Of a stretch of 36,321 nt of DNA, positions 1 through 36,321 are shown piece after piece. Both the position numbers and the translations under genes were made by a program. Within the stretch, counting starts at the first letter, position 1. Each line of letters begins with the position of its first letter. The DNA is from a virus. The stretch is taken from positions 1 through 36,321 of IMG/VR virus record IMGVR_UViG_3300027996_000090. The stretch is one strand, 5' to 3'. Under the pieces are notes generated by a model. The model was given only the letters and a program-made list of their open reading frames with translations. It was not told the DNA's origin and did not search any database.

Positions 1-207
1 ACAACTGTCTTGACCCAACATTGTTTGACCACCATAAGTTACAGCATACAAAGGTGCCATAGTAGGCAAACTATTTCCAGTTACTGGTATTGCTATTTCT
101 AATTGCATTTGTGAACCTATTGTGTAAGTCATGTTTGAGTCACATAATGTTTGTGCTTGTGTTTGTAGTCCTATTAAGACTAGTACTGCTAGTAAAATTC
201 TTTTCAT
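1..207 (-). CDS. secreted protein, N-terminal part (runs off window)
   Basis: An open frame of 69 codons starts at the ATG at 207 and runs to the window edge without a stop. It begins MKRILLAVLVLIGLQ and has a clear Sec signal peptide: a Lys-Arg N-region, a hydrophobic core to about residue 14, and a likely cleavage after the QTQA motif near residue 18. The mature part starts QTLCDS and looks like extracellular Bacteroidetes beta-rich sequence. It is the last of four tandem secreted genes (2031 down to here), separated from the previous one by about 110 bases. No Shine-Dalgarno is obvious; an A-rich stretch precedes the ATG. Function unknown; its C-terminal domains lie outside the window. Confidence 0.75.
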   Translation of the reverse strand, partial: MKRILLAVLVLIGLQTQAQTLCDSNMTYTIGSQMQLEIAIPVTGNSLPTMAPLYAVTYGGQTMLGQDSC

Positions 208-318
208 TATTCTTCTTTTTTTTTAATTTAGTTATTATTCCACATAATAAGTAGTAAAAATAAACTTGGTTGTCTAGTCTTAAAGTATTTTTGGTTTTCT
301 AAGTCTTACACATTCAAC

Positions 319-852
319 CTACCTTATCAAGGTAACTTGTCCTGTGTAGTGTTGGTTGTGAGTTCTAATTGAGTAAGCGTAAACCCCTATCTGACATCCC
401 CTACCATCCCAAGGAGTGTTATCGGTGGTTTCATATACTTTATCACCCCATCTATTATATATAACCATAGATTTTATTTCACCCCCATCTCTACCATGCA
501 CATAAAATGTTTCATTGTAGTCGTCTCCGTTGGGTGTGAAAGAATTAGGTACGAAGATTTGTAGGTATGGGCAATCTTCTACTATTACCTCGTGATAGGT
601 GGTGTCACCATCACAACCAAATCTGGTTGTATGTACAGATAAAATGTATGTACCTATAGAGTTAGGCCATTGTACGGTAATAGAATTATTATTATTATAC
701 AATATTTCCCCACCTGATATATCCCAATAATATACCTTATTCACATCATAACTTACTTGGTAATTTTGTGGAATTAGTTCACCACAATTAGTGTATGTTT
801 CTTGTGCAAATAATTGTAGTGGTAGTAGTAGTATGTATACTAACCACTTCAT
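319..852 (-). CDS. secreted PKD-like protein with CHU_C / type IX (type B) sorting domain
   Basis: A 177-residue protein with a signal peptide (about residues 1-16, ending LQLFAQ). Then comes a PKD/Ig-like segment (about 20-92, with YYWDISGGEI and TVQWPNSIGTY). The C-terminal part, from about 100, matches the gliding-motility-associated C-terminal (CHU_C) domain: VPNSFTPNGDDYNE, then VIYNRWGDKVYE, then PWDGRG and a final VTLIR strand. In Bacteroidetes this domain directs proteins through the type IX secretion system to the surface or medium as a type B signal. The stop is TAG at 319. The ATG at 852 follows the TAA of the upstream gene with one base between, so the two are probably translationally coupled. 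I infer that the host's own secretion system exports this phage product. Role unknown: an adhesin, superinfection exclusion or a change to the host surface are all possible. Confidence 0.85.
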   Translation of the reverse strand: MKWLVYILLLPLQLFAQETYTNCGELIPQNYQVSYDVNKVYYWDISGGEILYNNNNSITVQWPNSIGTYILSVHTTRFGCDGDTTYHEVIVEDCPYLQIFVPNSFTPNGDDYNETFYVHGRDGGEIKSMVIYNRWGDKVYETTDNTPWDGRGCQIGVYAYSIRTHNQHYTGQVTLIR

Positions 853-853
853 A

Positions 854-1396
854 TTAAAAGTGTTGTATTGGTCCTGTTACTGGTCCGTTATTTACAACAA
901 CATTAATAGTTGTGTTACACCCTGCCATTGAGTAGGTTAGTACGTAATTACCTACACCAGCTGTTGATGGGTCAAAGTTGTTACCTGCTACACCAGTACC
1001 AGTCCACACTCCACCAGCAGGATTACCTACTAATGTCGCAGATGGGTCACCAGGACAAAAAGGTCCTATAGCATTACTTGATAGGTCTAATACAAAAATA
1101 TCAAGTAGTACTGGTAATCCAGGACATCCCGCTGCATTTGATTCTACTACACCAATAGCGTTGAGGTATAGTCCAGATACTCCACCCCAATCTACTGTAA
1201 TTAAGTCTGTTCCTTGTCCTGTTTGTAAAACTCCACCACCACCTGTTACCGTCCAGTTATATGTTGATGTTGGTGTGTTAGTTACAAAATATTGCTCTCC
1301 TGTTGCATTTGCACATACTGTGTCTGGGTTGATTGTTGTTTGTCCGTAAGTTGTTAACCCGAAGCAAACTAATAGAATTGTAAGTAATTTTTTCAT
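854..1396 (-). CDS. secreted PKD/Ig-like beta-sandwich protein
   Basis: A 180-residue protein with a signal peptide (MKKLLTILLVCFGLTTYGQ), then PKD-like sequence (YNWTVTGGGG, ITVDWGG, residues about 35-80), and a second Ig-like repeat with conserved cysteines (FCPGDPSATLVG to the TYSMAGCNTTINV strand, about 112-168). Such domains are typical of large Bacteroidetes surface proteins exported by type IX secretion. No sorting domain is present, so it may be held by or co-exported with the next gene, which has one. It sits between two other secreted genes in the same direction. It could instead be a virion decoration protein, though the signal peptide argues against that. Function not known. Confidence 0.75.
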   Translation of the reverse strand: MKKLLTILLVCFGLTTYGQTTINPDTVCANATGEQYFVTNTPTSTYNWTVTGGGGVLQTGQGTDLITVDWGGVSGLYLNAIGVVESNAAGCPGLPVLLDIFVLDLSSNAIGPFCPGDPSATLVGNPAGGVWTGTGVAGNNFDPSTAGVGNYVLTYSMAGCNTTINVVVNNGPVTGPIQHF

Positions 1397-1420
1397 AGTT
1401 TTTGTTTTTTTTGTTTATGT

Positions 1421-1454
1421 TTTGTCCAGTTTTCTCGTGAATAAACTGGACAAA
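1421..1454 (-). other. perfect 12-bp inverted repeat between secreted genes
   Basis: The arms 1421-1432 and 1443-1454 are exact reverse complements (TTTGTCCAGTTT), with a 10-base loop. The hairpin starts 7 bases after the stop codon of the gene at 1462-2031. On the minus strand it is followed by A-rich rather than U-rich sequence, so it is not a classical intrinsic terminator. It could stabilise or separate the mRNA segments, or work as a terminator with a different downstream signal. Confidence 0.6.
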
Positions 1455-1461
1455 GTTATTA

Positions 1462-2031
1462 TTAATAATGATAAATACTTGATGTATTTATTAAGTCTGG
1501 TGATACTACTCCGTTATATATTTGAAATGGTGGGTCCGTACAACAATTTCCATTACTCCATCCTCCTGTTGTACAATCATCAAACACCTCCATACTAATA
1601 CTTAAATCATCTGGTGTACAAGTAGGTCCTACGGTTACTTGAAATGACATTATGAACGGTCCGGTTGACGAGGTACCCCAATCCGGATTTCCAAATGGGT
1701 CTGTGTTTATAAATCTCCAACCTGGTCCAAAGTTTAAACCACCTGGATAAGTATGTTGTAAGTCCCATTGCCAATTACCAGTTGAGCCACCTGGATTTGC
1801 AGGAGCGGATAGTGGAGTCAAGTTTGTCCATCCAACACCTAAGTTTATTTGAAATGCGTGAATCCAGTTTACATTTATTCCCGTAAATGTACCTAGTGTG
1901 TACCATACAGTTACAACTTGACCAGGTGAGTATGTACCTCCTGGTGATACTACAACAGTTTCATTAGAGACACATTGTGAATAAGTGGTAATGGTAAAAA
2001 ATACCAATAATATTGTTAACATTTTCTTCAT
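1462..2031 (-). CDS. secreted protein of unknown function
   Basis: A 189-residue protein with a signal peptide (MKKMLTILLVFFTITTYSQ) very similar to that of the next gene. The mature part has motifs seen in Flavobacteria extracellular proteins: a GGTYSPGQVVTVWYTL strand, WIHAFQINLGVGW, a WQWDLQ segment and several cysteines (CTPDD, DDCTT, NCCTD). It is the first gene of the secreted cluster. A TATTTATA box lies 4 bases upstream of its ATG, and an intrinsic terminator lies just beyond that, so the cluster has its own transcription start. I do not recognise a domain with known activity. Confidence 0.75.
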   Translation of the reverse strand: MKKMLTILLVFFTITTYSQCVSNETVVVSPGGTYSPGQVVTVWYTLGTFTGINVNWIHAFQINLGVGWTNLTPLSAPANPGGSTGNWQWDLQHTYPGGLNFGPGWRFINTDPFGNPDWGTSSTGPFIMSFQVTVGPTCTPDDLSISMEVFDDCTTGGWSNGNCCTDPPFQIYNGVVSPDLINTSSIYHY

Positions 2032-2035
2032 ATAC

Positions 2036-2043
2036 TATAAATA
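2036..2043 (-). promoter_or_regulatory. TATTTATA box, 4 bases before ATG at 2031
   Basis: Exact TATTTATA on the minus strand, in the context TATATTTATAG, separated from the start codon of the first secreted gene by 4 bases. It is one of nine exact copies oriented with a gene. If it is a -10-type element, the transcript would start at or near the ATG. Confidence 0.5.
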
Positions 2044-2058
2044 TAGAAAAAATTCTCA

Positions 2059-2095
2059 TAAAAGAAAAATCCCCGTGTCTTTCGATACGAGGATT
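2059..2095 (-). terminator. intrinsic terminator
   Basis: On the minus strand, a 9-bp stem (2087-2095 with 2068-2076, one G-U pair, core AATCCTCGT/ACGGGGATT, 10-base loop) is followed at once by TTTTTCTTTTA (2067 to 2057). This is a standard Rho-independent terminator. It ends transcription from the TROVE-like gene or its downstream RNA, and insulates the secreted cluster. Confidence 0.8.
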
Positions 2096-2320
2096 CTCAG
2101 GAAGGGGTTTCAATTTAATTTTAGTAATTGTTAAGATTGCGGTAATCTTCCTTTCATATGTATAAGCGGTTTCCCGCGAACAGTTTTAATCTTCTGGGTA
2201 GTCAGAATCATTTTTTTATTCCTAGTTTATTTTATCGTCAAGGTGGGGAATAATATCCACCTCTCTCTCTTGGTTTTGTTTTTAGTTGCCGAAGAGATTC
2301 TTTGGTCTACCCATTAGACC
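2068..2320 (-). ncRNA. structured 3' RNA after the TROVE-like gene (candidate)
   Basis: About 250 bases without an open frame hold five consecutive hairpins on the minus strand. The first, 2304-2320 (GGTCTA/TAGACC), spans the TROVE gene stop codon. The second is 2241-2262 (AGGTGG/CCACCT, with a purine-rich AGAGAGAG run just 5'). The third, 2166-2177, is a GCGG/CCGC stem closed by a GAAA tetraloop. The fourth is 2133-2149 (AAGATT/AATCTT, loop ACCGC). The fifth is the terminator. The ACCGC loop could also pair with the GCGG arm of the third hairpin. It could be a structured 3' untranslated region or a separate small RNA. The Ro/TROVE link to Y RNAs makes an RNA partner worth considering, but I see no diagnostic Y RNA sequence. 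Confidence 0.4.
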
Positions 2321-3753
2321 TTGATTGGTTCATATCGAGCGGACCCGATAGTCTCCATCATCATTTTGTAAGGGGTAAGTTCCTCACAGCTTAAGATACT
2401 TTTCATGATTGAGGGTGAGAATCCTGATACCAATGCTGTCCCCATCTCGTCGAAACTAGTTGGTACATTGTCTTGTCTACTTTGGATATTCCAATAAACA
2501 ATCCCTGGCATTTCGTAACCAGCTTCCTCATACATCCCTTTAATCATTTCTTGTGCAGTTGGGTTCCATTTTGAGACGCTTTCACCTCTCCAGTCACTAC
2601 TGAGTGCTGTATCAAATTCCATATCCGAAAGGATAAGAACTTTGGTTGGCATCTCCGATAGTGGAACATTGTGTTTTACTGCTTGGTCCAAGATTAACTT
2701 AAACGTTGCTTGTAAATCAGTATTCATCCCCCAGTCTGCTCTCTCCAGTTGGTCTAGCCTGTCGGCTAACGAACCTTCGAGTAATTGTAGTTGTGGTCTC
2801 GAAGAGAATGTTATAAATGCGTTTTTGAAGACACCTTCATTTCTCTCTGAGATATACAGCCCCAATGATGTTGAAACATCCATACAGCTAACGTTACCGT
2901 TATTCCCTGCTGGATTTGTCATTGAACCTGAAGTATCAACTACTGGTAATACTCTTTCATTAATATCTTCCATGTAATTTGGAAGAGATTCCCATTGTGC
3001 TTGTGCAACATCTTTTTCTCCACCATATTTAATGGATTTAGTGATGTCATAAGGGTATACAGCTCCAGCGTTAATAGTAGTTTTACCACTAACTAAAGCT
3101 CTTTTGTACTCCTCATACCTCTCTTCGTCATTATTCATAAAAGATTTCTGATACCTTGACGAGGCTAGGGACGGAAGTTTCGAATAGTCGATACTTGACC
3201 AGTCCTTTGCACACATCTTGGTTTCAACCACATTTGTAAGTCCTACTAATAACTTACGGTAAGATTTTGGTGAGACTCTAAGGTATCTACGTATAATGTT
3301 AGCCTTGGTACCTTTTCTAGGCATCCATTTTGCACATAGTCCGTCTTCCTTCTCCAATGCTGTTTTAACCAGATTTAGTGCGGAATCCCAACAATTCTGG
3401 GTTCCTACTAGAGTTAACACATCATCCCACCTACCATATTCACTAATTAAGTGAATGTTTTTATGTAAAACTTCTCTGTGATTTTCACACAACCATAATA
3501 AACAATCTCTGAAGATTTGTCTCTCACCAGCTCCACCACGGACATCACGTGTCCAAAAAATAATTTTAATTGTTGTGAGAGGGTCTTCATTAAAAGCTTT
3601 CGAAACCTTGGCGAAAAGTTTCTCTTTACTCGCACCACGCATCGCTCCTATTTGAAAAAATAGATTGACACAGTGATTAAGTGAGGATGAGTTTGTTGTC
3701 ATTCCGTTCTCAGTCAATGTATCTTTTTGTTGTATGGCGTCGATTAAATTCAT
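2314..3753 (-). CDS. TROVE/Ro60-like vWA protein (DUF2828-like)
   Basis: A 479-residue protein. The N-terminal half (about 25-250) is an alpha-helical repeat region like the TROVE/DUF2828 ring: FFQIGAMRG, then KIIFWTRDVRGGAGERQIF (63-81), the SEYGRWDDVLTLVG repeat (104-117), and KWMPRKGTKANIIRRYLRV. The C-terminal part is a von Willebrand A domain with the metal-site motif DTSGSM (Asp273, Ser275, Ser277), the threonine region NTDLQATF, and an ILSDMEFD strand. In the Ro60 family the ring binds the ends of misfolded or Y RNAs. RNA binding is inferred here from family resemblance. It stands alone between a tRNA-like element and a row of RNA hairpins. The start is the only good ATG, with A-rich sequence ahead of it. 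Confidence 0.8.
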   Translation of the reverse strand: MNLIDAIQQKDTLTENGMTTNSSSLNHCVNLFFQIGAMRGASKEKLFAKVSKAFNEDPLTTIKIIFWTRDVRGGAGERQIFRDCLLWLCENHREVLHKNIHLISEYGRWDDVLTLVGTQNCWDSALNLVKTALEKEDGLCAKWMPRKGTKANIIRRYLRVSPKSYRKLLVGLTNVVETKMCAKDWSSIDYSKLPSLASSRYQKSFMNNDEERYEEYKRALVSGKTTINAGAVYPYDITKSIKYGGEKDVAQAQWESLPNYMEDINERVLPVVDTSGSMTNPAGNNGNVSCMDVSTSLGLYISERNEGVFKNAFITFSSRPQLQLLEGSLADRLDQLERADWGMNTDLQATFKLILDQAVKHNVPLSEMPTKVLILSDMEFDTALSSDWRGESVSKWNPTAQEMIKGMYEEAGYEMPGIVYWNIQSRQDNVPTSFDEMGTALVSGFSPSIMKSILSCEELTPYKMMMETIGSARYEPIKV

Positions 3754-3827
3754 TACAGTTATTTCTTTAAATTGTTATTTAATAATATATTAATAATTTG
3801 GTTGTGTCAAGCCCCTATAGAGACTTT

Positions 3828-4088
3828 TTATTCTTCCTCCTTCTTTTCCAGTTCTTCTTTGATAACTTCTGCTGGAGCTGGTGGATTAAAATATTTTTCC
3901 AAAGTTTCTAATCTTTCATCTGCTGAAGCTAATAATCTTAAAGCTTCATTACAGTTGCCCCAATAATCTGTGGTTGAGTGGTCACCTATACCTGCTGGGT
4001 GATTGGTTAATAGGTGTAGACTAGCTAATGATTTTGCTCTATCTGATTGTGCTTCTGCTTTTAAAAAGTTGTATACTTGTTGATTCAT
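3828..4088 (-). CDS. conserved phage protein of unknown function
   Basis: An 86-residue acidic protein. The motif LLTNHPAGIGDHSTTDYW (about 27-44), followed by NEALRLLASADERLETLEKYF, resembles a small protein often seen in marine tailed phages, whose function I do not know. The C-terminus is a glutamate/lysine-rich tail. It is 4 bases downstream of the 91-residue gene, so likely co-transcribed with it. About 75 bases separate it from the TROVE gene start; that gap holds nothing clear. Confidence 0.65.
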   Translation of the reverse strand: MNQQVYNFLKAEAQSDRAKSLASLHLLTNHPAGIGDHSTTDYWGNCNEALRLLASADERLETLEKYFNPPAPAEVIKEELEKKEEE

Positions 4089-4092
4089 AATA

Positions 4093-4368
4093 TTAATTGT
4101 TTTTTTGTTTTTCCTCCCATCTTTCTTTTCTTGATGGTTTTGCGTCCTTCATTTTTTTTGTTTTAGACGGGGTTGAGGATTCGTTTATTTTTCTACCAAA
4201 TTTTACTAAGTGTGTTAATCTTTCAATTTCTTTTTTAGATTCACCGTTAATTGGTAGCCTTCCTAGTTTTTGTTGTGGTGTTAGACTATTGTAGTATTCT
4301 TGTCTGAGTTCAGCTTCTCTTCTTCTTTCAGTTCTACTAGTTTGTCCGTGTTTTCTTAATTTTGCCAT
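4093..4368 (-). CDS. small highly basic protein, unknown
   Basis: A 91-residue protein rich in Lys, Arg and Gln, with a repeated RKE/KER character (SRTERRREAELRQEYY, then PSRKERWEEKQKNN at the end) and predicted helices. No recognised domain; nucleic-acid binding is possible from charge alone. It begins 19 bases after the tRNA-like element, so both may share the promoter at 4476-4506. Confidence 0.6.
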   Translation of the reverse strand: MAKLRKHGQTSRTERRREAELRQEYYNSLTPQQKLGRLPINGESKKEIERLTHLVKFGRKINESSTPSKTKKMKDAKPSRKERWEEKQKNN

Positions 4369-4387
4369 AGTTGTTTTTAAATATTAG

Positions 4388-4456
4388 AGCGGGTGGGTGA
4401 AATGAATCACCATCTACCTACTGGAATGTATGTCGCTTTCATTAAGCTACACCCGC
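4388..4456 (-). tRNA. tRNA-Gly(UCC)-like element with shortened loops
   Basis: The minus strand folds as a 69-base cloverleaf. The 7-bp acceptor stem is perfect (GCGGGTG with CACCCGC), followed by T8 A9. The D stem GCTT/AAGC is perfect, with a loop of only 5 bases (AATGA). The anticodon stem ACATAC/GTAGGT has one A-G mismatch and a 6-base loop ATTCCA, giving anticodon UCC after U33. The T stem GGTGA/TCACC is perfect, with a 6-base loop. The discriminator base is U. Glycine identity elements are present (G1-C72, C2-G71, C35, C36, U73). Each loop is one to two bases shorter than normal and G19 is missing. No CCA is encoded. It could be a real but divergent phage tRNA, a decayed one, or a tRNA mimic. 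Confidence 0.5.
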
Positions 4457-4475
4457 ATGTTTCTTTAATTCAATA

Positions 4476-4506
4476 CAAATATATAATAAATTTTGTGATT
4501 AGACAA
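4476..4506 (-). promoter_or_regulatory. host-type promoter before the tRNA-like element
   Basis: On the minus strand, TTG (4504-4506), 20 bases, then TATATTTG (4476-4483) matches the Bacteroidetes primary-sigma consensus (TTG or TTTG at -33, TAnnTTTG at -7). A start about 6 bases downstream would give roughly 13 bases of leader before the acceptor stem at 4456. It lies in the gap after the stop of the 469-residue gene. Confidence 0.6.
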
Positions 4507-4523
4507 GAATTGTTAGGAAGTTT

Positions 4524-5933
4524 TTATTTAAGTGAGTTTTGTGCTTCTTCAGCGGTTTTGTAATCGCCTTGGTCATCGACATAATTAACTACCACTTTTT
4601 GTCCATTTTTACACTCTCCAATCCCAAAGGACTGGTCGGGTTGAGTTTTAATTAATACTAGTTCACCACAAGCTGCTCTTTCCATAATTTTATGTGGTAT
4701 AACCATTTTTGAGTTATTTTTAACATTTAGTACTTCCAGGTTTGGTAGGTCTGCTATTGTTTCTGGAATATGAACTAAATTAGGGTTGTTTGGTATGGAT
4801 ATAAATTGTAAGTTCTGTAGTTGGCCCACATCATCTGGTAATTCACCTAACATACCTTCAATGTGTAACATTTCTAAATTTTTAAATCTTGCTATGTCGT
4901 CTGGTAATCTAAAAGATGGTGTTTTTTGGTTTTTGTCTGCACCATACCCACTATTACTAGATATTTCAACATCTAACCTCTCTAAACTTTCTGGTAAAGC
5001 TTCAAAGAACTCATCAAAACCATAAATAGAAATGTATTTAGATGCGGTATCATTAGGGTATCTTAATTGTACTTGTTTACCATAATCTTTATTCATGAAC
5101 TTAGCAAACTTTTCTTTAAAGAATGGTTTAAGTTCTGGGTAAGTAGCGAAGAAAGGCCCTAACTCAATACTTCTATCTTCTGCATTGTAAAATGAATTAC
5201 TTTCAAAATGGAATTGGTGACTTCTGCTTTCGGATGGAGATTTATCCCCATCTTCTTTATACATCATCATATAGAGTGGCCCTTGTTTACTATAATGGTC
5301 ATAATAGTTAGATGTTTTTGATGCTGTACACCATCTAGTCTGTCCACCTCCGTAATGACAAGAAGCTTCTTTAGATTTAGGTACTAAGATTAACCATTTA
5401 TCGTCTTCATAAACTTTATCGACATCATCTCTTAATCTTTCTGCTTTAGTCTTTGTTATTTCATCCTTACTAACTTTGTAATCTTTTACGTTGTCATATA
5501 AGTCTGCTACAGATTTTATCTGACCAATATCTTTTTGTCCTTTATATTTTTTTGTTTTCTTGAGGTAATGGAATTTTTCTAAATCTTCTGTAGTTTTGTA
5601 CAAGTCCTCCATAAATAAATTCTGAAGTCTTTCTAATGCAACACCCCAATCTGGACTACCATAAGCAAATTCTTTGTCTGCTTCCTGAGGTAGATTCATC
5701 CATTGTTTAACTATCCAATTAGTGTAAGCTCCAACTTTAGTAATTTCTGGTTCACCTGATTCTAAATCTTGTTTAGTTGTTGGGTCTGAGTTCATCAAAT
5801 CAATTAGGAGGTCTTTATCCATCGCAGCTTTCTTCCCTTTCTTTTTTGGTTCGGTATATTTTTTCATTAGGATATCGTAACGACTATCCTCGATAATTAA
5901 ATTTGTTAAGATTTCCCTGAAGTTAAAGGCCAT
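4524..5933 (-). CDS. 'WCTA' module protein with leucine-rich repeats
   Basis: A 469-residue protein. A helical N-terminal region (1-170) leads to a module starting VYEDDKWLILVPKSKEAS (174-191) and GGGQTRWCTAS (195-205), followed by an aromatic-rich segment (YYDHYSKQGPLYMMMY, HQFHF). This module recurs in marine phage proteins of unknown function. The C-terminal third (about 310-430) is a short leucine-rich repeat domain with five or so repeats (LPDDIARFKNLEMLHI, LPDDVGQLQNLQFISI, IPETIADLPNLEVLNV), suggesting protein binding. The gene at 7184-8806 carries a shorter version of the same module. A TATTTATA box lies 16 bases before the ATG. Function unknown. Confidence 0.75.
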   Translation of the reverse strand: MAFNFREILTNLIIEDSRYDILMKKYTEPKKKGKKAAMDKDLLIDLMNSDPTTKQDLESGEPEITKVGAYTNWIVKQWMNLPQEADKEFAYGSPDWGVALERLQNLFMEDLYKTTEDLEKFHYLKKTKKYKGQKDIGQIKSVADLYDNVKDYKVSKDEITKTKAERLRDDVDKVYEDDKWLILVPKSKEASCHYGGGQTRWCTASKTSNYYDHYSKQGPLYMMMYKEDGDKSPSESRSHQFHFESNSFYNAEDRSIELGPFFATYPELKPFFKEKFAKFMNKDYGKQVQLRYPNDTASKYISIYGFDEFFEALPESLERLDVEISSNSGYGADKNQKTPSFRLPDDIARFKNLEMLHIEGMLGELPDDVGQLQNLQFISIPNNPNLVHIPETIADLPNLEVLNVKNNSKMVIPHKIMERAACGELVLIKTQPDQSFGIGECKNGQKVVVNYVDDQGDYKTAEEAQNSLK

Positions 5934-5949
5934 ATTTAAATGTGTTTAT

Positions 5950-5957
5950 TATAAATA
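5950..5957 (-). promoter_or_regulatory. TATTTATA box, 16 bases before ATG at 5933
   Basis: Exact TATTTATA in the context TATATTTATAATAAAC on the minus strand. It is one of three copies with a longer spacing (13-18 bases) to the start codon. Confidence 0.5.
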
Positions 5958-5976
5958 TAAGTTAATTGGAAAGAAT

Positions 5977-6675
5977 TTATAGGGACTTTACGTGAGAAAT
6001 TATATCCATCAACGCATTCACATCTTTTTCACAATATTCTTTTATTTCTGAAATGTTATTATCTACATAATAACTTTTGTGAATATTAGAACCGTCTACT
6101 TTTCCATCCTTTGGTGTGTCCAGTCCTAATACACTACATACTAAGTGTAATGCAGACAATCCTTTATACGAACCAAAGTTCCACAACTCTTTAGTGTCTA
6201 GAGCTTTTATCTCCCAGGGTTTGGTATTATACGATGGCATTATTGGGGAGGGTTTTATTTTATTTATCAACATTCTTTTACCTAAATATGGTAAATCGAA
6301 AGTTTTTATGTTGTGTCCACATAATGAAAAATTTAATTTATGTATTTTGTTAAAGAGTTCGGTTACTTCTTTTAGTATTTCCATTTCTGAACCTTTATAG
6401 AATGACTGTATTTTTCTTTCACCCCCATTTATAAACCCAGCACTTACACAAACTACCCTCCCAAACTCGGGTAATAAACCGGAGTATTTTTTATATAACT
6501 CACTACTAGACATTCTTTCGTCTTCTGGGTAATGTCTTCTAAAGTAAGACTCACCTATTTTAATCCATAAATTATATAATGTAAGATTTTTATCTTCTAA
6601 TTCTTCTATAGTTGCATAGGAACCAGATGTTTCTATATCAAAAAATAATAATTTGTTTTCTTTAATTTCGTTCAT
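5977..6675 (-). CDS. 3'-5' exonuclease, DNA polymerase B exonuclease-like
   Basis: A 232-residue DnaQ-fold exonuclease. Exo I is LLFFDIETSG (9-18; Asp and Glu of DIET). Exo II is the LCGHNIKTFDLPYLGKRM region (near 140; His, Asn, Asp). Exo III is EYCEKDV near residue 218 (Tyr and Asp). The length and motif spacing fit the family described as predicted 3'-5' exonuclease related to the exonuclease domain of PolB (DNA_pol_B_exo2). It would degrade single-stranded DNA or RNA ends. There is no polymerase domain. Its ATG lies inside the end of the 54-residue gene upstream, implying coupled translation. Proofreading, repair or nucleotide salvage are all possible roles. Confidence 0.85.
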   Translation of the reverse strand: MNEIKENKLLFFDIETSGSYATIEELEDKNLTLYNLWIKIGESYFRRHYPEDERMSSSELYKKYSGLLPEFGRVVCVSAGFINGGERKIQSFYKGSEMEILKEVTELFNKIHKLNFSLCGHNIKTFDLPYLGKRMLINKIKPSPIMPSYNTKPWEIKALDTKELWNFGSYKGLSALHLVCSVLGLDTPKDGKVDGSNIHKSYYVDNNISEIKEYCEKDVNALMDIISHVKSL

Positions 6676-6826
6676 TTTTATTATCTTCTAATTTTGTAAA
6701 TTCGTCTACTGTGAGTATGATTTGTACGTACTTACCAACAGGAAGTCGGTCTTCAGTATAATAATCACATGAGTTTATTTTCCCATTCATAACATCTTTT
6801 TTATTTGCCCATATCATTACTTTCAT
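6662..6826 (-). CDS. 54-residue protein, unknown
   Basis: The frame from ATG 6826 to TAA at 6662 encodes a protein starting MKVMIWANKKDV and containing DRLPVGKYVQIILTVDEF. It looks like a small mixed alpha/beta protein. Its ATG overlaps the TGA of the 38-residue gene upstream (ATGA), and its stop lies inside the exonuclease gene. This chain of overlaps supports real translation. No function recognised. Confidence 0.65.
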   Translation of the reverse strand: MKVMIWANKKDVMNGKINSCDYYTEDRLPVGKYVQIILTVDEFTKLEDNKNERN

Positions 6827-6939
6827 ATTTTTGGGTTTTTAAGTTTTAGGTAGATATATTCTGCTATAGTCCAACTTATACAACTTATACACAGTATAAC
6901 CAATCCAGTCCCTAATATTTGTACTATTTTTTCAATCAT
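6823..6939 (-). CDS. 38-residue single-pass membrane microprotein
   Basis: The frame from ATG 6939 to TGA at 6823 encodes MIEKIVQILGTG, then one hydrophobic helix (about residues 7-30), then a lysine-rich tail. The TGA overlaps the next ATG. A good host-type promoter ends only 4 bases before its start codon, so it is probably the leaderless first gene of an operon leading to the exonuclease. Function unknown. Confidence 0.6.
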   Translation of the reverse strand: MIEKIVQILGTGLVILCISCISWTIAEYIYLKLKNPKI

Positions 6940-6943
6940 AGAA

Positions 6944-6973
6944 CAAAGATAAACATTTTTTTTAGAATAACAA
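6944..6973 (-). promoter_or_regulatory. host-type promoter, leaderless arrangement
   Basis: On the minus strand, TTG (6971-6973), 19 bases, then TATCTTTG (6944-6951), a full match to the Bacteroidetes TTG-N19-TAnnTTTG pattern. Only 4 bases lie between the box and the ATG at 6939, so the transcript should start at about the A of the start codon. Confidence 0.6.
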
Positions 6974-6981
6974 AATCTAGA

Positions 6982-7197
6982 TTAAGATTTTTTCTTTTTT
7001 GTTCCGAAACTAGCTTTAGTCCAAATTCTTTCGTGGAAATAATACAATACGAATTTAGTCACTAATTCTAACGCTCCTATTTTTAAACCAACTGTTAAGT
7101 CACCTGTAATAACCCACCCTAGAGCCATAGTATCTAATGTCCCCACAATTCGCCAACTTAATGCCTTTAAAATACTTCTTGTTTTACTTACGTACAT
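6982..7197 (-). CDS. DUF2061 membrane protein
   Basis: A 71-residue protein with the DUF2061 pattern: SKTRSILKALSWRIVGTLDT (4-23), then TGDLTVGLKIGALELVTKFVLYYFHERIW. It has two hydrophobic segments and a lysine-rich tail. In bacteria DUF2061 occurs alone or joined to sulfate-assimilation enzymes; its activity is unknown. Its start overlaps the end of the 540-residue gene by 14 bases. Confidence 0.8.
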   Translation of the reverse strand: MYVSKTRSILKALSWRIVGTLDTMALGWVITGDLTVGLKIGALELVTKFVLYYFHERIWTKASFGTKKKKS

Positions 7198-8806
7198 TTT
7201 TAGTGATTATATTATTAATTATAGTATTAATAATTTTGTTTGTGTAGTTTTCGTTAACTTCTTCTTTTTCTTCTTGATTAAATGGGAGTCTTGGGTTGGT
7301 TACGTACTCTAGGAAATCCTCTAATGTAATATCGTCCATTCTATCTTTGTTAGTTGAGTTTTGACTTTCATCCTTAAATGATACTGTTTCATCTTTGTGG
7401 TCATAATTTCCTACTGTTATGTTTACTAATACAATAGACTTACCATCACTAGTTTTCCAATTATATACTGGTGTTCTATTTGAGAATCCTGGGTTCCATC
7501 CTGATGCCTTTTTAAATCCTAGTTCACCGAGTGTTTTAATAAAGCTTTCACTTCTTTTAACTCTACCCATAATGTTGTCTACCCCATCTTCTTCTATATC
7601 ATCCAACATTTTTGTAAAAGCTGCATTCATCTCATCATTTCCTTCATCATCTACATCCCATGCATCATACCAACCGTCATATAAAGCAGGCAACCCATTT
7701 AATTCTATTTCACCCAAATCATAAAAACTTTCAACACTTTTTGTACCAATAATTTGTAATAATTGTTTCCATGTTATATACATTTCGGTGTTTCTTCCTC
7801 TTTCATCATAGTCAAATGTTTTTTCATCATCTATCTCCTCTCTAATAGCTTTTGCTCTACTTCTCCAGACTGCACAACCTAAACTAGTTAACCACTCATC
7901 AGACATATCATCTGCTTCTACTGGAAAATACTTTTCAAGGAAATCATATACATTTCCTTCGTCGTATTGTAATTCCTGGTCTGTAAATTTTGGTTCTCCT
8001 ACCAACTCTCTTAGGGTTTGTAGACGTGTACGATTTTCTGGGGTTAAATAAGAGTTCATATAGTTCATTTCCTCAACATCCATTTCCTCACAATCATTAT
8101 AATAACCACCATAACCCATCGCTGCGTTATATGCCCAGTCATCATCATCATTTAAATTTAAAAACTTATATTTGAAAGTTTGTTCGTTAGCAATTATTAA
8201 GATTCCTTCTCCATCAGGCATGATTCCTATCTCACCATCTTTCATCTCTTCAAAGAACCAACTACGGTCATGTACATTAGTATTATCGTTACCTTCAAAC
8301 TTTTCCCAGTCTAGATTTTGTCCTGATTTACCTCTTATCTCATCATAAACTGCTTCTGCAAAATCATTCTTTTCTGAAAATTGTTTCATTTCCTTTTCAG
8401 TAAAAGACATTTCAAATTTTAATCTTTCTTTGAGAGAGTAGGGTATGTTTAGTTTTTCTATTAGTCCTGGTTTATCACTAAAGAATTTTTTTGACTCTTT
8501 TTTCTGGTACCAATGTATATTTAATGCTCCGTCTCTGAGTGGGTCAAAAAGAGCGTACTCCCCACCAAATCTTAAAGGTATTTTACTTTTAGTGTCTTGG
8601 AGTATTCCTGCTTTGTTTTTATCTTTTTCTAGGATTATATAGGTCACCCCACCAGTTTTAAACGCGTTTACGGTAGCTTCTTTAATTTTTTCATCCTTAC
8701 ACCATTGTGGTGCTATAGAACAAATAGATGCAATATTATAGGGAAGGATAAGTTCATATTTATCATCTTCGTATACAACTCTTTTATTTACCTGTTCGTT
8801 TAACAT
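7184..8806 (-). CDS. large protein with N-terminal 'YEDD...WC' module
   Basis: A 540-residue acidic protein. The N-terminus (VVYEDDKYELILPYNIASICSI... QWC, residues 10-36) aligns with the 'VYEDDKW...RWCTA' module of the gene at 4524-5933, but the CTA part is lost. The middle is very acidic (NLNDDDDWAYNAAMGYGGYY, DWEKFEGNDN). The C-terminus (KEEVNENYTNKIINTIINNI) is likely helical. No catalytic motif is visible. A TATTTATA box lies 5 bases before the ATG, and DUF2061 follows with a 14-base overlap. Function unknown. Confidence 0.7.
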   Translation of the reverse strand: MLNEQVNKRVVYEDDKYELILPYNIASICSIAPQWCKDEKIKEATVNAFKTGGVTYIILEKDKNKAGILQDTKSKIPLRFGGEYALFDPLRDGALNIHWYQKKESKKFFSDKPGLIEKLNIPYSLKERLKFEMSFTEKEMKQFSEKNDFAEAVYDEIRGKSGQNLDWEKFEGNDNTNVHDRSWFFEEMKDGEIGIMPDGEGILIIANEQTFKYKFLNLNDDDDWAYNAAMGYGGYYNDCEEMDVEEMNYMNSYLTPENRTRLQTLRELVGEPKFTDQELQYDEGNVYDFLEKYFPVEADDMSDEWLTSLGCAVWRSRAKAIREEIDDEKTFDYDERGRNTEMYITWKQLLQIIGTKSVESFYDLGEIELNGLPALYDGWYDAWDVDDEGNDEMNAAFTKMLDDIEEDGVDNIMGRVKRSESFIKTLGELGFKKASGWNPGFSNRTPVYNWKTSDGKSIVLVNITVGNYDHKDETVSFKDESQNSTNKDRMDDITLEDFLEYVTNPRLPFNQEEKEEVNENYTNKIINTIINNIITKNVRK

Positions 8807-8811
8807 ACTAC

Positions 8812-8819
8812 TATAAATA
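8812..8819 (-). promoter_or_regulatory. TATTTATA box, 5 bases before ATG at 8806
   Basis: Exact TATTTATA in the context TATATTTATAG on the minus strand, near the stop of the upstream small gene at 8828. It fits the short-spacing class. Confidence 0.5.
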
Positions 8820-8827
8820 TAAAGTAA

Positions 8828-9064
8828 TTACAAGTTATATTTAGAATATTCAAAAAGTCTTGCGTGTTTTATTTTTTGTAGTTTAGAGCACTTTTCATAC
8901 TCTTCTGTTTTTTCAAAAAAAGTAATTAGTTTGTCTAGTGTTTTGTGTGGTAGGTCTTTATTGACGAATTCTAGATTTTCATACTCCTCATCTTCTTCCA
9001 TAGAACTTATAATAAATTCATAAGCTAGTCTAAAAGCTGCGTTTTTTTCTAGAGGGTCTAACAT
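8828..9064 (-). CDS. 78-residue acidic protein, unknown
   Basis: I chose the ATG at 9064 (MLDPLEKNAAFRLAYEFI) because it follows the TAA of the upstream gene with two bases between. The longer frame from 9127 would overlap that gene by 61 bases. The protein is helical and acidic (SMEEDEEYENLEF, FFEKTEEYEKCSKLQ). No domain recognised. Confidence 0.6.
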   Translation of the reverse strand: MLDPLEKNAAFRLAYEFIISSMEEDEEYENLEFVNKDLPHKTLDKLITFFEKTEEYEKCSKLQKIKHARLFEYSKYNL

Positions 9065-9066
9065 AG

Positions 9067-9288
9067 TTAGATAGTTTCTTTTTTTAACATTTGTCCGTCC
9101 CATGTTATAATTTCTTGCATTTTCCATTTGGCTCCATCATAAGTGGAAGCACCTATTGGCCCTGTCTGAGTTATATCTAAACCTAGTTCTCTGGTCCATG
9201 ATGTTGACCATAGGAACTTTTTTTTACGTTCAATAATATATTGTACTTTTCCAGATAATCTATTGGTTTCTTTTACTATTCTATACAT
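9067..9288 (-). CDS. 73-residue protein, unknown
   Basis: Starts MYRIVKETNRLSGKVQYIIE and contains KKKFLWSTSWTRELGLDI and GPIGASTYDGAKWKMQEII. The N-terminal pattern (Y-x-I-x-KE, then SGK/TGK, then Y) is weakly shared with the gene at 9800-9991. It may be a small beta-sheet protein. The downstream gene starts two bases after its stop. Confidence 0.6.
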   Translation of the reverse strand: MYRIVKETNRLSGKVQYIIERKKKFLWSTSWTRELGLDITQTGPIGASTYDGAKWKMQEIITWDGQMLKKETI

Positions 9289-9295
9289 ATTATTT

Positions 9296-9400
9296 CTAAT
9301 TTTTTGTGTTTTTGTCTATATGGTTTTCAATTTGTGTGGATACGTACATTCCAGTGACAAACCCCATACCTACGAATACTATCATTGCTATTATTTCCAT
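9296..9400 (-). CDS. 34-residue membrane microprotein with a true Shine-Dalgarno
   Basis: The frame from ATG 9400 to TAG at 9296 encodes MEIIAMIVFVGMGFVTGMY and a polar tail, so one membrane helix. AAAGGAGAA lies about 5 bases upstream, inside the end of the 133-residue gene. That is unusual here, where most genes lack a Shine-Dalgarno. One base separates its ATG from the TAA of the upstream gene. Confidence 0.6.
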   Translation of the reverse strand: MEIIAMIVFVGMGFVTGMYVSTQIENHIDKNTKN

Positions 9401-9401
9401 A

Positions 9402-9803
9402 TTATTCTCCTTTTGTTATATAATTATACCATAAAGTAGCTACTACCATTATCATGATAATAGAACCAAATGTAGCTGCTAAGTAGTATGGTGTGTTTTG
9501 TGCACCAAAAAATATAGCTGGTGCTCCCATTAATACTAACCATGATAAGAATATAAGTCCTGTATTGGTTTCTAGTTTTCTTTCAACCTTATTAGTCCTT
9601 TCTTTATTGATTAATCTACTTAGAGCATCTTGCATATCTTTTCCATATACTGGTTGGGTGTGTTTTGTACCGTCCTTTTCTCCGATTGTAACTTCGTATT
9701 TTAGGTAACCAGGACTAGTTTTACTTTTTTCAATTAATTTACATTCTAGGGCTCTTCTCCTACTGAATTTGTGTTTGTGTGTTTTTCTCTTTAGTATATT
9801 CAT
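9402..9803 (-). CDS. two-helix membrane protein, unknown
   Basis: A 133-residue protein. The N-terminal 85 residues are basic and soluble (KFSRRRALECKLIEKSK, YGKDMQDALSRLINKERT). Two C-terminal membrane helices follow (about 88-104 and 110-128). Similar proteins with the 'GKDMQDAL.RL' stretch occur in other large phages, without known function. Its start overlaps the end of the upstream gene by 4 bases. Confidence 0.65.
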   Translation of the reverse strand: MNILKRKTHKHKFSRRRALECKLIEKSKTSPGYLKYEVTIGEKDGTKHTQPVYGKDMQDALSRLINKERTNKVERKLETNTGLIFLSWLVLMGAPAIFFGAQNTPYYLAATFGSIIMIMVVATLWYNYITKGE

Positions 9804-9991
9804 TTTCGTTCACATGATTTTCTAATTTTATAGACCCAACCACTATCAGAATTTTCTGTCATCATTGTTGCTATTCTTTGGGCTTCTTTTTCTTTTTCTA
9901 CATCCCATATTTGTGATAATCCGTCTGTTAATAAAACGTAGGATTTTTTACCTGTCTGGTCTATCATTTCTTTTATTATGTTATAAGACAT
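9800..9991 (-). CDS. 63-residue protein, unknown
   Basis: Starts MSYNIIKEMIDQTGKKSYVL and ends WVYKIRKSCERK. It resembles small phage proteins with a strand-turn-strand start. It overlaps both neighbours by a few bases (11 with the upstream gene, 4 with the downstream one), typical of phage operons. No domain recognised. Confidence 0.55.
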   Translation of the reverse strand: MSYNIIKEMIDQTGKKSYVLLTDGLSQIWDVEKEKEAQRIATMMTENSDSGWVYKIRKSCERK

Positions 9992-10178
9992 TTTTGTATT
10001 TTTTATTTAATGTGTTGGTGTACTGGTCAGCTACTCCGGGCCCTAATAAATCATCCCATTTATTTTCAAAGTTACTTATCAACTTTTTTAAAGCGGGTCT
10101 ATGAACTTCTTTATTAAGAGGGTTATTTAATACTTTTAGTACGAAGTCAGCATCTTTTTTAATGTTAGGTCTTTCCAT
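9981..10178 (-). CDS. 65-residue protein, unknown
   Basis: A helical, basic protein (DADFVLKVLNNPLNKEVHRPALKKL, in shorter pieces) ending in a lysine-rich tail. A TAnnTTTG box (10183-10190) lies 4 bases before its ATG, so it may head the small-gene operon running down to 8828. Function unknown. Confidence 0.55.
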   Translation of the reverse strand: MERPNIKKDADFVLKVLNNPLNKEVHRPALKKLISNFENKWDDLLGPGVADQYTNTLNKKYKNVL

Positions 10179-10182
10179 GCCA

Positions 10183-10190
10183 CAAATGTA
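10183..10190 (-). promoter_or_regulatory. TACATTTG -7-like box, 4 bases before ATG
   Basis: On the minus strand TACATTTG fits TAnnTTTG and lies 4 bases before the ATG at 10178. I find no TTG at the expected -33 position, so this is a half match. The 4-base spacing repeats that of the better promoters at 6944 and 16779. Confidence 0.35.
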
Positions 10191-10205
10191 ATAATTATTT
10201 TTAAA

Positions 10206-11249
10206 TTATTCTACTAATTCTAGTTTAGTTTTTAAAGTTTCTAATAATCTTTTTGTTATTTTGTATGGGTCCCCATTACTAGCTGGTCTTCTATCTTCAA
10301 CGTACCCCTTCCAATTATTCTGAACTGTGGAAACCGGGATTCTAATACTAGCACCTCTATCGGAAATACCATAACTAAATTTTTCTATAGATTGTGTTTC
10401 GTGTAAACCTGTTAATCTTTTTTCATTATCACTACCATAATTATTTATGTGTTCTTCATGATAAAAAGATAAAGTATCACAAATACCTTCTATTAAATCT
10501 TTCCCACCAACTTCTCTCATTTCTTTTGTAGAAAAATTTACATGCATACCCGAACCATTCCAATCACCATGTACTGGTTTTGGGTGTATGTCTACTGTTA
10601 CTCCATGGTTTTCTGTAATCCTATATAAAAGATATCTACTAATCCACAAGTCATCGGAAACTTTTAAAGCTCCCTTACCAAATAGTTGGTACTCCCACTG
10701 TCCCAACATTACCTCCGCATTTACACCTGTAATATCTAATCCAATATTCATACATGCGTCTAAGTGTTGTTCTACAATTTCTCTACCCACAACTCTATCT
10801 GTTCCTACACCACAATAATATTTTCCTTGTGGTTCTGGGTACCCTTCTCTAGGAAACCCTAGTGGTTTTCCATCTTTCATTAATACATACTCTTGTTCGA
10901 ACCCAAACCACCAACCTTCATTATGTCTATGGAAATCAAAATCTTCTAATTCTGCTCTTTCATTAGTCTTATGTGAAATACCTTTTTCATCTAATACCTC
11001 ACATAACGCAAGGTAAGAACCTAATCTTTGTGGGTCCATATAAACTCTTACTGGTCTTAATATACAGTCCGAGTTATCTCCGACCGCTTGTTGTGTTGAA
11101 CTACCATCAAATGACCACTCTGGTAAATCTTCTGGCTTTGGTTTGGTGATACTGCTTTCTAATTCTACAACTTTTGTTTTGCTCCTTAACGTCTGTTCTG
11201 GTTTAGTACCATCTAACCAGATATATTCTATTTTTGTTTTAATTTTCAT
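10206..11249 (-). CDS. glnA: glutamine synthetase, type II (GSII)
   Basis: A full-length 347-residue enzyme that joins ammonia to glutamate using ATP. Family motifs are present in order: EYIWLDGT (8-15), LRSKTK, the beta-grasp signature WSFDGSSTQQA (45-55), ALCEV, GFEQEYVL (116-123, metal-binding Glu), GVNAEVMLGQWEYQ (active-site region), NGSGMHVNFST (231-241), YGSDNEKRLTGLHET, ISDRGASIRIP, and the C-terminal EDRRPASNGDPY. This is the eukaryote-like class also found in some Bacteroidetes, so host capture is likely. No active-site change is visible. A 53-residue coiled-coil gene directly upstream overlaps its start. It should supply glutamine for nucleotide synthesis during infection, which is inference. 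Confidence 0.95.
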   Translation of the reverse strand: MKIKTKIEYIWLDGTKPEQTLRSKTKVVELESSITKPKPEDLPEWSFDGSSTQQAVGDNSDCILRPVRVYMDPQRLGSYLALCEVLDEKGISHKTNERAELEDFDFHRHNEGWWFGFEQEYVLMKDGKPLGFPREGYPEPQGKYYCGVGTDRVVGREIVEQHLDACMNIGLDITGVNAEVMLGQWEYQLFGKGALKVSDDLWISRYLLYRITENHGVTVDIHPKPVHGDWNGSGMHVNFSTKEMREVGGKDLIEGICDTLSFYHEEHINNYGSDNEKRLTGLHETQSIEKFSYGISDRGASIRIPVSTVQNNWKGYVEDRRPASNGDPYKITKRLLETLKTKLELVE

Positions 11250-11400
11250 TTTTATTAAATTTTTTAAGTACTTTATTTAATTGCTTATTTATGTGTGCCA
11301 TATCCTCTTGGGACTCTTTGTCTTTAACCTCAATAGTTTGTAAAAGTTCTTTTAATTCTTCTACTTGTTTTTTTATGTCTTCGTTGGTTTCTCTTTCCAT
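11239..11400 (-). CDS. 53-residue coiled-coil protein
   Basis: The frame from ATG 11400 to TAA at 11239 encodes a highly charged helical protein (MERETNEDIKKQVEELKELL, ending in lysine and asparagine). Heptad-like leucines suggest a coiled coil. Its stop lies 11 bases inside the glutamine synthetase gene, so translation is coupled. Its start codon is only 18 bases from that of the divergent DUF192 gene at 11419. Confidence 0.6.
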   Translation of the reverse strand: MERETNEDIKKQVEELKELLQTIEVKDKESQEDMAHINKQLNKVLKKFNKNEN

Positions 11401-11405
11401 TTATA

Positions 11406-11413
11406 TATTTATA
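11406..11413 (+). promoter_or_regulatory. TATTTATA box, 5 bases before plus-strand ATG
   Basis: Exact TATTTATA on the plus strand (context TATATTTATAATAGT), 5 bases before the ATG at 11419. Here the gene is on the plus strand and the box flips with it, which supports an orientation-dependent signal. Confidence 0.5.
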
Positions 11414-11418
11414 ATAGT

Positions 11419-11754
11419 ATGAATGTTATTTTAAATAAACAAGTTCTCCCATTAGAGATTAAATCTTCTCCTAACTCTATTAGTACAGGTATGATGGGTA
11501 GAGAATTTCTTAATGGTGGAATGTTATTTCTATTCTCAGAAGTGTCCGAACGTTCTTTCTGGATGAAAGATTGTTTAATTAGTTTGGATATAATTTTTAT
11601 CATCGAAGATAAGGTTACTAAGGTTCATAGGAATTGTCCACCCTGTAATAAAAATAAATGTAACTCTTACTATGGTATAGCTAATAAGGTTTTGGAGGTT
11701 CCTTCTGGAAAGTACTCGGTAAGTGAAGGTGATGTTTTAAATTTTACTGATTAA
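11419..11754 (+). CDS. DUF192 protein
   Basis: A 111-residue protein matching the DUF192 family: STGMMGREFLNGGMLFLF (about 21-38), then RSFWMKDCLISLDIIFI, then VHRNCPPCN and SYYGIANKVLEVPSG, ending with SEGDVLNF. I chose the ATG at 11419 rather than 11365, because the first 18 codons of the longer frame are out of character and cover the TATTTATA box. It is one of three plus-strand genes and its end overlaps the convergent DHH gene by 11 bases. DUF192 is common in phages and bacteria; its activity is unknown. The CPPC and the following cysteine could bind metal. Confidence 0.85.
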   Translation: MNVILNKQVLPLEIKSSPNSISTGMMGREFLNGGMLFLFSEVSERSFWMKDCLISLDIIFIIEDKVTKVHRNCPPCNKNKCNSYYGIANKVLEVPSGKYSVSEGDVLNFTD

Positions 11755-13186
11755 TACTAGATTTAATTTTACTAACCAGTTCTTTTTGTACCCATTTAAC
11801 AAACTCAACATACCTTGTAGGTTTACTGTCTGATTTTTTCTTCCAAGTACCTTTTTCTGGATTTCTAGTTGCTCTACTAAAGAAATTAAGTCCACTAAGA
11901 TTTGTTATACATTTATGACCACCACTATTAGCCTGAATAACGTCCCAAGCAGGTACTTTGATGTTATCTAGAACTGTTTTTTGTTTTTCACTTAGACTAT
12001 CCCAAGGTGAATCTATTATATTAACCGCCATGTTATAATATTCTGAACTTTCTTTTGGCATGTTTTGTAGATGGTCTTTATATAAAGCAAATAAATCTGA
12101 CGTTTTAAAACCGATACTATCATCATCTGCTTTGGTTTCACCCACCCTTTTAATTACTGATATAGGTACCATGTGTGCTTTTAGTTGTGGTTCTATTGTT
12201 TTAAGAACCTCTTGAGCTATATCACCTAAATTTACACCCTTTAGTGCTCTATCCTTTTTAAATGGGTTACAAGAAGCTTGTACTAAACCCATAGGCCAAG
12301 CTATAACTAAAAAATCAGCCTCAGGATAAATTTTAAATGGTGTGTACCTATCATAAGACCCTGGTTTAAATAAAGCACCCCCACCGTATTGTACAATAAT
12401 ATTACCTTCTAATTTTAAATTATTACTTTTCTTTTGTGATTCAATATAACCAGCCTGATTTTGTGCCATATCTTCTGGAGATGCAAATCCTTTTTCTTTT
12501 GCGTATGAATTTATGTTTTGGTATATATTCATTAGCGATGGTGTTGAGTTCATCACTAGGTTTTCTAAAAATCCTGGTTTATTTTTATAAGCTAGTAGTA
12601 ATTTATTAGTTAGTAACCCTAACATCCATTTCTTTTCGTATGTTTGTTCTCCCTTTTCAAAATCCCTAATTAAGTTCATAACTTGTTCAGGTTCAATATC
12701 GTGTTTTGCGTAGTCTGCTGAATCTACAGTATTAATCATCATAATATCTTCATTACTAAAAATATCACTAGGGCTTATAGTTTGTGATATGGTTTCCACA
12801 TTAGACCTTGCACCTCTAAATTGTGTTGCGGTATCATCCTCAACCCCAGCCTGTGAGTCATGATGGTCAGTATGAATTTTAAATATTGGTTTACCGTGTG
12901 CGAAATCTACTAATACTGGCATTACGTCCCCACTAGCATCTGGTTTTTTAACAGAAAATTCTTTATCTCCGTACTGTATCACATGACTACCAATAACCTC
13001 TATTCCATAATTTTCTAAATAGTTTTTCATACCTAGTGCGGATACTACACCATCTAGGTCTTGGTGAAAATATATTTCAGCTTTAGGGTATCTTTGTGCT
13101 AACTTGTTAATGTCTCTAATCCCACCTTCATTTAAAAGTGACTCATTAATACGTTCTAATTGTTGTTCTGTTATCTCTATTTTCAT
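11744..13186 (-). CDS. DHH-family phosphoesterase with N-terminal tag
   Basis: A 480-residue protein. Motif I is IYFHQDLDGVVSA (39-50), matching the DHH family D-x-D-G-x-x-S. Motif III is KIHTDHHDS (103-111). The C-terminal NSGGHKCITN (420-429) fits the DHHA1 substrate-binding GGGH motif. The family includes RecJ and nanoRNases, so a role in degrading short RNA, DNA or a dinucleotide signal is plausible. The first 20 residues (MKIEITEQQLERINESLLNE) form an amphipathic tag like that on the next gene, the lysozyme. The LNE-G at 19-21 fits the T4 prohead protease pattern (L/I)xE. It is longer than usual, with a central insertion. Confidence 0.75.
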   Translation of the reverse strand: MKIEITEQQLERINESLLNEGGIRDINKLAQRYPKAEIYFHQDLDGVVSALGMKNYLENYGIEVIGSHVIQYGDKEFSVKKPDASGDVMPVLVDFAHGKPIFKIHTDHHDSQAGVEDDTATQFRGARSNVETISQTISPSDIFSNEDIMMINTVDSADYAKHDIEPEQVMNLIRDFEKGEQTYEKKWMLGLLTNKLLLAYKNKPGFLENLVMNSTPSLMNIYQNINSYAKEKGFASPEDMAQNQAGYIESQKKSNNLKLEGNIIVQYGGGALFKPGSYDRYTPFKIYPEADFLVIAWPMGLVQASCNPFKKDRALKGVNLGDIAQEVLKTIEPQLKAHMVPISVIKRVGETKADDDSIGFKTSDLFALYKDHLQNMPKESSEYYNMAVNIIDSPWDSLSEKQKTVLDNIKVPAWDVIQANSGGHKCITNLSGLNFFSRATRNPEKGTWKKKSDSKPTRYVEFVKWVQKELVSKIKSSINQ

Positions 13187-13190
13187 ATTA

Positions 13191-13198
13191 TATAAATA
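13191..13198 (-). promoter_or_regulatory. TATTTATA box, 4 bases before ATG at 13186
   Basis: Exact TATTTATA in the context AGTATTTATATAAT on the minus strand, squeezed between the lysozyme stop (13201) and the DHH start. Confidence 0.45.
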
Positions 13199-13200
13199 CT

Positions 13201-13764
13201 TTACAATCCTTCTATAAATCTCTGGTACTCTAATTCTCTCCTTTTAACTAGACCTGGAAATTTCTTGCTAACTCTATATCCCTTAATACTGTCAGCAGCT
13301 TGTTGGATTTTATCTTTGTCTATGGTCTGTGAATCTTTTAATAGAGCTATCACGTCAGACCTTCTTATACCCCCAGCTCCACCATTATACGATAACGATA
13401 ATAAAGCGTCAAACATACCTTGGGTTATTAGTATGTTTATTCCTTTTTTATTCCAGTCGGTAAAAATTTTTCTTAATTTATTAGCGTGATACGTAGAATC
13501 TTCTCTTAGTAGTGTAGTGGCTTCTTTTTTACAGTTTTTACCATCACCTAAAATATCACCTTTTTTAACGCCTTCAGTATGACCATAACCAATTGTCCAT
13601 TTTCCATCACCAATATCATAAGCTTCACATTCTAAACTTTCTTCTTTTCTTACGTGGTCCCAGTACCACTGTGAAGCTGTTAACTCAACAGCTTGTTTAA
13701 ATTGGCTGGTATCCAGTTGTTCTGAAATTAAGTTTAGTTGTGTTTCTGAAATTATAATACGCAT
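13201..13764 (-). CDS. GH24 phage lysozyme (endolysin type) with N-terminal tag
   Basis: A 187-residue muramidase. The catalytic region EESLECEAYD (41-50) aligns with the T4-type E-G-x-R-x-x-x-Y, making Glu42 the likely acid. It is followed by GDGKWTIGYGHT (52-63), with the Asp and Thr of the E-D-T triad, and ends with the usual GLVKRRELEYQRF. Residues 1-20 (MRIIISETQLNLISEQLDTS) precede the catalytic domain and resemble the tag of the DHH gene. ISE-T and ISE-Q fit the (L/I)xE part of prohead protease sites, but T4 gp21 prefers a small residue next. The tag could mean a virion-packaged lysozyme rather than a free endolysin. A strong hairpin lies just upstream (13768-13802). Confidence 0.9.
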   Translation of the reverse strand: MRIIISETQLNLISEQLDTSQFKQAVELTASQWYWDHVRKEESLECEAYDIGDGKWTIGYGHTEGVKKGDILGDGKNCKKEATTLLREDSTYHANKLRKIFTDWNKKGINILITQGMFDALLSLSYNGGAGGIRRSDVIALLKDSQTIDKDKIQQAADSIKGYRVSKKFPGLVKRRELEYQRFIEGL

Positions 13765-13767
13765 AAA

Positions 13768-13823
13768 AAGTCGTTTATAATAAATATAACTATAAACGAC
13801 TTATACTATAGATAAACTATAGT
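13768..13823 (-). terminator. paired hairpins after cysteine synthase, terminator-like
   Basis: A perfect 12-bp inverted repeat (13768-13779 with 13791-13802, arm AAGTCGTTTATA, 11-base loop) is followed on the minus strand by a short T run, then the lysozyme ATG at 13764. A second hairpin, 13805-13811 with 13817-13823 (ACTATAG/CTATAGT), sits just upstream in the transcript. The second has a T run on the plus-strand side. Together they probably end the cysteine synthase transcript. The first may also affect lysozyme translation, since it ends 3 bases from the ATG. Its loop contains a near copy of the TATTTATA box (TATTTATT). Confidence 0.6.
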
Positions 13824-13829
13824 TATTTT

Positions 13830-14729
13830 TTACAAACAACTAAAATACCTTTCCCCTCTATCACAAAGTATTGTTACTGCATTTTTTTTATCGTTGTCTC
13901 GTAGCCATTGGAATGCTGTGAATACATTTGCTGCTGCACTTATCCCGATAAATAAACCATATTTTTTAGCTAAGTGTCTAGAGCAAGATTTTGCACATTC
14001 TGTGGTAACCATTCTAACTTCCGAAACTTTTTCTAAGTCCACTAAAAATTTACTACCATCACCAATTCCTTGTATCCCATGTAACCCAGGTTTACCACCA
14101 GACATTACCGGTGATTCTGCTGGTTCTACTGCTACTGTACTTATCTTAGGCCACATCTCTTTTAAAAATTTGTCAATACCCATAAGTGTACCACCAGTTC
14201 CAGTACCAGCTACAAAAACATCAGGAATATCCTCTATGAGTTCGTTAGCGTCTTTAAATTGGTTGTATATTTCTGGTCCTGTAGCAAGATAATGTGCTTC
14301 TATGTTTAATTTATTGTGGAACTGGTTACAGTTAAACCAACCCTTTTTTTCACACATCTCGTCTCTTAACGCAATTGCTCCATCAAAATCTCCTTCACCA
14401 ACTTCTATTAGTTTAGCTCCGTAAATTTTAAACATGTTTTTTCTTTCTTCAGACATATTAGATGGCATAATGATAACTATATTATACCCTCTTTCCGCGG
14501 CCAACATCGCAAATGATATGCCACTATTACCCGAAGTTGCTTCACATATAGTACTACCTGGTTTTATTAATTTTAATTTCTCTGCGTTATTAATAATGTA
14601 TGTTGCCATCCTATCTTTAACCGAACCACTAGGGTTCATAAACTCAGCTTTTCCCCATACAGTGTATCTACCAATAGTTATTGGTATTAGTGGGGTGTTT
14701 CCTACATTGTTAGATAGTCTGGTTTTCAT
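13830..14729 (-). CDS. cysteine synthase (O-acetylserine sulfhydrylase)
   Basis: A 299-residue PLP enzyme of the CysK/CysM family, making cysteine from O-acetylserine and sulfide. NTPLI (11-15), the Schiff-base lysine in NPSGSVKDR (Lys38), the substrate loop TSGNSG (65-70), the phosphate-binding GTGTGGT (175-181), and PVMSGGKPGLHGIQGIG are all intact. Length is normal. Its start shares a base with the stop of the cyclophilin gene (TAATG), so translation is coupled. Cysteine desulfurases and cystathionine synthase share the fold, but this length and the GIQGIG motif favour cysteine synthase. It is an auxiliary metabolic gene, likely taken from a bacterial host. Confidence 0.92.
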   Translation of the reverse strand: MKTRLSNNVGNTPLIPITIGRYTVWGKAEFMNPSGSVKDRMATYIINNAEKLKLIKPGSTICEATSGNSGISFAMLAAERGYNIVIIMPSNMSEERKNMFKIYGAKLIEVGEGDFDGAIALRDEMCEKKGWFNCNQFHNKLNIEAHYLATGPEIYNQFKDANELIEDIPDVFVAGTGTGGTLMGIDKFLKEMWPKISTVAVEPAESPVMSGGKPGLHGIQGIGDGSKFLVDLEKVSEVRMVTTECAKSCSRHLAKKYGLFIGISAAANVFTAFQWLRDNDKKNAVTILCDRGERYFSCL

Positions 14730-15157
14730 TAGTCTTCTATCTCTACACTAAACTTATCTCCTTGTTGTATCTGGTCTACAATATTTAAACCTTCAACAAC
14801 TTTACCAAAACAAGTATGGTTCCCATCTAAATGTTGTGTCCCTTGTCTATTATGACATAGAAAGAATTGTGACCCACCAGTATTTCTACCAGCGTGAGCC
14901 ATAGATAGAACACCCTTGTCATGGTACTGATTACCACCACCTAACTCACAATCAATTTTATATCCAGGACCACCAGCCCCAGTTCCATTCGGACAACCTC
15001 CTTGAGCTACGAACCCAGGAATTACTCTATGGAAATTTAAACCGTTATAGTAACCTTGTTTTGCTAAACCTATAAAATTTTGTACTGTTTTTGGTGCGTC
15101 TTTTTCATAGAACTCTACCACCATAGTTCCTTTGTCTGTATTAATTTTTCCTTTCAT
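14729..15157 (-). CDS. cyclophilin-type peptidyl-prolyl isomerase
   Basis: A 142-residue single-domain cyclophilin catalysing proline cis-trans isomerisation. Motifs are [14 protein letters not shown] (41-54, catalytic Arg), [22 protein letters not shown] and [14 protein letters not shown]. There is no signal peptide, so it is cytoplasmic. It overlaps DUF3310 upstream by 17 bases and cysteine synthase downstream by one base. With DnaJ at 18800 it forms part of a phage folding toolkit. Confidence 0.93.
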
Positions 15158-15500
15158 TTTTTATTATTTTAATTTGTCTATTAATGTACCAACTTGCTTT
15201 TTTTAAATCCTCCAATCTTTTACCTTTTTTATCTGCTCTTGAGATATATTTTACCGCATTCCCTAGGTTAAAACCTAACCCCCACTTTTCTATAACTTTA
15301 ATAGCTTCGTAAGGGTTGTCTTCACCCCCATAATGGTCTGGGTGGTCTACCATCTCTTTTTTTCTATATTCTTTCCTATTAAACTCTATAATATCTTGTT
15401 GTGAAGGAAAATCTGGATTTGAGTTTCCCGTCAATTCTTCGTAATGAGAATTACGTTCTCCTGTTTGAGGGTCGTGTGTTGGTGTTTCTTTATCACTCAC
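15141..15500 (-). CDS. DUF3310 phage protein
   Basis: A 119-residue protein. The C-terminal half fits DUF3310, a family common in phages and often labelled nucleotide kinase: [34 protein letters not shown] (in two pieces, about 66-91), [13 protein letters not shown]. The N-terminal 45 residues are polar and likely disordered. The family's activity is not established. Confidence 0.8.
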
Positions 15501-15501
15501 T

Positions 15502-15828
15502 TTATTTTCTTTTTTTAATTATATCTTTAATCTTAGTAAAGGGTGTTTCTTGTATACTTGGTGATTTATACTTAGTGTAAATATAGTCTTTTAGTTTACT
15601 TATGTCTACCGATTCACTCTCACAGATACTAACTAACTTTATATCTGTTTCTTCTTCATTAGGAAATACTATAACCTCATACCCACTTTTTTCCCGAATA
15701 TCAGAAGCAAATTTTTCTATATCACTCCCTAACCTAATAGTTGCTGGACTGGATAATTTTACCATTAGTAATGGTTGGTATTTTTCTAATAGTGATTTAG
15801 TAGGTGGTAGTTCTATATTTTTTGCCAT
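15502..15828 (-). CDS. 108-residue protein, unknown
   Basis: A soluble mixed alpha/beta protein (LLMVKLSSPATIRLGSDIEKF, EVIVFPNEEETDIKLVSI in pieces) ending in a lysine-rich helix. Its stop lies one base before the DUF3310 frame. A TAnnTTTG-type box (TAAGTTTG, 15842-15849) is 13 bases before its ATG but lacks a clear -33 element. No known domain. Confidence 0.6.
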   Translation of the reverse strand: MAKNIELPPTKSLLEKYQPLLMVKLSSPATIRLGSDIEKFASDIREKSGYEVIVFPNEEETDIKLVSICESESVDISKLKDYIYTKYKSPSIQETPFTKIKDIIKKRK

Positions 15829-15876
15829 ATTAAAATTTAAGCAAACTTAAAAATATTGTCAATAAGTAACTTTATT

Positions 15877-16206
15877 TTAATTTAAACATATCGGTGGGAA
15901 CCCATCTTTAGAATTTATGAATATTTTATCCATTTCTTTTTTTGTCTTAGTTAGGTGTTCTAGTTGCATTTCCTTTGATATTTCTTTAAAAGCCAGGTCT
16001 GCGATAATCGCTAACATTTCATTTCCAGATAATATAGGGTCTCCGTTTTTTTTAATATTAATGGTCGCTTTTTCAGCGACCATTTTATAAAACTCATCCA
16101 TATCTACTTTTTCTTTACCAAATATATCATTATACGCTTCCTTATCATTATTAAAAAAGTCTTTTAATTTTTTGAGATATATGTGTATGTTAACATCCAT
16201 ATACAT
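15877..16206 (-). CDS. 109-residue phage protein, unknown
   Basis: Contains MDVNIHIYLKKLKDFF near the start, DIFGKEKVDMDEFYKMV in the middle, and GDPILSGNEMLAII. Similar 'NIHIYI...LS' proteins occur in large marine phages without a known function. The start could be residue 3 (the ATG of MDVNIHI). A near copy of the TATTTATA box (TATTTATG) lies just upstream. Confidence 0.6.
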   Translation of the reverse strand: MYMDVNIHIYLKKLKDFFNNDKEAYNDIFGKEKVDMDEFYKMVAEKATINIKKNGDPILSGNEMLAIIADLAFKEISKEMQLEHLTKTKKEMDKIFINSKDGFPPICLN

Positions 16207-16211
16207 AAATA

Positions 16212-16496
16212 TTAACCCAAATTATATTTTTTAATGATTTTTTTACTCACCGTAATTTCTCTACTCTCTTTTTTAAGAATATCATAGATTTTTTGTGCGG
16301 CAACTTTTACATCTTTCATACCACCTTCAATCTTATTCTTACCTTTATAAACCATAACCTCAACACTTCCAGGTGTATTAACTATACTACCACCAACCTT
16401 TCTACTTGTTTCTTGTGTTGTTTTTTGTCTTACCTCGTAATTCACCATTTTACAGATATGGTGACCTCTTTTTTCCATCATTCTACTTCCACCCAT
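16212..16496 (-). CDS. 94-residue basic protein, unknown
   Basis: A Lys/Arg-rich protein with a central beta-like stretch (GSVEVMVYKGKNKIEGGMKDV) and a helical C-terminus (VSKKIIKKYNLG). Two cysteine/histidine positions near the start (KRGHHICKM) could bind metal but do not form a known motif. Function not recognised. Confidence 0.55.
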   Translation of the reverse strand: MGGSRMMEKRGHHICKMVNYEVRQKTTQETSRKVGGSIVNTPGSVEVMVYKGKNKIEGGMKDVKVAAQKIYDILKKESREITVSKKIIKKYNLG

Positions 16497-16522
16497 TTTA
16501 TTTATTTTTTATTTAATTAATA

Positions 16523-16774
16523 CTAGTTAGTCCACTGAAACTCCCCATTGCCAAAATTTACTTTATAAGAAAGTGCCTTATCAATCATCCTGGATTGGTA
16601 TAAACTTTTTAAGTTTTCTGCTTCCTCCAACTTGCCAAACATTTTTATGTCGTCATAACCAAAATTATTTCTCATAAATAACTCTAATTCTTTTCCTACT
16701 AAGATAAGGTTAATGTGTTTAACTACCCAGTCTTGGAAATCGTATGTGTCCCAGTTTGAATTTTTTTCTTTCAT
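16523..16774 (-). CDS. 83-residue protein, unknown
   Basis: I start it at the ATG at 16774 (MKEKNSNWDTYDFQDWVVKH) rather than 16789. The first five codons of the longer frame are the TACCTTTG promoter box itself, and the box then sits exactly 4 bases before the ATG as at 6944 and 10183. The protein is helical and mildly acidic, ending FGNGEFQWTN. No domain known. Confidence 0.6.
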   Translation of the reverse strand: MKEKNSNWDTYDFQDWVVKHINLILVGKELELFMRNNFGYDDIKMFGKLEEAENLKSLYQSRMIDKALSYKVNFGNGEFQWTN

Positions 16775-16778
16775 ATTA

Positions 16779-16805
16779 CAAAGGTACAAATTTTTTCTTA
16801 ATCAA
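16779..16805 (-). promoter_or_regulatory. host-type promoter, leaderless arrangement
   Basis: On the minus strand, TTTG (its TTG at 16803-16805), 16 bases, then TACCTTTG (16779-16786). Spacing is a little short against the usual 17-21. The box ends 4 bases before the ATG at 16774. The promoter overlaps the last codons of the upstream gene (stop at 16798). Confidence 0.45.
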
Positions 16806-17163
16806 ACATGCTAGTTATGAAAATTTTTTCTTCGTTTGTTAATCCGTTGTACCAACTATTAAATTCTTCTCCTTTTTTAGTTTGGTAGTTTTCTATTAAG
16901 TATTTGTAATTATCCCCAGAAATTTTACCAAATATATTAGTATCTTCTTTAGTATTTCTTTTTGGGTTGGTAAGGAATAGCATTCTAACTTTTTCACCTA
17001 AGTTCATGTCGTTTGGTGTTGTATCTACTAAAGATTTAATTTTTTCAATACTTAGGGTTTTTGGGTATTGTATTTTGTTTGACGTGTCACTAGATGTGTA
17101 TGCTGTTCCAGCTCCATATTCTTTAACTTGTCTTAGTTCGTTTAATGTTCTTTTTTTAGTCAT
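16798..17163 (-). CDS. 121-residue phage protein, unknown
   Basis: Starts MTKKRTLNELRQVKEYGAG, a basic N-terminal helix seen at the start of several marine phage proteins. It continues with polar sequence and a C-terminal helical part (GEEFNSWYNGLTNEEKIFIT). No activity can be assigned. Confidence 0.6.
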   Translation of the reverse strand: MTKKRTLNELRQVKEYGAGTAYTSSDTSNKIQYPKTLSIEKIKSLVDTTPNDMNLGEKVRMLFLTNPKRNTKEDTNIFGKISGDNYKYLIENYQTKKGEEFNSWYNGLTNEEKIFITSMFD

Positions 17164-17185
17164 CTTATTTATTATTTAATTGGTA

Positions 17186-17320
17186 TCACAAACTATTATT
17201 TTTATACATTTCTATATCTTCTATCATATATTTTAAGTATAGTATCACCTTGTCTTTGTCCCCCTCTTTTACAAACCCTATAATCTCTTTTATACGTGCA
17301 ATCATTTCTATACCATCCAT
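17186..17320 (-). CDS. 44-residue microprotein, unknown
   Basis: The frame from ATG 17320 to TGA at 17186 encodes MDGIEMIARIKEIIGFVKEG, then a second helix (KVILYLKYMIEDIEMYK). It fills the gap between the DUF4338 gene and the 121-residue gene in the same direction. It looks like a helical hairpin. No known family. Confidence 0.5.
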   Translation of the reverse strand: MDGIEMIARIKEIIGFVKEGDKDKVILYLKYMIEDIEMYKNNSL

Positions 17321-17335
17321 TCTATTTATTAGTTT

Positions 17336-18511
17336 TTATCTACCTACTTCGTTTATATATTTTTCTTGTGTTTCCTCCCAGGTTAGTCCAATAACATCCC
17401 AATAGAATAACATTTCTGGTTTAATTCTATCTTGTTCGTACATACTTTTATACCTTCTAATCGCTTTTTTCTTCCACCATTTATCTGTATATGGAATATC
17501 ATCTTGGAATTTCTTTTTCATCTTTAGGTCTTTTTCTTCTATCTCACCTCTTAAGAACTCACAACCATTATCATACATCATTGCAAGATATACCCCTCTC
17601 TTAAACCCGTGGTCGTATGCTGACCCCTTTATCCCACAATGTTTAAAAACTTTGTTAAGTATGTTTTGTTTGGGTCCTGTAGCACTTATAGCTTTTGCGT
17701 GTTCTTCTGGATGATTTTCCTTTAACCATTTATTCCATGGTAGGTATGCACTATCATCAGGTTTTAACCTAACTTTACCTGAAGTCTCTCCCATTGTTTT
17801 GAAGTGTGGCATTCCATTATACATTGAGTTGATTCCGTACAGTGCTGTCGTTCCTACAGCAATTAACTTATCACCATATTTTTCTTCCCAAGCATCTCTA
17901 ATTGTTTTACAAGTAGTTAGTGCTGCTACCAATTTACCCATTAACATATTATACCCACCTGGTTGTGTGGAACATATTGTTGTAGCTATGGCTGTGTTGT
18001 TTAACTTGTGTTGGTCAAACTTGTTAGTTTTATCCCAACCTATGTAAGCGTCTCTAACCTTAATACTTGTAACGTCAGACCCTAAACATATCAAACCAAG
18101 GACTTTATTTGTTTTTCTATCTCTTACCCAGAATTTCATATTACGTCCAGGATTTGCAACCCATTCCATTGTGTGGATAAGTTTACGGTAGTTTACCCAT
18201 TCTGTAACACCTTTTCCTGGTGTTGCCATAACAACATAAGGTTCTAACTCTTCAATTTGTTTTATGGTGTGGTCTACATCATCTAAATCTGATGGTACCC
18301 ATAGATTTGTTCGGTAGTTGTACAATTTATTTTTTACCTTTTCCATCTTACCACCCTTATTCATTTCTTGCCACTTTTTATAAAGTGTTTGTTTTTCTAC
18401 CGACATTTCTTTAAGCATGTCTAGATTGTCTATAAGGTTTTGTTTGTTTTCCTCAAAGTTAAAAGAGTCCTCAGCCTCTATAACATCAAATATTGTTGTT
18501 TGTTCTCCCAT
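17336..18511 (-). CDS. DUF4338 / DruA-like protein
   Basis: A 391-residue protein whose middle fits DUF4338, the family that includes DruA of the Druantia antiphage system. VLGLICLGSDVTSIKVRDAYIGW (in two parts, about 132-154) matches the 'GxxxxxS...RDxxIGW' core. TTICSTQPGGYNMLMGKLVA replaces the usual 'RFLILPWV..LAS' segment. KYGDKLIAVGTTALYG and PHFKTMGETSG match the end. The first 90 residues are helical and the C-terminal 100 residues are basic. The activity of this family is not clear to me. It is a lone gene without other Druantia components, so a phage use (for example DNA handling or competition with other phages) is more likely than a complete defence system. Confidence 0.65.
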   Translation of the reverse strand: MGEQTTIFDVIEAEDSFNFEENKQNLIDNLDMLKEMSVEKQTLYKKWQEMNKGGKMEKVKNKLYNYRTNLWVPSDLDDVDHTIKQIEELEPYVVMATPGKGVTEWVNYRKLIHTMEWVANPGRNMKFWVRDRKTNKVLGLICLGSDVTSIKVRDAYIGWDKTNKFDQHKLNNTAIATTICSTQPGGYNMLMGKLVAALTTCKTIRDAWEEKYGDKLIAVGTTALYGINSMYNGMPHFKTMGETSGKVRLKPDDSAYLPWNKWLKENHPEEHAKAISATGPKQNILNKVFKHCGIKGSAYDHGFKRGVYLAMMYDNGCEFLRGEIEEKDLKMKKKFQDDIPYTDKWWKKKAIRRYKSMYEQDRIKPEMLFYWDVIGLTWEETQEKYINEVGR

Positions 18512-18571
18512 ACTATAATAGTAATATATTTTGGTGTGTATTTCAAGTTTTCTTTACTTGTTAAATTTTAC

Positions 18572-18579
18572 TATTTATA
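18572..18579 (+). promoter_or_regulatory. TATTTATA box, 18 bases before plus-strand ATG
   Basis: Exact TATTTATA on the plus strand, followed by an A-rich stretch (ATTAAAGAAAATAAAAGT) and the ATG at 18598. The 86-base gap it sits in is the divergent region between this gene and the DUF4338 gene. Confidence 0.45.
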
Positions 18580-18597
18580 ATTAAAGAAAATAAAAGT

Positions 18598-18816
18598 ATG
18601 GCTTGTAAAACTTGTAAAGAAAAAAAATTACGTAACTCTGTTGAGCGTCTACAGAAGAGTCTTACGTCTCACGCAGATAGTTTTGATAAGCAGGTTTACG
18701 ATAAGACTCTTGGTCAACAGACTAAGGGTGAACGTATCATATTAATTTTTGGGGCTTTTATACCCCTTATTATCGGTTATATATCTATTATTAGATTTAT
18801 TATATCGTTTTTATAA
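18598..18816 (+). CDS. small membrane protein with N-terminal CxxC
   Basis: A 72-residue protein starting MACKTCKEKKLRN, with one CxxC that could bind zinc or be redox-active. A polar helix (about 14-42) and one or two hydrophobic helices (about 47-72) follow. It is on the plus strand, and its last 17 bases overlap the end of the convergent DnaJ gene. No known family. Confidence 0.65.
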   Translation: MACKTCKEKKLRNSVERLQKSLTSHADSFDKQVYDKTLGQQTKGERIILIFGAFIPLIIGYISIIRFIISFL

Positions 18817-19807
18817 AATTTTCTGAATTATTTAAATTTCTAAGTATTTGTTGTTCTTGTGGTGTTAGTCTATTAGGCATAATAATTTTTGGTTTAACTA
18901 AAATATCTCCACTGGTGCCATCCCCCCTTTCTAAACCTTTTCCGTTAATTTTAAAAGTTGTTGTTGGTGAACTACATTGTGGTATAGTTGTATTTAAGTA
19001 AGTCCCAAAATAAGGTACTTCTAAAATTCTACCTAATAAAATATCTAATATAGTTATTTGTGGTTCATAAATTAAATCTTTATCACTAACTTTAAATTGT
19101 TCGTGTCTAGATACAACTACCTGTATTTGTAAATCACCAGGATGTCCATTTCCTATCTCCTCACCCATCCCCCTAAATGTATAGACCTGACCAGTCATTA
19201 AATTTTTTGGGATTGTAAAATCTATGATTTGTTCTTTTGTGTCTTGTCCACTTCCACCGCATCTGTTACACGCATTTATAATTTCTTTACCATTTCCACG
19301 ACAAACAGGGCATTGAGTTCTTCTTACTTGCCTAAAAAAAGCATTTCCAACAGCTTGTTCTATAACCCCACGACCATTACAATTACCACACATTTTTGTA
19401 TTACCACCACTACCAGAACACCCACCACAATTTGTTTTTCTATTATAACGTAATTTTTTAATTTTACCAAAAATTACATCTTCTAGTGAAATAGTTAGTG
19501 GGATACTTAAATTTCTACCCCTTTTAACTTGTTGTCTGTGTTGGTTTTGCCTAAAAAAATTATTAAATACGTCTTCCATATTTACATCATTACCATTACT
19601 AAATGGGTTGTCTAATTTATGGTTGTATTTTTCTCTTTTATTAGTATCACCTAAAGTGTCGTAAGCTTCCGCAATCTCTTTAAAAGTGTTTTCGTCACCA
19701 CCTTTATCTGGGTGGTGTTTTTTAGATAAGGTCCTAAAAGATTTTTTTATTTCATCTTGGGAGGAACTTCTATTTATATTTAGAGTTTTATAATAATCTT
19801 TATTCAT
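18800..19807 (-). CDS. dnaJ: DnaJ co-chaperone, type I
   Basis: A 335-residue Hsp40 with full architecture. The J domain (about 3-65) has HPD at 32-34. A short Gly/Phe-like stretch follows (NPFSNGNDVNMEDVFNNFF). The zinc-finger domain has four CxxCxGxG repeats at C127-C130, C140-C143, C166-C169 and C180-C183, and a C-terminal substrate domain follows (GDLQIQV, NGKGL). It would stimulate host DnaK and deliver clients to it. No DnaK is in the window. Phage DnaJ proteins are often J-domain only, so a complete zinc-bearing form is notable. Its ATG abuts the ATG of the divergent gene at 19808 with no base between. Confidence 0.93.
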   Translation of the reverse strand: MNKDYYKTLNINRSSSQDEIKKSFRTLSKKHHPDKGGDENTFKEIAEAYDTLGDTNKREKYNHKLDNPFSNGNDVNMEDVFNNFFRQNQHRQQVKRGRNLSIPLTISLEDVIFGKIKKLRYNRKTNCGGCSGSGGNTKMCGNCNGRGVIEQAVGNAFFRQVRRTQCPVCRGNGKEIINACNRCGGSGQDTKEQIIDFTIPKNLMTGQVYTFRGMGEEIGNGHPGDLQIQVVVSRHEQFKVSDKDLIYEPQITILDILLGRILEVPYFGTYLNTTIPQCSSPTTTFKINGKGLERGDGTSGDILVKPKIIMPNRLTPQEQQILRNLNNSENFIKTI

Positions 19808-20443
19808 ATGAGTTATAATCGTAATAAGTACAAAATTGTTTTATTTAAAAATGGTGAAAAGTGTAAAACGTTTTTTTCATCAAATAGTAAAAAAAGTATT
19901 TTATCTAAGTATAATAAACTTATAGTAGAAAAAAAGCCTAAACTGGTAACAGAATACATTTCTCGTAAAAAAGTTATGTTTGAGTTGTCTATAATAACAA
20001 CAGAAACAAGTAATGAGAGTATTTTTGTAAAAGATGATATGGGTAGGACCAAAGAGGTTAGTTTAGGTGGTTCTAACTATAGTATAATAAAGTTACTTCC
20101 TTACTGGAAGGAGGAATTTATATACGACCATCAGAATACGAATAAAATACCTTTTAATCATCTAATTAGAGACTATCTCCCCGTAGATAATTTTAAACAA
20201 GTTTTTACCCTAAACAATAAACTTATTATACAACAGGAAAATATTTTTAATTTATTTAGTTTAAAAAATATAACCGACGCAAATAGGTTATTACGTATTA
20301 TAGAGCTTGAACTTTTAGATTCTGGTAGGTATGATTGTTTGTTTGTTTCTGATACTAGTACGGTACAGCGTAAACAGTTGTATGACTTATTAGTTTCTGT
20401 GGGGTATAAACGAGACTTCTTAAGAAAGCAATATACCTACTAA
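19808..20443 (+). CDS. conserved phage protein of unknown function
   Basis: A 211-residue soluble protein starting MSYNRNKYKIVLFKNGEK. It contains IFVKDDMGRTKEVSLGG, IIKLLPYWKEEFIYDH, VFTLNNKLIIQQENI and FVSDTSTVQRKQLYDLL. The same motif order occurs in other large marine phages, without known function. It is on the plus strand between convergent and divergent minus-strand genes. A TATTTATA (19771-19778) on its own strand lies 29 bases upstream, inside the DnaJ gene, and could be its promoter. Confidence 0.7.
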   Translation: MSYNRNKYKIVLFKNGEKCKTFFSSNSKKSILSKYNKLIVEKKPKLVTEYISRKKVMFELSIITTETSNESIFVKDDMGRTKEVSLGGSNYSIIKLLPYWKEEFIYDHQNTNKIPFNHLIRDYLPVDNFKQVFTLNNKLIIQQENIFNLFSLKNITDANRLLRIIELELLDSGRYDCLFVSDTSTVQRKQLYDLLVSVGYKRDFLRKQYTY

Positions 20444-20673
20444 CTTCTACTAAATATAAATTCTGTACTACCAATCGTTAAGGATATGGTTGTTTGATTT
20501 CTGTCCACCCTCATTTTAACATAGTCTTCTATTTCTCTTAATATTTGTAAATATTTTTCTGGTGTCGCAGATAGATGAACTTTAGATTGTTTAGATAAAT
20601 TATGTTTTTCTAGATTTTCAGATATTAAAGCACACCCATCTAAATACCTAAAAGTTTCTTCATTTTCTTCCAT
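20440..20673 (-). CDS. 77-residue protein, unknown
   Basis: An acidic N-terminus (MEENEETFRYLDG) leads to a mixed helix-strand protein (YLQILREIEDYVKMRVDRN, TTISLTIGSTEFIFS). Its stop overlaps the convergent plus-strand gene by 4 bases and its start overlaps the 62-residue gene by 34 bases. No domain recognised. Confidence 0.55.
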   Translation of the reverse strand: MEENEETFRYLDGCALISENLEKHNLSKQSKVHLSATPEKYLQILREIEDYVKMRVDRNQTTISLTIGSTEFIFSRS

Positions 20674-20828
20674 ATTCCGTATTCTTTTTTGGGTTTGGCT
20701 TTATGGGTTATTCCTTTTATCCCGGCTTTTTTTATTTGTGATATTACCTTATTCTTGTGTTGTAGTATCTCCTTTTGGTCCTTCGTCACTTCCTTCTCCC
20801 ACCATTTGGCTATCTGAGTTTTGTCCAT
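20640..20828 (-). CDS. 62-residue basic protein, in a long overlap
   Basis: Starts MDKTQIAKWWEKEVTKDQKE and is Lys-rich to the end (KKEYGIWKKMKKLLGI). It overlaps the preceding 155-residue gene by 80 bases in another frame and the following one by 34. The tryptophan pair and the amphipathic helix look like true protein. There is no other ATG near its front, so either the overlap is real or one of the two starts is wrong. Confidence 0.5.
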   Translation of the reverse strand: MDKTQIAKWWEKEVTKDQKEILQHKNKVISQIKKAGIKGITHKAKPKKEYGIWKKMKKLLGI

Positions 20829-21216
20829 TTAAATTCAATAAGTTTGCGTTAAAATTTATATCTAGATTTCTTAAATTATTTATATTATTTTCACTAAAAA
20901 CTTTTTTAAGTTCTACCATTTTTAGATTAAGTAACATATCCTTTTCTTCTTTTTCTTTATTCCATTTTAATACAGCCATTATTTCTTCTTCTAAAATTAA
21001 ACTACTTTCTGCATCAAAAGCAGAGAAAAAAGATATTACCTGATGTTGTTTGTTTTTGGGTCCCGTTTGTAGTTGTATTTTATTATCTCTACTGGCGATT
21101 ACCTCTTTTATTTTCCAATCAATTGGTAATTTTAAATCAATGACTAGTAACCCTTCATGTAGTCTTAAACTATGAAAGTGACTATCTAATTTTGATATTT
21201 GTTCGTAAAATGACAT
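20749..21216 (-). CDS. 155-residue protein, unknown
   Basis: The N-terminal half is mixed alpha/beta (LRLHEGLLVIDLKLPIDW, KIQLQTGPKNKQHQVISFF). A helical middle follows (ILEEEIMAVLKWNKEKEEKD), then a polar, low-complexity acidic tail (SDSQMVGEGSDEGPKGD) that coincides with the overlap with the next gene. The ATG at 21216 follows the TAA of the 59-residue gene directly. Function unknown. Confidence 0.6.
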   Translation of the reverse strand: MSFYEQISKLDSHFHSLRLHEGLLVIDLKLPIDWKIKEVIASRDNKIQLQTGPKNKQHQVISFFSAFDAESSLILEEEIMAVLKWNKEKEEKDMLLNLKMVELKKVFSENNINNLRNLDINFNANLLNLNGQNSDSQMVGEGSDEGPKGDTTTQE

Positions 21217-21396
21217 TTAGTGTATTATGTATGTTAATGCGTAAGAAATAGATAAACCTAAAAATGTTAATTCTTTATAGTTTATTGCGTACGGACTTGG
21301 TTCAGCTGAAAATAGTTTGGTTGAGACTAAAAAAATGTTTCTACCAATTACTAGTATTGCAAATATAAAAAACATTGTATAGGTCCAGTTACTCAT
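21217..21396 (-). CDS. 59-residue two-helix membrane microprotein
   Basis: The frame from ATG 21396 to TAA at 21217 starts MSNWTYTMFFIFAILVIGRN. It has a hydrophobic helix (about 6-24), a polar loop and a second, weaker one (about 42-58). It sits between the 155-residue gene and the Hc1 gene, with stop and start codons directly abutting on both sides (TAA-ATG), as in one tight operon. Confidence 0.6.
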   Translation of the reverse strand: MSNWTYTMFFIFAILVIGRNIFLVSTKLFSAEPSPYAINYKELTFLGLSISYALTYIIH

Positions 21397-21570
21397 TTAT
21401 TTTTTACTTTCTTCTAAGATTTCTTTTCTTAGGGTTTGTAATACCGCTTTTAATTCTTGTGAAGATTTTCTTGCTCTAATACCAGCACTTTTATTTTTTT
21501 TATCAAAAAATTTTTCAGCGTCTACTTTAATAGATGTTACTAATGTTTCTAATTGTGTTAATGTTTCCAT
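21397..21570 (-). CDS. histone H1-like protein Hc1
   Basis: The frame from ATG 21568-21570 to TAA at 21397 encodes 57 residues. The core DKKNKSAGIRARKSSQELK (about 23-41) followed by LRKEILEESKK matches the Hc1/histone H1-like small proteins of Bacteroidetes, whose core reads close to GNKAAGARARKSSLELE. Family members are small lysine-rich, DNA-associated proteins. Nucleoid or phage DNA binding is inferred from the family. It abuts both neighbours with TAA-ATG or one base of gap. Confidence 0.7.
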   Translation of the reverse strand: METLTQLETLVTSIKVDAEKFFDKKNKSAGIRARKSSQELKAVLQTLRKEILEESKK

Positions 21571-21571
21571 A

Positions 21572-21778
21572 TTAATTTTCTTGTTTTTCTTTATTTATGT
21601 AAGATTCCCAAGTTAGCATCGTATTACTAACTTGTGTTAATTTATTTAATGTTTCTAAAGAGTTGTTTACAACTTCTTCTGTTGGTATTGAGGGGTTGTT
21701 TAGTACCCTCTCTAGTTCATTTTCTAGTTTCTGTTTTCTAATGACCAATTCATTACTGATGATATTAAGTATTCTCAT
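21572..21778 (-). CDS. 68-residue helical protein, unknown
   Basis: Starts MRILNIISNELVIRKQKLEN and is predicted to be a long helix or helical hairpin (LENELERVLNN, LETLNKLTQVSN). It lies one base upstream of the Hc1 gene and may be co-translated. No known family. Confidence 0.55.
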   Translation of the reverse strand: MRILNIISNELVIRKQKLENELERVLNNPSIPTEEVVNNSLETLNKLTQVSNTMLTWESYINKEKQEN

Positions 21779-21795
21779 AGTTTAAGTTTAGAAAA

Positions 21796-22269
21796 TTATT
21801 TACTAACTGTCAAGTTATTTTCTAATATTCTATACATTTCTATTAACATATCTAATTCTGATTCTGTTTTTACTTTATGTAATTTAAATAACCCATCTAA
21901 GAAGTTTTTAAGTTTACTAACTTTTTCGTCTACTTCATTTTTATAAAAACCTTCGTAAAAGAAGTTAAAGAAATAAGTATAATGCTCACCTTTGTTTTTA
22001 AAGTGGATATTTTCTTCTTTAAAGTTATCTATTATTTTGTCCCAACACCATGAAAAATGGCCTTCTTTTTGTTCGTCGGTTATAATAACATCATCACCTA
22101 AATAGGTTTCTTCTATAAGATAAAACAAAGAATTAATAAAGTCAAAAAATAATTCTATTTTTTCTGTGTTGATGTTATTGACTTTAACCCAAACACGCAT
22201 GTGTTCGGGACTAATTTGTTTAGTCACGTAATTTAAAAATTCTTCAGGTAATAATCTTCTTCTTTCCAT
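21796..22269 (-). CDS. 157-residue phage protein, unknown
   Basis: Starts MERRRLLPEEFLNYVTKQIS. Aromatic-rich segments (FFDFINSLFYLIEETYLGDD, GEHYTYFFNFFYEGFY) and a helical end. The motif HFSWCWDKII stands out. Similar proteins occur in large phages without a known role. It is separated by about 50 bases from the upstream gene. Confidence 0.6.
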   Translation of the reverse strand: MERRRLLPEEFLNYVTKQISPEHMRVWVKVNNINTEKIELFFDFINSLFYLIEETYLGDDVIITDEQKEGHFSWCWDKIIDNFKEENIHFKNKGEHYTYFFNFFYEGFYKNEVDEKVSKLKNFLDGLFKLHKVKTESELDMLIEMYRILENNLTVSK

Positions 22270-22318
22270 ATCTTTTATTAATATAAAGATAGGTATAGAG
22301 ATTGGTTGGTAAATAGAT

Positions 22319-23338
22319 TTATTGTGTCTTTTTATTGTATGCCCACAATTTCTTCATGTCTTTTATATCCGAGTCTACACCCTCCTTTACTTGTTTAACT
22401 TTTTGTACATCTGGTGTATACCCTCTTAAGTTTGTCATAGATTTTTTTTGGTCAGCTATTTTTTCTTTCCTTCTTTCTGAAGATTTTAACATTTTTTCAC
22501 CTAAGTCACTTGGTACAACATTTCCTAATGCTTCACCGTCTTTATCAGTTTGTGCGTTACCTGTTTCTGATGAACCTTCTAAATAATCTGCTAATCTTTC
22601 CATGTCTACATTATTAATATCAAAATCTAATAAACCTGGATGTCCAAAATCTTCTATAAATTCGTCAGATTCTTCGTTATTTCTATAGTACTGGAATTGT
22701 CCGTCAGAGTTAGTTTTTGAGTTTTCTTGGTGTGGGAATTCAGGACTTTCACTACCTTCAAAAGTATCATACTCTTTAAATTTCTTTTTTGTGTCCTTCA
22801 TTGCACTATCATTAAAACTTTTAGATTTTTTATGTGCTTTTTGGTATGTGTCTATTCCCGGTGTTTTTTCTGCTTCAGATATGTTTTTCTTTTTTAATTT
22901 TTTACTAACTAGTTTTTTTACAGTTTCTTTAATAGTATCATCTAATTCTAATTCTTTTTCTTCTTGTTCACCCATTTCTTGCCTTTTATTAAATTTTGTT
23001 AGGGTGTCTGATGTACCTTGGTTTTTTTCGAATCCTGAACCTCCAGATATTTTGTTATTAATACTTATTTCACCTTGTAGAGTTTCTTTTATCATACCAT
23101 CTATTGCGTTTTCTAGTACCATTTTTTCAGCCATTTCGTTGGCTACTGCTTTTAAAGATTCTTCTATAACTTTAGATTCTCTCCACTCTTTTCTATCTTC
23201 TTCAATTTCATTTGCTTTCATTTCAACACCTTTACTATCCCTAGCTAATGCATGATTTTCACCAATTCTTTTCACAGCTTTTTCTATAATTTTATTTAAT
23301 TCTGGACTTGACGCTAATACTGTATCTTTTATTGACAT
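22319..23338 (-). CDS. charged, partly coiled-coil protein, possible head or scaffold protein
   Basis: A 339-residue, highly charged protein without a recognised fold. The N-terminal 130 residues are helical (ELNKIIEKAVKRIGENHA, ALKAVANEMAEKMVLEN-like stretches). A lysine-rich middle contains KKNISEAEKTPG, where ISE-A fits the T4 prohead protease pattern (L/I)xE followed by a small residue. An acidic disordered region and a basic C-terminus (MKKLWAYNKKTQ) follow. The neighbours are the repeat protein at 23365-24153, which also carries similar sites. A virion interior or scaffold role is inference. A TATTTATA box lies 13 bases before the ATG. Confidence 0.6.
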   Translation of the reverse strand: MSIKDTVLASSPELNKIIEKAVKRIGENHALARDSKGVEMKANEIEEDRKEWRESKVIEESLKAVANEMAEKMVLENAIDGMIKETLQGEISINNKISGGSGFEKNQGTSDTLTKFNKRQEMGEQEEKELELDDTIKETVKKLVSKKLKKKNISEAEKTPGIDTYQKAHKKSKSFNDSAMKDTKKKFKEYDTFEGSESPEFPHQENSKTNSDGQFQYYRNNEESDEFIEDFGHPGLLDFDINNVDMERLADYLEGSSETGNAQTDKDGEALGNVVPSDLGEKMLKSSERRKEKIADQKKSMTNLRGYTPDVQKVKQVKEGVDSDIKDMKKLWAYNKKTQ

Positions 23339-23351
23339 AATTTCTTTTTAT

Positions 23352-23359
23352 TATAAATA
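23352..23359 (-). promoter_or_regulatory. TATTTATA box, 13 bases before ATG at 23338
   Basis: Exact TATTTATA in the context GATATTTATAATAAAAAG on the minus strand, just after the stop of the upstream gene (23365). It belongs to the longer-spacing class. Confidence 0.45.
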
Positions 23360-23364
23360 TCTAT

Positions 23365-23916
23365 TTATTCGTATTTACCACCTACATTAGACCCCATACT
23401 AAATATTTTTCCTATTGGGGTATTCATTTTGGTTTTTGGTCCTAACATGGATGTTATGGGTGATTTGTAAATACTTCTTCTTATAATCTCCTCTAAATCT
23501 TTTTTTACTAATTCTTTTATATAATCTTTGTTTTTCCCTGTTTTCTTTGCAACTTCATCTATCACCCTTTGAATTTTACTGTTTTCTGTTAGGTCTAGAG
23601 CGTTTATATCTCCTTGGTTACAGTATGGGAACTTTTTACATTTGTCTTTTATTTTAACAAATTTACCTCCTGGCCATTGTGTTTTTGCCCCACCTCTCCA
23701 ATTTTTTTTGTCTTTAGCCCACATTTGTGGTGTTAAATATTGTCCAGCACTTGCTGATGTTGTAGCCTCACCAACTTCCTCTTGTTTCTTTTTCTTTTTC
23801 TTTTTAAATCTAGGGTCAGCACCCAATGGTACCATAAAAGCACCAGCACTAGCAGAAGTTGTGGCTTCACCCACTTCTTTTTCTTTTTTCTTTTTAGTTG
23901 TGGTGAGGGGAGCTAC
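23365..23916 (-). pseudogene. C-terminal part of interrupted GEATTSASAG-repeat protein
   Basis: Reading on in the same frame after the TAA at 23917, the sequence continues VAPLTTTKKKKEKEVGEATT and so on to the stop at 23365. It carries two more copies of the repeat EVGEATTSASAG (23836-23877, 23737-23778), lysine runs, then YLTPQMWAKDKKNWRG, a KCKKFPYCNQGDINAL segment and a helical end. The last part resembles the 'Y.TP..WAK...FPYCNQGDI' proteins of marine phages. The first start codon in this part is a GTG at 23872, inside a repeat, with no ribosome signal. So it is probably the C-terminus of the upstream gene, made only by readthrough, or dead. Confidence 0.6.
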
Positions 23917-23958
23917 TTATTGTCCTGAACTTGCTGATGTAGTAGCTTCACCCACTTC
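23737..23958 (-). repeat. three EVGEATTSAS(A/S)G repeats
   Basis: Three near-identical 12-residue units: 23917-23958 (ends SSGQ then TAA), 23836-23877 (ends SAGAF) and 23737-23778 (ends SAGQY). They are separated by lysine-rich linkers. The VGE-A in each is close to the (L/I)xE-A/G/S cleavage pattern of T4-type prohead proteases, which suggests release peptides. That is inference. Confidence 0.7.
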
Positions 23959-24153
23959 CTCTTCTGTTTGTTTTTTCCATTTTGAGTGTGTCATGTCTGG
24001 GTGTGCTTCTTTACAAGATGTTCCTTTGTGTGTTTTCATTTCTTTTTTTTCTTCTATATTTTCAGAGTTTTTAAGTAAGGATTTATACCACATTTTATCT
24101 TTTCCTTCTATAGCTTTATTTAAACTTTTTTCAAAATTGTCTTTAATGCCCAT
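23917..24153 (-). CDS. N-terminal part of interrupted GEATTSASAG-repeat protein
   Basis: A 78-residue frame: helical start MGIKDNFEKSLNKAIEGKDK, then THKGTSCKEAHPDMTHSKW, then the first repeat EEEVGEATTSASSGQ and a TAA stop. In the third repeat the matching codon is Tyr (GQY), so a single T-to-A change at the last base of a TAT codon, or C-to-A of TAC, explains the stop. The frame stays open downstream. The ATG shares a base with the stop of the 80-residue gene (TAATG). Product unknown; possible internal virion protein. Confidence 0.65.
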   Translation of the reverse strand: MGIKDNFEKSLNKAIEGKDKMWYKSLLKNSENIEEKKEMKTHKGTSCKEAHPDMTHSKWKKQTEEEVGEATTSASSGQ

Positions 24154-24395
24154 TACCTAACCCTTTTAATTTCTGATTGCCACATACTACGTCTAAACCA
24201 GAATGTTTTATATAGTTCTAACATAACTTTACTTACAATATCAACTATTTCTGTTCTAGTATTTCTACCTTTTTTAATTTCATCCGTTACCACTTTTTGT
24301 ACCTCATTTTTAAATTGTGCTTTAGACATGAAATCTTTCATTTCTTTTCTAGCAATTCTTGCTATTTCGTCTTTATCTGTTTTTGTTAGTGCCAT
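24153..24395 (-). CDS. 80-residue conserved phage protein, unknown
   Basis: Helical protein starting MALTKTDKDEIARIARKEMK and ending LYKTFWFRRSMWQSEIKRVR. The 'LTKTDKDEI.RIARKE.KDF' start and 'ELYK..W.R...W' end recur together in other large phage genomes, beside repeat proteins like the next gene. Function unknown; association with the virion is a guess from context. A TATTTATA box lies 4 bases before its ATG. Confidence 0.7.
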   Translation of the reverse strand: MALTKTDKDEIARIARKEMKDFMSKAQFKNEVQKVVTDEIKKGRNTRTEIVDIVSKVMLELYKTFWFRRSMWQSEIKRVR

Positions 24396-24399
24396 TACT

Positions 24400-24407
24400 T
24401 ATAAATA
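24400..24407 (-). promoter_or_regulatory. TATTTATA box, 4 bases before ATG at 24395
   Basis: Exact TATTTATA in the context AGTATTTATAAGT on the minus strand. It sits directly between the stop of the upstream gene (24408) and the ATG. Confidence 0.5.
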
Positions 24408-24782
24408 CTACTTAACGTTAGATACGACCCAAGACGCAGTAACAATTGTTGCTGCACCTAAAAAGAAGTGAACTACAGGTTTATTATACCACTTAGGTCT
24501 CAATTCTTTTGTCAAATCTATATACAAATCTATTCTTTGATTTAATAGGTCTGTTTTTTCATTCATAAAAGCTATATGTAAACTGTCTTGGGTGTGTAGT
24601 GTTCTATAATTTATTATTTGACCCCTAAGTAAATTAATCTCTAATTTTTGTAAACTATCGGTTTGTTCGTACACTTGGAATAGTGAGTCCATTTCAACAA
24701 CTTCTTTATCTGTAAAAGTGTTTGTTTGGGTAAAGGCCCATACTGGTGTAAACAATAATAGTATTAATATTAGTTTTTTCAT
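24408..24782 (-). CDS. secreted coiled-coil protein with C-terminal membrane helix, spanin-like
   Basis: A 124-residue protein with a signal peptide (MKKLILILLLFTPVWAFTQ), a periplasmic helical region (about 30-95, with heptad-like LQKLEINLLRGQIINYR) and a C-terminal hydrophobic segment (VVHFFLGAATIVTASWVV). This fits a membrane-anchored periplasmic coiled coil such as a spanin, but there is no lipobox cysteine, so it is not a standard unimolecular spanin. The next gene is a second small membrane protein and an amidase follows, so a lysis role is likely by context. A host-interaction role is an alternative. Confidence 0.6.
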   Translation of the reverse strand: MKKLILILLLFTPVWAFTQTNTFTDKEVVEMDSLFQVYEQTDSLQKLEINLLRGQIINYRTLHTQDSLHIAFMNEKTDLLNQRIDLYIDLTKELRPKWYNKPVVHFFLGAATIVTASWVVSNVK

Positions 24783-24787
24783 TGTGG

Positions 24788-25099
24788 TTACTTTTTTAAC
24801 CTATTCTTTAGTGACTTGGTTGCCTGTTTAGGTGTTTTCTTTTTTACCTTAGGTTTTTTGGTTTTAAGTTTTTTTAATTCTTTGTCTGTTTCCTCAATCT
24901 TTTTCTTTGTAACCTTCTTTTTCTTTTTAACATACTTTATCTTGCCGTCAACCTCTGACGTTTTATTTTCATTACCCCTAATATTCTTTTTAATCTTTTT
25001 AACTTTTCTACTTGAGTTCGCATTAAACATCCACACAAGGCCAATAAAAAAACCTATGATTCCAACTACCCATTTCCATGATTTTTTTAAAAATTCCAT
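24788..25099 (-). CDS. membrane-anchored lysine-rich coiled coil (lysis block, holin or spanin candidate)
   Basis: A 103-residue protein with one N-terminal helix (about 8-27: WKWVVGIIGFFIGLVWMF), then a very lysine-rich helical domain with alternating K and E/D (KKTPKQATKSLKNRLKK at the end). An N-terminal anchor followed by a charged coiled coil resembles an inner-membrane spanin subunit. Five bases separate it from the next spanin-like gene. No canonical holin pattern (two or three helices) is present. Confidence 0.55.
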   Translation of the reverse strand: MEFLKKSWKWVVGIIGFFIGLVWMFNANSSRKVKKIKKNIRGNENKTSEVDGKIKYVKKKKKVTKKKIEETDKELKKLKTKKPKVKKKTPKQATKSLKNRLKK

Positions 25100-25100
25100 A

Positions 25101-25628
25101 CTATTCGTTTTCTTCTTCTCTTTTGTTAGTTGACTTTCTGTCTGCCAATACTTTTGCCCATTTTGTTGAGAACATCTGGTAATAATTTTTTAAATTACTT
25201 AATATTTCTAAAGCTTCTTCATCTAATTTTACCATACTCCCTGTTATATATACCCCATTTCTTTCACCAACACTATAGAAAAATTCTGTGTCAAGTTTAA
25301 CTAAATTACCAGACCATTCCACATTATTTTCATATATATTTAACGAATTGTAATCTACCAGGTCAGAAACTTGTTCTATAAAATCATCCATTGTTTCCTG
25401 GTAGGTATTTTTTTCTTCATCAGTAAGTGTAATATCTGTAGTACTATAACCGTGTACAACTATTTTACCACTAGATACTTCGTACTCTTTTATTTGTTCT
25501 TCTTCTCTTTGCATTTCAATGTCTTCTACTTGTTCAAATAATCTTTTAGATTTATTTAAAAGAGATTTCATTTCATCATACTGCTCATTGTGGTATTGAG
25601 TTTGGTTTCTAATAATCGTTTTTTTCAT
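25101..25628 (-). CDS. 175-residue phage protein, unknown
   Basis: An N-terminal helix (YDEMKSLLNKSKRLFEQVED), a beta-rich centre (SGKIVVHGYSTTDITLTDEE, VKLDTEFFYSVGERNGVYIT), and a helical end. Located inside the lysis block and overlapping the amidase gene by 4 bases. It might be a structural or assembly protein. No domain recognised. Confidence 0.55.
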   Translation of the reverse strand: MKKTIIRNQTQYHNEQYDEMKSLLNKSKRLFEQVEDIEMQREEEQIKEYEVSSGKIVVHGYSTTDITLTDEEKNTYQETMDDFIEQVSDLVDYNSLNIYENNVEWSGNLVKLDTEFFYSVGERNGVYITGSMVKLDEEALEILSNLKNYYQMFSTKWAKVLADRKSTNKREEENE

Positions 25629-26155
25629 AGTAATTCAAAATTAAATGATGGGTTTATGTCCGTCCAGTATTCGTTGTAATTACTTCTTGAGACAATACCT
25701 TTAAAATTTTCGACCCCATCAACTAAAACATTATGTCCAATAAAATTTTTAGGTATTTTTTCTTTATCACAAACTTTTTTGATTAGTTTTAAAGCACTTT
25801 TCATTTGTTTTTCACTATAGCCATCCCAAAAGTATTTACCTCTCCATTTTTTCTCATGGACTTCATTATTATAAATATCCCCTAACCAGTTAACAAACTT
25901 ACCATCTTTACTTCTTTTTTTTAACCAACCCATATTTTCTAAACAAATAATAACGACACCTTTATCTGTATAACCATCTAAATAATGTGAAGTTACATCT
26001 TTTTTATTTAAATTATGAACTTTACCACTTTTATCAATTAGGTAATTGGGTATTTTTTTATACTCCCCATTTAGTCTTATTTTTAATGATTTTAGGAAAT
26101 CTTTTTGGTTTCTATTACTATTACATAGTAGAATTTGTTTATTTTCTACCTTCAT
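25625..26155 (-). CDS. amidase-like peptidoglycan hydrolase, possibly altered active site
   Basis: A 176-residue protein resembling the N-acetylmuramoyl-L-alanine amidase family (Amidase_2 / T7 lysozyme fold) seen in large phages. IPNYLIDKSGKVH (35-47), where the family has an H at the N37 position. VVIICLENMGWL (67-78, Glu73). KKWRGKYFWDGYSEKQ. KNFIGHN (136-142, His141). GIVSRSNYNEYWTDINPSF (153-171). One zinc-binding His, expected at 37, is Asn here, so the enzyme may be weak, use another ligand, or act only in binding. It sits two genes from the spanin-like genes, which fits a lysis role. Confidence 0.65.
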   Translation of the reverse strand: MKVENKQILLCNSNRNQKDFLKSLKIRLNGEYKKIPNYLIDKSGKVHNLNKKDVTSHYLDGYTDKGVVIICLENMGWLKKRSKDGKFVNWLGDIYNNEVHEKKWRGKYFWDGYSEKQMKSALKLIKKVCDKEKIPKNFIGHNVLVDGVENFKGIVSRSNYNEYWTDINPSFNFELL

Positions 26156-27464
26156 ATTTAAGTGTGTTTTTATCTTTAGAATCTTTAGTTTTAACTATTT
26201 TATGTTCTAGTGTTTGTGTTGTGTCTGTTAATCTGTCTAGCTCAACATTTTCGTCACTATACTTAATATTAAGTACTTTAGCTAATTTTTCAAGCTCTTC
26301 TTTAGTTGGGTTTATGGGTATGATTTCTTCTTTTATTTCTGTTTTACCAATCTCTCTACTTAGTTCGTTTAACTCTTCATCATTTAGGTCTTTTTCCGAG
26401 TTAATTACCCTAACCTTATCTTTTTTATTAACTATTAGTGTTTGTGTTGTATCTGTTAACCTATCTAATGGTGTGTCTATATCGTCATAGTGTAAACCAT
26501 CATTGCCATTTTGTCCAATAACATTCATTCTTTTTTCATCTATATTTAATTCTTCTCTTGGGGTATCTTCCATGTCATCCATTACTAAGTCTTTTTTTTC
26601 TATCGTATATGGTCTATTAAATTCCATACCCTCTGGTACTGACATTCTAACAACAGGTCTATTCTTTTTTATTTGAGCAAATGCCATATTAGCCGCTACT
26701 ACTAATGCTATAGCTAATGGGTCAAATACAAATATAATAAGTAATAAGAACCAGTTAACAACTTCGTTCATAGGTTTACCTGTAGTTTCTGCTAAATATT
26801 TTAATGGGCCTAGTTCACTTTCAGCTTCATTAGACATCTCTTTATCTAATAATGCCATATCAGTTTTGTTAATAGAATCCATTACAGCCTCTATTTTAAT
26901 ATTAATACCATCTCTATCTGCAATTGTAGTTTTTAATTCAGATTGTAATGCTCTTCTTGCTGAACTAGATGTGGATGTGATGACTGTTTCAGAATTTTTA
27001 TCATACCATGATACTTGTTGTGGGTTAGATAATGATATCCTTAAATCAGAAATAGATTTGTTTATTTGAGTTTTTTCAAGTGTTAAGTCTTCTTTTGTTT
27101 CTTGAAACCTGACTTGCTTCTGATTAAGAATCATTAATGACTTATCTAATAGTTCTGACTGAGTAGCGGTTGATTGATACGCTCCTGATAGAAACCCATA
27201 TATACCACCTGATGTTATTAATATTAAAACAAAACAAGCTATCGCTAAATATGTTCTTAACCACTTATTTATTGTGTCCCAGTATTGGTACAGGAGTGAA
27301 GCTACAACTAGTTTCGCAAATTCTAATGAACCAGCCATTATTATAACTTGTGTACTTGCACCAGCAAATAATTTACTTAACCCAAACACAGAATAGAAAG
27401 CTGCCGAACCAGAAACCGCTACAGCAGATAAAGCTATTAGTAATGGAAATAATCTTTTTTTCAT
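26139..27464 (-). CDS. membrane protein with periplasmic coiled coil and acidic cytoplasmic tail
   Basis: A 441-residue protein. Three helices in the first 95 residues (about 5-27, 38-60, 72-95), a long helical stretch (about 98-220), a fourth membrane helix (about 237-262, FLLLIIFVFDPLAIALVV), then a disordered acidic tail of about 170 residues. The tail contains the unit LDRLTDTTQTL twice (333-343, 409-419). Similar proteins with this order recur in large Bacteroidetes and marine phages, without known function. It may remodel the host membrane or respond to superinfection. It overlaps the amidase gene by 17 bases. A near copy of the TATTTATA box (TATTTATC) precedes the ATG. Confidence 0.65.
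   Translation of the reverse strand: MKKRLFPLLIALSAVAVSGSAAFYSVFGLSKLFAGASTQVIIMAGSLEFAKLVVASLLYQYWDTINKWLRTYLAIACFVLILITSGGIYGFLSGAYQSTATQSELLDKSLMILNQKQVRFQETKEDLTLEKTQINKSISDLRISLSNPQQVSWYDKNSETVITSTSSSARRALQSELKTTIADRDGINIKIEAVMDSINKTDMALLDKEMSNEAESELGPLKYLAETTGKPMNEVVNWFLLLIIFVFDPLAIALVVAANMAFAQIKKNRPVVRMSVPEGMEFNRPYTIEKKDLVMDDMEDTPREELNIDEKRMNVIGQNGNDGLHYDDIDTPLDRLTDTTQTLIVNKKDKVRVINSEKDLNDEELNELSREIGKTEIKEEIIPINPTKEELEKLAKVLNIKYSDENVELDRLTDTTQTLEHKIVKTKDSKDKNTLKYEGRK
26208..26240 (-). repeat. tail repeat, copy 2 (LDRLTDTTQTL)
   Basis: Second copy of an 11-residue unit in the membrane protein at 26139-27464 (residues 409-419). It is identical at protein level to the copy at 26436-26468, with several silent codon differences, so selection on the peptide is likely. 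It may be a binding motif. Confidence 0.6.
26436..26468 (-). repeat. tail repeat, copy 1 (LDRLTDTTQTL)
   Basis: First copy (residues 333-343) of the unit in the cytoplasmic tail of the membrane protein. The residues before and after it differ from those around copy 2, which makes a simple recent duplication of the whole tail less likely. Confidence 0.6.
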
Positions 27465-27486
27465 TTTTTATCTTTAATGATAAATA

Positions 27487-28284
27487 TTAATCAGTTAGGT
27501 ATTCTAGCAGTTGATAGCTGTCATTTCTTAATTTACGTAGAGCTTTTTCCTTAATTTGTCTTACTCTTTCTTTTGTTAATGATAGTTCGTCGCCTATTTC
27601 TTGTAGTGTCATTGGAGTATTGTGTAATCCATAATAATCTATTATTATGTTTTTTTCTCTATTGTCTAACCCAGACATTAATTTAGTTAACTCGTCTTTT
27701 AGGTTGACTTCGTGAGCAAAAATATCTTCTGGATTATCAGCATCTCTATTTTCTAAAATATCAATTAATGTATCACCTTCGTCATTAATAGGTTTATCGT
27801 AATTTATTGTTTTAGGTAATAAAGCTAATTTACTATTTAATTTTGTTATTTCTTCACCAACCTTCTTTTTTTCTTTGTGTAATTCTTGAATAATGTTTAC
27901 TGGTAGTCTTATTGTTCTAGCGTGTTCATTAAGTGATTGTAAAATAGATTGTTTTACCCACCAAACAGCGTAAGAAATAAATCTAAACCCTTTTTCCCAT
28001 TTAAAATTAGTAATTGCTTTTAATAACCCATAATTTCCTTCTGCTATTAGGTCTGGTAAATCTACACCTTGTCCTTGGTAGTCTTTTGCTACACTGATAA
28101 CAAATCTTAAGTTACCTTCTAATAATTCTAGGTGTACTTGTTCTTTTTCCACTAGGGACAATTCGTTACTTAACATCAATTTAGCTAATTCTTTTTCTCT
28201 AGCTGGTGTTAAAATTTTTCTTTTTCTAACATCTTTTAAGTATTGTGAAATTTCTGCCTGATTTATAAATGTATTTTTTGTCAT
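27487..28284 (-). CDS. sigma-70 family factor, primary (RpoD) type
   Basis: A 265-residue sigma factor with the full primary-type layout. Region 1.2-like start (ISQYLKDVRKRKILTPAREK). Region 2 (NLRFVISVAKDYQGQG at 58-73, then DLIAEGNYGLLKA and GFRFISYAVWWVKQSI, which holds 2.3/2.4), followed by IRLP. Region 3 around LHKEKKKVGEEI. Region 4 with a helix-turn-helix (MTLQEIGDELSLTKERVRQI). Length and region 2 closely match Bacteroidetes housekeeping RpoD of about 287 residues, not T4 gp55. It would redirect host RNA polymerase, perhaps to the TATTTATA boxes. Region 2.4 reads close to the host form, but the boxes differ, so its true target is open. Confidence 0.9.
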   Translation of the reverse strand: MTKNTFINQAEISQYLKDVRKRKILTPAREKELAKLMLSNELSLVEKEQVHLELLEGNLRFVISVAKDYQGQGVDLPDLIAEGNYGLLKAITNFKWEKGFRFISYAVWWVKQSILQSLNEHARTIRLPVNIIQELHKEKKKVGEEITKLNSKLALLPKTINYDKPINDEGDTLIDILENRDADNPEDIFAHEVNLKDELTKLMSGLDNREKNIIIDYYGLHNTPMTLQEIGDELSLTKERVRQIKEKALRKLRNDSYQLLEYLTD

Positions 28285-28353
28285 GTAAGTAATTTTTATT
28301 TATTAAACGTTAATTTAACTATTGTAGTACAAATAGTATACCATATTATTTTT

Positions 28354-28395
28354 ACTGACTTTTTGTCAGTTTAAACAAAATAGGTTACAAATATA
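28354..28395 (-). promoter_or_regulatory. intergenic region before the sigma gene: hairpin and TATATTTG box
   Basis: The 158-base gap 28285-28442 holds a 6-bp hairpin (28354-28359 with 28365-28370, ACTGAC/GTCAGT, 5-base loop) and a TAnnTTTG-type box TATATTTG (28388-28395) on the minus strand, about 100 bases before the sigma start. No TTG is at the -33 position. A start here would give a long leader containing the hairpin. The hairpin has no U-run on the minus strand, so it is not a clear terminator. The sigma gene may be controlled through this leader. Confidence 0.4.
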
Positions 28396-28442
28396 CAAAA
28401 TAAATCTTACTTATGGTAATTTGTTGTGGTAAAGTTTTGGTA

Positions 28443-28790
28443 TTATTTAAAGTATGGTTTTAATACTTTTAATACATTTTCTGATGTTACGTCATTTATG
28501 CACAACCCATCATCACAATTAACAGTATCTTGTACTGAAGGGATATAGGTTGCGTTACCTTCTGAATCTTCTATTATTAATACAGGGGTAAACCAATTAA
28601 AACCATTATTTTCTCTTTCAGCGTCTATAAAGTCCCACCTATTGTTGTTATTAGTTTCAGTTCCTTTAGTTATAGATTTATCTGAAAAAGAAATATTATT
28701 ATTTTTTAAAATATCTTTTAGTTTGGAGCAATCTTCACACACATTTTCGGTAAATAGGGAAAGTTTATAGTCGTTAGTATTAAATTTCAT
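28443..28790 (-). CDS. glutaredoxin-like protein
   Basis: A 115-residue thioredoxin-fold protein. LSLFTENVCEDCSKLKDIL (10-28) carries a CxxC (Cys18, Cys21) at the usual position after the first strand. The cis-proline region is WFTPVLII (Pro69). The C-terminus has a further CDDGLC pair. Glutaredoxins reduce disulfides, often for phage ribonucleotide reductase, which is not in this window. The CEDC active site is unusual next to the common CPYC. Confidence 0.7.
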   Translation of the reverse strand: MKFNTNDYKLSLFTENVCEDCSKLKDILKNNNISFSDKSITKGTETNNNNRWDFIDAERENNGFNWFTPVLIIEDSEGNATYIPSVQDTVNCDDGLCINDVTSENVLKVLKPYFK

Positions 28791-28818
28791 GTTATAATTT
28801 TTTTAAATTTATTCTTTT

Positions 28819-29379
28819 TTAAATATTATTATATTTTTTTAAGAAATCAAGTTCGTCTTCAGTTAAACTTTCTATACCTTCATCTATTATTTTATCTAAA
28901 ACTTTATCAACATTCAAAGGTCTTAACTTATTTTTAGTATTAATTTTTTCAATTGGGTTAAGTAGGACTTCTTTAAGTCTATTAACTTTGTTGTCCATTA
29001 GACTTTTTAATTGTGATGTTAGTGCTTTTGCCACTCTTGGGTCTATATTTAATTGGGGTCTTATTGGTCCATTACCAAATAGGTGACTTTCTAGATTTTT
29101 GTCTAATCTGTACCCTAATTTTCTAGGTTTAGGCATTAAAAAATAAGTACTTATGTTTGGTTCTAAAAACTCTTCTAGTATTTGATTAACGTCTTCAAAG
29201 GATAATTCAGATTTTAAACACATTATAATAACCTTATCTCCCGTGACAAATGTAAACTCGTTTGATGATACTATGGTGTCCATTAAGTCTCTTATATTAT
29301 TCATTAAAGGAGCGTTTTTTTCTATGGTATCCCAATTACCAAACATAAATAATAGGTATTTTTTTATTCTAGGTTTCAT
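28819..29379 (-). CDS. 186-residue protein with DUF6576-like C-terminus
   Basis: Residues 1-100 are mixed (KYLLFMFGNWDTIEKNAPLM, FTFVTGDKVIIMCLKSEL); the middle is helical (VAKALTSQLKSLMDNKVNRL). The last 35 residues, LNVDKVLDKIIDEGIESLTEDELDFLKKY in pieces, resemble the DUF6576 C-terminal element found at the ends of Bacteroidetes rhomboid proteins. No protease motif is present. It lies just downstream of the SbcC gene. A TATTTATA box lies 3 bases before its ATG. Confidence 0.6.
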   Translation of the reverse strand: MKPRIKKYLLFMFGNWDTIEKNAPLMNNIRDLMDTIVSSNEFTFVTGDKVIIMCLKSELSFEDVNQILEEFLEPNISTYFLMPKPRKLGYRLDKNLESHLFGNGPIRPQLNIDPRVAKALTSQLKSLMDNKVNRLKEVLLNPIEKINTKNKLRPLNVDKVLDKIIDEGIESLTEDELDFLKKYNNI

Positions 29380-29382
29380 TCT

Positions 29383-29390
29383 TATAAATA
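29383..29390 (-). promoter_or_regulatory. TATTTATA box, 3 bases before ATG at 29379
   Basis: Exact TATTTATA in the context AAATATTTATAAG on the minus strand, one base from the SbcC stop codon (29392). Spacing to the start codon is the shortest in the set. Confidence 0.45.
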
Positions 29391-29391
29391 T

Positions 29392-31722
29392 TTAAATAAG
29401 TTGTGAAATATTACTTTCTTTCTTTATTGTTATTGTATTGTCCCCCCATTCCCTTACTAATGGATTGTGTGTTATAAGAAATACATTTTCAAAATAATCT
29501 TTAATTCTACTAAAGAAAACCCCTACTTGGTCTAAGTTTTCATTACTTACTTTACCTAATACCTCATCAAAAACAGTTATGTTAGGTCTTGGTAAACAAG
29601 AAACTTTGGTAAGTACTGTTCTTATAGCTAAAGAAGATAGTGTTTTTTCAAACCCACTACCAGTTGACAATAGTTTTTCTACTTGGGTTTGACTGTCCAC
29701 CATCCAAAACTCCACTTCATTTTTTTCATTTACTCTAATTTCCACCATAAAATTTGTCACATCAGATAATAACCTCATTAACTCATTATTTAATTTTGGT
29801 ACTACCGATTTAACAATTGTTTTAATTATCCCGTTTTTACCAAAAACAGTCAAATATGTACGAAATATTTTTTCAACATCGTTTTCTTTTTTAATCTTTT
29901 CTATTTTTAAATTTTTATCTTTAGTGGAATCATTTAACGTTTCTACCCTATTTTTGTTATATTCTATCTCTTTAAATAAATTTTCTTTTTTATTTTTTAT
30001 AATATCTATATCCGAGTTAATAATTAAAATTTCTTTCTCTAATTTAATATTATTTTCCAACCTCTCTTTATTATTTTTCCATTTAGATAATTTGTTTTTT
30101 AATTTATTAATTTCTAAATCTTTTTGTCCAACCTCTAAAATTAACCTTTCTTTTTTTAAAGTCTCTTTTTCGTACTCATCAAAAATTAATTTTTTTGTAT
30201 TTAACGATTCAACACTTTGTTCTAGTTTTTTTAATTTATTTTCATCTAATTCAACATTTTTTAATAGTAAATCTATTTCTTTTTTTAATCTTTCTATTTC
30301 ATCACTATGGTCTACATCTTTAAGTGTTTGTTTACATGTTGGACAAATTTCAGACTCTATTAAATTTTTTAAATTATTTTTTAAATTATTTAAATTTGTT
30401 TTATTTTTCACTGTTTGTATGTGTAACTCATTTTTTTCATTATTTGTTACCCTTAACAATTCTAAATCTATTTCTTCTGGTATTTCTTTGTCGCCGTAAG
30501 CTTTTAGTTTTAGGTTGAGGTTTTTTAGTATTTTATTATCTTCTGTGATTTTTTCTTCTATGAGTCTAGGGTTAACATTTTGCACTTCTTTATCTATGTC
30601 TGTTACTTTTTTACTTATTAGGTCATCTCTTAGATTATTTTTTTTATCTAGTTTGGCTATGTACTGTTTTAAATCTTTGTCATAAATAATATTATCTTTT
30701 GTTAATTTGTTTTTTTCTTCTGTTTCGTCAAGTATATCTTTTTTTAAGTCTTCAATGTTGTAAACATTAGAAATTAAAGTTTTTGACCATTTAGAATACA
30801 TTTCTTTACATAAAATTTCTTTGTCTTTTAGTACTTCTAACCCTATAAACCTACTTAATACATTTCCTCTTTCGGTTGGTTTCGATTCTATTAATGATTC
30901 TAAGTTTGATGCTGTGGTTAGAACTGTAAGTAGAAAATCATTCATGGTACCTATAGATTCTTTAATGAATTTTTCTGTTTCTCTCCTTTGTTCACCTGTA
31001 AAATTTTGTAAACTACCATCAGATTTTCTTTCTAAAAATTCTAAACTAGTACTGACAGACCAATCACCTTTTTTTGTTTTTCTTCTCTTTATTTTTCTAA
31101 CAATTATATAATCACGACCATCAATTTCAACCTCCCCCTGAACAAAAACTTCGTTAGATTTTTTAAATCTATTAAATATTTCAACAGCTTTAGTAGTTTT
31201 TGTGGTGGTATTAAAGAAAAGAAATAATATTAAATCTACCGCTAAAACCGACTTACCCCCAAAGTTAGGTGGGTTAGAATCTATTACTGTAATACCACCT
31301 AATTTTTTAATGTCCAGGTAATTGTCATCACCAAAAGATAAAAAATTAGAAAATTTAATGTTTTTAATATATACTCTTTTGTACTTAGTGTCTATTTCTA
31401 AATTATCTGCTAATTCGGCGTTTACCTTATCATCTAACCTTTTTAGTAAATCTACATCCACACCCATATCATTAGCCATAACAAACTGAGACATAAGATT
31501 TCTTTGGTATGCTGTGTCTAATATATTTTGTTCTAGGTCTAGGTCTAGTTCTTTACCCGATTTTCTATCCACCCCCCTTGTTAAAATAGTTATGTTTTTA
31601 GAATTGTATTTATTTTGGAAATAACTTCTAACTCTTTTTATTCTTTCTTGTGTAAAGTTTTCTGGTATGTCTTCCCAAGTAACTTTAATAAAAGGATTTT
31701 CTAATTTTTTTAATTTTCCCAT
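29392..31722 (-). CDS. SbcC/Rad50-like recombination ATPase (T4 gp46 type)
   Basis: A 776-residue SMC-type ATPase. An N-terminal extension of about 115 residues precedes the ATPase: IKNIKFSNFLSFGDDN (119-134) and a Walker A region NPPNFGGKS (150-158, a variant P-loop). Long coiled coils flank a zinc hook CPTCKQTL (about 459-466). The C-terminal half has the signature LSTGSGFEKTLSSLAIR and Walker B NITVFDEVLGK (about 712-722). With an SbcD nuclease (34722-35507) it would process DNA ends for recombination-dependent replication, as T4 gp46/47. The two genes are usually neighbours; here about 3 kb of glycan and other genes separate them. Confidence 0.92.
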   Translation of the reverse strand: MGKLKKLENPFIKVTWEDIPENFTQERIKRVRSYFQNKYNSKNITILTRGVDRKSGKELDLDLEQNILDTAYQRNLMSQFVMANDMGVDVDLLKRLDDKVNAELADNLEIDTKYKRVYIKNIKFSNFLSFGDDNYLDIKKLGGITVIDSNPPNFGGKSVLAVDLILFLFFNTTTKTTKAVEIFNRFKKSNEVFVQGEVEIDGRDYIIVRKIKRRKTKKGDWSVSTSLEFLERKSDGSLQNFTGEQRRETEKFIKESIGTMNDFLLTVLTTASNLESLIESKPTERGNVLSRFIGLEVLKDKEILCKEMYSKWSKTLISNVYNIEDLKKDILDETEEKNKLTKDNIIYDKDLKQYIAKLDKKNNLRDDLISKKVTDIDKEVQNVNPRLIEEKITEDNKILKNLNLKLKAYGDKEIPEEIDLELLRVTNNEKNELHIQTVKNKTNLNNLKNNLKNLIESEICPTCKQTLKDVDHSDEIERLKKEIDLLLKNVELDENKLKKLEQSVESLNTKKLIFDEYEKETLKKERLILEVGQKDLEINKLKNKLSKWKNNKERLENNIKLEKEILIINSDIDIIKNKKENLFKEIEYNKNRVETLNDSTKDKNLKIEKIKKENDVEKIFRTYLTVFGKNGIIKTIVKSVVPKLNNELMRLLSDVTNFMVEIRVNEKNEVEFWMVDSQTQVEKLLSTGSGFEKTLSSLAIRTVLTKVSCLPRPNITVFDEVLGKVSNENLDQVGVFFSRIKDYFENVFLITHNPLVREWGDNTITIKKESNISQLI

Positions 31723-32768
31723 ATAATTTTTTTTATTTTAATAAACATATTTTTAAAGTTAATCCTATCAAGATTTGCTCTATCACTAGTAATGTATTCT
31801 TCAAATTTTTTATTTTTCCATTTTTCTAATTTACCATATAATTCACCATTTTTATTTTCTTTAATATCTCTTAAATATAAATCCATTTCTTTAGCACTTT
31901 TAGGCAGTAAAAGTTCATATAATTCAGCGGGTACTCTTTCTATTTTCCAATGGTCGTGTACATATCTCATACCCAAATTATCAGCTATTCTTTTTATATT
32001 TTTTATGTAAATAGATTTGTTAAATATAAACATTAAAATCCACATTAATGGTGATTTAAAACGTTTTAAAATACTAGTTTTTACTACTTTAATATCGGGA
32101 TGTTTTAATAAAAAATTATTATGTTCTTTAACGGTATAAAATTTTAATATTTCTTTTTTAAGTTTTTTTTGTATTTCACTATTGTGTGTTATTAAAACAC
32201 TAGTAGTCCCCCCAAAATGTAAACATTCCAACCTAACTTTTTTAATTTTTTTTTCTAAATTATGTATAGCATTAGATAGTTTTACATCTTCATAACCAAA
32301 GTAATACTCTTCATCGTATCCACCAATTTCCCAAAATTTTTCTCTTTCCATAATCATAGGTGCTTCTTTTAAAAAAAATTTTATTTTAAATTTTTTGTGT
32401 GGTAAAGTAGTGCATAGGTCTGGACCCACAGCATATATTTCTTCTGATAGATTAGATGTTGTTTTTAATACCCAATTATAGTCTAATATATCCACATCAT
32501 CATGAAATAAGGCAATATAGTGATTGTTACTTTTTTTTACAGCTAGATTATAGGCCTTTGGTATGTGGTAAGGTGTCGATTTAATTACTTTAATTCCGTT
32601 CATTTGGAAGTCTTGGGATGGACTACTGTCCACCACAATAATTTCTATTACCCAATCATTTAGGTGTTCTGTTGTTCTTTTAATACTAGGTATGAGTCTT
32701 TCCTTAATAAACAAATCATTTAAACAGTTTAAAATAATACAAGATATAGTTTTACTACCAACCATCAT
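31710..32768 (-). CDS. glycosyltransferase family 2
   Basis: A 352-residue protein. ISCIILNCLND (8-18) is the start strand, VIEIIVVDSSPS (40-51) the UDP-binding region, ALFHDDVDI (86-94) the D-x-D metal motif, and WEIGGYDEEYYFGYEDVKLS (146-165) the acceptor region, all typical of GT2. The C-terminal 180 residues are helical and basic. It overlaps the aminotransferase upstream by 14 bases and the SbcC gene downstream by 13. Together with the aminotransferase it may build an amino sugar on DNA, virion or host surface; the target is unknown. Confidence 0.85.
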   Translation of the reverse strand: MMVGSKTISCIILNCLNDLFIKERLIPSIKRTTEHLNDWVIEIIVVDSSPSQDFQMNGIKVIKSTPYHIPKAYNLAVKKSNNHYIALFHDDVDILDYNWVLKTTSNLSEEIYAVGPDLCTTLPHKKFKIKFFLKEAPMIMEREKFWEIGGYDEEYYFGYEDVKLSNAIHNLEKKIKKVRLECLHFGGTTSVLITHNSEIQKKLKKEILKFYTVKEHNNFLLKHPDIKVVKTSILKRFKSPLMWILMFIFNKSIYIKNIKRIADNLGMRYVHDHWKIERVPAELYELLLPKSAKEMDLYLRDIKENKNGELYGKLEKWKNKKFEEYITSDRANLDRINFKNMFIKIKKIIWEN

Positions 32769-33924
32769 TTATAATTTTTACTATTTTTTTAATTTCTTTT
32801 TTAGTTACCCACCAACCTACAGGTAAACATATCATTTCTTCGACCATCTTATCTATGTTAGGTAATTTGGTAACGTACTTAAATACACACGAATGTTTAT
32901 CGTTTCTTTCGTGCACTCTACTAACCATTATATTATTCTTATCCATTTTTTCTATGAATTTTTTTTGGTTTTGTACTTTGACAGTGTAAACCCAATAAGA
33001 AGGGTTATTTTTTTTATTTACATTTATTAGTTCTATCTTGGGGTTGTCTTTTAGGTTTTCACTGTAATACTTTGCGTTTTTTCTATTAACTTTAAGTAAT
33101 TTATTTACATATTTTAAATTTTCAACACCTACTGTAGCACATACATCATTCATATGAAATTTGAATCCCCATTCAGAAATATTACTTTCACACCTAAAGT
33201 CTTTAGTGTTATCATCTCTGTCAATACCATACCATCTCATAAGTCTTGCTTGTTTTGTTAATTTTTTGTCTGGAAATATGATACACCCACCATCAATACT
33301 AGTTATGTGTTTTATGGCTTGGAAACTATGTACTACTATGTGATTATTTTTTAAATTACCTAACTTTTTTCCTTCGTATTCGGTACCAAATGCATGTGCA
33401 GCGTCTTCTATTATTATAGGTTTAAATCCATATTTTTTTTCTGAATATGTTTTTATTTCTTCTATTTTTCCTAAGTCTACTGGGTTACCACCCCAATGAA
33501 CTAGAATTATAATTTTAGTTTTTTTTGATAATTTATTTTTTAGGTCGTCTAGACACATGTTACAGGTATTCATATCAACGTCTACCCACTTCAAATTTAA
33601 ATTATTGGCGAGTACTGGCCAATTGGTTGCTGTACAAGTTAAAGGGCAAGTTAGTACTTCGTCACCATCTTCTACCAAAGGCCAATTATATTTTTTATAT
33701 CCATGAATATTATTCTTAACTAAATGTATTGCTAGGTGTATTGCTGAAGTTGCTGAATTAGTAGTTATTAAATTTTCACAACCAGTATAATTCTTTAAGT
33801 TTTTTTCGAATAGTTTTACTTGGTTCCCTTCACCGATAAAACCAGACTCTAAAACTTTTTTAACTTTTTCTGGTGCGTAAGGTGACATAAAAACTTTAAA
33901 TAGTGGTATGTGAGTTTTATCCAT
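32755..33924 (-). CDS. DegT/DnrJ/EryC1/StrS sugar aminotransferase
   Basis: A 389-residue PLP enzyme. TTNSATSAIHLA (54-65) binds the cofactor phosphate, IIEDAAHAFGTEY (171-183) supplies the aspartate (Asp174), and HSFQAIKHITSIDGG (199-213) holds the Schiff-base lysine (Lys205). It would transfer an amino group, usually from glutamate or glutamine, to a nucleotide keto-sugar. No dehydratase or nucleotidyltransferase gene is in the window, so the sugar may come from the host. It is followed by the glycosyltransferase with an overlap of 14 bases. Confidence 0.88.
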   Translation of the reverse strand: MDKTHIPLFKVFMSPYAPEKVKKVLESGFIGEGNQVKLFEKNLKNYTGCENLITTNSATSAIHLAIHLVKNNIHGYKKYNWPLVEDGDEVLTCPLTCTATNWPVLANNLNLKWVDVDMNTCNMCLDDLKNKLSKKTKIIILVHWGGNPVDLGKIEEIKTYSEKKYGFKPIIIEDAAHAFGTEYEGKKLGNLKNNHIVVHSFQAIKHITSIDGGCIIFPDKKLTKQARLMRWYGIDRDDNTKDFRCESNISEWGFKFHMNDVCATVGVENLKYVNKLLKVNRKNAKYYSENLKDNPKIELINVNKKNNPSYWVYTVKVQNQKKFIEKMDKNNIMVSRVHERNDKHSCVFKYVTKLPNIDKMVEEMICLPVGWWVTKKEIKKIVKIINDGW

Positions 33925-33960
33925 ACATAAAATATAAAGTATTTTGTGTTGTAAATCAAT

Positions 33961-34284
33961 CTATAACATACCGGGACCTTTGTCTATCCTATTTTCTTCA
34001 AACCACTCGATAATCGCATTTATAGCCCAAACAGAACCACTTGCAAGCATCCCATCAAAAAACCAATTAGTGTATGGTATTACTACCAATTCTAATGTTG
34101 GGGAAAAGAATGCTACTGAAAAAAAGAACCCTACCCAGGTTGATGTGCACATCATGCACTGTATAAGGTCACCTAAAAAGGTTGACTTTTTTATTAAAAA
34201 ATCTCTGAGTCCTTCAAATATACTACCAAATACTAATATATTTGACATTCCGTAAGCTGCTATAATCCATATAAATATTTCCAT
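33961..34284 (-). CDS. membrane protein with CxxC, unknown
   Basis: I start it at the ATG at 34284 (MEIFIWIIAAYGMSNILVFG), because it follows the TAA at 34289-34291 after 4 bases; the longer frame from 34308 would overlap the upstream gene. The 107-residue protein has three hydrophobic segments and the motif LIQCMMCTSTWVGFF, like the DUF1360-type 'CPxCxGFW' membrane proteins. Similar proteins occur in large phages. No known role. Confidence 0.6.
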   Translation of the reverse strand: MEIFIWIIAAYGMSNILVFGSIFEGLRDFLIKKSTFLGDLIQCMMCTSTWVGFFFSVAFFSPTLELVVIPYTNWFFDGMLASGSVWAINAIIEWFEENRIDKGPGML

Positions 34285-34288
34285 AATT

Positions 34289-34729
34289 TTAATCGTAATA
34301 AGTGTCATTTAAGTTAGACGACCTCATGTGTTTTGTTCTTCTATTTACAGTTACGTTTTTAAAATGTTCTAACACGTCATCTTGTTCTTTTATTTTATTT
34401 TTTTGTTTGTTTATTATTTTATTTTTTTCAGTTAATTCTTTTTTTAGTTTTTCTAATTCTTCAATTAACTGAGTATCTTTAACCTCCTTTGTTACAATTT
34501 TTTCAATTATAACTTCTTTTTCTACTGGTATTTCTTTAATAACTTCTTTTATCACTTCTTTTTCTACAGGTACTTCTTGTATTTGTGATTTTGGTAGGAA
34601 CGGTGCAATACCATACTTATCCAGAGTTAGTCCGTCTTTAGCACATTTAACAACAAAATTATCTATGTCTTCAATTTCATTTAATTGGCAGTAATCTTTA
34701 AATTCTTTGTGTTGTTGTTTATTAAGCAT
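34289..34729 (-). CDS. coiled-coil protein with KEV/EKI repeats
   Basis: A 146-residue protein. The N-terminal 50 residues are globular (FKDYCQLNEIEDIDNFVVKC). The middle has a valine-lysine-glutamate repeat (VPVEKEVIKEVIKEIPVEKEV, residues 54-74 in pieces). A coiled coil follows (LIEELEKLKKELTEKNK). Such 'PVEKEVI.E' repeats are found in other phage and surface proteins. Its start overlaps the SbcD gene by 8 bases. Function unknown. Confidence 0.6.
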   Translation of the reverse strand: MLNKQQHKEFKDYCQLNEIEDIDNFVVKCAKDGLTLDKYGIAPFLPKSQIQEVPVEKEVIKEVIKEIPVEKEVIIEKIVTKEVKDTQLIEELEKLKKELTEKNKIINKQKNKIKEQDDVLEHFKNVTVNRRTKHMRSSNLNDTYYD

Positions 34730-35507
34730 TTGTTAAAATTTCTTTATTATTTTCAATATCTTCAATATCTTTTATTTTAAAATTAAGATAAGGTTGTGCA
34801 TTATCAATATTAAAAAACTTATATTTTTGTGTTTCAACATTATAAACACCATATCCATGATTTTTTATACTTTCTCCGAAATTTTGATTTATCATTGACC
34901 CAACCATATACGCTTTTTTATTTCCTGGTATTTTAAAAGTTTGTCTTTTATGTATGTCACCAGCAAACACCACATCACACCCTTCAAATATTTCTACATT
35001 ATAACCATCTTCAAACTCAAAACCAATATCAGTATATAACCCTATTATAGGACCGTGAAAGAGTCCTATTTTATGTTCTTCACAATAGTCTGGTATATCT
35101 GGTTTGGTGTTGTGTGAGGTTAGGGAGTATACACACCATAGAATATTTTCATCCACATAACAGCCCCTATCTTTATAGTATTTTATGTTTACGTTTTTTA
35201 AACTGTCTACTAATGGTGAAAGAGCATCAACCCTATCTAAATTATTTTCTAAAAAATCGTGATTACCAATAATATAAACACACTTACATATTTTTGCTGT
35301 TTCTGTCATAAACCAAGACATTAAATTTATTAATTCTGGGGTCATTTGATTTTTGGAGTGTACAAAGTCCCCAGTAAAAACAATTCTATCTGGTGATAAT
35401 TTTTTCCACTCTTTTAAAGCAACTTCTAAAATATTTTTATCTCTAGTATGTTGTTTATATAATTTTAAATGTAGGTCCGAGTAATGTACTATAGTTTTTA
35501 TTTTCAT
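34722..35507 (-). CDS. SbcD/Mre11-like nuclease (T4 gp47 type)
   Basis: A 261-residue metallophosphoesterase. Motifs in order: YSDLHL (9-14, Asp11, His13), FTGDFVHSK (44-52), IIGNHDFLEN (79-88), LFHGP (149-153, His151), and FAGDIHKRQ (181-189). These are the Mre11/SbcD metal sites. It is shorter than T4 gp47 (about 340 residues) and lacks much of the capping domain. It is the nuclease partner of the SbcC at 29392-31722. It shares 4 bases with the upstream gene and 8 with the next. Confidence 0.9.
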   Translation of the reverse strand: MKIKTIVHYSDLHLKLYKQHTRDKNILEVALKEWKKLSPDRIVFTGDFVHSKNQMTPELINLMSWFMTETAKICKCVYIIGNHDFLENNLDRVDALSPLVDSLKNVNIKYYKDRGCYVDENILWCVYSLTSHNTKPDIPDYCEEHKIGLFHGPIIGLYTDIGFEFEDGYNVEIFEGCDVVFAGDIHKRQTFKIPGNKKAYMVGSMINQNFGESIKNHGYGVYNVETQKYKFFNIDNAQPYLNFKIKDIEDIENNKEILTNA

Positions 35508-36226
35508 TTTTTGTCTTTATAAATTCCCTTTACTACATTTTCTTTAATTCTTAAAAATATTGTTAATAAAATTAACACAATACACAAATGTATAAAACTA
35601 TTTGCGGCTAAGTAAATTAAATAGGTAATTAAAAATACAGCCACTAATATTACCCTAAGATTTTTATTTATATTTAATAATATTTCATAAAAAAATGGAT
35701 ATGAGTCTGCCCATTTTTTTTTATCTTTATTAGGTTCGTAATGTAATCTTTTATCATAATTACCTTCTGGAAAATACTGTAATACAAACCAAAGACTAAT
35801 CCCACATACGGCAGTCGGTATAAAGTTAACAATAAAGAAATACCATATAGTTATAAGTAAAATCATAATATTTATTATTTTATTTAGTGTTGTAGTACTA
35901 AGTAGTGGCCTAACTAATCTATCGTACAAACCTTTTGTGGCACTTTTAGGACTATCGTTAAGGTTTACAGTCACTTCATAATCTAAACCATATAACTCTT
36001 CTAGTATTTTTAGTCTGTGGTTACCATTTATAAGTATGTATTTTGAGTCGTCATCTTCACTTTTGTAAACCTCCATGTGTGTAAAATTTTCGGGGTCATA
36101 ACCATTTTCCACAATACTTTTTTTAAGTTTATCCCAACCATAAAACCAAGATTTAAGGTTTGGTTTTTTATCCTTATATATGGGAGACCATATATCTTTT
36201 AGTCTAACTTTTATTAAATTATTCAT
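35504..36226 (-). CDS. ParB/Srx-like domain fused to membrane helices
   Basis: A 240-residue protein. The N-terminal 100 residues look like a ParB/sulfiredoxin nuclease-type domain: VRLKDIW near the start, then KYILINGNHRLKILEELYG (62-80), where GNHR stands at the place of the family's G-x-x-R. The C-terminal half has four hydrophobic helices (about 115-133, 135-150, 190-207, 210-226). This domain pair is unusual. It might hold DNA or a nucleotide reaction at the membrane. It overlaps SbcD by 4 bases. No known homologue comes to mind. Confidence 0.6.
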   Translation of the reverse strand: MNNLIKVRLKDIWSPIYKDKKPNLKSWFYGWDKLKKSIVENGYDPENFTHMEVYKSEDDDSKYILINGNHRLKILEELYGLDYEVTVNLNDSPKSATKGLYDRLVRPLLSTTTLNKIINIMILLITIWYFFIVNFIPTAVCGISLWFVLQYFPEGNYDKRLHYEPNKDKKKWADSYPFFYEILLNINKNLRVILVAVFLITYLIYLAANSFIHLCIVLILLTIFLRIKENVVKGIYKDKK

Positions 36227-36321
36227 TTCCCATTATTTTTAAAATTTCTTCTCTAAAGTCGTAGCACTTTATTATCTGGTAAGTTTCATTTTTTTCATTG
36301 AACCATACTATGTAACACTCC
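36219..36321 (-). CDS. C-terminal part of an unknown protein (runs off window)
   Basis: The open frame entering from the window edge reads ECYIVWFNEKNETYQIIKCY and ends DFREEILKIMGNE, stop TAA at 36219-36221. The last 33 residues are a short strand-helix segment. The stop overlaps the start of the next gene by 8 bases, supporting a real operon gene. Too little to assign function. Confidence 0.55.
   Translation of the reverse strand, partial: ECYIVWFNEKNETYQIIKCYDFREEILKIMGNE

Follow-up and report, generated by a model that had tools for sequence, protein, structure and literature searches.

A phage-borne block of three putatively exported proteins, one with a type B T9SS sorting domain, related to an operon of Flavobacteriales

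The stretch of DNA analysed here (the window) comprises the 36,321 nucleotides of a virus record (IMG/VR IMGVR_UViG_3300027996_000090), and carries at its left end four genes encoded on the minus strand. The first of them, S1 (1462-2031; 189 aa), encodes a signal peptide, a beta-rich domain and a short C-terminal tag; the second (854-1396; 180 aa) a signal peptide, a PKD_6 domain and a C-terminal tag (the PKD protein); and the third (319-852; 177 aa) a signal peptide, an Ig/PKD-like domain and a type B sorting domain of the type IX secretion system (T9SS), hereafter the CHU_C protein. The fourth gene (1-207) runs off the window end, so that only its 5' part, coding for 69 aa, is seen. All four open reading frames start with MK and run through a hydrophobic segment to an A/S/G-Q type end, as is typical of Bacteroidota signal peptides, these being judged from sequence and a hydropathy heuristic. 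By the same heuristic, the three complete homologues of S1, PKD and CHU_C in a 297-kb relative (contig G002) are positive (3/3), and signal-peptide starts are kept across the complete phage copies and the bacterial homologues. A sequence-only reading of this DNA had described a cluster of four tandem genes with Sec signal peptides: the four genes and their signal-peptide-like starts are indeed present, but the conserved unit is made of three genes (319-2031, the trio), to which the fourth is only sometimes linked.

The same reading had also assigned a CHU_C type B sorting domain to the end of the protein encoded at 319-852, and profile searches agree with it. The C-terminus of this protein (322-555, minus strand; VPNSFTPNGDD...IYNRWG...PWDGRG...GVYAY...VTLIR) matches PF13585 (E 1.5e-13, 51.1 bits for a curated Pfam cut-off of 27) as well as TIGR04131 (39.7 bits for a curated NCBIfam cut-off of 35), while a TIGR04131 search of 14 control genomes gave matches in none. 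The type A domain TIGR04183 was sought in the window without a match. Searching PKD models, which had been proposed together with CHU_C as a check, identified the PKD_6 domain in the protein encoded at 854-1396 (PF19408, E 2e-7). S1, on the other hand, has no Pfam, PHROG or NCBIfam match of note, and a sequence search of the PDB returned nothing for either S1 or PKD. The AlphaFold (AF2) model of S1 (pLDDT 79), in which the N-terminal helix is present, had no PDB match at E <= 0.001 in a fold search, and a single match in a viral library, to part of an 800-aa protein from Virus NIOZ-UU157 (60% identity over this segment); the model of the PKD protein was too poor (pLDDT 58) and was discarded. 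The NIOZ-UU157 protein (UniProt A0A7S9SUG9), a GEVED protein with an S1 domain, resembles the long bacterial form described below, and this record may therefore mix phage and host DNA.

S1 and the PKD protein are unrelated in sequence, and both terminate in I-x-H-[Y/F/N]-stop (I-Y-H-Y-stop at 1465-1476 and I-Q-H-F-stop, within TGPIQHF, at 857-868, both on the minus strand), a tag that is absent from the CHU_C protein. In G002 this tag is borne by 2 of 262 proteins, namely the S1 and PKD members of the trio, and across the viral loci (729 ORFs) it occurs on trio-type genes only. What is seen of the fourth gene product shares 52% identity with the beginning of a 265-aa protein that adjoins CHU_C in another viral contig (L028), its linkage to the trio being occasional, and its counterpart in G002 (g057) lies far away. 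A type A C-terminal domain was considered for its family and rejected, as the likeness was limited to a 'YDLLGRE...' tail seen by eye in the full 265-aa homologue of L028, with no TIGR04183 match at E <= 1 and no PF18962 match at E <= 0.01.

Is this gene block a regular component of phage genomes? Relatives of the CHU_C protein were found in five viral contigs, including G002 (297,623 bases), and the search for the same cluster in other phages, also proposed by the sequence-only reading, recovered the complete trio as a block in 16 other viral contigs, that is 17 with the window (two pairs of which have identical S1 sequences). Two gene orders occur, S1-PKD-CHU_C and PKD-CHU_C-S1. G002 is a jumbo myovirus encoding a terminase large subunit, portal, major head protein, baseplate wedge, tail sheath and connector protein; dozens of window genes have homologues in it, and its trio (290,040-291,744, minus strand) has the order seen in the window and is located far from the structural block. 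This full structural gene set in a relative upholds the attribution of the trio to a phage, and the position of the G002 copy fits the earlier remark that no structural gene stands beside the cluster, the one exception being a probable assembly chimera considered below. The S1, PKD and CHU_C proteins of the window are 63-83% identical to their G002 counterparts, and closer to them than to the bacterial copies. Two further contigs with the trio encode terminases that share 74% and 32% identity with the G002 terminase, so that the trio is common to divergent phages, and since dN is well below dS wherever dS can be estimated among phage copies, the trio genes are under purifying selection. No close copy of the trio exists among the described phages of INPHARED, where only two records of uncultured phages of about 640 kb (LR756502.1 and LR745206.1) gave distant single-gene matches: they contain remote relatives of the CHU_C protein, and one each of S1 and PKD, which are not grouped into a trio.

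Several other features are shared by these phages. The gene at 2314-3753 of the window encodes a DUF7788 and DUF2828 protein (PHROG 850, RNA-binding protein) that is 89% identical to its G002 homologue, a conservation exceeding that of most genes. The product of 26139-27464 in the window, a large membrane protein whose N-terminus is strongly conserved and which matches no family, is found in most trio phages, often near the trio. The peptide EATT[SA][AS]S[SA]G recurs in several proteins, sometimes twice per protein (e.g., window 23365-24153, and g106 at 81223-82119 and g278 at 284624-284992 in G002). Finally, an N-terminal pattern resembling 'IxITExQ..I..' is present in proteins encoded within 11744-13764 of the window and in about a dozen G002 genes, and is possibly a capsid-targeting sequence, by analogy with T4.

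A promoter-like motif, TATTTATA (2036-2043, minus strand), is positioned 12 bases upstream of S1 in the window, against 25 bases in G002. It precedes the first trio gene in five viral contigs (the window, G002 and three more) and not in the others checked, and is enriched about 19-fold upstream of G002 genes. Its shorter form, TATTTAT, stands before 24 of 66 genes of the structural block compared with 6 of 70 replication and glycosyltransferase genes in G002 (Fisher p = 1.4e-4, with blocks delimited by the analyst), and is not confined to structural genes. Enrichment before structural genes, together with its presence before the trio, suggests that the trio may be expressed late in infection. 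Against the reading preferred below, superinfection exclusion is usually an early function; this role, like the other three suggested by the sequence-only reading (altered gliding, attachment of cells to surfaces, decoration of the host), is conjectural.

Counterparts of the trio are also found in bacteria. Scanning bacterial genomes with the S1 alignment gave six positive Flavobacteriales assemblies, in which the S1, PKD and CHU_C genes form an operon that follows guaA and a LysM-type gene, with lolA-ftsK usually coming next on the opposite strand (these gene names were assigned from sequence by eye). Of 296 genomes of this order, 19 gave an S1 match, and these are without exception small (1.1-2.0 Mb). 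The window S1 is 52-60% identical to its bacterial homologues over the alignment, and the PKD protein 54% identical over its full length to bacterial proteins of two genomes (G260 and G063). Bacterial proteins are mostly much longer than those of the phages (200-938 aa for the first gene, 190-575 aa for PKD and 353-427 aa for CHU_C), and first-gene proteins contain SprB-like repeats, as recognized by eye. The closest bacterial PKD relatives, from two genomes, are 190 aa long and have the same TGPIQHF end; in these two genomes the first operon gene codes for a different protein in which the tag is kept. Two bacterial sequences fall inside the viral group of the S1 tree with moderate support, which is consistent with exchange between bacteria and phages. 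The position between guaA/LysM and lolA-ftsK is not shared by the phage trio, whose neighbours differ, and the trio is therefore a phage-borne derivative and not the chromosomal locus. Judged by these comparisons, it is a reduced version of a three-gene operon that these very large marine phages took from marine Flavobacteriales, their likely hosts as predicted from gene sharing and not from CRISPR spacers or culture.

The C-terminal tag follows the operon in bacteria as well, being limited to genes 1 and 2 in bacterial loci, in some of them in a relaxed P-I-x-x-N form. A search of the 296 genomes with a PIxHN-stop DNA pattern, informative only in the related (likely-host) family, was near background in large Flavobacteriales genomes; within the likely-host family, in-frame matches corresponded to genes of this operon type, several of them directly upstream of the next operon gene. 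This distribution suggests that the tag may couple S1 and PKD to the CHU_C protein.

How would such proteins leave the cell? Genes for the PorP/SprF shuttle (PF11751) are present in all six likely-host genomes (3-7 per genome) and in none of six phage records, and SprA is present in 9 of 10 bacterial genomes and in neither of the two phage records tested (the window and G002), these absences being firm only for the long G002, since the phage records are mostly fragmentary. A PorP/SprF-type protein carries type B cargo, which stays bound to it (PMC9143113), and an unlinked shuttle serves some of the type B cargos that have none adjacent (PMC12618676). Having no phage shuttle, the phage CHU_C protein would thus need that of the host. 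In silico evidence supports the view that the CHU_C protein resembles T9SS cargo and that the trio proteins look exported. The suggestion that the phage uses the T9SS of its host is partly supported: the CHU_C protein has the sorting domain, and likely hosts have the translocon and shuttle lacking in the phage records, while S1 and PKD have the shared tag and no T9SS domain.

The reading we prefer, to which we give a probability of roughly 0.5, is that Sec and the host T9SS serve the phage, late in infection, to put a minimal complex of host type on the cell surface, where it probably replaces or masks that of the host. Export, complex formation, timing and purpose are what we infer here, in the following way. 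Jumbo phages would keep and express, probably late, a compact host-derived S1-PKD-CHU_C operon, the three products of which would reach the periplasm through Sec. The CHU_C protein would then cross the host T9SS translocon on a host PorP/SprF-type shuttle and stay bound to it at the cell surface. S1 and PKD, without sorting domain, would probably be docked onto the CHU_C protein by their I-x-H-[Y/F/N] tag, in which case the three proteins would form one surface complex, a copy of the host complex minus its long repeat regions. Since the host encodes the same complex in a mostly much longer, repeat-rich form, the short phage versions would most likely compete with it or replace it, and infected cells would probably wear phage-made versions of their own surface complex. 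The most likely benefit would be reduced phage adsorption to this changed surface. In Flavobacterium columnare, mutations in sprA and gld genes lead to phage resistance (PMC9233685), indicating that T9SS-dependent surface features matter for infection. Direct replacement within the host complex is uncertain, as the identity between the CHU_C proteins of phage and host is only about 26-29%. A bolder version, which we advance tentatively, is that marine Flavobacteriales possess an undescribed T9SS-linked surface complex, in which two exported proteins lacking a sorting domain are coupled to a type B cargo by an I-x-H-[N/Y/F] tag, and that jumbo phages captured its minimal operon as a dominant, surface-remodelling replacement.

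The trio could instead serve adhesion, keeping the infected cell on particles or gliding, so that the phage would gain through its host and not by blocking rivals. The SprB-like repeats of bacterial first-gene proteins point in this direction, as does the only PDB match of the CHU_C profile, to the C-terminus of the Aureispira grappling hook protein; however, this match covers the sorting domain only, and the long repeat regions on which adhesion would depend are missing from the phage versions, which leaves an adhesive role unlikely. Titration of the shuttle is rather doubtful: type B export requires cargo and shuttle in stoichiometric proportion and the native shuttle is scarce (PMC12618676), so that a cargo from phages that have no PorP/SprF gene in the records searched might deplete the host shuttle and block host type B export without any functional complex, but this would leave unexplained why the tagged S1 and PKD always stay with CHU_C.

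It is improbable that the trio proteins are accessory structural components of the virion (fibres or decoration) with Ig/PKD folds and incidental signal peptides. In favour of it, virions often carry Ig-like domains, TATTTATA is found before structural genes as well, and in one contig (G004; L005/L029) the trio seems to be joined with a neck gene and a gene for a large structural protein. Against this, the signal peptides are conserved in complete phage copies and bacterial homologues alike, and the G002 trio is not encoded within the structural block. The G004 junction, moreover, fuses the first part of the neck protein in frame to the second half of the PKD protein, which marks this contig as a probable assembly chimera, and it was rejected. 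Lastly, a host-chromosomal or chimeric origin of the window's left end can practically be set aside: the trio does have a chromosomal counterpart, but it also occurs in a phage contig of 297 kb and in 15 further viral contigs, among neighbours unlike those of the chromosomal locus, and the window copy is closer to phage than to bacterial copies.

Surface display by way of a captured host complex, the reading favoured here, can be compared with several known systems. Cryophage, a Bacteroidetes phage from cryoconite, encodes T9SS type A cargo proteins, for which use of the host system and superinfection exclusion have been suggested (PMC7468147). As with the trio, sorting domains are thus encoded on a phage genome (that of tailed phages in the case of the trio), but those of Cryophage are of type A, belong to enzymes and to a PA14 protein, and vary between phages (PMC7468147), whereas the trio is of type B, forms a conserved three-gene block and has an identified host operon. 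T9SS sorting-domain proteins of Bacteroidetes phages are also known from crAss-BACON phage clusters, near head genes (PMC6949934); these are linked to BACON repeats and head genes, while the trio has neither a BACON domain nor structural linkage. The guaA-linked operon of Flavobacteriales shares with the trio three co-directional genes in the window's order, the same tag on genes 1 and 2 and a type B domain on gene 3, and differs from it by its mostly much longer proteins and by its context, from the guaA/LysM genes to lolA-ftsK, which is absent in phages. The sprC-sprD-sprB-sprF gliding operon of Flavobacterium johnsoniae likewise combines exported proteins with a type B cargo (SprB), but SprB is giant and has its cognate SprF there, while no SprF was found in phage records. 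Among open-licence articles, no report was found of a phage type B cargo, of such a captured three-gene operon or of the shared tag; phage-borne T9SS cargo of type A is known, and its type B, whole-operon form appears to be new.

If the preferred reading holds, Bacteroidota phages would have a recurrent route to the exterior of the infected cell, combining the host T9SS with a captured host operon instead of single enzymes. How proteins without sorting domain may assemble with type B cargo is an open point in T9SS biology, for which the shared C-terminal tag offers a testable handle, and the trio also exposes a conserved and so far unnamed surface operon of uncultured marine bacteria.

Other putatively exported proteins were noticed. 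G002 (L013-L014) has at 32099-43320 an exported block made of a TonB-dependent receptor, a lipoprotein, a thioredoxin-like protein that starts with a signal peptide, and a protein of 1321 aa in which a complete type A T9SS domain scores 44.5 bits. A type A domain (PF18962, 41.4 bits) is also present in a 1028-aa protein of another trio-bearing contig (L039, 3027-6113), and two adjacent CAP (cysteine-rich secretory) proteins with signal peptides, one above and one below the Pfam cut-off, are encoded at 891-2005 of L026.
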